Origin: Halorussus limi
Lineage (GTDB): Archaea > Halobacteriota > Halobacteria > Halobacteriales > Haladaptataceae
Assembly (NCBI RefSeq): GCF_023238205.1
Contig: NZ_CP096659.1
Location: 310,001-374,000, forward strand
Length of the DNA stretch: 64,000 nucleotides
Reading direction: 5' to 3'
Notes under the pieces: generated by a model
What the model was told of the DNA's origin: nothing
Database searches by the model: none
What the model saw: the letters and a program-made list of their open reading frames with translations, nothing else
In this document: piece by piece, positions 1 to 64,000 of the stretch
Position numbering within the stretch: the first letter of the stretch is position 1
Layout: each line of letters starts with the position of its first letter
Translations under genes and position numbers: made by a program

Positions 1-1134
1 CTCGCCCGCGGGCGGGAGCATGAGCTGGTAACCCCCGAGCGCGAACAGCAGGTTCTCGGGTTCGCCGGGCACGTGAACCACGGGACTCCCGCGCCAGAAC
101 ATCGCGCCGAGACCGACCGCTATCATCACCGCGACCGGCACCGCGAAGTTCCGCCAGTCGGGCGTCGCGGCGTCGGCCATCTCGTAGCGGTCCATCTCCT
201 CGGATATCATCGGGTCGTGGTCCTCGCCGACGACGCCGTCCCCGGCGCGAGCGCGTTCCTCCTCGCGCTTCATCCCGAGGATGTTCGGGAAGACCTGCCA
301 CGCGACCAGCGCGGCGATGATGAGCGCGACCCACGAGTAGAACCCGAAGAAGAGGCTGTTGAAGAACAGCGGCCAGATTTCGGCCGTGACCGCGGTCGGG
401 CCGTCGCTCCCGGCCGTCACGAACCCGCTCATCGCCTGCGGAAGCACGTCCTGACTCGCGGCGGACTCGAGCCCCGCGCCGATGAAGCCGATGAGCGCCG
501 CGCCCCACGTCGAGTAGAACGCGAGGCGCGCGGCCGGACTCCCCGCCGAGTCCACGTAGTAGGCCAACTTCGCCCGCGAGACGTTGTACTTGTCGGTCAG
601 CGGACGCATCATCGACCCGACCACCAGACAGTTGAAGTAGTCGTCGATGTGGACCGCGATTCCCGCGATGTAGGCCGCCTTCTCGGCGTCCGCCGGGGAG
701 TCGGCCCACTCGGCGAGCGCTTCGAGGACGCCCTGAATCGCGCCCGCCCGAATCATCAGGCCTATCATCCCGCCGATGGCGAAGATGGCGAGCAGGACGT
801 TCTCGACGTACCACGCGGAACTGAACAGCGGTGCGGTGGCGACGAGCGTCGGAATCAGTTTCAGGCCGAACAGCGCGCCGAGGAGGTTTCCTGTCGTGAC
901 CGGACCGACCGTCAACCACGGGGTTTGTACCTGCGAGACGAGCACTTGACCCACCATGTCCGGCGGCACGCCGACCGCGGCCGCGCCCGGTTTCAGCGCG
1001 CCGTAAATCGGGCCGGCGCTCGCTACGCCGACGAACAGGCCGATGAGCGCGTCTCGGGTCGTCCACGCCAGCGTGATGGCGAGAATCGCTGGGACGAGCG
1101 ACCAGACGCCGGCGTCGATGCTTTCGAGAGCCAT
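1..1134 (-). CDS. NhaC-family Na+/H+ antiporter, C-terminal part cut by window edge
   Basis: A polytopic membrane protein of the NhaC family, which exchanges Na+ for H+ across the cytoplasmic membrane. The 378 codons visible begin at an ATG at 1134, and the frame stays open to base 1, so the 3' end lies outside the window. Family-type features are the stretch GIAVHIDDYFNCLVVGS followed by MRPLTDKYNVSRAKLAYYVD and SAGSPA, plus many hydrophobic helices. A hydrophilic acidic loop (near residues 310-340) precedes further helices. It stands alone, transcribed away from the ABC importer genes. A second NhaC homologue lies at 28776-30227; substrate ions cannot be told from sequence. Confidence 0.88.
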   Translation of the reverse strand, partial: MALESIDAGVWSLVPAILAITLAWTTRDALIGLFVGVASAGPIYGALKPGAAAVGVPPDMVGQVLVSQVQTPWLTVGPVTTGNLLGALFGLKLIPTLVATAPLFSSAWYVENVLLAIFAIGGMIGLMIRAGAIQGVLEALAEWADSPADAEKAAYIAGIAVHIDDYFNCLVVGSMMRPLTDKYNVSRAKLAYYVDSAGSPAARLAFYSTWGAALIGFIGAGLESAASQDVLPQAMSGFVTAGSDGPTAVTAEIWPLFFNSLFFGFYSWVALIIAALVAWQVFPNILGMKREEERARAGDGVVGEDHDPMISEEMDRYEMADAATPDWRNFAVPVAVMIAVGLGAMFWRGSPVVHVPGEPENLLFALGGYQLMLPPAGE

Positions 1135-1335
1135 ACCCAATCGGTGGCAGTCGGTGCCACATATGGGTTGCGACTGAAAGAAACGCTCTGCCGTCTGAAT
1201 TTCAGGAAAACCAAGGGGTTGGCGTTTCCAGACCGGCGAGGCGTTCACGCCCCGACCGACAGCACGCACCGGAAGGGTCGCGGACCGGCAAAACGAGTTG
1301 GCCCGTCCGGTTCCGGTTCCGGTTCGACGGTTCGG

Positions 1336-2316
1336 CTACCGGTCTCGGCCCTCGACGTCGCCGATGCCGGGGATGGCGAACCGCCGTTCGACGAACGACA
1401 TCAGCTTCGACGCCGAGAGGACGAGACCGAGGTAGAGCAGCGCGGCGAACGCGTACATCGTGGTGAACTCGAACGTCTCCGACGCGATGGCGTCGGCGCG
1501 CTCGAACAGTTCGGGGACGGTGATGAACGCCGCCAGCGACGAGTACTTGATGAGGTAGACCAGTTCGTTCGACCAGCCCGGGATGGCGTAGCGAAGCCCC
1601 TGCGGGAGGACGACGTGGCGAATCCCCGCGAGTTTCGACATCCCGACGGCGCGGGCCGCGGTCAACTGCCCGGAGTCGACGCTCTCGATGGCCGCCCGGA
1701 TGTACTCCGACTGGTAGGCCGACCCGTTGATGGTGAAGCCGATGATGGCGACCCAGACGGCCTGCCCGGGGACGATGCCGACGCCGACCAGCGGGAGTTC
1801 GCGTATCCACGCCGACAGCCCCATGCCGTAGTAGAGGACGAACAGTTGGGCCAGCAGCGGCGTCCCGCGGATGAGTTCGGTGTAGGCCAGCGAGAGCCAC
1901 GCCGTCTTCTCGCCGTACACCCGCGCGACCGCGAGCGGAACCGCGAGGACGAACCCCAGCGCGATGGTGGTGACGGTCAGTACGACGGTCAGCCACGCGC
2001 CCTTCGCCAGCGCGGGCAGCGCCGACGCGCCGGTCGCGAGGAACGAGAACAGCCCCGCGACCTGTGCGAGGGGCCACCCGAGGACGCCGAGCGCGTCGGC
2101 CGCCGCCGACAGCGACTCGGCGACTCCGGCGAACGTCGCGGCCGGAATTAGCGGTTGGCCGGGCGGAACGACGGCCCCGCCGAGCAGCCAGTCGTTGACC
2201 CACCGGAAGACCAGCCACCCCCAGAACAGCGCCGCGGCCCCGACGCCGAGCCACTGGCGGAGTCCGTACGACCGCCAGCGCGGGGCCGCCGTCGCGCGTC
2301 GAGTCACGTCACTCAT
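1336..2316 (-). CDS. polar amino-acid ABC transporter permease (second permease of cassette 1)
   Basis: Membrane-spanning subunit of a polar amino-acid importer (HisM/GlnP type, 326 aa). The N-terminal 90 residues hold extra hydrophobic segments. They are followed by the five-helix BPD_transp_1 domain with the typical opening GAWLTVVLTVTTIALGFVLA, the RGTPLL motif and the EAA loop seen as ESVDSGQLTAARAVGMSK. The start ATG overlaps the end of the ATPase gene by 8 bases, so the two are probably translationally coupled. It is last in the leftward operon of binding protein, permease, ATPase and permease. The exact amino acid carried is unknown. Confidence 0.9.
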   Translation of the reverse strand: MSDVTRRATAAPRWRSYGLRQWLGVGAAALFWGWLVFRWVNDWLLGGAVVPPGQPLIPAATFAGVAESLSAAADALGVLGWPLAQVAGLFSFLATGASALPALAKGAWLTVVLTVTTIALGFVLAVPLAVARVYGEKTAWLSLAYTELIRGTPLLAQLFVLYYGMGLSAWIRELPLVGVGIVPGQAVWVAIIGFTINGSAYQSEYIRAAIESVDSGQLTAARAVGMSKLAGIRHVVLPQGLRYAIPGWSNELVYLIKYSSLAAFITVPELFERADAIASETFEFTTMYAFAALLYLGLVLSASKLMSFVERRFAIPGIGDVEGRDR

Positions 2317-3058
2317 GGTCGCCGTGGACCTCGTCGAGGCGACCGAGGAACTCCCCGGTCCGCGCCTGCTCGGGGCTCTCGAACAACTGTTCGGGCGGGC
2401 CGCGCTCGACGATGTTGCCGTCTTCGAGGAAGGTGACGGTGCTGGCCGCCGACCGTGCGAACCCCATCTCGTGGGTGACGACCAGCATCGTCATTCCGCG
2501 CTCGACCAAGTCGCGCATCACACCGACCACCTCGCCGATGAGTTCGGGGTCGAGCGCGCTGGTCGGTTCGTCGAACAGCATCAGTTTGGGTTCCATCGCC
2601 AGCGCCCGGGCGATGCCGACCCGCTGTTTCTGGCCGCCCGACAGCTCCGCCGGGTAGGAGTCAGCCTGCGCCGCGAGTCCGACCATCTCGAGGTGTTCGT
2701 CGGCCACGCTCCGGGCCTCCTCCTTGGAGAGTCCCTTGACTCGCCGCAGACCGAGCGTGATGTTCTTGCGGGCTGTCAGGTGCGCGAACAGGTTGAAGTC
2801 CTGAAACACCATGCCGACGTCCCGCCGAAGCTGGTTCACGTCCGCGTCCGGACCCGTCGTACTCTCCCCGTCGAGGTAGATGTCGCCGGAGTCGTACTCC
2901 GTGAGGCGGTTGACACACCGCAGGAGCGTGGACTTCCCGCTCCCGCTGGGACCGACGACGACTTCGACGTCTCCCCGGTCCATTTCGAAGCTCACGTCCC
3001 GGAGGACGCGTTCGTCACCGTAACTCTTCGAGAGGTTCTCGACGCGTAGCAGACTCAT
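2309..3058 (-). CDS. polar amino-acid ABC transporter ATP-binding protein (cassette 1)
   Basis: Cytoplasmic ATPase (249 aa) that powers the importer encoded on both sides. It shows Walker [10 protein letters not shown] near residue 36, a Q-loop (VFQDFNLF), the signature [15 protein letters not shown], Walker B LMLFDEPTSALDPE and the switch histidine in VVTHEMGFA. Length and motifs match the GlnQ/HisP family. Its ATG overlaps the stop of the upstream permease by four bases (ATGA) and its end overlaps the next permease by eight, a tight operon. Substrate is not inferable beyond a polar amino acid. Confidence 0.93.
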   Translation of the reverse strand: MSLLRVENLSKSYGDERVLRDVSFEMDRGDVEVVVGPSGSGKSTLLRCVNRLTEYDSGDIYLDGESTTGPDADVNQLRRDVGMVFQDFNLFAHLTARKNITLGLRRVKGLSKEEARSVADEHLEMVGLAAQADSYPAELSGGQKQRVGIARALAMEPKLMLFDEPTSALDPELIGEVVGVMRDLVERGMTMLVVTHEMGFARSAASTVTFLEDGNIVERGPPEQLFESPEQARTGEFLGRLDEVHGDHE

Positions 3059-3729
3059 GTGGAATCACCTGTTGGAATCGCGAAGACGCTGCCGACGTAG
3101 TCCAGCGTCCGGTTGGTGGCGAACGTCAGCACGAAGTACACCGCGCTGGCGAACAGGATGACCTCCAGCACGGCGTTGGTGTTCTGGACGAACAGGTCGT
3201 TGCTTCGGGTCAGCAGTTCCGAGAGACCGATGGCGAACGCGACGCTCGTGTCCTTGAGGACGATGGTGAACTCGTTCTGGAAGCCCGGAATCGACCGGCG
3301 CAGCGCCTGCGGGACGACGACGTGGCGAATCGCTCGGAGCCGAGACATCCCGACGGCGCGAGCGGCCTCCATCTGTCCCTCGCCGATGCTCTGTATCGCG
3401 CCGCGGAATATCTGGGACTGATAGGCCGCGCTCCGCAGTCCGAGACCGAGGACGGCCGCGGCGAACGCGCTCTCGATGGGCGTGCCGAAGTAGGCGAACA
3501 GCAGGATGACGACGATGGGCGTCCCCCGGAGGACGACGCCGACGCTCTCGACCGCACCGCTGGCGTACCGACCGCCGTACACCTCGACGGCCCCCGCCGG
3601 GAATCCGGCGAGGAAGCCGAGCAGGATGCTGGCGGCCGTCAGCGCGACGGTCAGCACTATCCCGCCGAACAGATACGACAGGTTGTCGGCGACGAACGCC
3701 CAGTCGCCCGACAGCAGCGGAGTCACCAC
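3055..3729 (-). CDS. polar amino-acid ABC transporter permease (first permease of cassette 1)
   Basis: Permease subunit of 224 aa with a single BPD_transp_1 domain: about five transmembrane helices, the RGTPIVVILLF motif and an EAA loop read as [22 protein letters not shown]. The start is a GTG four bases after the stop of the binding-protein gene, so the reading order is binding protein then permease. Its stop overlaps the ATPase ATG. Having two unequal permeases (224 and 326 aa) in one cassette suggests a heterodimeric channel as in histidine importers; this is inferred from family knowledge. Confidence 0.9.
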   Translation of the reverse strand: MVTPLLSGDWAFVADNLSYLFGGIVLTVALTAASILLGFLAGFPAGAVEVYGGRYASGAVESVGVVLRGTPIVVILLFAYFGTPIESAFAAAVLGLGLRSAAYQSQIFRGAIQSIGEGQMEAARAVGMSRLRAIRHVVVPQALRRSIPGFQNEFTIVLKDTSVAFAIGLSELLTRSNDLFVQNTNAVLEVILFASAVYFVLTFATNRTLDYVGSVFAIPTGDST

Positions 3730-3733
3730 GGCT

Positions 3734-4546
3734 CTACGAGTCGCTGAACCACTTGTTTCGGATCTCGGTGTACTTGCCGCTGTCGCGAACGGCTTTCAGC
3801 CCGTTGTTGAGGGCCTTCTGAACGTCGCTGTCGCCCTGTCGCACGCCGAAGCCGTACTTCTCGCCGGTCTCGTAGGTGAACGCGATGGAGACGTCGCGCT
3901 CGCTCTGGAACGTCTTGGCGACCGGCTTGTCGATGACGATGGCGTCGATGTTGCCGTTCACGAGGTCCTCGACTGCCAGCACGTAGCTTCCGTAGGAGTT
4001 GTAGTTCGACTCCTTCAGTTTGCCCTTCGCAATCAGTTCGTCCTTGATGATGCCCTCGCCCGTGGTCCCCTTCTGGGCGCCGACGGGGTGGCCCGAGAAG
4101 TCGCCGAGTTTCGACGGCGAGAAGTCGCCGCCCTTGCGCACGAGTATCGACTGGTCGGCGCTGTAGTAGGGGTTCGAGAAGTCGATTTTCTTGTCGCGCT
4201 TCTCGTTGATGGTCATCGCGCCCGCGATGACGTCGATTTTCTCGCTACTGAGCGCGGGCATGAGTCCCTTGAACTCGAACTCCTCCCACCCCGAGAGCGT
4301 GTACTCGCTCTCGGAGACGACCGCCTCCAGCAGGTCGATGTCGAAGCCGACGAGTTCGCCGCCCTTCTTCATCTCGAACGGGGGGAACCCGGGTGCGGTA
4401 CCGGCGGTTAGCTTCTTGTTGCCGCCGCCGCTTCCGGTGATGCTACCGATACAGCCAGCGGTTCCGGTCAGCCCTGCGACGCCGCTCGCACCGACGACCT
4501 TGACGTAGGTACGACGGTCCATATCGACGGAAGTTCTGCGTTCCAT
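3734..4546 (-). CDS. amino-acid ABC transporter substrate-binding lipoprotein (cassette 1)
   Basis: Extracellular solute-binding protein of family 3 (270 aa from the ATG at 4546). A twin-arginine motif DRRTYVKVVG is followed by a hydrophobic stretch and a lipobox GTAGC, so it is likely exported folded by Tat and anchored as a lipoprotein. Mature-domain hallmarks are GFDIDLLEAV, AGAMTINEKRDKKIDFSNPYY and GAQKGTTGE. An in-frame ATG at 4522 (MDRRTYVK) would give a more usual signal length. However, an AT-rich box near 4566-4574 fits a leaderless start at 4546. First gene of its operon. Confidence 0.9.
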   Translation of the reverse strand: MERRTSVDMDRRTYVKVVGASGVAGLTGTAGCIGSITGSGGGNKKLTAGTAPGFPPFEMKKGGELVGFDIDLLEAVVSESEYTLSGWEEFEFKGLMPALSSEKIDVIAGAMTINEKRDKKIDFSNPYYSADQSILVRKGGDFSPSKLGDFSGHPVGAQKGTTGEGIIKDELIAKGKLKESNYNSYGSYVLAVEDLVNGNIDAIVIDKPVAKTFQSERDVSIAFTYETGEKYGFGVRQGDSDVQKALNNGLKAVRDSGKYTEIRNKWFSDS

Positions 4547-4823
4547 ACTGGCATAGGAGGAAGACTACGCTTTTGAACCTTTCTCACCCGTTCGCCCGTT
4601 CAAAATTTGCGAGAACCGGGTTACGTACCGTCATTTCGTCGGTAATAATACGCATATTGACGCTTTCAGGTAGCGTCGCTAGATGCGACAATCGGGTTCC
4701 CGAGGTTGCAGTCGGCGAGTGATAGCCGAAGGAGAGAGGCGATAGTCGCAGGGACGAGTGTAAGTTGGAGACGACGAACGGCAGGCCGCCGGACCGGCGA
4801 CCCGAGCAGTCCAGCGCCTCGCG

Positions 4824-5597
4824 CTACAGCACGCGTTGGAGGAACTGCTTGGCCCGGTCGGTCTCGGGGTGGTCGAAGAACTCGTCGGGAGGTCCTTCCT
4901 CCACGATGCGGCCCTCCGACATCAGCACCACGCGGTCGCCGACTTCGCGGGCGAACCCCATCTCGTGGGTGACGACCAGCATCGTCATCCCCTCCTCGGC
5001 GAGTCCCCGCATGACTCCCAACACCTCGCCGACGAGTTCGGGGTCGAGCGCGCTCGTCACCTCGTCGAACAGCATCACCTCGGGGTCCATCGCCAGCGCC
5101 CGAGCGATGGCGACCCGCTGTTTCTGGCCGCCAGACAACTCGGCGGGGAACGAGTCGAGTTGGTCGCCGAGACCGACCTCTTCGAGCAGGTTCTCGCCGC
5201 GCTGTCGGGCGTCGGCCTCCGAGAGACCTCGGACCCGAACCGGCGCGAGCGTGACGTTCTGGAGCGCCGTCTTGTGCGGGAAGAGGTTGAAGTGCTGGAA
5301 CACCATCCCGACCTTCTGACGGAGTCGATTCACGTCCACGCCGGGTGCGGTGATGGCCTCGCCGGCGATTCGGACCTCGCCGTCCTGAATCTCTTCGAGT
5401 CGGTTCACGCACCGCAGGAGCGTTGACTTTCCACTTCCGCTGGGCCCGACGATGACCACGACCTCCTGTTCCTCGACCGCGAGGTCGATGTCCTTGAGGA
5501 CGTGGGCGCTCCCGAAGAACTTGTCCACGCCGTCGAACTCGACCATCGGTTGGCCGACCGCGAGGTCGTCGGTCGTCATCTCGCTCCGGTCGCTCAT
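4824..5597 (-). CDS. polar amino-acid ABC transporter ATP-binding protein (cassette 2)
   Basis: ATPase of the second importer cassette, 257 aa. It has Walker [10 protein letters not shown], the signature [15 protein letters not shown] and Walker [15 protein letters not shown], in which a valine replaces the usual proline after the catalytic glutamate, plus [12 protein letters not shown]. Its ATG overlaps the stop of the permease gene by four bases. It is close in sequence to the cassette-1 ATPase but not identical. It is the last gene of a leftward operon of binding protein, permease and ATPase, with a 277-base gap before cassette 1. Confidence 0.92.
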
Positions 5598-6508
5598 CGG
5601 CGCTCACCCCACCCGAACCGCTCGCGGAGTCCGCCGGACTCCTCGTCGTCGCCCGTCCCCCACTCGGCGCGGTCTTCGAGATACTGGACGGTCCGCATCA
5701 GCGGGAGCGTGATGGCCAGATACGTCACCGCGACGAGGACGATGGGCGTCCACGCGTCGAACTGGTTCGAGTTTATCTCCCGAAACACGGTGATTATCTC
5801 GGGGAACGCGATGACGGTCAACAGCGACGTGTCCTTGACCAGAATCACCTGGTCGTTGCCGATGGCCGCCAGCGCGTTGCGCCACGCCTGGGGCAGGATT
5901 ATCTCCCGCATCGAATCGACGTACGACATCCCGAGCGACCGGGCGGCCTCCATCTGGCCCTCCGCAACCGCGTTGATGCCGCCCTTCACCGCCTCGCCGA
6001 CGTACGCGGCGTGGTTCAGCGTCAGCGCGATGACGGCCGTGATGAACGTCCAGTCGACGACCAGAACCTCCGGGACGACGACGTACCCCTCCGAAATCGG
6101 GAACTCCCCCGGCGGCCACAGCGACGGGATGCCGAGGTAGATGATGAACAGTTGGAAGAGCAGCGGCGTCCCCCGAAAGAACTGGACGTACGCGGTGGCG
6201 ATGGCGTGAGTGACCGAGGTGCGCGACACTCGACCCAACCCCACGAACACCCCGGCGGTGACCGCGAGGACGCTGGAGATGACGACCACGACCACCACGC
6301 GGACGAACGCGACGACGAATCGGGGCACCACCGAGAACAGCAGGTCGTAGTTCACGTACTCCAGCAGGATGAGCGCGATGAATCCGAGGATGACCGCGGT
6401 GAACACCAGCGCCACCGCCATCCCGGCCCACTTGACGCGCTCGTCGGTCAGGTACCCCTCGTCGGCCGCGGTTTCGCCGCTTCGCTCCTCGGCGTACGTC
6501 CCCGCCAT
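5594..6508 (-). CDS. polar amino-acid ABC transporter permease (cassette 2)
   Basis: Single permease of cassette 2, 304 aa. A cytoplasmic N-terminus (about 30 residues), one extra helix, then the BPD_transp_1 domain with [15 protein letters not shown] and the EAA loop [23 protein letters not shown] charged C-terminal tail follows. It lies six bases after the binding-protein stop and overlaps the ATPase start by four bases. With only one permease gene, this importer presumably has a homodimeric channel, in contrast to cassette 1. Confidence 0.9.
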
Positions 6509-6514
6509 CCGGAA

Positions 6515-7456
6515 TTACCCGCCGTTCGTGGTCGTTTCGGTCGCGTTCCCGGCGGTTCCGTTGGCCGCGGTCGTCCCGTTCCCGGCAGTTCCGTTGGCCG
6601 CGGTCGTCCCCGGTGCCGGACGCGCACGTGAGAGAATCGCCTGCGGCGGTTCGCCGGTGAAGTACTCCTTGTAAATCTCCGCGTACCGGCCGCTCCCGAT
6701 GACCGCGTTGAGCGCCTCGTTGACCTGCCGGCGGAACTCGTCGTCGTCTTGCCGGAAGGCGATTCCGTAGCGTTCGACCGTCAGCGTGAGATAGGGCGGC
6801 GCGCTCTCGAACTCCTGGGCGGCCTGCCCCTCGCCCTCCAGCATGACGATGCTGTCGCGCTCGTCGGCGTACTGGAGGTTGACCGCGTTGTCGTTGATGA
6901 CCGCCGCGGCCTGATTGTTCAGCAGGGCGTTGAACGCGCCCGGAATCTGGTCGTAGCTGTCGATGTTGAGGTTGCCGTTGAGTCGTTTCTTCAACTGTTG
7001 GGCGGCGGCCTCTCCGGTCGTCCCCTTCTGGACCGCGACGGTCTTCCCTTCGAGGTCCTCGACGCTCTGGACGTCGCTCCCTTTCAGGATAGCCACCGTC
7101 TGGTACGCGATGAAGTACGGTTCCGAGAAGTCGACTTGCTGGTCGCGCTGGTCGTTGATAGTCATCGCCGACATGATGATGCGGAAGTTCCCGTTGTTCA
7201 GACTCGGGATGATGGTGTCGAACCCGGTCTGGACGAACTCGTACTCCCGGCCCAGTTCCTGGAAGATGGCGTCGGCGAGTTCCACGTCGAACCCGGTCAG
7301 TTCCCCGCTCTGGGTCCGGTACTCGAACGGCTTGTACGGGATGTCAGAGCCGATTCTGACGACCCCTTCGTCCTGCGCTCCGGCGAATCCTCCCAGCGAG
7401 AGACCGCCGACGATTCCTGCACTCCCCTTGACAAACGACCGCCTGTCGATGTCCAT
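6515..7456 (-). CDS. amino-acid ABC transporter substrate-binding protein (cassette 2) with sequon-rich tail
   Basis: Family-3 solute-binding protein, 313 aa. The N-terminus IDRRSFVKGSAGIVGG is a twin-arginine signal, but no lipobox cysteine follows; the sequence runs GGFAGAQDEG, suggesting a secreted protein cleaved after an AGA-type site. Core motifs are GFDVELADAIF, SAMTINDQRDQQVDFSEPY and VQKGTTGEAAAQQ. The last 30 residues are low-complexity Gly/Thr/Ala/Asn with four N-X-S/T sequons, encoded by near-identical short DNA repeats. That tail is absent from the cassette-1 protein and may be a glycosylated spacer. First gene of its operon. Confidence 0.9.
   Translation of the reverse strand: MDIDRRSFVKGSAGIVGGLSLGGFAGAQDEGVVRIGSDIPYKPFEYRTQSGELTGFDVELADAIFQELGREYEFVQTGFDTIIPSLNNGNFRIIMSAMTINDQRDQQVDFSEPYFIAYQTVAILKGSDVQSVEDLEGKTVAVQKGTTGEAAAQQLKKRLNGNLNIDSYDQIPGAFNALLNNQAAAVINDNAVNLQYADERDSIVMLEGEGQAAQEFESAPPYLTLTVERYGIAFRQDDDEFRRQVNEALNAVIGSGRYAEIYKEYFTGEPPQAILSRARPAPGTTAANGTAGNGTTAANGTAGNATETTTNGG
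6547..6622. repeat. short tandem repeat encoding Asn-Gly-Thr sequons
   Basis: Two near-identical direct repeats of about 30 bases (core cggttccgttggccgcggtc and neighbours) lie in the 3' end of the binding-protein gene and encode the AANGTAG units of its C-terminal tail. The repeat keeps the reading frame. Confidence 0.6.
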
Positions 7457-7544
7457 GTGTTTTCCCCCAACCTTGCGTCTACGCGATACTACATAACCGT
7501 GGCGCGAAACGTCTACGTTCGGAGGAGAGAGCCGCTAAATTCGA

Positions 7545-8021
7545 TTAATCGTCGCTCGGATAGCCGGCGGCCGCGTCGGCCGACCGGGAGTCGGGTGCGC
7601 CCGCGGCCTCGTAGGACCACAGCGTCGTGGCGAGCAGGGCCCCGAAGATTACCAGCGCCGCGGTGTGGTGGGCGACCTGCACCAGCGGCGTGTAGACGAA
7701 CACCGTCGCGCCGCCGAGGACGACCTGAATCGGCGTGACCGCCAGCGCGAGCGTCGCCGCGCCCCGGATGCGCTTCTCGGCGGTGTACTTCCACGACCCG
7801 ACGGCGGTCCCGAGGATGAAGAACCCGGTTATCATCGCGACGAGACGGTGGAACCACTCGACGAAACTCGGCCACGTCTGCGGAATCAGGCCGCCGTCGC
7901 AGAAGGGCCACTGGGCCGAGCAGGACAACCCCGCGCCCATCGCGGCGGTGTAGACGCCGAGCAGGATGAGCGCGAACGTGAGGCCGGTCGTGACCCCGGC
8001 GAGGTGGCGGAACCGGACCAT
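7545..8021 (-). CDS. ctaA: compact CtaA/COX15-type heme A synthase
   Basis: Integral membrane protein of 158 aa with about four transmembrane helices, half the usual CtaA length. It keeps the paired-cysteine loop (GLSCSAQWPFCDGG), a conserved histidine in EWFHRLVAMITGF and a histidine pair in QVAHHTAAL, matching one of the two four-helix halves of canonical heme A synthase. Half-size CtaA proteins are known in archaea such as Aeropyrum. Heme A synthase oxidises heme O to heme A for the terminal oxidase, here encoded far away at 55-60 kb. The C-terminal 20 residues are hydrophilic. Confidence 0.82.
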   Translation of the reverse strand: MVRFRHLAGVTTGLTFALILLGVYTAAMGAGLSCSAQWPFCDGGLIPQTWPSFVEWFHRLVAMITGFFILGTAVGSWKYTAEKRIRGAATLALAVTPIQVVLGGATVFVYTPLVQVAHHTAALVIFGALLATTLWSYEAAGAPDSRSADAAAGYPSDD

Positions 8022-8096
8022 CAGCGGACGCCTCCCAGTCGGAATGTATGGACTTGCACGGTTGGAACTCCCCTTGCCGGAGATTTCGACCGGTCG

Positions 8097-8104
8097 TACT
8101 TAGG
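8097..8104 (+). promoter_or_regulatory. candidate TATA box
   Basis: The box tacttagg lies 25-32 bases before an ATG at 8129. That ATG is in frame with the M24-like gene and would extend it by 41 residues. If this promoter is real, a leaderless transcript would start at 8129 rather than at the homology-supported 8252. Confidence 0.4.
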
Positions 8105-8251
8105 TCTGTTCGACTTCGCCTCGGCGGCATGACCGAACTGCGACGACTCGGAGAGACCGAGACGCTTCGCGGTCTCGGGGAGGCCCGGGTTCGCGGGCGA
8201 AGAATCACCGAATCCACCTCCTTCAAGGCCGTCCGCGCACACCGGCCACAC

Positions 8252-9370
8252 ATGACCAAGCAGGAGCGCCTCGACGCCTACCTCGCCGAGAACGACCTCG
8301 AAGCCGTCTGGTTCGCCCGGCCGAACTCCTTCGCGTGGCTGACCGGCGCGAGCAACGTCGTGGACCGCGAGGGCGACGTCGGCGTGGCCGCGGTGGGGTA
8401 CGACGGCGACGGACTCGAAGTCGTGACGAGCAACATCGAGGCCAACCGCTTCCGCGAGGAGGAACTGGCCGACGACGTGTCGGTCGCCGAGTTCCCGTGG
8501 TACGAGCAGTCGCTTTCCGGTGCGGTCGCCGACCGCACCGAGACCCCGGCCGCGGCCGACTTCGACGTTCCGGGAACGTCGTCGGTGGACGCCTCGCCGC
8601 TCCGCCAACCGCTGACCGAGGCAGACGTGGAGAACTACCGCGAACTCGGGCGGGAGACCGCACAGGCCGTCGAGTCGGTCTGTCGGGAACTCCAACCCGA
8701 CGACGTGGAGTCGGAGGTCGCCTCGGCGCTCCGGGTCGCGCTGTCCGCGCGGGACATCGAGGTGCCCGTCGCGCTGGTCGGCGGGGCCGAGCGCGCCCGG
8801 AAGTACCGCCACTACACGCCGACGAACGCCCGAATCGGCGAGTACGTCCTCGTCTCGGTCACGACCCAGCGCGACGGTCTCCACGCCAGCGCGACCCGGA
8901 CCGTCGCCTTCGAGTCCGAGATGGACGACGACGCGCTGAACGAACTCGGCGAGCGCCACCACGCCGCCCGCATCGTGGAGACGACCGCGCTCGGCGCGAC
9001 GCGGGCGGTCGCCGACCTCTCGGGCGACCCGGCGAGCGTCTTTCAGGCGATTCAGGCCGCCTACGAGCATCTGGGCCACGCCGACGAGTGGGAGAACCAC
9101 CATCAGGGCGGCGCGGCCGGGTTCGCTGGCCGGGAGTGGTTCGCCGCGCCCGAGGTGCCCGAGAGCGCCGAAATCACGACGCCGATGGCCTACGCGTACA
9201 ACCCGACGATTCGGGGCGCCAAGAGCGAGGACACCGTGCTGGTAACCGACGACGGGTTCGAGGTGCTGACCGACACCGGCCAGTGGCCCACGACCCCGGT
9301 GGACGCCTACGACTACGACGCGGTGATGGAGCGTCCCGACGTGCTGGTGCGGGAAGACGACGGAAACTGA
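8252..9370 (+). CDS. M24-fold (Xaa-Pro peptidase/creatinase-like) protein lacking most metal ligands
   Basis: Protein of 372 aa with a creatinase-type N-terminal domain (about 1-115, [17 protein letters not shown]) and a pita-bread C-terminal domain (about 120-340). The positions that carry the two aspartates of M24 peptidases read Ser202 (VLVSV) and Ser213 (HASATRT). The glutamate of the FTIEP motif reads Asn317 (YAYNP). His283 or His284 and Glu326 remain. Peptidase activity of the usual two-metal type is therefore doubtful; a substrate-binding or non-metal role is possible. An alternative in-frame start at 8129 has a TATA box upstream. Stands alone before malic enzyme. Confidence 0.8.
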
Positions 9371-9459
9371 GAGAAGACGGCCGGATAGTTCGTCGTCTGT
9401 CGAACACCGGTTCGACGCCTTCGGGTAGCTTTTTACGCTCGGAAACGGTTCCCCCGACC

Positions 9460-11718
<2,259 letters not shown>

Positions 11719-11800
11719 TCGGCCCCTAGCGGCCTCGGACCCGCTTTCGGTCGGGTCGAGAGGCGGGCGACGGAACTTCACGCACTGAAGCTCTCGGCAG

Positions 11801-11810
11801 GTTTTTATGG
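11801..11810 (+). promoter_or_regulatory. candidate TATA box for HTH/membrane-protein pair
   Basis: gtttttatgg lies about 30 bases before the GTG start at 11836, the spacing expected for a leaderless haloarchaeal transcript. Confidence 0.6.
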
Positions 11811-11835
11811 TCGTCCCGTAAGTGATTCGACAACA

Positions 11836-12180
11836 GTGAGTGAGGACTGCGACGTCGAGGACATCGCCGCGCTCCTCGAAGACGAGACCGTTCGCGACAT
11901 CCTCACAGCAACGAGCATCGAACCCATGTCAGCCAACGCACTGAGCGAACGATGCGGCGCATCGGAGCCGACCATCTACCGGCGTCTGGAGGACCTGCGA
12001 GCGTGCGACCTCGTCGAAGAGCGGACCAAACTCGACCCGACCGCGGGCCACCACCACAAGGTGTACTCGCCGCGACTGGAGCGCGTGACCGTCGAACTGA
12101 ACGAGGGGTCGCTCGCGCTCTCGGTGAAGCGCCGCGAGGACGTTGCCGACCGGTTCACCGACCTCGTGGAGGGGATGTGA
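11836..12180 (+). CDS. ArsR/TrmB-like winged-helix transcriptional regulator
   Basis: DNA-binding protein of 114 aa starting at GTG. Residues about 8-70 form a winged helix: LLEDETVRDILTAT, then a helix-turn-helix ALSERCGASEPTIYRRLEDL, then a wing around ERTKLDPTAGHHHKVYSPRL. The remainder (RVTVELNEGSLALSVKRRED) resembles the C-terminal part of haloarchaeal regulators paired with small membrane proteins. The next gene begins one base after its stop, so the two form an operon. A TATA box precedes the GTG. The ligand or target is unknown. Confidence 0.82.
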   Translation: MSEDCDVEDIAALLEDETVRDILTATSIEPMSANALSERCGASEPTIYRRLEDLRACDLVEERTKLDPTAGHHHKVYSPRLERVTVELNEGSLALSVKRREDVADRFTDLVEGM

Positions 12181-12181
12181 G

Positions 12182-12535
12182 ATGGCGATGTCGCCCGCGT
12201 CGCTCATCGGGACGGTGACGCCGCTCCAACTCACGCCGCCGGACGTGCCCGGTTGGGTCCGAATCGTCTCGCAGTCGATGAACCTCGTCGCGGCGTTCAT
12301 CGGCCTGCTCATCGCCTATCAGGCCTACCGGGGCTACCGGCGCAACGACAGCAGGCCCATGCTGTTCATCGCCATCGGTTTCGCGCTGACCGTCGGTCTC
12401 CCGTTCGTGCTGCTGGGTCCGATGCTGCTGTTCGGGGACAACCCCGCGGCGGTGTCGGCGTTCGTCATCCTCGGGAACGGCAGCACGCTGGTCGGTCTGG
12501 GCTGTATCCTCTACGCGCTCCGGATGCCGAGTTGA
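12182..12535 (+). CDS. three-helix membrane protein paired with HTH regulator (DUF7521-like)
   Basis: Hydrophobic protein of 117 aa with three predicted helices (about residues 30-47, 60-82 and 90-112) joined by the basic loop YQAYRGYRRNDSRP. It starts one base after the stop of the regulator gene. Similar HTH/three-helix pairs recur in haloarchaeal genomes, where the membrane partner has been given the DUF7521 name; I assign this by resemblance only. It may sense membrane state for the regulator, which is inference. Confidence 0.7.
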   Translation: MAMSPASLIGTVTPLQLTPPDVPGWVRIVSQSMNLVAAFIGLLIAYQAYRGYRRNDSRPMLFIAIGFALTVGLPFVLLGPMLLFGDNPAAVSAFVILGNGSTLVGLGCILYALRMPS

Positions 12536-12638
12536 GCGCGCCGGGGGAGTCGGACCCGAGTCGGCGCTCGTCTCGCGCTCTATCGTCGTTTCGTAACGCG
12601 CCCCGAAGAGTATCGTCGCTCTATCGGCGAGGACGAGA

Positions 12639-12800
12639 CTACTCGTTGGCGTCGTCGGAGTAGCGGACGCTCGCGCTCATCATCTCGCGCGGACTCGGCG
12701 CGTCAGGGTCCGGTGACGGCGGGGATGCGGATAGGTAGAGCCCACTCATTCCGAAGACCAACATCACGAGGCTCACGAGGATGAAGTAGCCCACCGTCAT
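12639..12800 (-). CDS. small single-helix membrane protein
   Basis: A 53-residue ORF beginning MTVGYFILVSLVMLVFGMSG, one transmembrane helix followed by a Pro/Ser-rich, acidic cytoplasmic or external tail ending YSDDANE. Support comes from a palindromic TATA-like box (gtattaatac, 12831-12840) upstream and from high GC at third codon positions. No family recognised. It is convergent with the HTH/membrane pair. Confidence 0.6.
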   Translation of the reverse strand: MTVGYFILVSLVMLVFGMSGLYLSASPPSPDPDAPSPREMMSASVRYSDDANE

Positions 12801-12830
12801 CGTAGTAGTGTGATTTTCTGGGTGAATAGA

Positions 12831-12840
12831 GTATTAATAC
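12831..12840 (-). promoter_or_regulatory. candidate TATA box for the 53-aa membrane protein
   Basis: gtattaatac, about 31-40 bases before the ATG at 12800, the only strongly AT-rich block between that gene and its right-hand neighbour's stop. It would place the transcript start a few bases before the ATG. Confidence 0.5.
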
Positions 12841-13014
12841 CCCCTGATCGTTCCGTCGAGTTCCAACCGGCGGAGCGACACGACAGTTATCTCGTGCTCA
12901 ATCCGCGCCCTGTATTGCGGACGTTACAGTGACGGTAGCAAGAAACCGCTCTGCGAACTACTGAGTGAACATACGTATATTTCTTAGAAACAGAAATACA
13001 ATTGTTTTCCCACC

Positions 13015-14535
13015 CTATTTCGTTCCGACGGCGCGGAGACGGCCGTCCGACGCGCCGACGAAGACACGGCCGCCGGAGACCGCGGGCGACGAGTCGACGT
13101 AGGGACCGCCGTCCCGGTCGCTCTCGAAGCCGATTCGCCACAGGGTCTCGCCGTCGGTCGTCACCGCAGAGAGGCCGTTTCCGTTCCCGACGTAGACCGC
13201 GCCATCGGCCACGGCGGGCGACGAGCGAGTGTCGGTCCGGAACTCGGCGGTCCACTCGCGTTCGCCGCTGGCGGCGTCGATGGCGTAGAGGCGACCCCGA
13301 TTCCGGCCCGAGCAGTTCGAGTCGGGACCCTCCGCGTCGCTCGTCGTCGTGGCGCCGCTCTCGGTCCTGTCGTCGGTCGTCTCGCCGCTCCCTGTCGTCC
13401 CGCCGCCGTCTTCGGTCTCCGTCGAGACGCCGCCGCCCCCGCCGAACGCGCAGACGCGCGTCGAGGACGCCGCGACGTACACCGTCCCATCGGCGACGGC
13501 GGGCGAGGTCCGGAGGCTGATGTCCTCGATACCGGCGCTCCAGACCGTCTCGCCGGTCGCGGCGTCGAGGGCGAACAGTTTCGCCGGGGGACCGCCCTCG
13601 CCGCCGGACGACGGCGCGCCGTAGTAGACCGTGCCGTCCGCGACTGCGGGCGAGGACTGCGGGTGGGCGGCAATCTCGCGCGACCACGCGACCGACCCCG
13701 AGTCGGCGTCGAGCGCGTACACCGCCGACTCGCCGCCGAAGTAGACCCGGCCCCCGGCGACCGCAATCGACGACTCCACGTTCTCCTTCTCGCCGAAGTC
13801 GTCGTAGCGCCACCGCTCGTCGCCGGTCTCGGCGTCGAGCGCGAGGACCGCGCAGGACTCGAACTTCTCCTCGTCGTCCTCGCCGCTGACCACCATCGGA
13901 CCGTCGCCGACGGTTCCGACGTAGACCGTGCCGTCCGCGACGGCGGGCGAGGACGACCCGAACCGGTGGCCGACGTCGTTCGCCCACACCTGCTCGCCGG
14001 TCTCGGCGTCCACCGCGTAGAACGTCTTGCCCCACGTGCCGACGTAGAGTCGACCGTCGGCGACCGCAGGGGCCGAGTTCGCGTAGCCGGCCGGTTCGAA
14101 GCGCCACACGGACTCGCCGGTCTCGGCGTCCACGGCGTGGAGGTAGCCGGGGCCGCCGCTGCCCGGCGCGTAAACCGTACCGTCGGCGACCACGGGCGAG
14201 GTGTTCATCGTCGGCGTCCCGGCGTCGAACCGCCACGCTATCGCGGCGTCCGCGCCGGGACCGCTGGCCGACCGCGCGTGGCCCGAGTTGCGGGCGTCGA
14301 ACCCGAACTGCGGCCACGCGGTCGCCGCGCCGGGCGACTCCTCGGCCGCGTCCTCGGTCGCCTGCCCGTCGTCGGCCGTCGGTCCGTCGTCGGTCGTCGT
14401 CTCGGTGACACCGGTCGTCGGTTCGGACCCCGTGCCCGAGAGGCATCCCGAGAGTCCGGCCGTTCCGGCGAGGAGACCGGCGGTCGCGAGGAACCGCCGC
14501 CGCGTCGAGTCGTCAGAGTCGGAGGGAGTGGTCAT
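13015..14535 (-). CDS. PQQ-type beta-propeller Tat lipoprotein
   Basis: Secreted protein of 506 aa. The start at 14535 gives a signal with the twin-arginine motif DSTRRRFLATAG, a hydrophobic core and lipobox GLSGC, so it is probably anchored outside the cell. After a Thr/Asp/Glu-rich linker (to about residue 80), repeats of about 40-50 residues carry the PQQ-propeller signature SPAVADGTVYVG followed by LYAVDAETG-like strands and W. A Thr/Ser/Gly-rich insert sits near residues 360-400. Homologues are often called PQQ-binding-like, but no cofactor site or enzyme activity can be claimed. Divergent from the 14730 gene. Confidence 0.85.
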   Translation of the reverse strand: MTTPSDSDDSTRRRFLATAGLLAGTAGLSGCLSGTGSEPTTGVTETTTDDGPTADDGQATEDAAEESPGAATAWPQFGFDARNSGHARSASGPGADAAIAWRFDAGTPTMNTSPVVADGTVYAPGSGGPGYLHAVDAETGESVWRFEPAGYANSAPAVADGRLYVGTWGKTFYAVDAETGEQVWANDVGHRFGSSSPAVADGTVYVGTVGDGPMVVSGEDDEEKFESCAVLALDAETGDERWRYDDFGEKENVESSIAVAGGRVYFGGESAVYALDADSGSVAWSREIAAHPQSSPAVADGTVYYGAPSSGGEGGPPAKLFALDAATGETVWSAGIEDISLRTSPAVADGTVYVAASSTRVCAFGGGGGVSTETEDGGGTTGSGETTDDRTESGATTTSDAEGPDSNCSGRNRGRLYAIDAASGEREWTAEFRTDTRSSPAVADGAVYVGNGNGLSAVTTDGETLWRIGFESDRDGGPYVDSSPAVSGGRVFVGASDGRLRAVGTK

Positions 14536-14729
14536 CGGTTCGACTCGTGTCAGCCGACCCATTAGTAATCACCGGAGGCTCAAACGAGCGTTGTACGTAC
14601 CGACCCGCCGCGAGGGTTCGGCCCGCCGATGCGCCGTTGACGCCGCTTCCCGCCGACGCGTCCACCAAAGAAAGCGACGCGGACCGACGGAGACAGTACC
14701 TTCAATTATCGCGCGACGGAGTACCAACC

Positions 14730-15704
14730 ATGGAACACAGCACAGAGCGCGTCACGCTCGCGCGCCTCCCGTCGGGCGTCGAAATCGAGACGACGGTCCA
14801 CGCCTACGACGGCGACGCCGACGGGCCGACGGTCTACGTGCAGGCCGCACAGCACGGCCGGGAGATAAACGGGACCGAGACCCTGCGCCGGGTCCACGAC
14901 CGACTGACCGCGGGCGAAATCGAACTCGCGGGTCGCGTCGTGGTCCCGGTCGCCGACCCCCTCACGTTCGACCGGGTGTCGTACACCACGCCCGAGCAGT
15001 TGGACAGCGTCAACCCGAACATGAACCGGGTGTGGCCCGGCGACCCCGACGGCACCGTCCACGAGCGCATGGCCGCGGCGCTCTGGGAGTACGTAGAGGA
15101 CGCCGACGCCGTGGTGGACCTCCACACCGGGAGCGCCGACATGCTGACCCACGTCGTGTTCATGGAGGGCCACGAGGAGTCCCGCGCCCTCGCGGAGGCG
15201 TTCGGCACCGACCTCCTGCTCTCGGAAGAGGCGGGCGAGGACGCCGACGCCGAGTGGGCGAAGCGGGACTTCGACGGGAAACTCCGGGTGGCGGCGACCC
15301 GCGAGGGCATCCCGACCATCACGCCCGAACTCGCGCACAACAAGCAACTCGTGGAGGACGCCGTCGAGGCGGGCGTCGCGGGCACGCTGGCGGTCCTCAG
15401 ACATCTCGACGTACTCGACGGCGACCCGGACGCCGACGGCGAGCGCCGGGTGGCGCGCAACCACCTCGGCCGGGTCACGGCCGACGACGCGGGCCTGTTC
15501 CGGGTGGACCCCGACCGCGAGGTCGGCCAGCGGGTCGAACCCGGCGAACGCGTCGGCACGCTCTACGACCCGACGACCTACGAGGTGTTACAGGAGGCCG
15601 AGACCGACCGCGCGGGAGTCCTCTACTCGCTGACGCGAGAGGCGACCGTCTCGGCGGGCGAGACGCTGTTGAGCGTCGCTCTCCCCAGAGACGGACGGGA
15701 GTAA
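14730..15704 (+). CDS. succinylglutamate desuccinylase/aspartoacylase-family hydrolase
   Basis: Zinc-dependent deacylase-type protein of 324 aa (M14-like AstE/AspA fold). Metal-binding features are AAQHGREINGTETLRRV (His and Glu) and VVDLHTG (His). The motif NPNMNRVWPGDPDG and the C-terminal TPELAHNKQLVEDAVEAG match the family, followed by a beta-domain from about residue 245. An AT-rich box (ttcaattatc, about 14701-14710) precedes the ATG at leaderless spacing. Natural substrate unknown; family members remove acyl groups from amino acids. Single gene, divergent from the propeller gene. Confidence 0.85.
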   Translation: MEHSTERVTLARLPSGVEIETTVHAYDGDADGPTVYVQAAQHGREINGTETLRRVHDRLTAGEIELAGRVVVPVADPLTFDRVSYTTPEQLDSVNPNMNRVWPGDPDGTVHERMAAALWEYVEDADAVVDLHTGSADMLTHVVFMEGHEESRALAEAFGTDLLLSEEAGEDADAEWAKRDFDGKLRVAATREGIPTITPELAHNKQLVEDAVEAGVAGTLAVLRHLDVLDGDPDADGERRVARNHLGRVTADDAGLFRVDPDREVGQRVEPGERVGTLYDPTTYEVLQEAETDRAGVLYSLTREATVSAGETLLSVALPRDGRE

Positions 15705-15795
15705 CGTCGACGAGAAGCAGCGAGTCCGGACGAGTCGCAGTCGCGGTTCCGGAACGGGTGACGAGAAACGGGGACGCCGAATCGGTTCTCCGTCC

Positions 15796-16056
15796 TCACG
15801 TTCGCGCCGTGACGTACAGCACGGGCGCGATGACGAGGAGCGCGATGCCGAGGAACTTGAACGGCAGCGGTGCCATGCTCGCCGGGGTCACGACGAACAG
15901 CAGTCCGAACGTGATGGCGTTCAGCGACAGCACCTTGCGCGAGCCGAGCGGGATTGCCGCCAACACCGACAGGACGAACAGGAACACGAATACCTGCCCG
16001 AGGTTGTACTTGAGCAGGAAGTCGTCGATGAGGGGCAGTGGCGCGAACTCTAACAT
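15796..16056 (-). CDS. small three-helix membrane protein
   Basis: Hypothetical protein of 86 aa. Three hydrophobic segments (about 18-35, 43-60 and 65-83) with few charges, beginning MLEFAPLPLIDDFLLKY and ending YVTART. No family or motif recognised. It is preceded by an AT-rich stretch (ctcaaaactcaccccgaaatacccttta on the plus strand, split around 16060-16085), consistent with a promoter reading leftward. It is followed on the left by the convergent deacylase gene. Confidence 0.65.
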   Translation of the reverse strand: MLEFAPLPLIDDFLLKYNLGQVFVFLFVLSVLAAIPLGSRKVLSLNAITFGLLFVVTPASMAPLPFKFLGIALLVIAPVLYVTART

Positions 16057-16146
16057 CGTTACTCAAAACTCACCCCGAAATACCCTTTAAAGTTCCGCTA
16101 TACGCCGGTCGGCCGCCCGTTGGCCCCTCGGTCGAACCGGAAATCG

Positions 16147-16344
16147 CTAACTCGTGCCTTGCAGGTCGAGCGGTCGAATCCAGACGTACCAGATGACGAG
16201 GATGGCGGTCAGGTAGCCGCTAACCCACACTGCAGTCCCGAACGCCTCGTAGCCGATAGACGTGAAGGCGTACTTGAGGAACCCCGGAATCACGACGCCG
16301 GCCGCGAGCGCCAGACCGAACCGGAGTTTCTCGCCGCTTCCCAT
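16147..16344 (-). CDS. small two-helix membrane protein
   Basis: A 65-residue ORF from the ATG at 16344: MGSGEKLRFGLALAAGVVIP, a loop with KYAFTSIGYEAFG, then a second helix SGYLTAILVIWYVW and a short polar end. Longer in-frame versions to 16560 look non-coding (basic, low-complexity). No known family. It reads in the same direction as the 86-aa membrane protein 90 bases downstream, so the two might be co-transcribed. Confidence 0.6.
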   Translation of the reverse strand: MGSGEKLRFGLALAAGVVIPGFLKYAFTSIGYEAFGTAVWVSGYLTAILVIWYVWIRPLDLQGTS

Positions 16345-16825
16345 CACCGACCACCGCCGTTGCGTCGGGTCATGCGCGGCGCTACGGACTCGAAGAAGGT
16401 CAACTCCTCGGTTCGGGGCGAACCGCCGATTCGCTACCGGTCGCTCGTAGGACGGAATCCGAAAAGGGAAAGCGGGGGAACTGCGGGAAACGTCGCGGCG
16501 ACGACCGTTGGCTGGTTGGTTCGTGGCGTGCGAGGCGAGTCGATGACAGGTGCCGTTCACGGCGGCGTTCGACGCGGCGGACGGGACAGCACGCCACGTT
16601 TCGAGCGATTCGCCGAGGTGTCAAAAGCCTCGCTAATTGTTCGATATATCACTCAATAGCAGTACCCGTCCGCGGGAGACTGTCAGCGGTGGCGGTCGAC
16701 CGACTCCGTCCCTCGGGTGAATACCTCCGAACCTGCGACCAGTCACCGGACCGATACCGGCGACGTAGAATCACGGCCCGCCGCGGAGGAGCGGCGCTGT
16801 TTCGGTGTCACGAACCGACGGGCGG
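16345..16825. other. gene-free stretch
   Basis: No credible coding region was found. The open frames here are arginine- and serine-rich products of GC-rich DNA. An AT-rich patch (gctaattgttcgatatatcactcaatagc, split around 16632-16660) could be a promoter, but no gene of matching direction starts nearby. Confidence 0.5.
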
Positions 16826-17158
16826 TCAGCGGTCGTCGTCGGAGTCGGTCTCGGAGCGTGGCGTATCGACCGACTCCGTCTTCTCGATTCGCCAGTAGAC
16901 GTACTGGGTCACGAACGGCGGAAAGTTGTCGTGGCCGCACGCCCGACACTCGAAGCCGACCTCCTCGTCTACGTCCTCCGGGAAGACGTATCCGCACTCG
17001 TTCTGACAGTCGGTGCCGCCGAACGCGACGGTGAACACATCCCGCATCTCGTCGCGGTGGGCTTCGAGGTGGGCTTCGGCGTTCGCTTTCACCGCGTCGA
17101 CGCTCTCGCTGACGACGAGTTCGTCACAGTAGGCGCACTCGAATCGAAAGCCGCTCAC
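16826..17158 (-). CDS. zinc-finger protein, partner of HalOD1 gene
   Basis: Protein of 110 aa with two likely zinc sites. The first is C2H2-like (FECAYCDELV, then His30 and His34 in AEAHLEAHRDEM). The second is a four-cysteine ribbon (TDCQNECGYVF and FECRACGHDNFPPF). A hydrophilic tail ends in DSDDDR. It starts at a GTG that overlaps the TGA of the upstream HalOD1 gene by four bases, so the two are co-translated. No family name recognised; a regulatory or nucleic-acid-binding role is inferred from the fingers. Confidence 0.7.
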   Translation of the reverse strand: MSGFRFECAYCDELVVSESVDAVKANAEAHLEAHRDEMRDVFTVAFGGTDCQNECGYVFPEDVDEEVGFECRACGHDNFPPFVTQYVYWRIEKTESVDTPRSETDSDDDR

Positions 17159-17430
17159 TCGTCTTCACCCGGACTGACGGCGACGCTTCCGTCGCTCTCG
17201 ACTCGAATCCGCCACGGACCGTACGCGAACTCGACGTGTCCGTCGCAGTTCCGGAGGTTGGAGCCCCGGCCGGGCGCGAAGAGGTCGTCCAGCGCCTCCA
17301 AGTCCACAACTTCGTAAAGCGGCGGATGCAGGTCCGTCGGGTCCGTACCGTTTCGTTCCGAAATTTTTGTAATTATTTTTTCACTTATTGGCCGTGGCTC
17401 GTCGCACATCTGGCCGAGTGATTCGGACAC
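17155..17430 (-). CDS. HalOD1 output-domain protein
   Basis: Small haloarchaeal signalling-output domain (91 aa from GTG at 17430; 84 aa from the ATG at 17409). The pattern ISEKIITKISERNGTDPTDL and HPPLYEVVDLEALDDLF followed by a beta-rich C-terminus with the YGPWRIRV strand is characteristic of HalOD1. The domain usually ends two-component or stand-alone haloarchaeal regulators; its biochemistry is unknown. A TATA-like block (aaaatatgg on the plus strand, 17437-17446) fits a transcript starting near 17410-17415, favouring the ATG. It overlaps the zinc-finger gene. Confidence 0.8.
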   Translation of the reverse strand: MSESLGQMCDEPRPISEKIITKISERNGTDPTDLHPPLYEVVDLEALDDLFAPGRGSNLRNCDGHVEFAYGPWRIRVESDGSVAVSPGEDE

Positions 17431-17584
17431 AGACGCAAAAATATGGCGGAACGTATATCTTCCCGTCCTAAAAAGCCAAACTTTACTGCTATTCTGTCAC
17501 CTGCATAGCTTCTCGCCTCCTCGCCGTCAGACCCGTTACGAGCGCAGACGTATCGGCGGTGTAGAAACTCGGACAGTCGAACCA

Positions 17585-18058
17585 TCACTCGTCGCTGACG
17601 GACGTCCCGAAGTGGTTGAACGGTTGGTGGAGTTGGGTCTTCAACACGTCCGACCGGACGATGTCCAGACCCATCTCGCGGAGGGAGTCGGCGATTTCGG
17701 TGAGGTGGTCGGTGTCGGTCCCCACCGCCTCGACGTGGAGGTTCTCGGTCCCGGCGAGGAGTTCGCGGACTGCGACCACGCCCTCCTGTTCGAGGACGTC
17801 GTGGCCGAAGTTCTCGGGTTCGTCGGGGGCCGTGCAAGTGAACAGCACCCTGAGTTGGAAGCCGGCCTTCTCGTAGTCGAGCTGTGGGATGTACTTCTCG
17901 ATGATGCCCTCGTCCTCCAAGCGCGAGAGGCGGTTGCGGACGGTGCTGGCCGTGATGTCCAACTCCTCGGCCATCTCCGTGCTGGTGCTGTTGCGCGCGT
18001 CCTGCTGGAGATAGTAGAGGATGCCCTTGTCCACCTCGTCGAGTTCGTAGGTGTCCAT
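17585..18058 (-). CDS. Lrp/AsnC-family transcriptional regulator
   Basis: Protein of 157 aa. Residues 5-60 form the winged HTH (ILYYLQQDARNSTSTEMAEEL then DITASTVRNRLSRLEDEGII). Residues about 70-140 form the RAM-type effector domain (FQLRVLFTCTAPDEPE, VAVRELLAGTENLHVEAVG). Members bind small effectors, often amino acids, and act as DNA-binding oligomers. A TATA-like CTTAAACGG sits 24-32 bases before the ATG on the coding strand, and a near-palindrome (taccggccgta, about 18068-18078) lies between them and might be an autoregulatory site. Confidence 0.88.
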   Translation of the reverse strand: MDTYELDEVDKGILYYLQQDARNSTSTEMAEELDITASTVRNRLSRLEDEGIIEKYIPQLDYEKAGFQLRVLFTCTAPDEPENFGHDVLEQEGVVAVRELLAGTENLHVEAVGTDTDHLTEIADSLREMGLDIVRSDVLKTQLHQPFNHFGTSVSDE

Positions 18059-18181
18059 GTGGGGGGCTACCGGCCGTACCGTTTAAGTCCGTTCTGACTC
18101 GCTGGTGAGTCCGTCCGAGACCCAAGCCGTCTCCGAGACTGCAAACAGTGGCCGAGTCCGACGACAGGCCGTCGGCGCAAG

Positions 18182-18955
18182 CTACAACAGCGCGTCCACG
18201 TCGGCCACCGAGTCGAGGACGTGGTCGGGAGAGACCGGCGAGGACGCCGCGTCCGCCCGCGTCGTGACGCCCGTGAGGACCAGCGCGGTCGTCAGGCCCG
18301 CGTTCTCGCCGAGCGCGATGTCGGTGTCGAGTCGGTCACCGACGACGAGGACCTCTTCGTTGCGTCCGACCACCCGCGATTCGACCGCCTCGGCGGCGGT
18401 CCGGCCGGGCTTTCCGAGCGTCGCGTCCGGCTTGCGGTCAGCGGCCTCGGCCAGCGCCGCGACGATGGCACCCGACCCCGGCACCGGGCGGTCGGGCGCG
18501 GGAATCGTCCGGTCGGGGTCCGAGGCCACGAAGGCCGCGCCGTCGAGCGCCCAGAGCGCGTCCCTGAGTCGGTCGTAGGTGAACTCGCGGTCGATGGAGG
18601 CGACGACCACCTCGGCGCGGTCTGGGTCGGTCACCAGCGGTACGCCCCGGGCGGCCAGCATCTCGCGCAGGCCCGCCTCGCCGAGCAGGTAGGTCGCCGC
18701 GCCGGGGTACTCGGCGGCCACGTAGTCGGCGGTCAGCGACCCCGACGTCACCACGTCGTTGGGACCGACCGCGAAGCCGAGGTCCGCGAGTCGGGCGGCG
18801 TAGTCCGCGGGCGTCTCCGTCGGATTGTTCGAGAGCAACAGGAGGTCCACGCCGCGCTCGCGGAGGCGGTCCACGGTCGCTATCGCTCCCGGTACGGGTT
18901 CGTCGCCCCGGACTAGCGTCCCGTCCACGTCAAGGACGACGCTACGGACCGTCAT
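18182..18955 (-). CDS. HAD-IIA family phosphatase (NagD/AraL-like)
   Basis: Cytoplasmic HAD hydrolase of 257 aa. Motif I is VLDVDGTLVRG near the N-terminus, motif II is LLLLSNNPTETP, the lysine motif is GKPGRTAAEA, and motif IV is VVGDRLDTDIALG. The cap domain lies between motifs II and III (about residues 70-185) as in HAD-IIA enzymes that hydrolyse small sugar or nucleoside phosphates, including 4-nitrophenyl phosphate in assays of the family. Substrate here unknown. It stands alone. Confidence 0.87.
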   Translation of the reverse strand: MTVRSVVLDVDGTLVRGDEPVPGAIATVDRLRERGVDLLLLSNNPTETPADYAARLADLGFAVGPNDVVTSGSLTADYVAAEYPGAATYLLGEAGLREMLAARGVPLVTDPDRAEVVVASIDREFTYDRLRDALWALDGAAFVASDPDRTIPAPDRPVPGSGAIVAALAEAADRKPDATLGKPGRTAAEAVESRVVGRNEEVLVVGDRLDTDIALGENAGLTTALVLTGVTTRADAASSPVSPDHVLDSVADVDALL

Positions 18956-19154
18956 CTGTCGCTCGCCCCCGCGATGGCGTCGGCCCTCGCCTCCGAGTCG
19001 TCGCGGCGACGGCAGGGCGTCTGGGTCTTCCCGGTGTCCATCGTCGGAGGGTTAGGCCTCGTTCGACTTGGATTTGTCCGCGGCCCCGCGATACTGTACG
19101 CCGAGAGACTACTCGACCACAAGACACTTCATACCCTCCTGTGAGTCTCCCGAT

Positions 19155-20177
19155 ATGAACCGCGAGACGATGCTGGCGGGCGGAATCGTCGCCGTCGTCG
19201 CGGTGTCGCTCGTCGCCGTCGCCGTGGTCCCCGGCGCGTTAGCCGAGACCGAATCCGACCCGGTTCGGCCCGGCCACCTCTCGATTCAAGAGGTCGCCAT
19301 CGCGCCCGGCGAGGTGTCGGGCGGTACCGCGACCCTGCAGGTCGACACGCGCCTCGCGCACTCGGACGGAACGTCCGAGAACGTCACGGTCCGCGTCCGG
19401 GCGGTCCACCTCGACTCCGGACTGGTCGAGACGACGAGCGAGACCGCGGTCCCGACCATCACCGGCGAGCGAGAGGTCTCGGTCGTCCAGAACCTCTCGG
19501 TCGAACGGTCGGGTGGCTACCGAATCGAGACCGTCGTCTACCGCGACGGCGCGCGCATCGCTCAGGGGAGCAAGGAGGTCCGGGGCGTCGGCACGCTCAC
19601 GCCCGAGTACGCCCGGACCAGCGTCCGGTTCCACTGGCGCGGCGGCGACGGACACCCGCCCGTCGAGTACACCGTGAAGAACGCGGAGAGCGACCGGGTG
19701 ACGCTCGACGTGTCGACGTACCTGACCAACGAGGGCGACGCGGCGTCCGAGGAGTTGCGGGTCGTCTTCACCGCGCGACAGGCCGACTCGAACGTCGTCG
19801 CCGACCGGACCGCGGTCGCGGTCGGCACCGTCCGACCGGGTCGGACCGCGACCCCGAGCGTCGAACTGACGGTTCCCGACGGGTACAACTACTACCTCGA
19901 CGCGGTGCTGTGGAAGGACGGCGTCATCGTCGGGACGACCCGGAGCGTGGCGAACCTGAACCCGACCGAGACCGTCCGAGCGAACGAGACGGTCCGCGAA
20001 GTCGGCATCGAGGTCAGCGACTTCGAGGGCGACGGCAAGAACGGACGAGGAGCGCCCGAAACGACAGTCGAAGGAGGCTACGCGGCAGACTCCGCGGGCA
20101 GCGTCCCCGGTTTCGGCGTCGGAGCGGCCGCCGTCGCACTGGGCGGCGCGCTCTTGCTCGCACGGAGGCAATCATGA
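19155..20177 (+). CDS. PGF-CTERM surface protein
   Basis: Exported protein of 340 aa with an N-terminal signal peptide (helix about residues 7-28, ALAETES cleavage region). It has a repeated beta-sandwich-like body with four or more N-X-S/T sites and a C-terminal tripartite PGF-CTERM tail: PGFGVGAAAVALGGALLL plus RRQS. Such tails are recognised by archaeosortase A and replaced by a lipid anchor. The repeated strands (VTVRVRAVHLDSGLVETTS and later VVADRTAVAVGTVRPGR) resemble haloarchaeal DUF7490 proteins. Its stop overlaps the ATG of the next gene by four bases. Confidence 0.85.
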   Translation: MNRETMLAGGIVAVVAVSLVAVAVVPGALAETESDPVRPGHLSIQEVAIAPGEVSGGTATLQVDTRLAHSDGTSENVTVRVRAVHLDSGLVETTSETAVPTITGEREVSVVQNLSVERSGGYRIETVVYRDGARIAQGSKEVRGVGTLTPEYARTSVRFHWRGGDGHPPVEYTVKNAESDRVTLDVSTYLTNEGDAASEELRVVFTARQADSNVVADRTAVAVGTVRPGRTATPSVELTVPDGYNYYLDAVLWKDGVIVGTTRSVANLNPTETVRANETVREVGIEVSDFEGDGKNGRGAPETTVEGGYAADSAGSVPGFGVGAAAVALGGALLLARRQS

Positions 20178-20482
20178 CCGAGACGAACACCGACACCGAG
20201 ATTCCCGAGGAATCGACTCGACGACCCCAGACCGCGACCGATTCGGCGAGTTCGACCGGCGGGTTCGCGACGCGGACGAACCTCTACCGGGCCGCGCTGG
20301 GTCTGTTCGTCCTGCTCGCGGTCGTCGCGGTGATTCAACTCTACACGAGCGTGAACGCGACTATCGACACGTTCGTCGCCCGCGAGTACCGGTCGCTCTT
20401 TCGGGCGGCGTTCAATCTGGTCGTGCTGCTGGTCTCGGGTATCGGCATCTCGTGGACCGTGCGGGAGTTGAGCGAGGAGTAG
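20174..20482 (+). CDS. two-helix membrane protein, coupled to PGF-CTERM gene
   Basis: Protein of 102 aa with a polar Thr/Ser-rich N-terminus (about 35 residues) and two transmembrane helices (YRAALGLFVLLAVVAVIQLY and FNLVVLLVSGIGISWTV), ending ELSEE. The ATG overlaps the TGA of the surface-protein gene (ATGA), so translation is probably coupled and the products may act together. No established function recognised. Confidence 0.75.
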   Translation: MTETNTDTEIPEESTRRPQTATDSASSTGGFATRTNLYRAALGLFVLLAVVAVIQLYTSVNATIDTFVAREYRSLFRAAFNLVVLLVSGIGISWTVRELSEE

Positions 20483-20486
20483 CGTC

Positions 20487-21221
20487 TCAGTCGCTCACGG
20501 TCGCACTCGGCGGTTCCCACAAATCGACGAACGGACTGTTCAGTTCCCGCGAGTCGGCCGCGACCGGGCCCGGGTCGTAGGCGACGCTCCGGAGGTCGAA
20601 CGCGCCGTCCTCGACCACCGCGTAGCGCGCCTCGTCGGCGGGCCACCCGGGGCGCTGGAGACCGACGCTCCCCGGATTCACGAACGTCGTTCCCGCGACG
20701 GTGGCGACGAACGGGAAGTGCGAGTGACCGTGCAGAATCACGTCCTCGTCGTAGCGGGCGGCGACCGTCTCGAAGGGCGCGGGGTCCTCGTCTGGGGTCA
20801 CGCGGGTCCGCCACGTCTCCTCCCGACCGTCCGGCGCGGGGAAGTCGCCGTGGTGCAGGCGGAGCGTCCGGCAGCCGAGCGTCAGCGTCGCCGTGCTGTC
20901 GAGCGACGCGAGAAACTCGCGGTTCTCCGGCGAGAGGCGCTCGCCGGTCCACTCCTGCCACTCTGCGAAGGGGTCGTCGCCCGCACTGCCGCGCGAGTCG
21001 CGCGAAGATACGGCGTCGAGGACGGTCCGGTCGTGATTCCCGCGAACGCCCGCGGCGAGGTTCAGTTCGCGGAGGCGGTCGCAGACCGCGTCGGGGTGCG
21101 GGCCGTTGTCGACGGCGTCGCCGAGGAAGACGACCGACTCGCGGTCGGGTTCAGCGGCGAGAACGGCGTCGAGGGCGGCGGCGTTGGCGTGTACGTCCGA
21201 AACGATGAGCGTCCGGGGCAC
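20487..21221 (-). CDS. metallophosphoesterase (YfcE/MJ0936-like)
   Basis: Calcineurin-fold phosphoesterase of 244 aa. The metal-binding motifs appear in order: DVHANAAAL (D-x-H), FLGDAVDNGP (GD), RGNHD (GNHD), and HGHSHFPF (GHxH). It probably hydrolyses phosphodiesters with two bound metals; the natural substrate is unknown. It lies four bases after the convergent membrane-protein gene and 40 bases after the downstream end of the APH-like gene, in the same direction, so the two could share a transcript. Confidence 0.87.
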   Translation of the reverse strand: MPRTLIVSDVHANAAALDAVLAAEPDRESVVFLGDAVDNGPHPDAVCDRLRELNLAAGVRGNHDRTVLDAVSSRDSRGSAGDDPFAEWQEWTGERLSPENREFLASLDSTATLTLGCRTLRLHHGDFPAPDGREETWRTRVTPDEDPAPFETVAARYDEDVILHGHSHFPFVATVAGTTFVNPGSVGLQRPGWPADEARYAVVEDGAFDLRSVAYDPGPVAADSRELNSPFVDLWEPPSATVSD

Positions 21222-21260
21222 GGGAGAGGGATAGGGAGGGTCGATTATAGGCTTGTTCTT

Positions 21261-22448
21261 TCACTCGAGATAGCTCCTGACGAACATGCGATGCTCGGCC
21301 GCGCGTTCCTCGCGGACCGCCTCGTCGGCGTCGGCGTACCAGTCCGGGAGGCAGGCCATCGCGTTCAGTCTGTTGCAGAGGTGGTAGACGCGCTTTCGCT
21401 CCCGGAACTCCGCGGAGCGGTCGCCGCCCCGTCGCTCGGCGTCGGTCGGGAGTCCGTCGGTCCGACGCTCGGCGTAGGCGTCGAGCAGCGCCCCGCGCAG
21501 TCGCTCGCGCAGGACCACGTCGCGGGTCTGCCAGTTGACGTTGTGGTCTTCGACAGTGACGAGGTTGTAGACGGGGTCGCCCGCGACGAGGTCCGCCCAG
21601 TCGAGGACGCCGGTCGTCTCGCCGGTCTCGGGGTCCACGAGGATGTTCCCGAGTCGGTAGTCCCAGTGGACGAGCGACGCCGTTTCCGGTCCGTCGAGCG
21701 CGGGAATCGCGTCACGGACGTAGTTCCGGAGCGGCCCAACGAGGTCGTCGAACCGACCGCCGGCCAACCCGTCGAGGGTGTCCTCCGCGTCCGCGAGCAA
21801 CCAGTCGGTCCACTGCTTCCGCGGGCCGAATTGGTCGCCGACCACGGCGAGGTCGCCGTCCTCGACGCCGACGCGTCCGAAGCGGTCGAACGACCGGCGC
21901 TCGTGGAGTGCCGCGAGGTGGGTACCCGCGTCGGCGAAGACGGTTTCGAGCGCGGCGGGCGAGAGGTCGGGGAACCGACCCGACCCGTCCTCGCCCGGGA
22001 GTCGCTCGGCGAGGAAGAACGGGGCCGGGAGGTCGGGGTGTTGGTCCACGAATCCGATTACCTCGGGGACCGGAATTTCGGTCTCTCGGGAGAGTAGTTC
22101 GAGGACTCTGGGTTCCGAGCGCGCGACCGCCGCGGGAACGCCGTCCCCGGAGAAGGCCTTCAGAACCACCTCGCGGAGACCGTCCGGGGTCGTGACCGTG
22201 AGGAAGGCGACCTCGTCGGTCCCGCCGTCCGACTGTCGGATGCGCTCGACCGACCACGAGGGCGCGACGGCGGCGACCATCTCCAGCACGTCCGCCCACT
22301 CGACGCCGTCGCTTTCGGCACCGGATCGGTCGGCGTCGGACTGCTCGACGCTGGACAGGGAAGCGCCGGTCGAGTCGACGTTAGACGGGGAAGCGTCGGA
22401 CCGGGCCTCGGCCGAATCGGCGTCCGTCCCGTCGGGCGTCTCGGTCAT
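21261..22448 (-). CDS. aminoglycoside-phosphotransferase-family kinase
   Basis: Kinase-fold protein of 395 aa from the ATG at 22448 (an in-frame ATG at 22490 would add 14 residues). The N-terminal 60 residues are acidic, Ser/Asp-rich and probably disordered. The catalytic loop reads LVHWDYRLGNILVD and the metal-binding aspartate GVLDWADLVAGDP, as in the APH/choline-kinase superfamily. Haloarchaeal members are unlikely to be antibiotic-resistance enzymes; a small-molecule kinase is the better guess. Substrate unknown. Confidence 0.83.
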   Translation of the reverse strand: MTETPDGTDADSAEARSDASPSNVDSTGASLSSVEQSDADRSGAESDGVEWADVLEMVAAVAPSWSVERIRQSDGGTDEVAFLTVTTPDGLREVVLKAFSGDGVPAAVARSEPRVLELLSRETEIPVPEVIGFVDQHPDLPAPFFLAERLPGEDGSGRFPDLSPAALETVFADAGTHLAALHERRSFDRFGRVGVEDGDLAVVGDQFGPRKQWTDWLLADAEDTLDGLAGGRFDDLVGPLRNYVRDAIPALDGPETASLVHWDYRLGNILVDPETGETTGVLDWADLVAGDPVYNLVTVEDHNVNWQTRDVVLRERLRGALLDAYAERRTDGLPTDAERRGGDRSAEFRERKRVYHLCNRLNAMACLPDWYADADEAVREERAAEHRMFVRSYLE

Positions 22449-22672
22449 CGCACCAGTTAGGACTGCGATGTCCGTCAGCGTTCCGGCCACCGTCGAATCG
22501 CCCGTCGCGAGCCCACGTCAACGACCGACGCCCGACCCGAGACCCGCGAACGTCTCGCTGGCCCGGCGCCTGTTCGGCCTCGCGCATGAAGATCTCCTGA
22601 GCGTTCCGGACCTCTTCACCGTCCGCAGGCCGAATCTGCTGCGTCCGACCAGCGGACACACGTGACGCAGTA

Positions 22673-22681
22673 ATATATAAG
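22673..22681 (+). promoter_or_regulatory. TATA box
   Basis: atatataag is centred about 29 bases before the ATG at 22706, a strong archaeal TATA element that implies a leaderless transcript. Confidence 0.7.
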
Positions 22682-22705
22682 ACGGTATCGTGAATTGTCC
22701 GATTC

Positions 22706-23377
22706 ATGTTTGCGTCCGGAGTCATCCCGATGGGCGTCCTCGGCGTGTGTTTCCTCAGTCCGGTCGTGTACTGGATGCGGTCGTGTCCGGAAGTGCAGGC
22801 GGTTGCTGTCGCTCTCCACAGCGACCAGCGATTCCACCAGTTCGTCGGCGGTATCGCCGTCCCGACTACCCTCCTGAGCCTGCTCGCTATCGCGACGCTG
22901 TTCGACCTTCCGCTGACGGCCGGCGTACCGACAGCCCTCCTCGGCGAAATACTTCTGGTTGCGTTGCCGTTGACCGCGGTCGTACTGACCGTGTATCTGC
23001 ACGTCGAGTTCTTTGCAGCGGTCGCGGTGTTCCGACGGCTTCCCGACGACATGTTCGGAACGCTTCCCGGAACCGGTGCGAGTCGCTATCAGTCGTGGAT
23101 GTATCTCGTCGACGCTCATCACGACGACGCACCGCTCGCGGGTCCCGGGGCGATACTCGCACTACTCGCCACGGCCGGCGAGTTGTTCGCAGTCCTGTCA
23201 CCGCTCACCGGTGTTCTCGTCGCGCTCACGCTCCACGTGACCGTCCTCGCCTTCGTGATGGGTGCGGACAACGGAACGCTCCACCGGACGAACGACGAGC
23301 GAGTCCAGTCCCGAATCGACACTGGCGTCGCAGAACGGAACGCGGGGCGGTTGTTCGCGAACGATAGGGGTTCGTAG
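22706..23377 (+). CDS. polytopic membrane protein of unknown function
   Basis: Hypothetical protein of 223 aa with about five transmembrane helices (near residues 3-24, 50-68, 75-110 as two, 148-168 and 172-192). A cytoplasmic or external loop carries DMFGTLPGTGASRYQSW and the acidic-histidine pair AHHDDAP. The tail is hydrophilic (RTNDERVQSRIDTG). The TATA box at 22673 supports the start. Its G+C is slightly lower than the neighbours' and codon choice is a little less biased. No family recognised. Confidence 0.7.
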   Translation: MFASGVIPMGVLGVCFLSPVVYWMRSCPEVQAVAVALHSDQRFHQFVGGIAVPTTLLSLLAIATLFDLPLTAGVPTALLGEILLVALPLTAVVLTVYLHVEFFAAVAVFRRLPDDMFGTLPGTGASRYQSWMYLVDAHHDDAPLAGPGAILALLATAGELFAVLSPLTGVLVALTLHVTVLAFVMGADNGTLHRTNDERVQSRIDTGVAERNAGRLFANDRGS

Positions 23378-23514
23378 TAGATTCTAGAGGCCTCCGGTCT
23401 CGTGGCGCTACTCTAGAAAGACGCCCACTACTGGAGACGGTGAAATTTCGAAGTAAAGGGACAGTGAGTTGTGGATGCGGATTCCGAACGCCGAAAGACC
23501 GTCCGGAAAGAAAG

Positions 23515-23588
23515 TGGGCCAACGCGGATTTGAACCGCGAACCTCCCGGTTATCAGCCGAGCGCTCAACCTGATTGAGCTATTGGCCC
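23515..23588 (-). tRNA. tRNA-Ile (anticodon GAT)
   Basis: On the minus strand a 74-base cloverleaf can be folded. The acceptor stem GGGCCAA pairs with TTGGCCC, followed by a D-arm with AGCTC and GAGC, the anticodon stem-loop CGGCTGATAACCG giving anticodon GAT, and the T-arm GCGGTTCAAATCCGC. The discriminator base is A and the CCA end is not encoded. No intron. A TATA-like box (tttaag, 23621-23626, reading leftward) lies upstream at the right distance. Confidence 0.95.
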
Positions 23589-23618
23589 GTGAACGCATTC
23601 ACTGCTTGCGCCCTTGAA

Positions 23619-23627
23619 TGTTTAAGC
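23619..23627 (-). promoter_or_regulatory. TATA-like promoter of tRNA-Ile
   Basis: The plus-strand bases tgtttaagc give GCTTAAACA on the coding strand, about 31-39 bases before the tRNA 5' end at 23588, in an otherwise GC-rich region. Confidence 0.5.
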
Positions 23628-23697
23628 GTTTCCTTTCGACGCCGGTTCGGGACGCCCTCACGGTGTTTTCCGGACTGATTGCCCGCTCGTCACTCCG

Positions 23698-24270
23698 CTA
23701 CTCGTCGTCCTCGCCGTCCTCGAACTCGATGTCGTAGGCGTCGTCGTCCACGCGGTAGGTGTCCTCGGAACCGTCCCGACTTCCAGACCCCGAGGTGCCT
23801 GCGCTCGCACCGCTCGCGCCCGCGCCCGTTCCGCTCGCGCTCACGTCCTCGGCGTTCGGGAACCCGAAGGTGTAGACGTTGCCCGAGACGAAGCCGCCGG
23901 TCTTCTTCTCGACGTAGGGCTTGACGACCCACTTCTGGACCGCCTCGCGGACGAGGATGCGCGAGGGCGGGAACGCGAGCAGGAAGCCCACGGCGTCGGT
24001 GACGAGACCGGGCGTGAGCAGGAACGCGCCCGCCGCGATGAGGAGCGCCCCGTCGGTCAGTTCGTCGGTCGGGACCCGACCCTCGCCGACGGCGTCCTGT
24101 AGCTTCCGGATAGTGTGGCGACCCTCGGCCCGAACGAACAGCGTCCCGACCAGCGCGGTCAGGACGACCAGCGCCACCGTCAGCGCGGCGCCGAGTTCGC
24201 TCGCCACCACGACGAGGAACAGCGCGTCCAGCAGCGGGATGAGGAGCAGTCCGAAGAGTACGCGTTTCAT
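23698..24270 (-). CDS. FxsA-family membrane protein
   Basis: Cytoplasmic-membrane protein of 190 aa. The FxsA domain covers about residues 1-135: helices at LFGLLLIPLLDALFLVVVAS and LTVALVVLTALVGTLFV, the charged loop RAEGRHTIRKLQDAVGEGRVP, and ALLIAAGAFLLTPGLVTDA. The C-terminal 60 residues are Gly/Ser/Ala-rich then strongly acidic (ending EFEDGEDDE). FxsA was named for its effect on phage T7 exclusion in E. coli; its archaeal role is unknown. Convergent with the tRNA gene's left side. Confidence 0.87.
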   Translation of the reverse strand: MKRVLFGLLLIPLLDALFLVVVASELGAALTVALVVLTALVGTLFVRAEGRHTIRKLQDAVGEGRVPTDELTDGALLIAAGAFLLTPGLVTDAVGFLLAFPPSRILVREAVQKWVVKPYVEKKTGGFVSGNVYTFGFPNAEDVSASGTGAGASGASAGTSGSGSRDGSEDTYRVDDDAYDIEFEDGEDDE

Positions 24271-24424
24271 CAGTACTGTCTTGTCCGAAACTAGTCGGTC
24301 ATGCCCTAAAACCCTTTAGGTGCCGCGAGCGGTCCCGCGTCGGACGCCCGGCGGGTCCTTCACCAGACCGCGTTCGCTCGCCCGAGAGCGAACTGTTTTT
24401 CCACCGTTTGTTCGAACCACCGGC

Positions 24425-24970
24425 ATGGACCGACTCCGCGAGTCACTCCACGAGGCACCGATTATCGACAAGGACGGCTACCAGTATCTCGTCCACCCCA
24501 TCAGCAACGGCGTGCCGATGCTCGAACCCGAACTCCTCCGGGAGGTCGTGGTCGGCGTCACGCGCGAGGCCGACCTCGACGTGGACAAAATCGTCGCCCC
24601 CGAGGCGATGGGCATCCACATCGCCACCGCGCTCTCGCTCCAGACCGACATCCCGCTGGTCGTCATCCGCAAGCGCGAGTACGGACTCGACGGCGAGGTC
24701 GCGCTCCACCAGACCACGGGATACTCCGAGTCGGAGATGTACATCAACGACGTGGAGGAGGGCGACCGCGTCCTCATCGTGGACGACCTGCTCTCGACCG
24801 GCGGGACGCTGGCCTCCATCTGCGACGCGATGGACGAGATCGGTGCCGAAATCGCGGACATCGTGGTCGTCATCCGGAAACTCGGCGAGACGGCGCTCGA
24901 CGAGACCGACTACGAGGCGACGAGTCTGATAGACATCACCGTCGAGGACTACGAAGTCACGATTCACTAA
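24425..24970 (+). CDS. hypoxanthine/guanine (or adenine) phosphoribosyltransferase-like protein
   Basis: Purine-salvage enzyme of 181 aa. The PRPP-binding loop is [13 protein letters not shown], preceded by [13 protein letters not shown] and the strand [13 protein letters not shown], as in archaeal HGPRTase-like proteins. It transfers ribose-5-phosphate from PRPP to a purine base in the cytoplasm; base preference between adenine, hypoxanthine and guanine cannot be decided. A T-run (aactgttttt, 24391-24400) lies about 27 bases before the ATG and may be the promoter. A nucleobase permease follows downstream. Confidence 0.87.
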
Positions 24971-24973
24971 CTG

Positions 24974-24996
24974 CGAACCCCGGTCGCGGGGTTTCG
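24974..24996 (+). terminator. hairpin terminator-like element
   Basis: An inverted repeat aacccc-ggtcgc-ggggtt (with flanking cga/tcg extending it) just after the phosphoribosyltransferase stop, followed by tcgtttcgg. It may end that transcript; T-runs after it are short. Confidence 0.5.
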
Positions 24997-25304
24997 TTTC
25001 GGAAGTCGATTCTATGGGGGTCGAAGAAGTTCGGACTGAGTTGAGGGAGTGGTTGTTCTGTAGACTCGAGGTTGACTCGCGGTTTTTAGACGATGCGTCC
25101 GCACACGCCAGTTCGAACGTCCGACCTGCAGTCAGTGGACTGTCCGACCCGCAGTCACTACGTTCGACTCGAAGCCAAGTGGACCGAGCGCATCGAGTCC
25201 GGACGCGAATTAATGCGAGAACGTGCATATTTCCTTCCTCGAAAGACAAAATATGCGCTCGAACGCGAAACTATTATTGAACCCGACCCGTTCGTCCGGA
25301 GTAT
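24997..25304. other. intergenic region with promoter of the nucleobase permease
   Basis: No gene is seen. The right end is AT-rich; ctattattga (25271-25280) is centred about 29 bases before the ATG at 25305 and is a good TATA candidate. A second AT-rich block (cgaattaatgcg) lies near 25206-25217. Confidence 0.55.
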
Positions 25305-26684
25305 ATGACAGACACGGACGGAGAGATAGACCTCGACTACGAACTCGACGACCGGCCGCCGTGGCCCAAGTCCATCCTGCTGGGACTCCAGCACGTCGCG
25401 GTCATGCTGGTTCCGGCGACCGCGGTGGCGTTCATCGTCGCGGGCGCGGTCGGACTGAGCGCGGGCGACACCGCCTACATCGTCCAGATGGTCCTGCTGT
25501 TCTCCGGACTGGCGACCGTCGTGCAGGCCTACACCGTCGGTCCGGTCGGCGCCAAACTCCCCATCGTGATGGGAACCAGTTTCACCTTCGTCGGCGCGGC
25601 CTCGTCCATCGGCGTAAACTACGGACTCGGGGCGGTCTTCGGCGCGATACTCGTCACCGGTTTCGTCGTGGAAGGGTTCATCGGCTGGCAGTTCGACCGC
25701 ATCGAACCGTTCTTCCCGCCGCTCGTAACTGGCCTCGTCGTGATTATTATCGGTCTCTACCTCGTTCCGGTCGCGATGGACTACTCGGCGGGCGGCGTCG
25801 GCGCGAGCGACTACGGCGCGGCCCACAACGTCGGACTGGCCGCGCTGGTCCTGTTCGTCGCCGTCGCGCTCAACCTCTTCACCGACGGCGTCACCCGACT
25901 CCTCAGCACGCTCGTCGGTCTCGCGGTCGGCTACCTCGCGGCGCTCCCGCTGGGTCTCGTGGACTTCGCCCCGGTCGCGCAGGCGTCGTGGGTCGCGGTC
26001 CCGAAACCCGGCGCGTTCGGCTTCGAGTTCGAACCGGTGCCGATGGTCACCTTCGCGTTCCTCTTTCTGGTCTCGGCGATGGAGACGGTCGGCGACGTGT
26101 CGAGCGTCACGTCGGCCGAGGGTCGCACGCCCGACAGCGAGGAACTGCGCGGCGGCCTGTTCACCGACGGTCTGCTGAGTTCGCTCGGCGCGGCGTTCGG
26201 CGCGTTCCCCGTCACGTCGTTCTCGCAGAACGCGGGCATCGTCAACTTCACGGGCGTCATGAGTCGCCACGTCGTCGGCGTCGCCGGGGTCATCCTCGCG
26301 GTCCTCGGCCTGAGTCCGAAGGTCGGGGCGGCGGTCGCCACCATCCCGAGTCCGGTCTTCGGCGGCGCGGTCCTGCTGATGGCCGGGATGGTCGCGGCCA
26401 GCGGCGCGCGCCTCGTCTTCCTCCACACCGACCTCGACCGCCGGAACATGGTCATCCTCGCGGTGTCGCTCGGTCTGGGTCTCGGCGTCGCCACGCGTCC
26501 CGACGCGATTTCGGGGCTCCCGAGCGCGGCCCGGACTTTCTTCGGCGAACCGGTCGTCGTGACCGCGCTGACCGCGCTCGTCCTCAACACTCTCACGCCG
26601 GGCGAGCAGAGTCCGCTGTTCGACGCGCCGCCCGAGGAGACGGTGGCCGAGACGGAGGAACCGCCCGCGTCCGCCGACGACTGA
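25305..26684 (+). CDS. NCS2-family nucleobase:cation symporter (uracil/xanthine permease)
   Basis: Membrane transporter of 459 aa with about 12-14 helices. NCS2 motifs include KLPIVMGTSFTFVG in the N-terminal third, the SAMETVGDVSSVTSAEGR region and VTSFSQNAGIVNFTGV. The last 30 residues are acidic and soluble (EETVAETEEPPASADD). It takes up nucleobases, probably with protons or Na+. Its location next to a purine phosphoribosyltransferase favours a purine such as xanthine, hypoxanthine or guanine over uracil; this is inference from context. Confidence 0.9.
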   Translation: MTDTDGEIDLDYELDDRPPWPKSILLGLQHVAVMLVPATAVAFIVAGAVGLSAGDTAYIVQMVLLFSGLATVVQAYTVGPVGAKLPIVMGTSFTFVGAASSIGVNYGLGAVFGAILVTGFVVEGFIGWQFDRIEPFFPPLVTGLVVIIIGLYLVPVAMDYSAGGVGASDYGAAHNVGLAALVLFVAVALNLFTDGVTRLLSTLVGLAVGYLAALPLGLVDFAPVAQASWVAVPKPGAFGFEFEPVPMVTFAFLFLVSAMETVGDVSSVTSAEGRTPDSEELRGGLFTDGLLSSLGAAFGAFPVTSFSQNAGIVNFTGVMSRHVVGVAGVILAVLGLSPKVGAAVATIPSPVFGGAVLLMAGMVAASGARLVFLHTDLDRRNMVILAVSLGLGLGVATRPDAISGLPSAARTFFGEPVVVTALTALVLNTLTPGEQSPLFDAPPEETVAETEEPPASADD

Positions 26685-26741
26685 CCCCGCGGAGACAGCG
26701 ACCTCGGCACACTTTTCATCGCAGGCGCGGTCACTCCCCGC

Positions 26742-28601
26742 ATGCGACTGCTCTTCGTCCACTCCGACCACCTCGAGTTCGAGACCACCACGGAGGCCGG
26801 AGAGGGACTCGCCGAGACCGAGGGCGTCCCGATGGAGGGCCGCATGGAGGACTGCGTCACCGCGTTCGTCAGCGTCGAGACCGAAGACGAGGCGGACCTC
26901 GACGCCGTGGTCGAGAACGCCGCCGACGAGTTGCGCGACGTGACCGACCGGTTGAACACCCGGCGAATCGTCCTCTACCCCTACGCCCACCTGAGCGACG
27001 ACCTCGCCGACCCCGACGCCGCCAAGACCGTCCTCCGGAACCTCGAAACCGGCCTCGAAGCCGATTACGAGGTCCTGCGGGCACCGTTCGGCTGGTACAA
27101 GACCTTCGAGGTGTCGTGCAAGGGCCACCCGCTCTCTGAACTCTCCCGGCACGTCACGTCCGAGCGACGCGAGAGCGACGAATCTCCGGAACGCGCGCCG
27201 AGCGAGTGGAAGATGGCGTTCCCCGACGGCGAGACAGTAGACGCACGCGAAGCGAAACGGTCCGACCGCGTGAGCGACGACATGCGCGCGTTCGTCGCCG
27301 CCGAAGTCGAGGGCGAAACCGCCAGCGCGGGCGAACGGCCACCGCACGTCGAGTTGATGCGGGACAAGGAACTGGCCGACTACGACGAGTCGAGCGACGC
27401 GGGCAACCTGCGGTGGTACCCCCGCGGGAAACTGATTCGGGACTCGCTGATGGAGTACGTCGACGACCTCGCGGTCGAGTACGGCGGGATGCCGGTCGAG
27501 ACGCCCGTGATGTACGACCTCGGCGTGCGAGCGGTCCGAGAGCACGCCGAAAAGTTCGGTGAGCGCCAGTACCGCTCCGAGTCGGGCGACCGGCCGATGG
27601 TGTTCCGGCCGGCGGCCTGCTTCGGCCACTTCTCCGTCATGCGGGACATGGACCTCGCCGAGTCGGACCTGCCCCTGCGACTCTACGAGACGCCAGCCTA
27701 CTCGTTCCGGCGCGAACGGCGCGACGAGGTGACGGGCCTGACGCGCCAGCGGGCGTTCACGACGCCCGACATGCACACCGCGACCCGGGACGTGGCGCAG
27801 GCCAAAGAGGAACTCCGGGCGCAGGCGAAACTCGCTCTCCGAACCGGCGACGACCTCGGTCTGAGCTACGAACCCGCGGTCCGCGTGACCCGCGAGTTCT
27901 ACGACGGCAACGAGGCGTGGGTCGAGTCGCTCGTCGAGGACCTCGGCAAACCCGCACTGCTGGAAATTCTGCCCGAGCGCCGGCACTACTGGTCGGTCGA
28001 GGTGGACTTCGCGACCGTCGACCGACTCGGCCGCCCCGTCGAGAACCCGACCGTCCAACTCGACGTCGAGAGCGCCGAGCGGTTCGACGTCACGTACGAC
28101 GCCGGCGAGGAGTCGCGCCACCCGCCCGTCGTCCACTGCTCGCCGTCGGGCGGCATCGAGCGCGTGCTGGCCGCCCTGCTGGAGACGGCCGCCGAGCGCG
28201 AACCGCCCCGACTCCCGACGTGGCTCTCGCCCGCGCAGGTCCGGTTCGTCCCGGTCGGCGAGGAACACGTCGATTACTGCGACGCGCTGGCCGACGACCT
28301 CGAATCGGCCGGAGTCCGGGCCGACGTGGACGAGCGCGACGAGTCGGTCGGCGAGCGCATCGCGAAGGCCGAGAACGACTGGGTGCCCTACCACGCCGTG
28401 GTCGGCGACCGAGAAATCGAGTCCGACGACGGAACGGACGGCCCGGGCCTAAAGGTCACCGTCCGGGCCGAGGGCGCGGAGCGCGAGATGACCTTCGACG
28501 AACTGAAGTCGGCAGTCCTTGCCGACGTCGGTGACTTGCCGAACGAGCGGCGATACCTCCCGAAACACGTCAGTAGGCGGCCACACTTCACGAGTCGGTA
28601 G
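26742..28601 (+). CDS. thrS: threonyl-tRNA synthetase
   Basis: Archaeal-type ThrRS of 619 aa. The N-terminal domain (1-140, MRLLFVHSDHLEFETTT) is the archaeal D-aminoacyl-tRNA-deacylase-like editing domain that removes mischarged serine. The class II core follows from about 200: motif 2 YSFRRERRDEVTGLTRQRAFT, motif 3 CSPSGGIERVLAALL. The zinc-site residues are preserved as Cys in AACFGHF, His in TPDMH and His in PVVHCSP. The anticodon-binding domain covers about 490-610. The gene stands alone after the permease. Confidence 0.95.
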   Translation: MRLLFVHSDHLEFETTTEAGEGLAETEGVPMEGRMEDCVTAFVSVETEDEADLDAVVENAADELRDVTDRLNTRRIVLYPYAHLSDDLADPDAAKTVLRNLETGLEADYEVLRAPFGWYKTFEVSCKGHPLSELSRHVTSERRESDESPERAPSEWKMAFPDGETVDAREAKRSDRVSDDMRAFVAAEVEGETASAGERPPHVELMRDKELADYDESSDAGNLRWYPRGKLIRDSLMEYVDDLAVEYGGMPVETPVMYDLGVRAVREHAEKFGERQYRSESGDRPMVFRPAACFGHFSVMRDMDLAESDLPLRLYETPAYSFRRERRDEVTGLTRQRAFTTPDMHTATRDVAQAKEELRAQAKLALRTGDDLGLSYEPAVRVTREFYDGNEAWVESLVEDLGKPALLEILPERRHYWSVEVDFATVDRLGRPVENPTVQLDVESAERFDVTYDAGEESRHPPVVHCSPSGGIERVLAALLETAAEREPPRLPTWLSPAQVRFVPVGEEHVDYCDALADDLESAGVRADVDERDESVGERIAKAENDWVPYHAVVGDREIESDDGTDGPGLKVTVRAEGAEREMTFDELKSAVLADVGDLPNERRYLPKHVSRRPHFTSR

Positions 28602-28744
28602 GCGAGACCGCGATATCGCCGACGTAGTCCGCGGTCGGAAATTCCTATTCACTCGCCAGCGACGCTCTCGACCGCTCGTAGGCGTGTGTATCGATACCAG
28701 ACCGCAATTTGAATATACCTTATACGAATAAAATCGTTCCTGTT

Positions 28745-28762
28745 TAATACCTTCAGGTAATA
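28745..28762 (+). promoter_or_regulatory. TATA box overlapping a short inverted repeat
   Basis: tttaatacc is centred about 29 bases before the ATG at 28776. Overlapping it is taccttcaggta (28748-28759), two 5-base arms around two bases, extended imperfectly to 8-base arms. The element could be a repressor site for the antiporter gene. Confidence 0.45.
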
Positions 28763-28775
28763 TTCTGCGACGACA

Positions 28776-30227
28776 ATGGCTTCACTCGACTTCGAACCGC
28801 TGACGTACGGAGAACTGTCGCCCGAGCGGCGGCCGACGCTGGCGCAGGCGCTCGTGCCCGTACTCGGCGTCATCGTCTTCCTCGGCATCGGGTCGGGGTA
28901 TCTCAAACTCGCGCCCCACGGTCCGCTGCTCTGGAGTATCGTGCTGACTGGACTCGTCGGCTACTACTGGATGGACCTCTCGTGGGAGGAAATCTACGAC
29001 GGTATCGCCGACAGCCTCCTGATGGGACTACAGGCGCTGCTCATCCTGTTCACCATCTACGCGCTCATCGCTACGTGGGTTAGCTCCGGGACCATACCGG
29101 GGCTGATGTACTACGGGCTGTCGATTCTCACCCCGAAGGTATTCCTCCCCGCGACCGCGATTCTCGCCGCGGCCGTCGCGTTCTCCATCGGGTCGTCGTG
29201 GACGACCGCCGGGACGCTCGGCGTCGCGTTCATCGGTATCGGTTCGGGCCTCGGTATCCCCGAACCGATGACCGCCGGTGCGATTCTGAGCGGGGCGTAC
29301 GCGGGCGACAAGCAGTCGCCGCTCTCGGACACGACCAACCTCGCGGCCGCGGTCACGAACACCGACCTCTACGACCACATCCGGGCGATGCGCACGGGAA
29401 CCGCCATCGCGCTGGGTATCTCGCTGATACTCTACGCCGCTCTCGGTCTCCGCGCGGGCGGAGCGATTCCCGAGGGACAGGTCGCCGAGATTCAGGGCGC
29501 ACTCGCGGGTACCTACAACCTCTCGCCGCTCGTGTTCCTCCCGCTGGTCGTCACCTTCGGCCTCGCGCTCTACGGCTACCCCGCGCTCCCCTCGCTCGTC
29601 GCGGGGGTCTTCGCGGGCGTGTTCACCACCATCCTCGTGCAGGGCGCCGGCTTCACGGCCGCGTGGGACGTGTTCCTCAACGGGACCGCCCCCGAAACCG
29701 GCACTAAGTTGGTCAACGACCTGCTGGCCGCCGGTGGTCTCTCGGGGTCGGCGTGGACTATCACCGTCGTCGTCGCCGCGCTCTCGCTGGGCGGTCTGCT
29801 CGAAGGACTCGGCATCCTCGCGGTGCTGGCTCACCATCTCGCGGAGGGAATCCGGAGCAGGACCGGACTGGTCGTCAGTTCGGGCGTCTCCGCGATTCTG
29901 GTCAACCTGTTCAGCGCCCAGCAGTACATGGCTATCGTGATTCCGGGGATGACGCTGCGCAACCTCTACGACGAGTACGATCTAGAGAGCAGCGACCTCT
30001 CCCGTGCGGTCGAGGCCGCGGGGACGCCGACGGGGGCGCTCATCCCGTGGCACGCCGGCGGGGTGTACATGGCCTCGGTGTTCGGCGTCTCGACGATGGC
30101 GTACTTCCCGTACTACTTCTTCGCCTTCCTCTCGCCGCTCGTCCTGTTCGCCATGGCGCTGACCGGCCGCGCCACCACCCCGAAGAACACCGCCGACTCG
30201 TCGGCGGCCGCGTCGGCCGACGACTGA
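28776..30227 (+). CDS. nhaC: NhaC-family Na+/H+ antiporter
   Basis: Antiporter of 483 aa with about 12 helices. Family hallmarks are ATWVSSGTIPGLMYYG, AVAFSIGSSWTTAGTLG and the highly conserved SGAYAGDKQSPLSDTTNLA. The N-terminus ELSPERRPTLAQALVPV and C-terminal soluble tail are typical. It should export Na+ in exchange for protons, as haloarchaea need at high salt. It is a different subgroup from the truncated NhaC at 1-1134. Leaderless spacing to a TATA box at 28743-28751. Confidence 0.92.
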   Translation: MASLDFEPLTYGELSPERRPTLAQALVPVLGVIVFLGIGSGYLKLAPHGPLLWSIVLTGLVGYYWMDLSWEEIYDGIADSLLMGLQALLILFTIYALIATWVSSGTIPGLMYYGLSILTPKVFLPATAILAAAVAFSIGSSWTTAGTLGVAFIGIGSGLGIPEPMTAGAILSGAYAGDKQSPLSDTTNLAAAVTNTDLYDHIRAMRTGTAIALGISLILYAALGLRAGGAIPEGQVAEIQGALAGTYNLSPLVFLPLVVTFGLALYGYPALPSLVAGVFAGVFTTILVQGAGFTAAWDVFLNGTAPETGTKLVNDLLAAGGLSGSAWTITVVVAALSLGGLLEGLGILAVLAHHLAEGIRSRTGLVVSSGVSAILVNLFSAQQYMAIVIPGMTLRNLYDEYDLESSDLSRAVEAAGTPTGALIPWHAGGVYMASVFGVSTMAYFPYYFFAFLSPLVLFAMALTGRATTPKNTADSSAAASADD

Positions 30228-30257
30228 ATTCGGGTCGCCCGCCGCCGACATCCCCGG

Positions 30258-31052
30258 TCAGTCGGCCTTCGCCGGACCGTCCGGTTCGTGTTCGACGCCC
30301 GGGATGTTGCCGACGGCCGTCTCGCCGTCGCCCTCGCCCGAGGCGATGCCGCTGGTGATGATGGTCCGGATTCCCTCCTCGACGGTCATGTCCACGTCGT
30401 AGACCCGGTCTTCCGGGATGTGAGCGAGGTAGCCGCCCATTACGGGGTTGGGCGCGAACGGGAGGAACATCGCCACGAGGTCCTCCTCGCCGACCGCATC
30501 TCCGATGGCCTCCGGGGAGTCGGCCGTCTCGAAACCGAGGATGTACGACCCCTCGCGGGGGTACTCCACGACCTTCACGTCCTCGAAGTTCTCGGCCTCG
30601 CTCCCGAGCATCGCGTCGCCGACCCGCCGAAAGCTCTTGTAGACGGTGCCGACGCCCGGGATTTCGGCCAGCGCCGAATCGACCGCGACCACGAGGCGCT
30701 CGCCGTACCGGACGTGCGCGAGGCTACCGACGCCCACGATACTTCCGAGCAGAACCGTCACCGCGACGAGTTCCGGGACGTACTCGAACACCGCGCTGTA
30801 GATACCCAACTCCGCGAAGAACTGGCCGAGCCACAGCGACCGGAGGAAACTGACCAGACCGGTCCACTCCAGGACCGCGACCACCGGCGCGAACGCCCCC
30901 GCGATGAACTCGACTATCGTCGCCAGCACCCAGACGGTCACCACGAGCGGAACGATAATCGCGATGCCCGTCACGACAACGCTGAGCAGTCCGTCGTAGA
31001 GCAGTTCGCCGGTCTCGCGCGCCGTCTCCGCAGGTGTCTCGGCGTCCCCCAT
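30258..31052 (-). CDS. DUF502-family membrane protein
   Basis: Protein of 264 aa from the ATG at 31052 (a GTG- or ATG-start nine bases earlier is possible). Two hydrophobic helices (about 20-45 and 75-100) flank a loop, then the characteristic DUF502 stretch EIPGVGTVYKSFRRVGDAML and FVPxAPNPVMGG-like motif (FLPFAPNPVMGGYLAHIPE). A short acidic tail ends the protein. Function unknown; the family is widespread in bacteria, plants (as LCV-like) and archaea. TATA-like CTTTTATCG lies 27-35 bases upstream. Confidence 0.87.
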   Translation of the reverse strand: MGDAETPAETARETGELLYDGLLSVVVTGIAIIVPLVVTVWVLATIVEFIAGAFAPVVAVLEWTGLVSFLRSLWLGQFFAELGIYSAVFEYVPELVAVTVLLGSIVGVGSLAHVRYGERLVVAVDSALAEIPGVGTVYKSFRRVGDAMLGSEAENFEDVKVVEYPREGSYILGFETADSPEAIGDAVGEEDLVAMFLPFAPNPVMGGYLAHIPEDRVYDVDMTVEEGIRTIITSGIASGEGDGETAVGNIPGVEHEPDGPAKAD

Positions 31053-31138
31053 CCGTACCACAACAACTCAGTAATCGATAAAAGCGATTGTGGCGGAATC
31101 GCAGGGTAAGGCGACCCTACTCCGCCTATACGCAGATT

Positions 31139-32179
31139 CTACTCGATTCGCGCGCCGGTCCCCGGTCGGTCGAGTCCGGCGAGGTCGATGTTCCCCTCGG
31201 GCATCGGAACGCCGTCGTATGGGTCCTCGTCCAGCAGGAGCGACCCGTCGAGGTCGGCGTAGTCGAGCAGGGGCGCGAGGTGGGCCGCCGCCGAAATCGC
31301 GGCGTTCGTCTCTACCATGCACCCGAGCATGACCTCCAGTCCGTGGGCGCGAGCGGTGTGAATCATGCGCTTGGCCTCGCGCAGGCCGCCGCACTTCATC
31401 AGTTTCAGGTTGGCGATGTCCACGCTGCCCGCGATTCGCGGCACGTCCGCGAGCGTCACGCACGACTCGTCGGCCGCGATGGGCAGGACCGACCGGTCGC
31501 GGACGAACTTCAGCCCCTCGGGGTCGTCGGCCGAGACGGGTTGCTCCACGAATTCGAGGTCGTACTCCGCGAGTCGGTCTATCTTCCGGACCGCCTCGCG
31601 GGGCGACCACGCCTCGTTGGCGTCCACCCGAATCGTGGCCTCGGGCGCGGCCTCGCGCACCGTCGAGATTATCTCCTCGTCGCGGTCGGTGCCGACCTTG
31701 ACCTTGAGGACCGAGTACCCCCGCTCGACGGCGGTCTCGGTCTTCTCGCCCATCCGCTCGGTGGTGTCGATGCCGATGGTGTAGGAGGTCGGGACCGACT
31801 CCGCGGGGTCGAGTCCCCAGTAGCGATAGAGCGGGAGGTCGGCGCGCTTGGCCGCCAAGTCGTGGAGCGCGACGCTGACCGCGCATCTGGCGGCCGGGTT
31901 GCGCGCGACCGTCTCCTCCATGCGGCGCTCGATTCGGTCGAGTTGGTGGGGGTCGCCGACCTCCGCCACGACGTCGAGCAGGTCGGGCAGGACCGCCTCG
32001 ACGGTCGCGGCGGTCTCGCCGTAGTGTTCCGAGGGCGCTGCCGCGCCGACGCCCTCGTTGCCCTCGCCGTCGGCGACCCGGACCACGACGTTCTCGGCGG
32101 TCTCCTGCGTGCCCCGCGAGATGGTGAAGGCGTCTTCGAGCGGGAGCGAGACCCGCTCGAACGCGGTTTCGAGGCTCAC
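31139..32179 (-). CDS. dipeptide-epimerase/N-acyl amino-acid racemase-like enolase superfamily enzyme
   Basis: Enolase-superfamily enzyme of 346 aa starting at GTG. All catalytic residues of the L-Ala-D/L-Glu epimerase group are present: Lys159 and Lys161 (LKVKVG), metal ligands Asp186 (RVDANEAW), Glu212 (FVEQP) and Asp237 (AADES), and Lys262 (LMKCGGL). Its GTG overlaps the TGA of the DUF1611 gene by four bases. In marine bacteria a homologous pair (DgcN and DgcA) converts D-glutamate to L-glutamate through N-acetyl intermediates, so this may racemise N-acetyl-glutamate instead of a cell-wall dipeptide, which archaea lack. Confidence 0.88.
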   Translation of the reverse strand: MSLETAFERVSLPLEDAFTISRGTQETAENVVVRVADGEGNEGVGAAAPSEHYGETAATVEAVLPDLLDVVAEVGDPHQLDRIERRMEETVARNPAARCAVSVALHDLAAKRADLPLYRYWGLDPAESVPTSYTIGIDTTERMGEKTETAVERGYSVLKVKVGTDRDEEIISTVREAAPEATIRVDANEAWSPREAVRKIDRLAEYDLEFVEQPVSADDPEGLKFVRDRSVLPIAADESCVTLADVPRIAGSVDIANLKLMKCGGLREAKRMIHTARAHGLEVMLGCMVETNAAISAAAHLAPLLDYADLDGSLLLDEDPYDGVPMPEGNIDLAGLDRPGTGARIE

Positions 32180-33207
32180 AGAATCGCCTCCAGGACCGCG
32201 TCGATGCCGTCGTCGTCCGCGTCGCCGAACCGAACCGGGTCGGTCGCGGGCGCGTCGAGTTCGTCGGCGAAGGTCTCGACCGCGTCGCGGGCCGCGGCAT
32301 CGTCGGCGATCTCCCACGTGTTGAGCGCGCCGGCGACGACTTCGGTCTCGTGGACCGGCCGGGCGAGGTCCTCGTAGAGGTCCACGTAGTCGGCCAGCGG
32401 CGGGACGGCGGTGTCCTCGTAGCCGTGGATGGCCTCGCGGCCCGCCTCGTGGCAGAGGACCAGTCTGTCGGCCATCGACCCGTGGAGGATACCGCACGTG
32501 ACCGCCGAGTAGGCCGGGTGGACGATGCTCCCCTGCCCCTCCACGAAGAGGTAGTCGTGGTCGTCGCCTCGCTCCAGAATCATCTCCTCGACCGCTCCCG
32601 CGGTGAAGTCCGAGACGACGCGGTCGATGGGAGTGCCCCAGTTCTCTATCATGATGCCGGTCTGGCCGGTGGGGACGAACCCGACGTCGGCGCCGCGCTC
32701 GCGGGCCGCCTCCAGCAGTTCCATCGTGGCGGTCATCTTCCCGACCGAGCAGTCGGTGCCGACCGTGAGGACGACCTCCGCCTCGACTTCGTCGGCGACG
32801 CCCTGCGCGACCGAGAGGTCCTCCGGGGGCCTGCGCACGTCCCAGATGTCGGCGTCGTTCTCGTCGGCGAGGCGCGCGAACTCCTCGTCGTCTTCGAGGA
32901 AGTAGTGGAGGCCCGAAATCAGGTCGCACCCGCGCTCCAGGGCGGTGGTCACGTCCGAGCGCCACGACTCGTCGAACCCGCCGCCGATGGGCGCGATGCC
33001 GACGATGAGCGCGTCCACCTCGGGCGCGTCGGCCATCTCGGCGACGATGGGCGCGTCCTGCACGTCGTCCACGAAGTCCGAGACCCGCTTCCCGGCGTTG
33101 TCGCGGTCGAGGACCGCCTCGACCTCGTAATCGGCGTAGCGCAACAGGCCGACCGCGGTCTTCGCGCGGTCGGGAAACTTCTCGTGTGCGAGTACGGCGA
33201 CTCTCAT
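32176..33207 (-). CDS. DUF1611 P-loop protein (DgcN-like, candidate D-glutamate N-acetyltransferase)
   Basis: Protein of 343 aa. An N-terminal Rossmann-like domain (about 1-140) is followed by a P-loop-like segment VGTDCSVGKMTATMELLEAA and the conserved VPTGQTGIMI and LFVEGQGSIVHPAYSAVT, hallmarks of DUF1611. Bacterial DgcN of this family acetylates D-glutamate. Translation is coupled to the downstream enolase-superfamily gene by a GTGA overlap, reproducing the bacterial dgcN-dgcA order. Transfer of that function to haloarchaea is inference. Confidence 0.82.
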   Translation of the reverse strand: MRVAVLAHEKFPDRAKTAVGLLRYADYEVEAVLDRDNAGKRVSDFVDDVQDAPIVAEMADAPEVDALIVGIAPIGGGFDESWRSDVTTALERGCDLISGLHYFLEDDEEFARLADENDADIWDVRRPPEDLSVAQGVADEVEAEVVLTVGTDCSVGKMTATMELLEAARERGADVGFVPTGQTGIMIENWGTPIDRVVSDFTAGAVEEMILERGDDHDYLFVEGQGSIVHPAYSAVTCGILHGSMADRLVLCHEAGREAIHGYEDTAVPPLADYVDLYEDLARPVHETEVVAGALNTWEIADDAAARDAVETFADELDAPATDPVRFGDADDDGIDAVLEAIL

Positions 33208-33309
33208 GCGTGGTAGGTTGTCGGAGTGGGGCTTAAAACTCGGTGTGGCGGCACGGAGTGGTCGGCGAAGTGAACCGAAACGGACTCGAACGAGGGTACA
33301 GCGTCCGAC

Positions 33310-34611
33310 TCACTCCTCGACCGGCCCGGTCACGGCGGTTTCGGAGTCGAGCGGGTGCGCGGTGACCGCCGCGCCGAGGACCGCGACGACCGCGACGAGA
33401 CCGACGAGCGCGAGCGCCAGCGCGGGCGTCGTCGCGTCGGCGACGCGCCCGCCGACCAGCAGGAACGGGACCCGGACGAGCGCCGAGACGAAGGACACGG
33501 CGCTGAGGGTCGTCGCCCGGCCGACCGACTCCGCGCGGTCGTTCAGGTAGGCGCTGTGAATCGGGTGGACGACCTCCCGACAGGTCCGAAAGCCCACGAC
33601 CGCCGCGAGGGTCGCGCCGACGGCGACCGGTCCGCCGAGCGCGCGGGTGGCGACGACCGGGACCGCCATCGCGGTCCCGCCGAGACCGACGAGCGCCAGC
33701 AGGGCCGGAGTCGCTCCGAGCGCGTCGCGGAGCGCGCCGGCCCGGTCCACCGCCGCGGCCGAGAGCGCGGTGAACGCCGCGTAGAGACAGCCCAAGACGA
33801 CGAACTCCGGGAGCGCGACCCCGGCGACCGCGGCGGTGGTCCGCGGGAGGACGCCGACGACCACCGGTTGGAGGTAGTCGCCCGCGGCGACCGACGCTCC
33901 GGCGTAGACCGCCACGACGGCGACGACGGCGCGGAGGTCCGGCCGGGCGAGGAACCGCCGGACGACCGCGAGCGCGCGGCGCGGGCCGAGCGGGTCGTCG
34001 GCGTCGTCGCCGGAGTCGCTCGCCTCGCCGTCTCCGCCGCGGTACCGGGCGTTCCTCGGGAGCGAGGCGACGATTCCGACGCCGGACCAACTGAGCGCGG
34101 CGGCGCAGACGAACGGAACCCGAGGGTCGAGGACGTACAGCAGGCCGCCCGCGACCATCGTCGTCGCCGTCACCCAGAGCCGGAGCGCCGAACCGCGGCT
34201 CTCGACGTCGGCGTAGCGGTCGGCCGCGCCCTCCTCGTCCAGCACGTCGTAGAGCCACGCTTGGGTGCTCCCCGACTGGAACGCCGCGCCGAGGCCGGTG
34301 ACGACGAAGACGGCGACGATTGGGGCCGTCGAGCGCGCGAAGAACCACGACGAGATGCCGACCGCGAACAGCGACTGACTCAGCAGGAGGCTCCACCTGC
34401 GGCCGAGTCGGTCGCCGACGTAGCCGCTCGGCACCTCGCCGAGGAGCGTGACCGCGGCCATCGCCGACCCGCCGAGCGCGAGGTCGGTGAAGGTCACGCC
34501 CCGATTCACGAGGAAGACGTTCAGGAACGGCGCGACGAAGCCGATTGCGCTGACACACCGGTAGGCGTAGTAGGTCAGCACGGCCCGCCGGAGGTCGTTC
34601 ACCGCGACCAC
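33310..34611 (-). CDS. MFS transporter
   Basis: Major-facilitator membrane protein of 433 aa starting at GTG. Twelve helices can be placed in two halves joined by a hydrophilic loop around residues 190-215 (GGDGEASDSGDDADDPLG). The signature between helices 2 and 3 reads GYVGDRLGRRWSLLL, fitting the MFS motif A pattern G-x-x-x-D-R-x-G-R-R. FLVNRGVTFTDLALGGS resembles haloarchaeal drug- or sugar-type exporters. Substrate unknown. Single gene. Confidence 0.85.
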   Translation of the reverse strand: MVAVNDLRRAVLTYYAYRCVSAIGFVAPFLNVFLVNRGVTFTDLALGGSAMAAVTLLGEVPSGYVGDRLGRRWSLLLSQSLFAVGISSWFFARSTAPIVAVFVVTGLGAAFQSGSTQAWLYDVLDEEGAADRYADVESRGSALRLWVTATTMVAGGLLYVLDPRVPFVCAAALSWSGVGIVASLPRNARYRGGDGEASDSGDDADDPLGPRRALAVVRRFLARPDLRAVVAVVAVYAGASVAAGDYLQPVVVGVLPRTTAAVAGVALPEFVVLGCLYAAFTALSAAAVDRAGALRDALGATPALLALVGLGGTAMAVPVVATRALGGPVAVGATLAAVVGFRTCREVVHPIHSAYLNDRAESVGRATTLSAVSFVSALVRVPFLLVGGRVADATTPALALALVGLVAVVAVLGAAVTAHPLDSETAVTGPVEE

Positions 34612-34960
34612 CGCCGGTCGTGGCGACTACCGGTCCGCGGTCGCTGACGCGTCGTCTCCGGGAAGCGATACCGTCGAGTCGAACTGCGAGTGTGGCGGAA
34701 CATCTGGCGTGACGTGGGAAACAGTCTCGACGCCGGCCGCCGCCGGAAGTGTCGAAGCCGAAAGCTGGCGGTCCCGCGTCGTCGGGGCTACGGTCGGAGC
34801 GTCACGCCGCGTTCGACATGTCGGCGACTTCCGCCGAGAGCGGCAAAAAGGTACTCCACGTGTGAGGTGTGGTCTCACGGCACTCGGGCGAAGTCGGGAG
34901 AGTTAACGGTGGGTATAGAATGCTCTCAACAATATTTCTCCACCGTTGAAAAATCCACAG
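34612..34960. other. gene-free stretch
   Basis: No convincing gene. The open frames in it are Arg/Thr/Ser-rich. An AT-rich block near 34915-34950 (agaatgctctcaacaatatttc region) lies downstream of the PHP-domain gene and upstream of nothing obvious in the right direction. Confidence 0.45.
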
Positions 34961-35722
34961 TCAGGTGTCAGTGCGAGCGTCGCCCGCCTCCGGTTCGCGC
35001 GGCGGCGGCGCGTTCTCGTCCTCGCCCGGCGGCGTCCCGAGTCCCGGCGGTTCCGGCGCGGGGTGTTCCAGCCAGCCCTTCTGGCCGTGAATCGCCTTGT
35101 ACGCTCGGCGGAGCAACTGCTGAGAGGGACTGCGGTCCACGCGGGGTTCGACCCGGCCGTCCCGAATCGCGGCCGTGAGGCTCTCGGGCGTGAGTTCGTC
35201 GGCCTCGATTTCGGTGTAGGCCCGCCCGACCTCGACGGGGTAGTGGGCGTCGCTCCCGCCGACCAGCGGCAGGTCGCGGGCCTCGGCCAACTGCTCGACC
35301 CACTCGGCGGGGTCGGTCCCCTTGCCGTTGACCTCGACCGCGTCGAAGTCGGCGTCGGCCTCCCGGACGGTGCTGTTGCGGAACGGGTGGGCGATGATGG
35401 CCGCGCAGTCGCGGTCGTGGGCCAACTCGACCACCTGCGTCGGCGTGAGTTCGCCCTCCGGCGTGCGCGCCGGCGGGTCGGGGCCGACGACGAGCGCGTG
35501 GCCCCGTGTCGTCGTGACCTCGATGCCGGGCAGCACCGCGAACGACTCGCCGCCGAGGTCGAACTCGCGGTAGTAGTCGTGGTTGGTCGTGACGACCGCG
35601 TCGAGATCCCGGTACCGGGCGGTCCGCGCGAGCAGGCGCGCCCCCACGGGGTCGAACGCGCGTCCGAGGGCGGGAACGCCGTGGAAGAACCGAGTGTGGG
35701 TGTGAAGGTCGACGGTGAACAT
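34961..35722 (-). CDS. PHP-domain phosphoesterase
   Basis: Cytoplasmic metal-dependent phosphoesterase of 253 aa. PHP motifs in order: VDLHTHTRFF, VVTTNHDYY, PGIEVTT, AAIIAHPFRN and GGSDAHYPVEVGR. The C-terminal 60 residues form a Pro/Glu-rich acidic tail. PHP proteins include histidinol phosphatases and nucleotide 3'-5' phosphatases; this one's substrate is unknown. The ATG at 35722 is preferred because the frame upstream is arginine-rich and non-coding. A CCGATAACC box lies about 28 bases upstream. Confidence 0.85.
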   Translation of the reverse strand: MFTVDLHTHTRFFHGVPALGRAFDPVGARLLARTARYRDLDAVVTTNHDYYREFDLGGESFAVLPGIEVTTTRGHALVVGPDPPARTPEGELTPTQVVELAHDRDCAAIIAHPFRNSTVREADADFDAVEVNGKGTDPAEWVEQLAEARDLPLVGGSDAHYPVEVGRAYTEIEADELTPESLTAAIRDGRVEPRVDRSPSQQLLRRAYKAIHGQKGWLEHPAPEPPGLGTPPGEDENAPPPREPEAGDARTDT

Positions 35723-35802
35723 TATCGGAGAGAGGAGCGAGAGCCGGTTATCGGTTGGGGCAGACGAGTCCCGACCCGGGCGACCGACCGGAGCGCAACT
35801 CC

Positions 35803-36633
35803 CTACGGGCCGGGCCGCAGAATCAGCCACGCGAGGAAGACGACGACGCCGCCGAGACCGGTACTCATCACGGCCCGCGCCCGGAGTCGGTCGAGCAGGT
35901 CGTGGGCGTCGTCGGTAATCTGGGCCACCTCGTACACCTCGCCGCCGAGTTCGCACCGCGGCAGGAAGTCCATCGCGACGTGGAGAAACACGCCCGCCGC
36001 GAACCCGAAGACGACGGCGTTGACCGGGTCGCTCGACGGGAGTCGCAGGAACGCGGCCGGAATCGCGGTCAGGCCGACGCCCGCCGCGGGGAGCAGGAGG
36101 ACCGACACCGGCTTGCCCGCCCGGCGGAGTCGGTCGGCCGCGGCGTAGCCCGCGGGACCCTTGTGGGAGACGATGGCGAGTCCGAGCAGGAGTCCGAGGT
36201 CCGTCATGTTCCCGTAGACGAGACCGATGATGGACCCCGCGGCGAACGAGTGGGCGGTCAACTCCGCGGCGGTGTGGTCGAAGGGGAGTTCCATGTGGGT
36301 CGCCCGGTGGCCGAGCGTGTGGGCCGAGAAGCCGACGAGGACGCCGAGCGCGATGCCGAAGCCGCCGAACTTCGGGTGGTGGTCGATGGCCCCCGGCACG
36401 ACGAACACGGCCGCGCTGGTTATCATCGCGCCGCTGGCGAGGCCGTAGCCCCACACCAACCGCCCGGCGTCGGTCGTCGCGCCGGTCCGCTCGCCCACCA
36501 GCGCCGCGCCCGCCATCGCGGCGAACGCCACCCACGCGATGGCCGCGACCTTGGGCGCGTCCGCCCAGAACGCGAACGGCGTGAGCGCGACGAGTGCGAC
36601 CGGACCGGCGAGACCGAGACGAGAGATTCGCAT
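35803..36633 (-). CDS. ZIP-like membrane protein with degenerate metal-site motifs
   Basis: Membrane protein of 276 aa with about eight helices and the layout of a ZIP metal transporter. The two metal-binding helices are altered: the usual HN-x-PEG of TM4 reads AHSFAAG, and TM5 reads SHKGPAG, losing Asn and Glu ligands while keeping the histidines. The central loop between TM3 and TM4 is short (ATHMELPFDHTAAEL). Transport of Zn or Fe is therefore uncertain. A TATA-like CTTATTAAT sits about 26 bases before the ATG. Divergent from the lipoprotein gene at 36769. Confidence 0.7.
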   Translation of the reverse strand: MRISRLGLAGPVALVALTPFAFWADAPKVAAIAWVAFAAMAGAALVGERTGATTDAGRLVWGYGLASGAMITSAAVFVVPGAIDHHPKFGGFGIALGVLVGFSAHTLGHRATHMELPFDHTAAELTAHSFAAGSIIGLVYGNMTDLGLLLGLAIVSHKGPAGYAAADRLRRAGKPVSVLLLPAAGVGLTAIPAAFLRLPSSDPVNAVVFGFAAGVFLHVAMDFLPRCELGGEVYEVAQITDDAHDLLDRLRARAVMSTGLGGVVVFLAWLILRPGP

Positions 36634-36654
36634 GTTGTTAAATCTAAAACTCGA

Positions 36655-36663
36655 ATTAATAAG
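36655..36663 (-). promoter_or_regulatory. TATA box of the ZIP-like gene
   Basis: attaataag on the plus strand (CTTATTAAT on the coding strand), centred about 26 bases before the ATG at 36633, suggesting a leaderless transcript. Confidence 0.55.
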
Positions 36664-36705
36664 CCCTCCGATTGCCGGACTCGCGCTCTGTGCGGAACTC
36701 GACCC

Positions 36706-36731
36706 GAGACTGAAAGGCGTCTTTCAGTCTC
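36706..36731. promoter_or_regulatory. perfect 11-bp inverted repeat, candidate operator
   Basis: gagactgaaag and ctttcagtctc are perfect inverse copies separated by four bases. The element sits in the 135-base gap between two divergent genes, just upstream of the TATA box (acttatcc, about 36739-36746) of the lipoprotein gene. A terminator is less likely because both flanking genes read away from it. Confidence 0.5.
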
Positions 36732-36738
36732 TTTAACA

Positions 36739-36746
36739 CTTATCCC
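36739..36746 (+). promoter_or_regulatory. TATA box of the lipoprotein gene
   Basis: acttatcc, centred about 27 bases before the ATG at 36769, directly after the inverted repeat. Confidence 0.55.
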
Positions 36747-36768
36747 GGCGGGTTCCGGAGTCGAACGT

Positions 36769-37422
36769 ATGACCGGACTTACACGACGCTCGGTCCTCGC
36801 GGCGGTCGGCGTCGGTCTCGCGTCCGCGGGTTGTCTCTCCGACGCCGGCGGTGTGGCCGCCGACCGGACGACGACCGGCGGTCAGACCCCCGAATCGTCC
36901 ACCGAGAGGACGACCCGGGAACCGCCCACCGAGAAGACGACCGGCGGGACGACCGACTCGGCGAGCGACCCGACCGAGACCGACGACACGAACGGCGACT
37001 GGATAGCCAAAGCCTCGAACACTCCCGAACCGGACCACGAAATCACCGTCGAGAACGAACTGTCCGGACCGCGGACGCTCCGAGTCGCGGTCGTCCGGGA
37101 GGCGACCGGCGAGACGGTCTTCGAGACGACCGAGGAGTTCCCGCGCGGCGAGTCTATCCTCTACAACCTCCGGGAGGCCGACCCCGACGGCGTCGAGCGG
37201 TTCCGAGTCTGCGCCGAACTGGTCGCGTCGAACGGGACCGCGACCGCGGCGGACACTCAGACCCCGGCGGACTCGAAGGCGGGTGCGACCGACGCACGGA
37301 CGACCGCGACCGACTCGCCGCGCCGTGACTGCGCGACCATCGCCACCAACGAGTGCCACGGCAACGCCCACGTCACTCTCCGAGAGGACGGGTCGCTGAG
37401 CATCGTCTACGCCATCTGCTGA
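36769..37422 (+). CDS. Tat lipoprotein with Thr-rich linker and cysteine-containing C-terminus
   Basis: Exported protein of 217 aa. Signal LTRRSVLAAVGVGLASAGC: twin arginines, hydrophobic core and lipobox. A Thr/Ser/Glu-rich linker (about 22-80) is followed by a small beta-domain (HEITVENELSGPRTLRVAVV). A second Thr/Ala-rich stretch leads to a C-terminal part with several cysteines (RRDCATIATNECHGNA and the final IVYAIC). No function recognised. Its stop TGA (37420-37422) lies two bases before the Agl23-like gene's ATG (37425), so both are probably one transcript. Promoter and inverted repeat described separately. Confidence 0.8.
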   Translation: MTGLTRRSVLAAVGVGLASAGCLSDAGGVAADRTTTGGQTPESSTERTTREPPTEKTTGGTTDSASDPTETDDTNGDWIAKASNTPEPDHEITVENELSGPRTLRVAVVREATGETVFETTEEFPRGESILYNLREADPDGVERFRVCAELVASNGTATAADTQTPADSKAGATDARTTATDSPRRDCATIATNECHGNAHVTLREDGSLSIVYAIC

Positions 37423-37424
37423 CG

Positions 37425-39194
37425 ATGTCCGGCGCGCTCCGCTCTCGACCGGTCGGCACTGTCCGCAGAACCGTCTCCGACCTCGGCCGCGTCCGGGTCG
37501 CGGTCGCGCTAATCGCTCTGTTCGCCGTCGCCGCTCGACTGTTCGCGCTCGGCGCGCGAGTGGCCCATCAGGACGAGGCCCGGGTCGCCTACTGGGCGTA
37601 CCGCTACATGGAGTCGGGCGTCTACTGGTACCGGCCCGTGGTCCACGGCCCGTTCCTGACCATCGTCAACAGCTACGTCTTCGAGGTCCTCGGCGCGTCG
37701 GACTTCACGATGCGACTCGTGCCCGCGCTGGTCGGCGGCCTGCTTCCCCTCGCGGCGCTCCTGTTCCGCCGGCGACTGCGCGACTCCGAGACGGTCGCGC
37801 TGGCGCTCCTGCTGGCGGCGAACCCGCTCTTGCTCTACTTCTCGCGGTTCTACCGCAACGACCTGCTGCTGGCGGGGTTCATGCTGGTCGCGTTCGGCTT
37901 CTTCGTCCGGGCGTACGACGCTCGCCGCCCGGCCTACCTCTACGCGGGAACCGCAGCGTTCGCGCTGGCGCTCACGACCAAGGAGAACGCGCTCGTCTAC
38001 CCGGTCTGCTGGGCCGGGGCCGCGGCCCTGCTCTGGGACCGGCGACTCCTCCGCGAGAGCGCCGAGACGAGCGCGCTCGATGCCGCGACCGGGCGCGTCC
38101 GCCGAACCGCCCGCGAGGTCTGGCGCTGGCGGACTCACTTCGCGCTCGCGGTCGTCGAGTTCTTCGCCGTCGTGGTGTTCTTCTACGCGCCGCGGGGGTC
38201 CGGCGCGGAGGCCTCGCCCACGCTCGGCGCGACCGCTCGCGACCCGACCCTGCTCCCCGCGCTGGTCGGCGAGGCCACGCTCGGGTCGTGGCGGGCGTTC
38301 ACCGGCAAGTGGGTCGGCGGCAACGACCACTCGTACCTCTGGACCGCGAAGGCGCTCTGGCCGGCGCTCGCGGAGGGCGGAGCGGTCGTGCTGGCGTTCG
38401 CCGCGCTCGGATTCGTCGCGGACCGGTACTCCGGCGAGCGTCCCCGCGACGTGGTCGGGTTCGCGTTCTTCTGGGGCGCGGCGAGTCTGGCGGGCTACCC
38501 CGTCATCGTGGACAACCCGTTCCCGTGGGAGGTCATCCACGTCGTCGTCCCGCTGGCGGTTCCGGCCGCCGTCGGTCTCGCGCTGGTCGGCCGCCTCGGC
38601 GCCGCCAGCGTGGCGGACGGCGACGCGATTTCGGCGACCGCGGCCGCGCTGGTCCTGCTGGTCGTCGTCGGACAGGTCGGCGCGACAGCGGTCGCCACCT
38701 CGTACCGCCACCCCCAGAGCGACGGCAACGAGTTCGTCCAGTACGCACAGTCGTCGAGCGAGATGAAACCGCTCCTCCACGAGGTCCGGGCAGTCTCGCA
38801 GTCGAACCGCGGCGTCGACGTGCTGTACTACGGCGAGACCTTCGACGCGGCGGACGAAGAGGCGCTGTTGACTCCGAACCAACCCGCACACGGCGGCTGG
38901 TTCGACCGCCTCCCCTTCGCGTGGTATCTGGAGAGTTTCGGCGCGACGGTCGACAGCACGACCCGACCGGAAATCGTGGCCGAGGACCCGCCGCCGGTCG
39001 TCGTCGCCCTCGGTGAGGTCGAGACCTGCGACGAGTCGTACGCCAACGCCAGCGATATCGACCGCCACCTGCGCGACTACGAGCGCCACGAGGTCCACCG
39101 CTTCCTCCACGACAGCGGCTGTCACGAGAGTAGCATGGTCGTCTACGTGGACGAGAACGCGACCGGGACGGCCGGACGCGACACGGCGGAGTAG
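37425..39194 (+). CDS. Agl23-like GT-C-fold membrane protein (flippase-associated)
   Basis: Polytopic membrane protein of 589 aa resembling the TIGR03663 family, called flippase-activity-associated protein Agl23. The first external loop carries the acidic motif VAHQDEARVAYWAY characteristic of GT-C glycosyltransferases, followed by YWYRPVVHGPFL. Later features are LYFSRFYRNDLLLAGFM and LTTKENALVYP. About ten helices are followed by a soluble C-terminal domain (from about 440). It may take part in lipid-linked sugar handling for N-glycosylation. It follows the lipoprotein gene after two bases. Confidence 0.82.
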   Translation: MSGALRSRPVGTVRRTVSDLGRVRVAVALIALFAVAARLFALGARVAHQDEARVAYWAYRYMESGVYWYRPVVHGPFLTIVNSYVFEVLGASDFTMRLVPALVGGLLPLAALLFRRRLRDSETVALALLLAANPLLLYFSRFYRNDLLLAGFMLVAFGFFVRAYDARRPAYLYAGTAAFALALTTKENALVYPVCWAGAAALLWDRRLLRESAETSALDAATGRVRRTAREVWRWRTHFALAVVEFFAVVVFFYAPRGSGAEASPTLGATARDPTLLPALVGEATLGSWRAFTGKWVGGNDHSYLWTAKALWPALAEGGAVVLAFAALGFVADRYSGERPRDVVGFAFFWGAASLAGYPVIVDNPFPWEVIHVVVPLAVPAAVGLALVGRLGAASVADGDAISATAAALVLLVVVGQVGATAVATSYRHPQSDGNEFVQYAQSSSEMKPLLHEVRAVSQSNRGVDVLYYGETFDAADEEALLTPNQPAHGGWFDRLPFAWYLESFGATVDSTTRPEIVAEDPPPVVVALGEVETCDESYANASDIDRHLRDYERHEVHRFLHDSGCHESSMVVYVDENATGTAGRDTAE

Positions 39195-39224
39195 CGGGGT
39201 CCGGTCGAACCGCGACGGCCGTCT

Positions 39225-39932
39225 CTACGCGGTCGCCTTCCTGAACTCCGTCAGGCCGACGACGCCGCCGTCGAACTCCGCCGGGGGCGCCTCGGTCGCG
39301 GCCCAGTGGACGAGGTCCGCGGCGTCCTCGGGGTCCCGGCCCTGCCCGCCGGTCAGGTCGGTCGCGACCACGCCGGGGTCCACGACGCCGACCGTGTGGT
39401 CGAGTTCGGCCGCGAACTGCCGGACGACCGCCTCGGCCGCCGCCTTCGAGACCGCGTACGCGCCGTACCCCGGTTTCGCCTCGCGGGCGACGTTCCCGGA
39501 GGGGACCAGTACCCGCGCGTCGTCGGCGAGGTGCGGCAGGGCCTCCTTGACCGCGGCGAAGACCCCACGGGCGTTGGTCCGGAACGAGTCGTCGAACGCC
39601 GAGTAGGCGTCGTCGGCCAGCGGCGACTCGCCGGGCGTGCCGTGGAAGACCCCGGCGCTGGCGACCACCACGTCGATGCCGCCGTCGCTCCCGCGGGCCG
39701 CGGTCTCCATCAGTCGCTCCACGTCGAACTCGTCGCGCACGTCGGCGCGCATCGCCTCGACCTCGCCCCCGTCGTCGCCGCTCGCCGCCTCGATGTCGGC
39801 GACGACGCGGTCGAGTCCGTCCTGTTCCCGCGCGCAGACGACGACTCGCGCGCCCTCGGCGGCGAACCGCCGCGCGACCGCCGCGCCGATGCCTCGACTC
39901 GCGCCCGTCACGACCGCAGTCTGTCCGTCCAT
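39225..39932 (-). CDS. short-chain dehydrogenase/reductase
   Basis: Rossmann-fold oxidoreductase of 235 aa. Cofactor motif TGASRGIGAAVARRF, the active-site serine in VPSGNVA and the catalytic YGAYAVSKAA (Tyr and Lys) are present, along with VVASAGVF and FRTNARGVFA. The residue pattern after the second strand (VCAREQDGLD, with Arg) hints at NADP preference. Substrate unknown. Convergent with the Agl23-like gene. Confidence 0.88.
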   Translation of the reverse strand: MDGQTAVVTGASRGIGAAVARRFAAEGARVVVCAREQDGLDRVVADIEAASGDDGGEVEAMRADVRDEFDVERLMETAARGSDGGIDVVVASAGVFHGTPGESPLADDAYSAFDDSFRTNARGVFAAVKEALPHLADDARVLVPSGNVAREAKPGYGAYAVSKAAAEAVVRQFAAELDHTVGVVDPGVVATDLTGGQGRDPEDAADLVHWAATEAPPAEFDGGVVGLTEFRKATA

Positions 39933-40034
39933 ACGTCACGGACGGACTCCGAGGCCAAACCGGTTTCTGCATCGGGCGACCTCCGTGTAGGCCACTCCGC
40001 CACAGTTACGTCGCCGGAGTCGCCACGGTCGGCC

Positions 40035-40634
40035 GTGTTCAGAATCGGCCACTACGGCGTCTCGCTCGCGCTGTACGCTCCCCTCGGCGGCCTGCTCCTC
40101 GCCGGCGGCCACCCGACCGCGGCCGTGGCGGGCGGCGCGGCGGTCTGCTGGCTGGCGATGCTCCCCGACGTGGACCACCGGATACCGGGCGTCTCCCACC
40201 GCGGACCGACCCACACGCTGGCGTTCGCCGCGCTGGTCGGGGGCGCGACGTGGACCGCCGCGAGCGCGGGCGCGTCGGCGACCGGTCTCGGCGGTCTCTC
40301 TGCCGGCCCGGCGCCGCTCCCGGCGTTCGCGGGCGGTATCGCGGCCTTCGCGGTCCTCGCGCACCTCGTCGGCGACCTGCTGACGCCGATGGGCGTGGCC
40401 CTGCTGTGGCCCGTCTCGGGCCGTCGCTACTCGCTGTCGGTGACCCCCGCCGACAGCACGACGTGGAACTACGGCCTGTTCGCGCTCGGGGTGTTCGCCA
40501 CCGCCGCGGCGGCGTATCTCGGAAGCGTAGTTGCGACCGGCGGGCCCCTCCCGTCGGCGACCGGCGCGGCGACCCTGCCGACGGTCGGCGGGGCGACAAC
40601 CCTTTTCAGCGTCGGCGGCCTGCTACCGGTGTGA
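40035..40634 (+). CDS. YdjM/DUF457-family membrane-bound metal-dependent hydrolase-like protein
   Basis: Membrane protein of 199 aa starting at GTG. It carries the family histidine-aspartate features: an N-terminal RIGHYGVSLA, LAMLPDVDHRIPGVSHRGPTHTL and HLVGDLLTPMGVALLWP. These resemble the LexA-binding, inner-membrane YdjM family that is predicted to be a metal-dependent hydrolase. About five helices. The TGA overlaps the GTG of the next gene by four bases. Function unproven. Confidence 0.8.
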   Translation: MFRIGHYGVSLALYAPLGGLLLAGGHPTAAVAGGAAVCWLAMLPDVDHRIPGVSHRGPTHTLAFAALVGGATWTAASAGASATGLGGLSAGPAPLPAFAGGIAAFAVLAHLVGDLLTPMGVALLWPVSGRRYSLSVTPADSTTWNYGLFALGVFATAAAAYLGSVVATGGPLPSATGAATLPTVGGATTLFSVGGLLPV

Positions 40635-41191
40635 CTCCGGACTCCGACGATGCACCCCGCAGCGCCCTCCCCGAGCGCGGTTCGTCGCTGGCCGACGACG
40701 CCCTCCTCGCGCCGTTCCGCGACGCCGACGACCCGGTGTTGACGACCGAGGAAGTCGGCGGGTCGGTTCCCTACCGCCGGGCGAGGACCCGCGAGGCCCT
40801 CGACAGACTCGCCACCGAGGGCGTCCTCGAACGCAAGTCGGTCGACGGCGAGTCGGTCTGGTGGCTACCCGGCCACACCGCGACCGAGGCGCGCGACGGG
40901 CCGATGCCCGGCACGACCAACGAGTACGAGGGCGGTCTCCCACAGCAACTCGAGAACGACATCTCGACGCTCTCGGCCCCGGACGAGCGCGAGCGCGCGG
41001 CGGTCTACGCCGCCTGCTACTACCTGTCGGAGGACGGTCCCGCGACGGGCGACCGACTCCGGACCGCGGTGTACCCCGACTATCCCGCGGGCCACGACGA
41101 CGCCGACGAGTGGTGGACGTCCTGCGTTCGGCCCTCGCTGGCGGCGCTGTCGGACGTGGAACGGACGGACGACGGGTGGCGACTCGACTGA
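40631..41191 (+). CDS. winged-helix DNA-binding protein
   Basis: Protein of 186 aa starting at a GTG inside the stop of the YdjM-like gene. The N-terminal half has an HTH pattern: PVLTTEEVGGSVPYRRARTRE and ALDRLATEGVLERKSVDGESVWWLPG (helix plus wing). The C-terminal half (90-186) is a second, helical domain of unknown type (ERAAVYAACYYLSEDGPATGD, WTSCVRPSLAAL). It may be a regulator coupled to the membrane protein; no ligand can be named. Confidence 0.75.
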   Translation: MTPDSDDAPRSALPERGSSLADDALLAPFRDADDPVLTTEEVGGSVPYRRARTREALDRLATEGVLERKSVDGESVWWLPGHTATEARDGPMPGTTNEYEGGLPQQLENDISTLSAPDERERAAVYAACYYLSEDGPATGDRLRTAVYPDYPAGHDDADEWWTSCVRPSLAALSDVERTDDGWRLD

Positions 41192-41200
41192 CGCGCGACC

Positions 41201-41623
41201 TCAGAACTCCGAGAGGGTGGCGCTCTCGGCGGCGCGGCGGAGCGGCCGGTACTCGTCCTCGGCGGCGGCGCTGAGATGGCGGTACAGCCGCTCGGGGTGG
41301 CCGAGCGGTCGTACAGTCCCGTCTTCGGGGTCGTACTCGGCGACGTTCGCCGCGACGAGTTTCGGGAGGTGGACGTGGTGGAGCGACGCGGCGACGCGCT
41401 CGACGTCGGCGTCCTCGCCCTCGCAGGAGGCCACCGCCTCGGCGAGGTCCGAGAGCGCGACCGGCCCGCCACGGCGGTGGAGGACGTAGAGCGCGCGACG
41501 GCGTCGCTCGGCCACGAGGACCTCGAAAATCGCGTCGAGCGAGTCGTCCACCGAGCCGAGACCGTTCCCGTCGGCGTCGTCTGCAGTCCGTCCCTCGGTC
41601 GAGTCGCTCGGTGACTGACTCAT
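41201..41623 (-). CDS. winged-helix protein of the DUF7344 type
   Basis: Regulator-like protein of 140 aa from the ATG at 41623 (an upstream in-frame ATG at 41644 is possible). The pattern IFEVLVAERRRRALYVLHRRG, then VALSDLAEAVASCEGED, then LHHVHLPKLVAANVAEYDPEDGTVRP is the typical haloarchaeal DUF7344 winged helix. A six-base-arm inverted repeat (41626-41644) sits at its start, and TATA-like sequence GTAGTTTTATTT is just upstream of that. Convergent with the 40631 gene. Confidence 0.8.
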   Translation of the reverse strand: MSQSPSDSTEGRTADDADGNGLGSVDDSLDAIFEVLVAERRRRALYVLHRRGGPVALSDLAEAVASCEGEDADVERVAASLHHVHLPKLVAANVAEYDPEDGTVRPLGHPERLYRHLSAAAEDEYRPLRRAAESATLSEF

Positions 41624-41625
41624 GA

Positions 41626-41644
41626 GTGAGATAGTTGTTCTCAC
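41626..41644. promoter_or_regulatory. inverted repeat at start of DUF7344 gene, candidate operator
   Basis: gtgaga and tctcac, perfect inverse copies with seven bases between them, span the likely transcript start of the gene to the left. A winged-helix protein binding its own start is common; not proven here. Confidence 0.4.
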
Positions 41645-41847
41645 ACAGGGGAAATAAAACTACGCGAATCTCTAGAACCTGTTATATAAGAAATCAAATG
41701 GTTGTTCACGCCCTATCGCGGCCTCGGCCGGTCGGAAACGGAACTCACGAATCGACTGCGAACACCGCGAAATTGGCCTGAAAACCGCGGAATCGATAGC
41801 CGACCGGGGTCTCGCCGACCGTGGCTACCGGAACAACGCCGACCGAC

Positions 41848-41994
41848 TCACCAGTCTCGGTAGGTGAGTTCGTCGGCCTTGTTGGTGACCGCCTGCATCA
41901 TGCATCCCCGGCACACCCAGACGTCGCCGCCGGTGCGCGAGACCAACCGAGTACCCCCCGGTTTCTGGCGTTCACAGATGTCACAGACGCGCAT
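41848..41994 (-). CDS. small CxxC...CxxC zinc-binding protein
   Basis: A 48-residue protein with two CxxC pairs, MRVCDICERQKPGGTR and WVCRGCMMQAV, making a four-cysteine zinc ribbon. The spacing of 27 residues between pairs and the length fit the many short zinc proteins of haloarchaea. Longer in-frame extensions upstream are low-complexity and not likely to be coding. Function unknown. Confidence 0.7.
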   Translation of the reverse strand: MRVCDICERQKPGGTRLVSRTGGDVWVCRGCMMQAVTNKADELTYRDW

Positions 41995-42187
41995 ACAAGA
42001 GGTTCGCCGCCCTGATGTTTCAATCTCTCGGGCGTTCGCTCGCGCTCGGCCGGTCGAACGCCGCTTCGGTCGTCGGGCGCTCGGTCCGGCGGCGTCGTCG
42101 CCCGGCGGCGGACTTTTAGTCTCGTCGGCCGACGTTCCCCGTAATGGTCGAAGCGGAGCGCCCGACACGGACTACGAGGACGGAGCG

Positions 42188-43132
42188 ATGTTGAGCGAGT
42201 GGTTCGTCCGCCTGGTCGGTACCGACCCCGTGATACAGGGACTCGCCGGCGGCGTCTTCATCGCGTCGCTGAACACCCTCGGGGCCGCGCTGGTCGTCGT
42301 CTGGCCCGACCCCTCCGACCGCGCCCTCGACGGTGCGCTCGGCTTCGCCGCGGGCGTGATGCTCTCGGCGAGCTTTACGAGTCTCATCCTGCCCGGCATC
42401 GAAATCGGCGGCATCGGTCCCGTGCTGGTCGGATTCGCGCTCGGGGTCCTCCTGCTCGACCGGGCCGACCAGTGGGTGCCCCACATCCACGTCGTCGTCA
42501 CCGGTCGGAGACGGGACTACTCGGACGGAGGACCGACGAGCGACGAGCGACCGGACGAGGCGAACGCGGCAGGTGAAGCGGGCGACGAACTGGCCGACGA
42601 AGCGAAGGCGAGCGCGACGGACCCGGCCCCCAGAATCGAGGAGGACACCGCGACCGGCCGGGAGCGACTCGACCCCGACGACGCCCGGACCGCCTCGGTC
42701 CTGCTGTTCATCGTCGCCATCACGCTCCACAACATGCCGGAGGGGCTGGCGGTCGGCGTCGGCTTCGGGTCGGGCGAGGTCGGCGACGCACTCGCGCTGA
42801 TGCTCGCCATCGGCATCCAGAACGTGCCGGAGGGGCTGGCGGTGGCGGTCGCGGCCGCCAACGCCGGGTTCGGGTCGCTGTTCTACGCGACCGTCGCGGG
42901 CGTCCGGGCGGGTCTCGTGGAGATTCCGCTCGCGGTAATCGGTGCGCTCGCGGTCGGCGTCGCCGGGTCGATACTCCCCTACGCGATGGGGTTCGCTGCG
43001 GGCGCGATGCTGTTCGTCATCAGCGACGAAATCGTGCCCGAGACCCACGCCCGCGGCCACGAGCGCGTGGCGACCCTCGGAACGATGTTCGGCGTCGCGG
43101 TGATGCTGTACCTCGACATCGTGTTGGGGTAG
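42188..43132 (+). CDS. ZIP-family metal transporter
   Basis: Membrane transporter of 314 aa with about eight helices. The metal-site motifs are intact: LHNMPEGLAVGVGF in TM4 and IQNVPEGLAVAVA in TM5. A long hydrophilic, acidic loop of about 75 residues between TM3 and TM4 (SDERPDEANAAGEAGDE) is unusual in haloarchaeal length and has only the HIH motif nearby (WVPHIHVVV). It probably imports divalent metals such as Zn or Fe. Compare the degenerate ZIP-like protein at 35803-36633. Confidence 0.9.
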   Translation: MLSEWFVRLVGTDPVIQGLAGGVFIASLNTLGAALVVVWPDPSDRALDGALGFAAGVMLSASFTSLILPGIEIGGIGPVLVGFALGVLLLDRADQWVPHIHVVVTGRRRDYSDGGPTSDERPDEANAAGEAGDELADEAKASATDPAPRIEEDTATGRERLDPDDARTASVLLFIVAITLHNMPEGLAVGVGFGSGEVGDALALMLAIGIQNVPEGLAVAVAAANAGFGSLFYATVAGVRAGLVEIPLAVIGALAVGVAGSILPYAMGFAAGAMLFVISDEIVPETHARGHERVATLGTMFGVAVMLYLDIVLG

Positions 43133-43175
43133 TCCACCGACAGACTCAGGACGCGCCACCGTTTCGGTTCGACGC

Positions 43176-43646
43176 GTGACCGAGCCTCGAATTCGTAGAG
43201 CGACCCCCGAGGACGCCGAGCGACTCGCAGCGGTCTATCGGAGCGCGTACGCCGAGAACCGCCGACTCGGCTTTCCGGCCAAGGCGGAGTCCGCGACCGC
43301 CGAGGAGGTCGCGGAGTGGATGCGGGAGAGTCGGGTCTTCGTCGCCGAAGTCGGAACTGAACTCGTCGGCGGGGTCAGGGTCGAAGCCACCGACCCCGAC
43401 CGGACGAAACTCAGTCGTCTGGGCGTCCGCGAGGACTGGAAGGGCGAGGGCGTCGGCCGAAAACTGCTAGACTGCGCGGAGCGAGCGGTCCGCGACGGCG
43501 ACCGGGAGACCGTGTGGCTCACGACGCCCGACGGACATCCGTACCTCGCCGACCTGTACCGCAGTCGCGGCTACGAGAAGACCGGCGAGTACCCGCTTTC
43601 GTACCGCGAGTACGACGAAATCGTCATGGAGAAACGAGTCGAATAG
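43176..43646 (+). CDS. GNAT-family N-acetyltransferase
   Basis: Protein of 156 aa starting at GTG. The acetyl-CoA loop reads VREDWKGEGVGRKLLDCAER (Q/R-x-x-G-x-G/A pattern) following LSRLGV. N-terminal IRRATPEDAERLAAVYRSAY and the C-terminal YRSRGYEKTGEYPL are typical of the family. It probably acetylates an amine on a small molecule or protein; substrate unknown. Lies 43 bases after the ZIP gene in the same direction. Confidence 0.87.
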   Translation: MTEPRIRRATPEDAERLAAVYRSAYAENRRLGFPAKAESATAEEVAEWMRESRVFVAEVGTELVGGVRVEATDPDRTKLSRLGVREDWKGEGVGRKLLDCAERAVRDGDRETVWLTTPDGHPYLADLYRSRGYEKTGEYPLSYREYDEIVMEKRVE

Positions 43647-43746
43647 TTCGAGTCCGCCGACCGAGACCGCGAAATCGGAACCGTTCAAAGCGTTCACGGC
43701 ACGTCTGCCCGCGTCCCCGGCAGTAAATCGAGTTGAACAGAATAGA

Positions 43747-43757
43747 ATACTTATACT
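43747..43757 (+). promoter_or_regulatory. TATA box before mini-ORF
   Basis: atacttatact is centred 27 bases before an ATG at 43780, the spacing expected for a leaderless start. The main gene's ATG (43821) is 41 bases further on. Confidence 0.65.
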
Positions 43758-43779
43758 TTCTCGCCCGGTCAGGGTCCGT

Positions 43780-43824
43780 ATGAACTGTGCGACGGTCACG
43801 TTCTGTGAGACGAGTCACGCATGA
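43780..43824 (+). CDS. leaderless 14-codon mini-ORF overlapping the repeat gene
   Basis: Reads MNCATVTFCETSHA then TGA. Its ATG lies where the TATA box at 43747-43757 predicts the transcript to start, and its TGA overlaps the ATG of the 134-aa gene as ATGA. It may load ribosomes that reinitiate on the main gene, or act as a regulatory peptide; the two cysteines are of note. Evidence is positional only. Confidence 0.45.
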   Translation: MNCATVTFCETSHA

Positions 43825-44225
43825 CGAACGAGGAGACGGCCGTCACGAGCGACGAGACGGTCACGGTCGCGGGGCGTCTCGTTCGACCGACGCGAGTCGA
43901 GGGCACGGTCCTCGACGTGGACTGGGGGTATCCTTCGTCCATCGTCGTGACCGTCGAGAGCGACGGTGAGCGGTACTACGAGACGTACGAACTCGCGGCC
44001 GTCGAGAGCGACGGTGAGCGGTACTACGAGACGTACGAACTCGCGGCCGTCGAGAGCGACGGTGAGCGGTACTACGAGACGTACGAACTCGCGGCCGTCG
44101 AGCGCGACGAGTTGGACGCGACGGCCGAGAGCGCGGCCGACGGCGAGTGCGTGACGTTCCCCGACGACCCGCCGACGGACGCCGAGGGGCTTCCGACGGA
44201 GATCGTCGCGCCCGAGCGTCCGTAG
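43821..44225 (+). CDS. protein with three identical 16-residue repeats
   Basis: Hypothetical protein of 134 aa. After a 40-residue beta-rich start (TVTVAGRLVRPTRVEGTVLD and WGYPSSIVVT), the unit VESDGERYYETYELAA occurs three times in tandem, encoded by three identical 48-base repeats. A fourth copy begins as VER and diverges. The C-terminus is Pro/Asp/Glu-rich. Without the extra copies the protein would be about 102 aa, a plausible ancestral size for a small beta-domain. No family recognised. Its ATG overlaps the stop of a 14-codon mini-ORF. Confidence 0.75.
   Translation: MTNEETAVTSDETVTVAGRLVRPTRVEGTVLDVDWGYPSSIVVTVESDGERYYETYELAAVESDGERYYETYELAAVESDGERYYETYELAAVERDELDATAESAADGECVTFPDDPPTDAEGLPTEIVAPERP
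43953..44096 (+). repeat. three perfect 48-bp tandem repeats
   Basis: Units at 43953-44000, 44001-44048 and 44049-44096 are identical base for base, including third codon positions. They are in frame within the 43821 gene and encode 16 residues each. The identity suggests recent expansion by slippage or unequal crossover. Confidence 0.95.
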
Positions 44226-44284
44226 CCGGGCAATTCCGCCCGGAACCGCGCAACCCCTAACCCTGCCGAGACCCAAGTGAGGGT

Positions 44285-44704
44285 ATGAGTGAACACGAGG
44301 AGCGAGAGACCCGCGAGGACCTGCCCGAGGACGACGCGGAGTGGCGCGAGCGCCTGAGCGACGAGGAGTACCGCGTCCTCCGAGAGGCCGGGACCGAGCG
44401 CCCCTTCTCGGGCGAACACGTCGACCGGAAAGACGACGGCACCTACGCCTGCGCGGGGTGTGGCGCGGAACTGTTCGACGCCGAGACGAAGTACGACTCG
44501 GGGTGCGGGTGGCCGAGTTTCTACGACGCGGACGACGACCGCATCGAGACCCGACGGGACACCAGCAAGGGGATGGACCGAATCGAGGTGCTGTGCGCGA
44601 ACTGCGGCGGCCACCTCGGCCACGTCTTCGAGGACGGCCCGGAACCGACCGGCAAGCGCTACTGCATCAACTCGGTCGCGCTGGACTTCGACGAAGACGA
44701 GTAA
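44285..44704 (+). CDS. msrB: peptide methionine-R-sulfoxide reductase
   Basis: Cytoplasmic repair enzyme of 139 aa that reduces methionine-R-sulfoxide in proteins. Zinc-site cysteines are in [10 protein letters not shown] and [13 protein letters not shown]. The conserved CGWPSFYD and the catalytic cysteine in [12 protein letters not shown] are intact. Length and start ([16 protein letters not shown] region) are usual. No msrA is present in the window. Single gene following the repeat gene by 59 bases. Confidence 0.95.
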
Positions 44705-44761
44705 CTACTCGGAGCGCGACGCGAGCGCTCGCGGTCCGGCGTTCCGCTGGCCGGGGCGCGG

Positions 44762-44998
44762 TCACACCCGGAGTCGAACCGTGTTCTCCGTGATGTCCGA
44801 AACGTACTGGTCGCGGAGGTGATGCACGTCCTGTTCGACCGGTCCCTCCCAGCCGAGTTGGTCCACCGTCTCGTTCGTGTCGTCGGTGGTGACGCTCACG
44901 TACATGTCACCGTTGCGGACGTCGTCTACCGTGCCGATTTCGACGCCGCTCTGCGTGACGACCCGCTTTCCGATGTGGTCGTCCGAGTAGTCGGCCAT
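44762..44998 (-). CDS. PRC-barrel/DUF2171-like small protein
   Basis: Protein of 78 aa. The strand pattern IGKRVVTQSGVEIGTVDDV followed by MYVSVTTDD and the C-terminal HHLRDQYVSDITENTVRLRV is that of a PRC-barrel-type domain as found in haloarchaeal DUF2171-like proteins. Such barrels bind other proteins or RNA; the partner is unknown. It is convergent with the msrB gene. Confidence 0.78.
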   Translation of the reverse strand: MADYSDDHIGKRVVTQSGVEIGTVDDVRNGDMYVSVTTDDTNETVDQLGWEGPVEQDVHHLRDQYVSDITENTVRLRV

Positions 44999-45162
44999 GC
45001 CTGCCGTTCGCTTTCCGGTCGGGAATGCGTTCGGGCCGCGTCGGTCCGGCCGCGGCCTCACTGCGACGTGGCGAGTCCGGCCTCTGGTCGGTGGGCATCC
45101 GGTTCCGTGCGTCCCCGAGTCACACTTATCATGTCACAGCGACTATTTCGAGACGAGAACCG

Positions 45163-45840
45163 ATGAGCCGACCCTCCACTGACGGGGCCGCCAACGCGGG
45201 CGACGGGACCGCCAGCGACCGGAGCGCAGGCGACCGACCCCCGAGCGCGGCCGCCGCGACGACCGACGAATCGGCCGACGGGACCGACGACTCGGCCGGC
45301 GAGACCGGCGACTCCGCTGGCCGGACCGAAGACGCGGCCGAGACGCCCGAGTACGAGCGCCTCCGGACCAAGAAGAAGGAGCGCCGGGGCAACGCCGAAC
45401 GGGCCGAGGTCCGCGACGTGTTCGTCGGCGAGCGCCGGGTCGTCCTGACCGTCGGGTTCCCGTGGACCACCGACACCGAGCGGTTGGCCTACGACCTCGA
45501 CGCCGACCGCGACGTGCTCAAACTGGAGGCGCTGACCGAGGCGAAGGGGTTCGACTTCGAGCAGGTGTCGTTTCTGGAGGGCGAGACGCTCTCGGTCGTC
45601 TACACCGGCGACGAGTGGGTCCCCGAGGCCCAGATAGACTACGTCGAGGGCGAGGGGTCGGCGGGCGCGACGTTCCTGACCGAACTCCGTCTCCTCGGCC
45701 GGGAACTGGCCCGGTCGCCGAAGGTCGTCCGGCGACTCGTCCGCCTCTCGCGCACCATGACGACCAAGCAGACGGTCATCGCGGTCATCCTCGTGAAGAA
45801 ACTGATTATCGTCGCGCTGGTGGCGTGGCTGGTGCTGTAG
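45163..45840 (+). CDS. protein with long disordered N-terminus and C-terminal membrane anchor
   Basis: Hypothetical protein of 225 aa. Residues 1-60 are Ala/Gly/Asp/Ser/Thr-rich and disordered. A folded part (about 70-170) includes RRVVLTVGFPWTTDTERLAYD and EGETLSVVYTGDEWVPEAQ. A basic stretch (ARSPKVVRRLVRLSRTMTTKQ) leads into a C-terminal hydrophobic helix (TVIAVILVKKLIIVALVAWLVL), so it is probably tail-anchored. No family recognised. A TATA-like cacacttatc at about 45119-45130 puts the transcript start near 45153, just before this ATG. Confidence 0.75.
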   Translation: MSRPSTDGAANAGDGTASDRSAGDRPPSAAAATTDESADGTDDSAGETGDSAGRTEDAAETPEYERLRTKKKERRGNAERAEVRDVFVGERRVVLTVGFPWTTDTERLAYDLDADRDVLKLEALTEAKGFDFEQVSFLEGETLSVVYTGDEWVPEAQIDYVEGEGSAGATFLTELRLLGRELARSPKVVRRLVRLSRTMTTKQTVIAVILVKKLIIVALVAWLVL

Positions 45841-45901
45841 CGACGCTCCGCGACCGCAGCACGGCGGGAACGCTTTTTCTCGCGCCGACCGAACGACCAC
45901 C

Positions 45902-46291
45902 GTGACCGACACTGTTCCGGCCCCGGCCGAGGAACTGCTCACGAGCGAACCCCTGATGGCCCACTTCGCCACCTGCGCCGACGGTCGGCCCCACGTCGCG
46001 CCGGTCTGGTACCGCTACGACGACGGCGTGCTGGAGGTGCTGACCGGCGGGCGAAAGCTGGCGAACGTCCGCGAGAACCCCCGCGTCGCGGTCTCCGTCC
46101 AGAAGGACGAGGGCGGGAAGGCCCAGTGGATGGTGACCCTGCGCGGGACCGCCGAAATCGTCGAGGACGAGGACGAACGCCGGAAGGCGGCCGAGCGCAT
46201 CAACCCCAAATACGGCGCGGAGGCCGACGAGTACCCCGAGAACGTGCTGGTCCGAGTCGAAGTCGGGTCGGCGAGCTATCAGACCTACTGA
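45902..46291 (+). CDS. pyridoxamine 5'-phosphate oxidase-fold (flavin-binding) protein
   Basis: Split-barrel protein of 129 aa starting at GTG. The family pattern FATCADGRPHVAPVWYRYDD, GGRKLANVRENPRVAVSVQ and KAQWMVTLRGTAEIVED is clear. Members bind FMN or F420 and act as oxidoreductases or pyridoxamine oxidases; cofactor not determined here. Its stop abuts directly the stop of the GGQ-protein gene on the other strand (46291/46292), with no spacer. Confidence 0.83.
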   Translation: MTDTVPAPAEELLTSEPLMAHFATCADGRPHVAPVWYRYDDGVLEVLTGGRKLANVRENPRVAVSVQKDEGGKAQWMVTLRGTAEIVEDEDERRKAAERINPKYGAEADEYPENVLVRVEVGSASYQTY

Positions 46292-47422
46292 TTACTCGAT
46301 GGGGAACCGGAGAATCGCGGCCTCGCCGTCGAACGCCTCGCCGAACCGGCGCCCGCGCTCGAAGTCGGTCGGGACGACCACGCAGTCGCCGCCCTCGGCG
46401 TCGGTCAGGTCCTGAATCTCGCGGACCTCCTCGGCGGGCAGGTCGGCCGAGACCAGCGCGGTCTCGACCGCGTCGTACTCCAGCGCCTCGGCGACCGAGT
46501 CCCGGCCGTAGACTACCGGGTCGCTGTCGTCGCTCGACCCACCGCCCGCTTCGAGCGCGTCGAAGAAGCGGTCGAGCGTCTCGCGCATCTCCCGGCGCTC
46601 GGCGTCCTCGATGCGGTCGCTGGCCTTCTCTGCGAGTTGGCGCAGACCCTGCTCGGAGGCGTACTCGACCGACACCGGGTCGCCGACGAGTCGGTCTTCG
46701 AGTCGGTGGTCGAGGTGGTCGCCCTCCCGGAAGTCCGCGACAGTGACGCTGGTGCCGCCGAGCAGCAGGCCGTCCACGTCGGTCGCGGCGCTGGCCGACT
46801 CGTCGTCGTGGTCGCCCAGAAACGCGCGCTTCGCTTCGTCGGCGACCGTCTCGAAGAACTCCTCTTTCTGGCGTTCGCGGTCGCGCTCGAACCGCTGGGC
46901 CGACTGGCCGCCCGCCTTGGACTTGCCCATCACGTCGCTCTCGAAGGTCTCGACCACCCGCACGTCCTCGTTCTCGGTGAGGCCGAGCGCCGCGCCGCCG
47001 CGTTCCACGACGAGCAGGCCGAACGTCTTCGTCGGGCCCTCCGCGGCGGCGTCGAGAAGTCCGGCGTCGAACTCGTTGCCGCGCTCGTAGACGAACTCCA
47101 AGACGGGCGAGGGCAGGTCGTCGAAGACGTACTCGACCACCTCGCCGTCAACGACGCCCGCGTAGACGACGAGTCCGTTCTCGGGCGTGGTCTCGTGGTG
47201 CTGGAGGATGCTCCGGACGGCTTCGAGCGCCTCCAGATACGCGGCGTCCTCGCCCTCGGTGTCGATGTACTCTGCCTCCGCGCGGTCCTCCTCAACTCGC
47301 TCCAGCGCCTCGCCGAGCGATTTGTCGGGCGGAATCGCGACGGTCACGAGGTCGTTCTCGGTCGCTTCGGCCTGCTCGACGCGCTCGATTCGCTCGTGGC
47401 GCTCGTATGCTTCGATGTCCAT
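46292..47422 (-). CDS. Vms1/eRF1-like protein with GGQ motif
   Basis: Protein of 376 aa of the archaeal eRF1-like/Vms1 type. The middle region has SDVMGKSKAGGQSAQRFERDR, containing the GGQ tripeptide that in release factors promotes peptidyl-tRNA hydrolysis. The N-terminal part (1-150) resembles the eRF1-like fold with VVYAGVVDGEVVEYVF. A C-terminal domain (LLLGGTSVTVADFREGDHL, EGGDCVVVPTDFERG) is L7Ae-like in pattern. It may release nascent chains from stalled ribosomes. The canonical aRF1 must be elsewhere. Stop abuts the flavin-fold gene. Confidence 0.85.
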   Translation of the reverse strand: MDIEAYERHERIERVEQAEATENDLVTVAIPPDKSLGEALERVEEDRAEAEYIDTEGEDAAYLEALEAVRSILQHHETTPENGLVVYAGVVDGEVVEYVFDDLPSPVLEFVYERGNEFDAGLLDAAAEGPTKTFGLLVVERGGAALGLTENEDVRVVETFESDVMGKSKAGGQSAQRFERDRERQKEEFFETVADEAKRAFLGDHDDESASAATDVDGLLLGGTSVTVADFREGDHLDHRLEDRLVGDPVSVEYASEQGLRQLAEKASDRIEDAERREMRETLDRFFDALEAGGGSSDDSDPVVYGRDSVAEALEYDAVETALVSADLPAEEVREIQDLTDAEGGDCVVVPTDFERGRRFGEAFDGEAAILRFPIE

Positions 47423-47595
47423 CTGTAGTGTGGCCGCTGGCGGGAATTACGGGGTCGCCAGCGACGGAACCCCCGTAGTCGGAATCGAGTACGGGTCGCG
47501 CGGGATTGAGGGTTTGGGCCGGAGGTGTCCGGGTCCGACTCTCGATTCGGTCGTGGTGACGCCAACCCTTTACTGGCGGAGTACGACGGAAGGAC

Positions 47596-48252
47596 ATGGC
47601 TACTGAGGCGACGTTTACGGTTCCCTCCGACCAGTTTCCCTTGGGAACAGTCTTCGAGCAGTTACCGGGAGTGACAGTCGAACTAGAGCGGATTATCCCG
47701 GCGCAGGACGTCGTAATTCCCTACTTCTGGGTTCGAGGGACCGAGGTCGACGATATCGAGGACGCGTTTCTCGACCATCCGGGCGTGGAGAACATCCAAC
47801 TCGTCGATTCCGTCACCGACCAGTATCTGTTGCGCGTCGAGTGGTCGTTGGAGTACGAGGACGTGTTGACCACGCTGACGGAGACGAAAATCGCGCTCAT
47901 CGAAGCCGTCGGCACGAACCAGCAGTGGACGTTCGATATTCGGGGCGACGACCGCCGAGACATCGCGTCGTTTCAGGAACGGTGTCGGGAGCTAGACATC
48001 CCCATCACGCTGACGAAACTTCACGCGCTCACTCCGTTGAAGTCCAAAACCGAAGCGGCGCTCACCGACACCCAGCAAGAGGCGCTGGTACTCGCGTACG
48101 AGCGGGGGTACTTCAACACGCCGCGCGACGTGACGATGGCGGACCTCGGCGGCGAACTCGGCATCTCACAGCAAGCGGTCGCGTCTCGACTCCGTCGCGG
48201 AATCAGTTCGATACTCGCGGAGACGCTGTCCGAACTGCGACCTCCGGAGTGA
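47596..48252 (+). CDS. bacterio-opsin-activator-type HTH_10 regulator
   Basis: Transcription regulator of 218 aa. The C-terminal 55 residues are the HTH_10 domain: LTDTQQEALVLAYERGYFNTP then VTMADLGGELGISQQAVASRLRRGI. The N-terminal part (1-155) is a Bat-type beta-rich sensor domain with a typical FPLGTVFEQLPGVTVELERIIP start. It probably regulates a nearby or distant target in response to a signal; none can be named. The sensory rhodopsin pair is 13 kb away. Single gene. Confidence 0.87.
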   Translation: MATEATFTVPSDQFPLGTVFEQLPGVTVELERIIPAQDVVIPYFWVRGTEVDDIEDAFLDHPGVENIQLVDSVTDQYLLRVEWSLEYEDVLTTLTETKIALIEAVGTNQQWTFDIRGDDRRDIASFQERCRELDIPITLTKLHALTPLKSKTEAALTDTQQEALVLAYERGYFNTPRDVTMADLGGELGISQQAVASRLRRGISSILAETLSELRPPE

Positions 48253-48320
48253 GCAGGGCTAAAAGGAGTTTGTATACTAAAAAACAGGGATGAACCGTGC
48301 GGCCTGTCTACGGACGCGTA

Positions 48321-48497
48321 ATGGGTAAGCCGTCCAGCAAGTTCGACGGAGATACGACGCGTGACGACGAGACGCCCGCGGGCGAACGAGAGCGAGCGGT
48401 CGAAGCCCTCACCGAGGCGCTGGAGACCGACGAATTGGACGAGAAGGACTACCGGATTCGGGAGGCGCTCCAACTGCTCACTCTCGCCGACGAGTAG
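48321..48497 (+). CDS. small acidic protein
   Basis: A 58-residue ORF, rich in Glu/Asp with a predicted helix ERERAVEALTEALETDELDEKD and YRIREALQLLTLADE. An in-frame GTG at 48297 would add eight residues (MRPVYGRV). A TATA-like box (ttgtatacta, about 48270-48279) favours transcription starting near 48297-48302. No family recognised; many haloarchaeal genes of this kind are unassigned. Confidence 0.6.
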   Translation: MGKPSSKFDGDTTRDDETPAGERERAVEALTEALETDELDEKDYRIREALQLLTLADE

Positions 48498-48617
48498 GGC
48501 GCTCCCGATTGAGTCTACGCTGCGACCACGTCGCTCGAACGTCGGGGACGACCGCGACTCTCGACAGAATAGGCCGAGCCCTTATCCGAATCGGGGTGGT
48601 ATCCGGGTCTCCGACCC

Positions 48618-48887
48618 ATGCCAGTCATCCACTTCGAGGCGGCCGACTCCGCCGAGCGCACTCAAATCGGCGAGGGAATCGTCAAGTTCGCGCGGCAAGC
48701 CGACCGCCTCGAAACCGGCCGTTCCGAGGGCAAGTACTTCCTGAACCACGAGGACGGGTGCGCGGCGGGCGGCGAACGAATCGAGGCGGGCGACGAGTTC
48801 TTCTTCGACACCGACGCGGGCGACATCCTCTGCGGAGACCACGGCAGAGCGCGCAAGGAGGAACGCGGAGACGGGGCCGAGGAGTAA
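48618..48887 (+). CDS. conserved-looking hypothetical protein
   Basis: Protein of 89 aa. MPVIHFEAADSAERTQIGEG begins it, a central part is VKFARQADRLETGRSEGKYF and a beta-like segment GDEFFFDTDAGDILCGDHGRA follows; the end is acidic. Two cysteines (DGCAAGG and DILCGDHG) could form a metal site with the histidine. Good codon bias supports coding. It ends five bases before the stop of the 48893 gene on the other strand. Confidence 0.65.
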   Translation: MPVIHFEAADSAERTQIGEGIVKFARQADRLETGRSEGKYFLNHEDGCAAGGERIEAGDEFFFDTDAGDILCGDHGRARKEERGDGAEE

Positions 48888-48892
48888 CCGGA

Positions 48893-49300
48893 TTACGCCT
48901 CGTCCTCGCCGAGAACGTCCTCGACCTGCCACTCGGGCAGGACCAGCATCTGCTCGTCGTCGGCCATCTCGTCGGTCGTCACGAATTCGAGGCGGTCGCC
49001 GCCCCTCACCGCGGTTCCCCCGCCCGCCACGTCGTCCCAGTGGTCGTACACCGCGTCGGGCACCCGTAGCTGTCGGCTGTCGTCGTCGATGGCGGTGCTG
49101 GTCAGGAACCGAACGCCGGGGTCGTCCTCCAGCGGGTCGTAGAGTTGCGAGACCAAGACCGCACCGTCCGCCTCGCGGACGCCCCAATAGACTTCCCCGC
49201 CGGACTTCACCAGTTCGAGGTTGACGGCCTTCTGTGGCACCGGTAGCTCCCGGGAGTCGCCGCTGACTGACGCGCCGCCGAGTCGGTCGTAGTCTGGCAT
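48893..49300 (-). CDS. hypothetical beta-rich protein (DUF7112-like)
   Basis: Protein of 135 aa from the ATG at 49300. SRELPVPQKAVNLELVKSGGEV and SRQLRVPDAVYDHWDDVAGGG suggest two similar beta units; the end is acidic (EDVLGEDEA). It resembles haloarchaeal proteins labelled DUF7112; I assign this by overall look only. No catalytic motif. Convergent with the 48618 gene. Confidence 0.65.
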   Translation of the reverse strand: MPDYDRLGGASVSGDSRELPVPQKAVNLELVKSGGEVYWGVREADGAVLVSQLYDPLEDDPGVRFLTSTAIDDDSRQLRVPDAVYDHWDDVAGGGTAVRGGDRLEFVTTDEMADDEQMLVLPEWQVEDVLGEDEA

Positions 49301-49492
49301 GGATAGAGGGTCGGCGGCCGCGCTGTTAGGTCGTGTGGCCGACCCGGATTCGGTCTGCAATTCGACTCCCCGTGCCTCCAGTTTCGGACGCGGGCAAGTA
49401 ACGCGGGCCGACCCGCCACCGGCGGGCCGAGTCGGACGTACCGCTCCGTTTCGACCGACAGACCGATTTCCCCGGCGCCCGAGAAGGGACAC

Positions 49493-49858
49493 ATGGCGAC
49501 TACCGCTGACGCGGATTCGACAGCCTCGGACGCCGGGTCGAGACGAGACGCGACGGTCGTCTCCGGTCCAGACGAGTCGGCCGACGCGGGGGCCGAGCGG
49601 GCGACGACCGGCGAGAACGGGGGAAACGACGGAAACGGCGACTCGTCGTCGCTGGCCGACAAACTCGACACGGCGGGGACGGTCATTTGGGTCGGATTTC
49701 TCGCCGCCATCGTCGTCTTCACGCTGATTCCCGTCGTCGGTCTCGCGGTAGGGACTCCGCCCTTCGACCCGCCGCCGACGGCGCCGTACTTCGCGTTCGT
49801 CGGCGTCGCGTTCGTCGGCACCGTCGCGCTCGTCGGCGGCGCGATACTGGACGTGTAA
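49493..49858 (+). CDS. membrane protein with disordered N-terminus
   Basis: Protein of 121 aa. The first 55 residues are Ala/Thr/Asp/Gly-rich, then two transmembrane helices follow (TVIWVGFLAAIVVFTLIPVVGL and YFAFVGVAFVGTVALVGGAIL) separated by a Pro-rich loop (GTPPFDPPPTAPYF). No family recognised. It reads toward the channel-like pseudogene on the opposite strand, 28 bases beyond its stop. Confidence 0.65.
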   Translation: MATTADADSTASDAGSRRDATVVSGPDESADAGAERATTGENGGNDGNGDSSSLADKLDTAGTVIWVGFLAAIVVFTLIPVVGLAVGTPPFDPPPTAPYFAFVGVAFVGTVALVGGAILDV

Positions 49859-49886
49859 CCGCGAGCGCGGCCTTCTCTCGCCCCGT

Positions 49887-50127
49887 CTACTCGCTGCCGT
49901 ACTCCGCCAGAAAGACGCCCGTGATGGCGACCTCTGCCCGCCAGAGCAGCGTCTCGACCGCCTCGGAGACGGGGGGTCTCGGCGACGAAGATGCCGACGA
50001 ACGCGAGGTTCAGCGCGAGCAGCGCCACGTCGATTGTCTTGTCGAGACTCGTCTCGCGGTCGAGAAGGTAGAATCACACCGACTCCCGGAAGTCGCGGTC
50101 GTCCGTCGAACTCGCTCGACCGGCCAT
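49887..50127 (-). pseudogene. decayed N-terminal fragment of an ion-channel-like membrane protein
   Basis: On the minus strand from the ATG at 50127 the frame reads DRDFRESV, an in-frame TGA, then FYLLDRETSLDKTID and VALLALNLAFVGIFVAET (one helix). A shift of frame at a run of six C's (within 49969-49975) continues as PVSEAVETLLWRAEVAITG and VFLAEYGSE before a TAG. The pieces match the S1-S2 start of haloarchaeal voltage-gated potassium-channel-like proteins, where ESVRFYLLD and ETYPVSE would be expected. Nonsense, frameshift and loss of the pore region mark it as dead. Family assignment is inference. Confidence 0.6.
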
Positions 50128-50216
50128 ACCGGAACCCACGGCGGCCCGAACGAGGGTCTCTCAGGTCGGTGAGCGTTCGAGGAATTCTTTTGGAACCGCG
50201 GCGCGTTCGTTCGCCT

Positions 50217-50477
50217 GTGAGCAGGACGCCCTTCCGCGAGCGGATGTACCCCTGCGCCCGGTGCAACCGAGACGTGCGCGTCGAGTCGCTGTTGCACCAC
50301 TTCGCCGCGACGCACGACGAGCGACTCGTGACCGCAGAGCGAGACGGGACCGACGCCTGCGCGCTCTGCGGGATGGAACTGCCGGGCGACGACGAGAACA
50401 ACGCGTGGAAACTCCGCGTGCGCCACTTCCGGGACCACCACGGGAAGCGACTACTGGATACCGACGCCCCCGGATGA
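50217..50477 (+). CDS. two-finger C2H2-type zinc protein
   Basis: Protein of 86 aa starting at GTG. Two C2H2-like zinc fingers: CARCNRDVRVESLLHHFAATHD and CALCGMELPG followed by VRHFRDHHG. The start fits an AT-rich box (attctttt, about 50184-50191) about 30 bases upstream. Such small zinc-finger proteins are common in haloarchaea and may bind DNA or RNA; the target is unknown. Confidence 0.75.
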   Translation: MSRTPFRERMYPCARCNRDVRVESLLHHFAATHDERLVTAERDGTDACALCGMELPGDDENNAWKLRVRHFRDHHGKRLLDTDAPG

Positions 50478-50869
50478 ACTGGCGCGAAACGAGCGGGCGA
50501 CGCGACCACCGGGCGATTGGCGTCCGGCGAAGAGACGGCACCCCAATTCCGGCAGACGACTGCGTTACTTTTCGCTGGTCTGGTGGTGACGGCCCGGAGA
50601 AAGTGCGAATGGACGGCCTCGGCACTCATAGGGCTCGTCACGACTGGTTGCCGAGACCAGTTCGGAGCCATCGCCTCGTCATCGGCCACTCCGTTCTATC
50701 TGCTCCGGCGAAAAGACCCTTACTCCTTCCGGGCGAACTCCGGGCGAACGAGCGACCACCCGCGGCGCGCCGGAAACGCGACCCCCGAGCGGACAGCGGT
50801 ACCGCTTCCGACGCTCGCGAAACGACGTTACCGGGAGCCACGACCGATGCTACCGACAGGCCGCGAACG
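50478..50869. other. gene-free stretch
   Basis: The frame that continues into the glycosyltransferase stays open here, but its product is Arg/Pro/Thr-rich without recognisable structure, so I treat it as non-coding. An AT-rich patch (gcgttacttttcgctgg, about 50560-50576) could be a promoter reading right. Nothing else is seen. Confidence 0.45.
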
Positions 50870-51580
50870 ATGACGGGTCCGGCGGTCAGTTTCGTCGTCC
50901 CCGCGAAAGACGAGCGAGCGACCCTCCCGACGACTCTGGCGAGCATGCGCGGCCAGCGCACCGACCGCGACTACGAAATCGTGGTCGTGGACGGCGACAG
51001 CGCCGACGCCACCCCGGCCGTCGCCCGACGGTACGACGCCACGGTGGTCAGTCAGGGCGACGAAGCGGCCGACGGCGGTCCGAACTCGGACGCCCGAGAG
51101 CGCGTCGGTCCGGACATCGGCGACGCGCGCCACCGCGGCGCGCGCCGGGCAGAGGGCGACTGGCTGGCGTTCGTGGACGCCGACACCGCGCTCCGGCCCG
51201 ACTACCTCGACTCGATGCTGGCGTTCGCCCGCGAGGAGGGCCTCGCGGCGGCCTCCTCGCGGTGTCGCGTGACCGGTCCCGTGCGGGCGAAGGCGATGGA
51301 GGCGGTCATCAACCGCGTGTTCCCGCGCCTCGACCGGCCGATTCTGCCGGGGTTCAACTGCTTCGTCCGCCGGGAGACCTACTTCGAGGCCGGCGGATTC
51401 CCGAACGTTCCCAACGAGGATACCGCGTTCAGCCGCGAGTTGGGCCGCGAGCGAGCGACGGGGTATCATCCGGACGTGCTGGTCGAAACCTCCGGGCGTC
51501 GCATCGCGGAGTCGGGGCTGACGGGCACGCTGTATCACTACCTGCGACTCGACTGGCATCGGCTTCGGAGCGACTACTGA
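50870..51580 (+). CDS. GT2-family glycosyltransferase
   Basis: Cytoplasmic or membrane-associated glycosyltransferase of 236 aa. GT-A motifs are FVVPAKDERATLP, EIVVVDGDSADATP and the metal-binding FVDADTALRPDYL (DxD). An acceptor-side motif is NVPNEDTAFSRELGRE. A 25-residue acidic/polar insert sits near residues 58-80 (QGDEAADGGPNSDARERVG). No membrane helix of the dolichol-phosphate type is present. Donor and acceptor unknown. Single gene. Confidence 0.85.
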   Translation: MTGPAVSFVVPAKDERATLPTTLASMRGQRTDRDYEIVVVDGDSADATPAVARRYDATVVSQGDEAADGGPNSDARERVGPDIGDARHRGARRAEGDWLAFVDADTALRPDYLDSMLAFAREEGLAAASSRCRVTGPVRAKAMEAVINRVFPRLDRPILPGFNCFVRRETYFEAGGFPNVPNEDTAFSRELGRERATGYHPDVLVETSGRRIAESGLTGTLYHYLRLDWHRLRSDY

Positions 51581-51765
51581 CTCACGGTCGGAAATCGGTT
51601 CGCGCTGGTGGTTCGAGTCGCCGTCGCGGAACCGAGTCAAAGTCGAAGTTAGCTACTGGCGACACCGCTCGTACTGCAGCTGCACTGCGAGCGCGCGCCG
51701 GCTGCTAAACATCCGTACCTGTCCCAAAGAAGTGAAAATACTTCTTTAGCTATCCTACGTCTGTC

Positions 51766-52401
51766 TCAACTCTCGTCCGCCCCCGAACACGCCACCGACG
51801 CGCCACAGCACGACGACCGGTACTCCTCGTGGTTCCGGACCAGTTTACACTCGCGGTACCGGCGTCCGACCACGGCCCCGCAGTCCGCGCAGGTCAGGAC
51901 GTACTTCGGGTCGGCGAACGGCGGGCACCGGACCGTGGCGTCCACCGCGGCGGCCCGCTCGCGAAACGCCGGCCCGTGGTCGGTCGTGCCGAACCGCTGG
52001 AACTGCTCGACGTGGACGAGTTCGTGACGGAGGGTCGCAGTCCACTCGCCCACGTCGAACTCCTCGAACGCCGCCCGCGTCAGCGAGAGGGTGCAGGTCC
52101 GGAGGTCGTCGAGGTCGGACCCCACCCGCTCGGCCGCGGCGTGCCAATCGAGAGGAGTCCCGACCTCGGCGTCGGGAATCTTCGGGCGCTTGACCGCGGC
52201 GGCCCGGCGCTTCGCGCGGGTCGATACCTCCCACTCGACCGGCGAGAAATCTACGTCGAGGTCGTACTCGCGGATGGCCTCCCGGCAGTAGGCCCGCGAC
52301 CCCAGAATCAACTCCTCGTCGGTCTCGGCGTGTGCCAGCGCCCGGACCGTCGGGGACTGCTCGGGGTCGACGTCGGGCGAGAGGCGGTGGGGTTCGGTCA
52401 C
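51766..52401 (-). CDS. SprT-like zinc protease-domain protein
   Basis: Protein of 211 aa from the GTG at 52401 (the frame runs further upstream but as low-complexity). The zinc motif RHELVHVEQFQRFG followed by DHGPAFRERA matches the SprT/Wss1-like HExxH...H pattern. A C-terminal zinc ribbon is formed by LTCADCGAVVG and SSCCGASV. Relatives cleave DNA-protein crosslinks (Spartan) or have unknown roles. Other possible starts exist. Single gene. Confidence 0.8.
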   Translation of the reverse strand: MTEPHRLSPDVDPEQSPTVRALAHAETDEELILGSRAYCREAIREYDLDVDFSPVEWEVSTRAKRRAAAVKRPKIPDAEVGTPLDWHAAAERVGSDLDDLRTCTLSLTRAAFEEFDVGEWTATLRHELVHVEQFQRFGTTDHGPAFRERAAAVDATVRCPPFADPKYVLTCADCGAVVGRRYRECKLVRNHEEYRSSCCGASVACSGADES

Positions 52402-52486
52402 GCAGTTCGCTCCGTGGCGGCCCCGACGAACGCCTCCCTCAAGAGTGTCCCGAACGACTAACTTCGCGTCGGCCCTCTGTTCGAGT

Positions 52487-52801
52487 ATGGAAACGGACGC
52501 CGACGCGGACGCCGAGGCCGGCGGGGACGGGAGCAACGAGGTCCGAGTCTGGTTGGTCGAGCGCACCTACTCGGACGACGAGCAGAACCTCGTCATCCTC
52601 GTCTACGCGACGCCCGACGGTGAGCGCTACTTCCGGAAGGAACGGGCGCTGACTAGTTTCACCGACCAGCGCGACACGACCGCGGCACTCGACGTGTCGG
52701 CGGACAACCTCGGCACCGTGGAAGACCCCGAGGAGCGCGAACAGTACGCCGCCGAGGCCTCGCGGGTCGCCGACGAACACGACCCCGACGACCCGATTTA
52801 G
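52487..52801 (+). CDS. hypothetical acidic protein
   Basis: Protein of 104 aa, acidic at both ends. The middle reads VRVWLVERTYSDDEQNLVILV and YATPDGERYFRKERALTSF, a small mixed alpha/beta domain. No motif or family recognised. Good haloarchaeal codon bias. It precedes the low-G+C region. Confidence 0.65.
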   Translation: METDADADAEAGGDGSNEVRVWLVERTYSDDEQNLVILVYATPDGERYFRKERALTSFTDQRDTTAALDVSADNLGTVEDPEEREQYAAEASRVADEHDPDDPI

Positions 52802-52959
52802 AGCGTCTCCGCTCGTGCGCCGCGATTCTGTAGACGGCGAGAACTCGCGAACAATTCGCGATAGAATATCGGACCCTTTATTATAGTATAAGTTATATTT
52901 GTGTATATTGAACGGTATCCCCCGAATCGATTTCCCCGTCAATAGCTGGTAAGTATCAG

Positions 52960-53439
52960 ATGAACCCCGATCGATCAAACCACTCCACTCCGTCTTCAGC
53001 ATCCAAGAAGGCAACTCGAAATCCGCCAACGAAGCGAGCAGCACTCGTTGGTGGGGTTGTAGGGATATGTCTCGGCCTAAGTTCGCATTTTCTGATACTG
53101 GATTATTCTGTAGTATCTATCACAATCTGTCTCCTGTACTCCGTCGGAGTCACGTTCATAATCGACTATGCCAGTATCCTCCGACAGACCCCCTACGATG
53201 GCGGGAGTTGGTGGACGATTGCCTTCGGTGCCACCACCGGACTCGTTATGATGGTTGTACAACTGGTCTACCGCCCGATCGTTACAGATAAGATCGCAGT
53301 AAAGCGCGTCCTCCCCGAGGGAGTGAGGGCCGTTCCGTTTAACCTCATCCTTATCTTGTGGCTTCTCATGTTCGGTGTCGCGTTAGTCTCACTGACGTAC
53401 GGAATCGGAATGGCAGTAACGGACATGTCCGAAGGCTAA
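52960..53439 (+). CDS. low-G+C four-helix membrane protein, probably acquired
   Basis: Protein of 159 aa: a Ser/Thr/Lys/Asn-rich N-terminus (SNHSTPSSASKKATRNPPTK), then four helices (about residues 28-50, 51-70, 85-105 and 125-155). Base composition is clearly lower in G+C than all neighbours, with AT-ending codons and basic residues unusual for this genome. The upstream region is strongly AT-rich with several TATA-like boxes (52870-52912). No family recognised. Acquisition by horizontal transfer is inferred from composition. Confidence 0.65.
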   Translation: MNPDRSNHSTPSSASKKATRNPPTKRAALVGGVVGICLGLSSHFLILDYSVVSITICLLYSVGVTFIIDYASILRQTPYDGGSWWTIAFGATTGLVMMVVQLVYRPIVTDKIAVKRVLPEGVRAVPFNLILILWLLMFGVALVSLTYGIGMAVTDMSEG

Positions 53440-53635
53440 TCCTCTCTGTCGGCCTCCCACGGGCCGGTTCGGACCTGCGCCATCCTTCCAAGCAGCCTCT
53501 TTTCTGCCGTGGTAAACAGCTGCTGAGTCACAGTTAGAGCGGTTCACAGAGCAGTTCAATGGTAGCGATGGCGAACGTGAGGGCGACTGCCGCTCGTGAA
53601 AACTATTCGTTTGGGGGTCCACTATTGGGAAAAAG

Positions 53636-53959
53636 ATGGAGCGGACTATCGAGTTTTCCGGCAGCTGGCTCCGTCTCCTCCTCTACGCGTTCCAATTAGC
53701 CGCGCTCCTGCTGGCCCTGGTCTTCGTGGCGCTTCCCCTCGATAGTTCCGCCAGCGTCCTGTTAGCGTCCCTGTTCGCGTTGTTAGTGGCCGTGACGGCG
53801 CTCGGCCTGCGGCGGACGACCGACAGCGACGGGCGGAACGGTCTCGGTACCGCGGCGGACATCACTTACGACCCGTTCGCGGACCCCGGGCAGGCGGCCC
53901 GAGACCGGTGGGAGAAGTCGGTCCGTCGACTCCCCGACGGGGACGACGAGCGAGACTGA
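53636..53959 (+). CDS. two-helix membrane protein
   Basis: Protein of 107 aa with helices at about 10-30 (LRLLLYAFQLAALLLALVFVAL) and 38-57 (SVLLASLFALLVAVTALGL), followed by a hydrophilic, acidic tail with RWEKSVRRLPDGDDERD. G+C returns to the usual level. The gene ends the low-G+C stretch. No family recognised. Confidence 0.65.
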   Translation: MERTIEFSGSWLRLLLYAFQLAALLLALVFVALPLDSSASVLLASLFALLVAVTALGLRRTTDSDGRNGLGTAADITYDPFADPGQAARDRWEKSVRRLPDGDDERD

Positions 53960-54084
53960 CTACTGGTCGCCGACAGCGACGCGAACGAGTACGAGCAGTG
54001 CGGACGGGCCCGAGCGGTCGATTACGTACCCGTGCGTTCACCGACGAGTTCCGTCACCGCGAGCCCGGAGTCAGCGACCTGCGC

Positions 54085-55137
54085 TCACTCCGCGTCGATT
54101 CGCTCGCGGGCCGCCGCGACCACCAGCGGGAGCGTAATCGTCGCGTCGGCGTACACCGAGACGTTCCGCGCGGCCTTCTCCAGTTTCCCCCACGACCGGG
54201 CCTCGTCCAGCGTCGCACCCGAGAGGCCGCCGGTCTGGGGCGGGTCCATCGTCAACTGGACCGCGTAGTCGTACGCCTCGGGCGAGACCAGCATCGTCTG
54301 GAGGACGTAGTTCTTCGGGACGCCCCCGCCGACCACCATCGCGCCCGCCTTCTCGGCCTCGAAGGCTTGGTCGGTGATGGTCGTCATGTCGGCCAGCGCG
54401 TCGAGCGTGAACTCGGCGGTCTGGGAGTACATCCACGCCTGCAGGCCCAGCACGGAGTCCTGAATCGCCGGGCAGTAAATCGGTACGTCGTTCTCGTAGG
54501 CCGCCGCGGCGACGCCCGCGCCCTCCTCGACGCCCTCCCGGTCGTTGACCTCGCCGTTGGCCCGGCCCAGTTCCTCGGTCAGGCGCTGGATGCTGACCAC
54601 GCCGTCGTCCCCGCCGTCCTCCCGGTCGCCCTCCAGCGCGGGGAAGACCTCCGAGCGCAGGTGGTTCTCGAACAGCGCGAAGTGTTCTTGGGGCAGGTAG
54701 ACGTTGTAAATCCGGTCGACCTCCTCGTCGCGCAGTTGCTCGTCGTGGTCGCGTTCGGTCTTGCCCTCGGCGTGAACCTGCCCGTGGTGGTGCTTGCCGC
54801 CGACGGCCTCGATGGCGTCGTGGGTCAGGTTGGCGCCGGTCGTGACCAGCGCGTCGATGTGGCCGTCCCGGATGAGTTCCGCGACGATTTTCCGCATGCC
54901 GGTCGGGACCATCGCGCCCGCCAGTCCGAAGAAGTTGGTCACGTCCTCGTCGCCGAGCATCTCGGCGTAGATGTCCACCGCCTCGTGAACGTCGGCCGCG
55001 CCGATGCCCGCGTCGCCGTACGAGTCGGCCAGTTCGCCGACCGTCATGCCCGCCCGGACCTCGGCGTGGCCGATGGGGTCGTGGTGGAACTCCTCGCGTT
55101 CGGGTTCGTGGTGCCCGTCGTGGGACTCGTCGCTCAT
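54085..55137 (-). CDS. dys: deoxyhypusine synthase
   Basis: Enzyme of 350 aa that starts hypusine formation on translation factor aIF5A. Family features: VTTGANLTHDAIEAVGG (NAD site), the HHHGQVHAEG insert, YCPAIQDSVLG, AMVVGGGVPKNYVLQTML, and the active-site lysine in LDEARSWGKLEKAA near the C-terminus. In haloarchaea the aminobutyl donor may be agmatine rather than spermidine (family knowledge). Reads leftward, single gene. Confidence 0.93.
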   Translation of the reverse strand: MSDESHDGHHEPEREEFHHDPIGHAEVRAGMTVGELADSYGDAGIGAADVHEAVDIYAEMLGDEDVTNFFGLAGAMVPTGMRKIVAELIRDGHIDALVTTGANLTHDAIEAVGGKHHHGQVHAEGKTERDHDEQLRDEEVDRIYNVYLPQEHFALFENHLRSEVFPALEGDREDGGDDGVVSIQRLTEELGRANGEVNDREGVEEGAGVAAAAYENDVPIYCPAIQDSVLGLQAWMYSQTAEFTLDALADMTTITDQAFEAEKAGAMVVGGGVPKNYVLQTMLVSPEAYDYAVQLTMDPPQTGGLSGATLDEARSWGKLEKAARNVSVYADATITLPLVVAAARERIDAE

Positions 55138-55224
55138 AGTAGAGCCTCCTCGCGGAGTGGGTTGAATGTCTTGGTTTGACCGGAGAGCGGCCGCGCCGGC
55201 GTCGGAGGGCGTCTCCCCCGACGC

Positions 55225-56178
55225 TCAGGCGAGCGTACCGGTCGGCGGGGCGGTCGCGTTCGGCGGAGCGGTCGCGTTCGGCGGGACGGTCGCGTTCGGC
55301 GGAGCGGTCGCGTTCGGCGGGACGGTCGCGTTCGGCGGAGCGGTCGCGTTCGACGGCGCTGTCAGGTTCGCCGCGCCGGACCCGTTCGCCGAAACGTTCC
55401 CGCTCGGCGGCGCGGTCACGAGTCGCTCGTCCGCGTGGGCCGCCAGCCACTGGCGATACGTCTCGGGGTCCACGACGAACACCGCCGCGCGCATCCGGGC
55501 GTGGCCGTCGCCGCAGAACTCCGTGCAGTAGCCCCGGTATCGGCCGTTCTCCAGCGCCCGGGTCAGGAGCGTCGTGTCGTGGCCCGGAAACACGTCCTGC
55601 TTGAGTCCGAGTTTCGGGACGAACAGCGAGTGAATCACCCTGTTCGCCCTGAGACTCAAGCGCACGTCCTCGCCGCGGGGCAGGACGAGCAGGTTCTGGG
55701 TCGTGACGTTCGCGTCGGGGTAGGTGAACTGCCACCCCCACCGGTAGGCCAGCACGTCGACTCGAACGTCCGGGTTCACCTCCGGTTGCGCGGCCTCTGC
55801 CTCGGGCGTCGGCGAGATGTACGGACTCGCGAGGACGTTGTACGCCGACCACCCGACGAACACGAGGACGATGGCCGTCGCCACGGTCCACGTGACCTCC
55901 AGCGTGGGGTTCTCGGCGGTCGGTTCGGGGTCGTCGTTGTTCCGGAACCGTATCACCGCGTAGACGAGGATGACCTCGACGAACAGCGTGAGCGGTAGCG
56001 CGACGTAGAGCAACTGCACGTTCAGCCTGTCGATGAGATTCCGGTTGACCGACTGGGCGGCGGCGGGCGAGACGGCCCCGAGTCCGAGCGCGACCAGCGC
56101 CGCGCCCGCGAGGACGCCCCGCCGAATCGCGGTGCGTCCCGGCCGTCGAGTCCCGCTCGGTCCCCTCCGTCGACTCAC
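55225..56178 (-). CDS. coxB: cytochrome c oxidase subunit II with sequon-rich C-terminal tail
   Basis: CuA subunit of a heme-copper oxidase, 317 aa from the GTG at 56178 (a GTG at 56205 adds nine residues). A signal-like N-terminus with RRGVLAGAALVALGLG is followed by two helices and the external cupredoxin domain. The CuA ligands are in NRVIHSLFVPKLG (His), YCTEFCGDGHARM (two Cys, Glu backbone, His, Met). The last 65 residues carry nine N-X-S/T sequons, mostly from a six-residue NATxPP repeat. Divergent from subunit I. Confidence 0.93.
   Translation of the reverse strand: MSRRRGPSGTRRPGRTAIRRGVLAGAALVALGLGAVSPAAAQSVNRNLIDRLNVQLLYVALPLTLFVEVILVYAVIRFRNNDDPEPTAENPTLEVTWTVATAIVLVFVGWSAYNVLASPYISPTPEAEAAQPEVNPDVRVDVLAYRWGWQFTYPDANVTTQNLLVLPRGEDVRLSLRANRVIHSLFVPKLGLKQDVFPGHDTTLLTRALENGRYRGYCTEFCGDGHARMRAAVFVVDPETYRQWLAAHADERLVTAPPSGNVSANGSGAANLTAPSNATAPPNATVPPNATAPPNATVPPNATAPPNATAPPTGTLA
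55256..55363. repeat. 18-bp tandem repeat encoding NATxPP units
   Basis: Six units of 18 bases start near 55256, 55274, 55292, 55310, 55328 and 55346, alternating between gcgttcggcggagcggtc and gcgttcggcgggacggtc, the last one degenerate. They encode the repeated Asn-Ala-Thr-Ala/Val-Pro-Pro tail of coxB. Confidence 0.85.
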
Positions 56179-56305
56179 TGCGAGTCCCCCCGAGTTCCCA
56201 TGCACTCGCTCGACAACGGTCGGCGTCAAGAAACTGCCGCCCGTCGAACCCTCCGGCGTCGATACGTCAGACGGCCGACCGCCTCGCCCACCGGTCCGGG
56301 CCTGT

Positions 56306-56315
56306 AGTTTTATCC
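56306..56315 (+). promoter_or_regulatory. TATA box of coxA operon
   Basis: agttttatcc is centred about 29 bases before an ATG at 56340, which starts a 15-codon mini-ORF rather than coxA itself. Confidence 0.6.
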
Positions 56316-56339
56316 CGATTCGTGTCGACGCCTGAGTCC

Positions 56340-56387
56340 ATGCGAGGGGGACGAACGGGGACGCCGACAGCGACGGGGAGACCATGA
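56340..56387 (+). CDS. 15-codon mini-ORF overlapping coxA start
   Basis: Reads MRGGRTGTPTATGRP then TGA. Its ATG is at the predicted leaderless transcript start, and its TGA overlaps the coxA ATG as ATGA. It may feed ribosomes to coxA by termination-reinitiation. Only position supports it; the peptide has no known features. Confidence 0.45.
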   Translation: MRGGRTGTPTATGRP

Positions 56388-58651
56388 ACGGACCTGCAGT
56401 CGAGTTCACCGCGCTCTGTCTGGTCGTGACGAGCGTGGGAGCGCTCGCTCGCCGCGCCAAGCGTCGGGCGCGCGCCGACGGCGGCGAGTATCCCGGCGGC
56501 GAGGGCTGGTTCGACGTCGACTCGCTGACCGAACAAGTCGTCCGGTGGACCACCACGACGAACCACCGCGACATCGGCTTGCTCTACATCGCCTTCGGGA
56601 CGTTCGCGGCGGTCTGGGGCGGCATCGACGGGATGATGATGCGGACCGAACTCCTGACGCCCCCGGCGGATATCTGGTCCGAGACCACGTACAACGCGCT
56701 GTTCACCACGCACGGGCTGACGATGCTGTTCTTCTTCGTGACGCCGGTGTTCTTCGGCATCGGGAACTACTTCATCCCGCTGCTGGTGGACGCCGAGGAC
56801 ATGGCGTTCCCGCGGGTCAACGCCATCGGCTTCTGGTTGCTCCCGCCCGCCCTCCTGCTCGCGCGGGGCGGTCTGCTCTCGCAGGTGTCGGGCCAGTTCC
56901 TCGGCCTGCTCGCGCCCGACGCGCTCTCGAACGTCGTCCGATTCTTCGAGTCGGTCGAAGCGCCGGGTCTGGGGTGGACGATGTACACGCCGCTCTCGAT
57001 AACGGTGGAGAACCCTCAGATAGACCTGCTCCTACTGGGTCTCCACCTCAGCGGCATCGCCACCGTCTTGGGAGCCATCAACTTCGTCGTGACCATAGTC
57101 TACGAGCGCGGGCCGTCCGTCGAGTGGGAGAACCTCGACATCTTCTCGTGGACGATGCTCACCACGAGCGGCATCGTCCTGTTCGCGTTCCCGTTGCTGG
57201 GAAGTGCGCTCGTCATGCTCCTGCTCGACCGCAACTTCGGGACGACGTTCTTCACCGTGGGCGGGGGCGGTCCCCTGCTGTGGCAACACCTCTTCTGGTA
57301 CTTCGGCCACCCCGAGGTGTACGTCATCTTCCTGCCCTCGACGGGGCTGATGAGCCTCATCCTCCCCAAGTTCGCCCGGCGCTCGCTGTTCGGGTTCACG
57401 TACATCGTCTACTCGACGCTGGCCATCGGCGTCCTCTCGTTCGGCGTGTGGGCACACCACATGTTCGCGACCGGCATCGACCCGCGCGTCCGGGCGAGTT
57501 TCATGTTCGTCTCCATCGCCATCGCGGTCCCCTCCGCCATCAAGGTGTTCAACTGGCTGACGACCATCTGGGACGGGACGGTCAGGCTGACCGCACCGAT
57601 GGTCCTCTGCGTGAGTTCCATCGGCATGTTCGTAATCGGCGGCGTCACCGGCGTCTTCCTCGCGGCCATCCCGGTGGACCTGCTCTACCACGGGACCTAC
57701 TACGTGGTCGGCCACTTCCACTTCATCGTGATGGGCATCATCCCGCTGATGATGGTCGCCGCGAGTTACTACTGGTACCCCATCATCACCGGCCGCCTGT
57801 ACGACCGGGAACTCGCGCTGTTCCAGTCGGTCCTGCTGGTGTTCGGTGCCGTCGTCGCGTTCGGGTCGCTCGTCGTCCTCGGGTTCATGGAACTGCCGCG
57901 CCGTCACGCGGTCTACCCCGAGGTGTTCGCGCCGGTTCAGCAGGTGGCCACCATCGGCGCGTTCCTCGTCGGAATCAGCGTCCTGTTGTGGCTCTACAAC
58001 ATGGTCTGGTCGGCGTGGAACGGGACGCCGGTGCGCTCGGCCGACGTGTGGAACCTAAAGGAGACCGAGCAGTTCACCCGCGAGTGGGAGTGGTTCGAGG
58101 AGGAACTCGAACGCAAGTACGCCATCGAACCGACAGAACCCGAGACGACCCGGCCCGCCGCGGCGACCGAACCGGGAGAGGGGTCGCCGCAGGTTCTCAC
58201 CGACATCACCTCCGTCACCGGCGCGATTACCGACAACGCCGCCGTCGCCGCGCTCGGCGGACTCGTCGGCACGCTCCTGCTGTCGGGGGTCCTCTTCCCC
58301 GCGACCATCATCGGCGTGTTCGACCTCGCGGCGTTCGCAGACGTCGCGGAACTCGTCGGCCTGCCCCGGAGCATCGCGCTGGGCTACGGCCTGTTCCTCG
58401 CCGGCGGGATGACGACGTGGGCGCTGTTGTTCGTCGCCTTGGCGTCCTACCTCCCGGGTCGGGTCCTCGTCGTTCGGGGCCTCTCGTACGCCACCATCGT
58501 CTCGGCCGGGTTCATGGTCGCGTTCTACTCGGGGCAGTCCGGACTCGAACTGGTCGGGTTCGTGGTCTTCGCGCTGGTCGCCCACTGGCTCTACGGGTTC
58601 GGTCTCGCCGCGACGATACAGGCGGTGTCGCTGCGAGGTGTCGAGCGATGA
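56384..58651 (+). CDS. coxA: heme-copper oxidase subunit I with extra C-terminal membrane domain
   Basis: Catalytic subunit of 755 aa. Heme and CuB ligands are in FTTHGLTMLFF, FWYFGHPEVYVIFL (His with the cross-linked Tyr), GVWAHHMFATG, and VGHFHFIVMG. K-channel Lys appears in SAIKVFNW and D-channel Asn/Asp in GIGNYFIPLL and DAEDMAFPRVN, so it is A-type. The core ends near residue 570. A further 150 residues form about four helices (from ITDNAAVAALGGLVG), which normal subunit I lacks. Its TGA overlaps the ATG of a 23-codon ORF. Confidence 0.93.
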   Translation: MNGPAVEFTALCLVVTSVGALARRAKRRARADGGEYPGGEGWFDVDSLTEQVVRWTTTTNHRDIGLLYIAFGTFAAVWGGIDGMMMRTELLTPPADIWSETTYNALFTTHGLTMLFFFVTPVFFGIGNYFIPLLVDAEDMAFPRVNAIGFWLLPPALLLARGGLLSQVSGQFLGLLAPDALSNVVRFFESVEAPGLGWTMYTPLSITVENPQIDLLLLGLHLSGIATVLGAINFVVTIVYERGPSVEWENLDIFSWTMLTTSGIVLFAFPLLGSALVMLLLDRNFGTTFFTVGGGGPLLWQHLFWYFGHPEVYVIFLPSTGLMSLILPKFARRSLFGFTYIVYSTLAIGVLSFGVWAHHMFATGIDPRVRASFMFVSIAIAVPSAIKVFNWLTTIWDGTVRLTAPMVLCVSSIGMFVIGGVTGVFLAAIPVDLLYHGTYYVVGHFHFIVMGIIPLMMVAASYYWYPIITGRLYDRELALFQSVLLVFGAVVAFGSLVVLGFMELPRRHAVYPEVFAPVQQVATIGAFLVGISVLLWLYNMVWSAWNGTPVRSADVWNLKETEQFTREWEWFEEELERKYAIEPTEPETTRPAAATEPGEGSPQVLTDITSVTGAITDNAAVAALGGLVGTLLLSGVLFPATIIGVFDLAAFADVAELVGLPRSIALGYGLFLAGGMTTWALLFVALASYLPGRVLVVRGLSYATIVSAGFMVAFYSGQSGLELVGFVVFALVAHWLYGFGLAATIQAVSLRGVER

Positions 58652-58719
58652 AGCCGACCCCTCACCGGCGGGGCGTCGCACCGAGTCCGACCGGGGCCTC
58701 GGTCGGTGATTCGCCGTGA
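58648..58719 (+). CDS. 23-codon bridging ORF between coxA and the next gene
   Basis: Reads MKPTPHRRGVAPSPTGASVG then DSP and TGA. Its ATG overlaps the coxA TGA (ATGA), and its TGA overlaps the GTG of the downstream membrane-protein gene (GTGA). It therefore fills the gap with no free base. It may pass terminating ribosomes on by reinitiation. No known domain. Confidence 0.5.
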   Translation: MKPTPHRRGVAPSPTGASVGDSP

Positions 58720-59279
58720 GCGAGCGCCCAGGCCCGCCGCGGACCGACCGGACCACGCGCGGCGCCCTGCTGACCTACGGCGCGCCGTTCGTCGGCGCGC
58801 TGCTGGTCGCGGTCGGCATCGCGGGGAGCGTCCTCGGCGGGTACGCGGTCGTTCAGGAGGAGTTCGGCCTCTGTGGCGACCCGACAATCGGCGTCTCCGA
58901 CTCGCCCGCCGCGGTGGGAGCGGGGGCCGGACCCTCAGAGTTGGCGGGCGGCGGCCCGGTGCTGGCCCAGTTCGACGTCTCGGACCTCTCTCCGGCCGAG
59001 CGAAGGGCCGTCGAGCGCGCGCTCGCGGAACCGGGCGGACAGGCGGACGTGCGCGGCGCGTTCCCCCACGAGGAATCCTTCCGGCGCGGCGCGGTCGTCC
59101 GCGTCGAGGGGGACCGCTACTACGTGACGCTCGTCTCGTCGGTGGAGTGTCTCGGCGTCGACCCGCTGGTGTTGCCCCTCGGACTGGTCGCCATCCTGCT
59201 CGGCATCGGCGGCGTCCTCACGCCGCCTGCGTACCGGCGACTCCTCGAACGCGGCGACGCCGGGCGCTTCGGCAGGTGA
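58716..59279 (+). CDS. two-helix membrane protein of the oxidase locus
   Basis: Protein of 187 aa starting at GTG. One N-terminal helix (TYGAPFVGALLVAVGIAGSVLG), an external domain of about 90 residues with two cysteines (FGLCGDPTIG and SVECLGVDPLVL), and a C-terminal helix (LPLGLVAILLGIGGVL) followed by a basic end. It may be an accessory oxidase subunit or assembly factor; this rests on position in the operon. It is translationally linked to coxA by the 23-codon ORF. Confidence 0.7.
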   Translation: MSERPGPPRTDRTTRGALLTYGAPFVGALLVAVGIAGSVLGGYAVVQEEFGLCGDPTIGVSDSPAAVGAGAGPSELAGGGPVLAQFDVSDLSPAERRAVERALAEPGGQADVRGAFPHEESFRRGAVVRVEGDRYYVTLVSSVECLGVDPLVLPLGLVAILLGIGGVLTPPAYRRLLERGDAGRFGR

Positions 59280-59322
59280 GCGGGAGGCCGCGCGTCCGCC
59301 GAGACGGGCGGGACGCGCGGAC

Positions 59323-60153
59323 TCAGAGTGTTACGACCGCGCCGACGTACAGCACGGCGACGAGAAACAGCCAGACCGCGTCCACGAAGTGCCAGTACAG
59401 CGACACCGTCGAGACCGAGGTGTCGCGCTCGGCGTCGTACTGGCCCCGGAGCGCGCGCCAGAGCAGGATGCCGATGAGGACGACCCCGAGCGCGACGTGG
59501 AGGCCGTGGAGGCCGGTCAGGCCGAAGAACGCCGAGGCGAAGACGCCGCTGGTCAGGGTGAACTCCTCCTCGCCCACGAACGTCGCGTACTCGGCGATTT
59601 GACCGCCGAGGAACACGACCCCGAGCGCGAACGTCACGCCGAGCAGCGCGAGGAACCGGCGTCGCTTCCCGTCGCCGAGCGCCTCGTGAGCGAAGTGGAG
59701 CGTGAAACTGCTAACGACTAGCAACGCGGTGTTGACGAGGACCAGCGACCCGAGCAGTTCGGGGAGTTCGCCCGGCGGCCACGTCCCGATGCGGACGTAG
59801 AAGTAGTAGGCGAACCCCGCGCCGAACGTCGCCACGTCGGTCACGAGAAAGAGGACCATCGTCGCGCGGTACGACCGGCGCTTCCGGTCGCCGGTCGCTC
59901 GCTCCCAGTAGCCGCTGAGATACGCCTGTCGGAGCCAGCCGACCAGTCCGCCGGTCAAGACGGCGAACCCCACGACGGCGATACCGACCCCGACCCGCGT
60001 CGGGAAGATGCCCGCTCGGTTACCAGCGATTGCGAGCGCGGCCCCGACGTAGAGTATCGCCGCGCCCGCGGCCCCGATGATGGGCCAGCGACTCCGATGC
60101 TCGTGTTCGTCGTGCGCGTCCCCCTCGGCGACCGCGGCGTCGGTCTCCCCCAT
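59323..60153 (-). CDS. coxC: heme-copper oxidase subunit III
   Basis: Membrane protein of 276 aa with seven helices. Subunit-III signatures include TMVLFLVTDVATFGAGFAYY, the loop RIGTWPPGELPEL and FGLTGLHGLHVALGVVLIG, ending WHFVDAVWLFLVAVLY. A histidine-rich start (EGDAHDEHEHRSRW) precedes the first helix. It reads toward the end of the 58716 gene, on the strand opposite to subunit I, so the three main subunits are on two strands but in one locus. Confidence 0.92.
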   Translation of the reverse strand: MGETDAAVAEGDAHDEHEHRSRWPIIGAAGAAILYVGAALAIAGNRAGIFPTRVGVGIAVVGFAVLTGGLVGWLRQAYLSGYWERATGDRKRRSYRATMVLFLVTDVATFGAGFAYYFYVRIGTWPPGELPELLGSLVLVNTALLVVSSFTLHFAHEALGDGKRRRFLALLGVTFALGVVFLGGQIAEYATFVGEEEFTLTSGVFASAFFGLTGLHGLHVALGVVLIGILLWRALRGQYDAERDTSVSTVSLYWHFVDAVWLFLVAVLYVGAVVTL

Positions 60154-60249
60154 CCGGCGGGAAGACGGCGGCGAGCGAAAAACGAGTTGTGGTCGGTCCG
60201 GCGCGGGGCGCAGGGTCCGATGTCCGTCGCGACCGTCGGTCCGCCGTCC

Positions 60250-60975
60250 TCAGTCGGCCGTCGGCGCGCGCTCGTCGCTCGCGGGGTCGGCGAGCGCCGC
60301 CCCGGTCCGGAGTTGGTCGAGCGCGTCCGCCCCGTTGACGGCCATGAACACGAACCCGACCTTGCTGATGAGGTCGAGGTAGGTGACGACCATCACCTCG
60401 GTCCCGACCCGTAACAGGCCGAAACCGAGTGGGCCGAGAATCCAGACCACGGGGTAGATGGTCCAGAGGACGACCGTGAGGTTCCGGAGCTTCGTGAACA
60501 CCGCGCTCACGCGGTCGCCCTGGAGGGTCGCCTGTCGCGGCAGGACCCGCAGGAGCAGGTACAGCAGGCCGACGTAGGCGACGCAGCCGACCAGATACGC
60601 GACGTAGCTGTACGGTGCCGACAGCAGGCCCGCGACGACGCCCGACCCGATGACCAGCACGTCCACGCCGACCAGCGCGAGATAGGTCCTCTTCTCGGGG
60701 CGACAGAGCATCCCGAGGTACAGCACCAACAGGGGCGTCGTCACCAACCAGTCGATATACCGGGGCAGGAACAGCGCGGCGTCGCCGACCTGCACCTTTC
60801 CGAGACCGAGCGCCATCGCGAGGTACGCCGTCGCGGCGACCCCGGTCACGCCCGCCAGCACGGCGTAGTGGGTCCCGTACCGGCGGTCGGTGGCGAGTCG
60901 CCAGAGCGGGAAGGCGGTTCCGACGGCCATCCCGAGCGTGCCGAGCCAGAACCAGACCGACGTGAGGTCCATCAT
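60250..60975 (-). CDS. sop2: sensory rhodopsin II
   Basis: Seven-helix retinal protein of 241 aa. The numbering coincides with Natronomonas SRII: Lys205 (DLISKVGF) binds retinal, Asp75 (RYIDWLVTT) is the Schiff-base counterion with Thr79, and Asp201 the second aspartate. The proton-donor position of bacteriorhodopsin is Tyr86 (LLVLYLG), excluding a pump. Tyr174 is present, and residue 204 is Ser where Natronomonas has Thr. It senses blue-green light for photophobic responses through the transducer. ATG overlaps the transducer's stop by four bases. Confidence 0.93.
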
Positions 60976-63293
60976 CGGTCGCTCACCTCCGCGGTCTCGA
61001 AGTCGGTGTCGTCCAGCGGCCCGGCCCCGCGCGTCACTCTGAAGTCGTCCAATAGCTGCGAGAGTTCCGCCGCCCGTTCGGCGAGGTCGTCGGCGTCGTC
61101 TCGGACCTCCGCCAACGTCTCGGTCTGGGCCTCGGCGGCCTCGGAGACCGACTCTGCCTGACTCGTCGTCTCCTCGCTGATGGAGGCCACGTCGTCCACC
61201 ATCTGGACGACCGCGGACGACGACTGGGCCTGGTCGTCGGTCGCGGCCTGAATCTCCTGAATCCGCGCGTCGGTCTCCTCCGCGTACTCAGCGATTTCTT
61301 CGAGCGCGTCGATGGCGCCCTCGACCGTCTCGACTCCGGTGCTGATGCGGTCGCTGGTCTCGGACATGCCCTCGACGGACTGGGCGGTCTTCTCTTGGAC
61401 TCGCTCGATGCGGCCCTCGATTTCGGCCGCCGACTCCTTGGTCTCCTCCGCGAGGTTCTTGACCTCGTCGGCGACCACGGCGAACCCGTCGCCCTCGGCG
61501 TCGGTCCGCGCGGCCTCGATGGAGGCGTTCAGCGCGAGCATGTTGGTCTGCTCGGCGATTTCGGTGATGACCTCCACGATGTCGCCGATGGCCTCCATCT
61601 CGGCGTCGAGTTCCTCGATTTCCTCGGCGGTCCGCTCGGTCTGGGCCTCGACCGTGTCCATCTCCGAGAGGGCCTCCTCGGCGGCTTCCCTGCCGAGTTC
61701 GCCCGCGGCCGCGGCCTGCTGGGAGGTCGCGGCCACGTCGTCGACGGTGGCGGCGACCTGCTGGGCGCTGGCCGAGAGCGTGTTCATCTCGCTGGCGACC
61801 TCGCCGAGTTGGTCGGTCTGGCGGGCCGCGCCCTCCGAAATCTCGGCGACCGAGTGGCTGACTTCCTCGCCGGTCGTCATCACCTCCTCGGCGCTGCTCT
61901 CCACGTCTACGACCGCGTTCGAGACGTGGGAAGCGAACCGCTTGACGTTCGCCACCGTGCGCTCTATGTCGTCCAGCATGTCGTTGAGCGACTCGCCGAT
62001 GGCGACCATCGCCTCGCTGCGACTCTCGGTATCGACCCGGACCGAGAGGTCGCCGTCCGCGGCGCCGTTCATCACGTCCTCGTAGTGGCTGGCCTTCGAT
62101 TCGAGGTGCGACGAGAGGGCTTCGGCCTCCTCGCGACGGCTCTCGGCCTCGCGGCGCGCGGCCTCCGCGCTCTCGCGGGCCTCCTCGGCCTCGTCGCGCG
62201 CGGTCTCGGCGTCGCGTATCTGCTCGCGCAGCGAGTCGCGCATCCGGGCGAAGGAGTCGTACAGCGACCCGAACTCGTCGCGGCGCTTGGTCTCCAAGTC
62301 GACTTGGAGGTCGCCGCCCGCCATCGCGTCGGCCTTCCGGGAGAGTTGTCGGAGCGAGATGACGGTGTTGCTCCCGATAGTCACGCCGACGAGCGCGAGG
62401 CTCACGACCGCCAGCAGGATGAGACCGAGGATGTTCGAGGTCACGGCGTCGCTGAGCGCGTAGGCCTCGCTGGCGGGCGCGTGAACGACGACCACCCAGT
62501 CGGTCGATTCCATCGGCGCGTACGCCATCAGCATCCCGCTGTCCATCTGGGTGAACCCGGAGTTCCCGGCGAGACCCTGCTGGAGGGCGGTAGTGTCTGC
62601 GCCGCCGTGGTGGGTCGTCAGGAGTTTGCTCTCGTCCGGATGCGCGAGGTAACTCCCCGACGAGTTGAGGACGACGGTGTAGCCGCCCTCGACGCCGCCG
62701 GTCAGCGAGCGCGTGTACTTCTCGATGTTGACCATGTAGATAACGCGCTTGTCGGGCGCGTCGGGGACCGGCGCGACGACCGCCACGACCGGGAAGTCGA
62801 CGGCCGGAACCGTGAACGGTTCCGAGACGTGAACGTCCTTCCCGTCGAAGTTCGGCGGGTCGGTGGCGAACGGCGCGCCCTGCGCGGCGGGACTGACCCC
62901 GACCAGTTTCTCGCTCAAACTCGTCACGATGGTCTTCTCGGCGGCGTCGTAGTAGTGGACCGCGACCACGCCGTCGGGGACGTTCCCGTCGGCGACCAGT
63001 CCGTTCAGGCGGTCGCGGATGCGGTCACGGTCGCCGCTCTGGAACACCGGATGCTGAGCGGTCACCTGCGTCTGGGTCTTCACGCTCGACAGCCACGCGT
63101 CCAAGCTTTCGGCCCGCGAGTTCGATACGGTCTTCAACTCCTCTTGGGCGTCGTTTCGCACCTGCTCGGCGGTCTGTGCATGCACTATCGCACCGACTGC
63201 GACGGTGATAGCGACGACCGACACCAGCGCGATAGCGAGTTTGAGCGCATAGCTTCGTCGTATCCGCTCCAGAGATGGCGTTCGTTCTCCCAT
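60972..63293 (-). CDS. htr2: sensory rhodopsin II transducer (methyl-accepting)
   Basis: Signal transducer of 773 aa. TM1 (about 17-38) and TM2 (about 288-308) enclose an external sensor domain of about 250 residues (Cache-like, [21 protein letters not shown] and [11 protein letters not shown]). A HAMP region ([19 protein letters not shown]) and a coiled coil follow, then the methyl-accepting signalling domain with its conserved hairpin tip ([20 protein letters not shown]). It transfers light signals to CheA and the flagellar motor. The large external domain suggests chemosensing as well. A TATA-like gataagtat (63314-63322, minus) fits a leaderless start. Confidence 0.93.
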
Positions 63294-63695
63294 TTTGGTT
63301 TTTCTCGGAAACGGATAAGTATTCGAGAAAAATAAGCGTAGGTGCTGGTATCAACGATGATAACCGATGTTTCGAATCTGCCACTCTACGTTTGTCAGAA
63401 AACTGTAATGCCAACTACCGCGGGGGCCCGCGTGGCGCGGGTCGGACGCCAGCGGCGGTTCAATTAGCCGCACCCGGAGGGTCGGCTGTCGGGGCCGGTT
63501 GGCCGCGGCCCGTCTCCGCCGAGAACCGTCGCGTGACCGTTGCTCCGGCAACCGTCAAGGGTTGTTGAAACCCGGCGGACACGTGATTCAAGTTGAACGG
63601 AGGGGTTTTAATATTATCCCTTTCGGTGAACGTCGGCTCGCCGACCGGTTCCGCCGGACCGTCAACGATACCTGTGTCGAGAGATAACCTTCCGC
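63294..63695. other. intergenic region with promoters
   Basis: No gene is seen. The left end holds the transducer's promoter (ATACTTATC on the minus strand, 63314-63322). On the right, tttaatattatcc (about 63607-63619) is a strong AT-rich TATA candidate some 80 bases before the 63696 ATG, implying a leader of about 55 bases. Weak palindromic GC sequence lies around 63419-63450. Confidence 0.5.
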
Positions 63696-63959
63696 ATGGT
63701 GTCTACCACCGGCCCGGCCAAGCAGGTGACGATACTCGTCGTCGTCGGTATTCTCGCCCTCGTCGCCCTGCTGTTCGTCGGGTTAGTCCAGTTACTCGGA
63801 CTCGCCGGAGTCGCGGTGTTTCTCGGCGTCCTCGTCGTCCTCGTTCTGGTGGCGGCGGTCGCGGGCGTGACTTTCGAGGTCGCGTTCGAAGTGGTCGCGT
63901 ACGCCGTGGGCGCGGCGCTGGCCGCGGTCGGTCGCGTCGGCGAGCGACTCGGCAGGTAA
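63696..63959 (+). CDS. two-helix small membrane protein
   Basis: Protein of 87 aa with two long hydrophobic segments (VTILVVVGILALVALLFVGLV and VAVFLGVLVVLVLVAAVAGV) and a C-terminal amphipathic part ending GERLGR. No family recognised. The codon usage is normal for the window. It reads away from the transducer gene. Confidence 0.65.
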   Translation: MVSTTGPAKQVTILVVVGILALVALLFVGLVQLLGLAGVAVFLGVLVVLVLVAAVAGVTFEVAFEVVAYAVGAALAAVGRVGERLGR

Positions 63960-64000
63960 GACGAGACCGAGTGTCCGGCCCGAACCGGTCGCTCGCCGGT

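Follow-up and report, generated by a model that had tools for sequence, protein, structure and literature searches.

A probable recent tandem triplication, neutral to the frame, within a young chimeric ORF of the haloarchaeon Halorussus

The systems closest to the one analysed here come from three lines of work. In Pyrococcus abyssi, the archaeal polymerases PolB and PolD have been reported to slip in vitro on short direct repeats (PMC4134008). Strains of Haloquadratum walsbyi differ from one another by repeat-mediated deletions and by deletion-coupled insertions, and many of these deletions go with repeats of 4-20 bp (PMC3119063). Finally, the haloarchaea carry composite (chimeric) genes, new genes made from joined pieces of others, for which long residence times have been described (PMC5992828).

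The locus that we describe, for which our searches of an open-access library showed no published account, shares features with each of these systems and departs from all of them: (i) The likeness with P. abyssi lies in short direct repeats, between which the replicative polymerases of archaea can slip; however, the template described in that study (PMC4134008) also had a hairpin, whereas the repeat unit here folds no better than shuffled sequences. (ii) As in Haloquadratum walsbyi (PMC3119063), where many of the deletions have short direct repeats as bounds, different sequences swap at one position between conserved flanks, but here the short repeat appears to bound a gain, in the form of a tandem triplication, instead of a loss, and the remnant left behind appears to have been joined in frame to a newcomer gene. 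(iii) Like the haloarchaeal composite genes (PMC5992828), the reading frame seems to have been built by joining pieces of genes; in contrast to their long residence, the fusion is found in one genome only, and its tail corresponds to residues 209-245 of a 245-residue DUF429 protein, its extreme C-terminus.

Our comparisons lead us to conclude, with good confidence, that a recent, frame-neutral tandem triplication took place inside a young chimeric open reading frame (ORF). The features concerned are listed below in the coordinates of the window, by which we mean the whole stretch of 64,000 nucleotides that was analysed. Here G000 is the source genome, G004 and G017 (Halorussus vallis) carry single-copy relatives of the small gene, and G014 carries an intact DUF429 gene.

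43176..43646, plus strand: GNAT acetyltransferase gene, adjoining the small gene in G000 and G004
43751..43759, plus strand: putative archaeal TATA element TTATACTTT, recognised by its sequence
43780..43824, plus strand: putative upstream ORF of 14 codons, with a stop that overlaps the small gene's start (ATGA)
43821..44225, plus strand: chimeric ORF of 134 aa, made of the small, predicted beta protein, two extra repeat units and a DUF429 3' remnant
43821..44006, plus strand: single-copy-equivalent part of this ORF, 62 aa, with 87% identity to G004 and 69% to G017 over the aligned residues
43951..43958, plus strand: CCGTCGAG, left copy of an 8-bp direct repeat and proposed seed of the array, also found at the unit start in G004
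43953..44096, plus strand: three identical 48-bp units of 16 codons each, recognised by TRF, by exact self-match and against random sequences
44095..44102, plus strand: CCGTCGAG, second (right) copy of this 8-bp repeat, closing the array; in G004 it follows the left copy by 48 bp
44112..44225, plus strand: DUF429 3' remnant with its stop codon, 37 codons, sharing 75.7% of their aa with G014 protein residues 209-245
44285..44704, plus strand: msrB, the right-hand flank, present in 28 of the 28 family genomes searched

A first-pass annotation of this DNA had reported three perfect 48-bp in-frame tandem repeats, identical at every base, and this is what the array proved to be. The units begin at 43953, 44001 and 44049 and agree at all bases (43953-44096, n=3), while the maximal exact run of period 48 spans 43951-44102, a length of 152 bp that corresponds to three copies plus 8 bp. 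TRF gave the array a period of 48, 3.3 copies, 99% matches and a score of 311, the highest of its 16 rows in the window. At distances of 10-100, the longest exact self-match in the window is again the array (104 bases at distance 48); the longest in five first-order Markov sequences modelled on the window was at most 13 bases over the same distances. The array is in frame within the ORF at 43821-44225 on the plus strand and encodes the peptide VESDGERYYETYELAA three times over, preserving the frame as had been claimed. With at least three head-to-tail copies and a period that is a multiple of 3, it has the make-up of an intragenic in-frame repeat of the minisatellite type.

The window holds a second strong array (55242-55417, units of 18/36 bp), which provides the longest exact self-match after that of the 48-bp array. 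On the minus strand it encodes repeated PPNATA/PPNATV hexapeptides, each with an N-A-T sequon, and these repeats lie at the C-terminal end of an ORF of 449 aa (55225-56574) with matches to cytochrome c oxidase subunit II (PF00116, PF02790).

The relatives of the small gene carry one unit each. In G004, the ortholog occupies the same locus, between the GNAT gene and msrB, and encodes 68 aa; the Halorussus vallis relative (WP_253520569.1), of 61 aa, lies at a different location, on a plasmid (NZ_CP100001.1), and only this 61-aa ORF was used, since a longer match in that genome overruns its own stop. The copy number is therefore three in the source genome against one in G004 and one in H. vallis, with one genome per species. 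Because both relatives have a single unit and the three units of G000 are identical, an expansion after the G000/G004 split would be the simplest reading of these sequences, and the recent origin proposed in the first-pass annotation holds; the family is carried by three genomes only, and the polarity of the copy-number change rests on the two relatives.

The family is small. A profile search found the protein in 3 of 18 Halorussus genomes (G000, G004 and G017) at 126-143 bits, using a profile built from the same three sequences, and the alignment of the three contains 34 invariant columns, including GRLVRPT and the RY and ETY residues of the unit, which places them in one family. Across the order, 10 of 392 genomes matched at E up to 0.001, with strong matches only in the same three. 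The other seven were weak (20.8-26 bits, the 26-bit match being that of G388), fell by eye mostly in or opposite other genes, and were not counted. A search of the class (391 genomes) hit these 10 genomes again and no others. A match in G025 (E 2.1e-5, 40%, one TGA) was rejected as a low-complexity frame by eye. Pattern scans of genome contigs and of viral contigs returned no further relatives, nor did tblastn against a phage collection; the scans of genome contigs also failed to return H. vallis and G004, and may miss relatives. The plasmid collection returned only the H. vallis relative. In Pfam, the 134-aa protein had no credible family, the two rows obtained scoring 12.6 and 11.8 bits against cut-offs of 27 and 26.8, and its three NCBIfam rows reached 18.5, 17.6 and 10.7 bits against cut-offs of 425, 100 and 1000. 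Among the single-copy relatives, H. vallis gave no Pfam row and G004 a single one, at 12.3 bits (cut-off 27.6).

What the first-pass annotation called a small protein gene is that only in its N-terminal 62 residues, and its fusion with the 3'-terminal part of a DUF429 gene had been overlooked. Of the 134-aa protein, only the last 37-41 residues can be aligned with the DUF429 proteins that are intact in G014 and G006, the longer match of 41 codons, from 44100, showing 68% identity. In the DNA alignment, the fused ORF and the intact G014 gene end at the same aligned stop codon. The intact G014 protein has 245 residues and a Pfam E of 2.9e-49, with the Pfam domain ending at 229; searched with the 134-aa protein, PF04250 returned nothing up to an E of 1, and it had no match in the genomes G000 and G004, so that the ORF as a whole does not belong to that family. 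In G014 and G006, the gene order is ZIP, a pyridoxamine-oxidase-like gene, an intact DUF429 gene and msrB. G000 and G004 instead have the order ZIP, GNAT, the small gene, the DUF429 end and msrB. G000 thus keeps only the tail of DUF429; in G004 the DUF429 end is shorter, lies 3' of the small gene's own stop and is visible in the DNA alignment only, tblastn at E 1e-3 leaving it unreported. A third order, ZIP, GNAT and msrB with no small gene, is found in G002. The alignment of the tail, the common stop codon and the comparison of loci taken together, we therefore regard the ORF as the small gene fused to a DUF429 remnant, with a joint that lies within a few codons around VER-DE and is ambiguous as to its exact base.

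The varying gene orders across genomes also mean that the stretch between ZIP and msrB turns over. A survey of msrB neighbourhoods (29 loci from 28 family genomes, with up to about 1.5 kb of flank per locus and including a second, divergent msrB match in G013, L052) found an intact DUF429 gene adjoining msrB in two and the small gene in two. Between the ZIP stop codon, which ends at 43132, and the msrB start at 44285, the Halorussus loci compared (L024-L042) vary in content, having a pyridoxamine-oxidase-like gene, DUF429, GNAT, the small gene, or none of these. Among the flanking genes, GNAT, Zip and SelR (msrB) score above their Pfam cut-offs, and a PRC-like gene falls just under its own (19.5 against 21.2 bits).

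The ends of the array point to its origin, through an 8-bp repeat that the first-pass annotation had also passed over. In the single-copy G004, CCGTCGAG stands at both ends of the unit, spaced exactly 48 bp; in G017 the second copy is imperfect. The two boundaries of the G000 array match each other at 14 of 15 bases. Counted over the window at one fixed distance, exact runs of at least 8 bases average 5.85 for distances of 30-69 (range 0-18); at distance 48 there are 10, a count that includes the array. Because such runs are few per fixed distance, a chance 8-bp repeat at exactly this place is unlikely, and the array was probably seeded by the direct repeat already present in the single-copy ortholog. 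Ends of exactly this kind would be expected from replication slippage or from unequal exchange between such repeats. The single-stranded unit forms no hairpin that is unusual against shuffles (z 0.63), and therefore nothing here separates slippage from unequal recombination.

These observations suggest the following course of events. The GNAT gene and the small beta-protein gene would have replaced the pyridoxamine-oxidase-like gene and DUF429, leaving the DUF429 3' end in G000 and G004; the arrangements come from the genome comparison and we infer the direction of change. In G000, the small gene, which lacks the stop codon of its relatives, then came to read in frame into the DUF429 remnant and to end at the DUF429 stop, an outcome that is observed and whose mechanism we infer. 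Judging from the sequence, the 48 bp between the CCGTCGAG copies would have been duplicated, then triplicated, by slipped-strand replication or unequal exchange, and the 8-bp CCGTCGAG would be what remains as the extra partial copy of the array. Fusion and duplication could have occurred in either order. Selection against the triplication would have been slight, since a unit of 48 bp, divisible by 3, keeps the frame and constraint on the gene seems weak. Further contraction or expansion of the array is probably to be expected.

Upstream of the small gene, the three loci share one arrangement. TTATA starts 29, 30 and 29 nt 5' of the upstream ORF's ATG in G000, G004 and G017, respectively, and by the TATA spacing of archaeal promoters this ORF begins close to the expected 5' end of a leaderless transcript. 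In all three loci, an ATG-started upstream ORF of 13-14 codons ends in an overlap with the small gene (GTGA in G017), giving the overlapping stop and start of co-directed ORFs, the ATGA overlap, by which termination-reinitiation is recognised. Longer starts in the same frame are an upstream ATG in G004 (27 codons), which is 5' of the TATA element, and a GTG in G017 (16 codons). When the leaders are letter-shuffled, an upstream ORF of this kind arises in 5-7% of cases for each, and the peptide itself is unconserved: G000 and G004 differ in 9 of its 14 codons, in 8 of these non-synonymously. Coupling of overlapping genes has been shown experimentally with gene pairs of Haloferax volcanii and E. 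coli (PMC6728339), and translational coupling of the small gene from a leaderless-type upstream ORF may be taken as a lead. No RNA family reached its gathering score in 43600-44320, and a scan for Sigma-70 promoters, a type unsuited to archaea, and for terminators found none.

The divergence of the small gene has to be read at two depths. Against G017, 23 of the 39 differences of the G000 gene are at third codon positions (p = 0.0009), with a dN/dS of 0.166/0.759, and for G004 against G017 the count is 22 of 43 (p = 0.012). Because of this third-position excess and of the dN/dS against G017, the plus frame is, by its pattern of substitution, coding by history and under past protein-level selection. 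The comparison of G000 with G004 lacks such an excess, third positions accounting for 4 of 13 differences, and of the 62 codons of the small gene 2 changed synonymously and 8 non-synonymously. The portions of four neighbouring genes that were compared (ZIP, 144 codons; GNAT, 155; msrB, 136; PRC-like gene, 78) together have 67 synonymous and 30 non-synonymous changes, a contrast with the small gene at p = 0.004; compared with GNAT alone, the difference is not significant (p = 0.25). Constraint on the small gene between G000 and G004 thus looks weak, as judged from 10 changed codons, and its low synonymous count itself inflates dN/dS in this comparison. In the DUF429 tail, 14 of 37 codons have changed relative to G014, with a dN/dS of 0.154/0.223, which suggests weak constraint at most.

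Synonymous divergence between G000 and G004 is itself uneven, with dS values of 0.054 for the small gene, 0.090 for GNAT, 0.228 for msrB, 0.295 for the PRC-like gene and 0.36 for ZIP. Since the values of the small gene and GNAT are below those of the flanking genes, this block may have been exchanged between lineages, which would make its history less simple. In window coordinates, 43176-44006 is the part that differs from L002 (G004) by a synonymous divergence of 0.05-0.09, between flanking genes at 0.23-0.36, as would be seen after a later exchange.

It is possible, if rather doubtful, that the whole ORF is a decaying pseudogene that yields no useful protein, the triplication being neutral noise. 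The fusion to the DUF429 remnant, the 2 synonymous against 8 non-synonymous codon changes to G004 and the confinement of the family to 3 of 18 genomes of the genus would all fit such decay; nevertheless, the 134 codons run without stop or frameshift, the TATA-like element and the overlap with the upstream ORF have been kept, and the deeper comparison with G017 retains its third-position bias. This possibility overlaps with a recent triplication inside a young chimeric ORF, which leaves the usefulness of the protein open, and the confidence we place in the one does not exclude that in the other.

Predicted structures bear on what the extra units might do. Modelled alone from its single sequence, the stretch of residues 1-62 forms five strands (mean pLDDT 68), of which the unit (residues 45-60) takes in the last part of strand 4, a turn and strand 5. 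Its description in the first-pass annotation as a beta-strand pair-like segment is to this extent apt, but a beta protein built of repeats finds no support, as copies 2-3 have no confident fold in the full-length model: for the 134 aa, the single-sequence model has a mean pLDDT of 44.8, with residues 59-134 below 50. The whole protein is acidic (35 D/E against 8 K/R). By sequence, the best match among solved structures had an E of 0.29; for the 62-residue model, at its single-sequence mean pLDDT of 68, the best Foldseek E was 0.27 and the best VIA Z 3.3, none of them significant. Resemblance to Sac7d/Sso7d-like or cyanovirin-like proteins is not claimed, no fold match being significant. The likeliest product, going by these models, is a small beta domain followed by an acidic tail in which two spare copies add length, and the added segments most likely lengthen that flexible tail rather than confer a new function.

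We consider it improbable that the array is an adaptive length-variable (VNTR) module, in which each unit contributes a beta strand or turn to tune an interaction of the small protein and copy number is selected. The unit does preserve the frame and does coincide with the end of strand 4, the turn and strand 5 of the predicted domain, and the third-position bias against G017 indicates that the protein was once constrained; but the copy-number variants are limited to one and three in three genomes, copies 2-3 lack a confident fold, and the comparison of G000 with G004 gives a signal of low constraint. A related idea would see in the ORF a new protein at birth, with the DUF429 tail as its C-terminus, the 8-bp repeat multiplying its last strand, a tunable length and translation coupled to the micro-ORF, and this too we hold only as a speculative long shot.

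Assemblies usually collapse short tandem arrays instead of expanding them, which argues against an assembly or sequencing artefact. Although assembly errors are known to arise at tandem repeats (PMC6868369), such an artefact is very improbable here, with the array inside a 3.58-Mb contig of a 4.62-Mb genome in 5 contigs and with an 8-bp direct repeat, already present in G004, that explains the array ends exactly.

The locus represents ordinary genome change by known kinds of event, seen unusually clearly. In practical terms, the array is a possible copy-number marker, and the predicted 134-aa protein calls for caution, part of it being the remnant of another gene. With its single-copy relatives at hand, the recent triplication inside a young chimeric ORF would offer a clean natural example of the reshaping of small haloarchaeal proteins by short direct repeats and by the leftover ends of genes.
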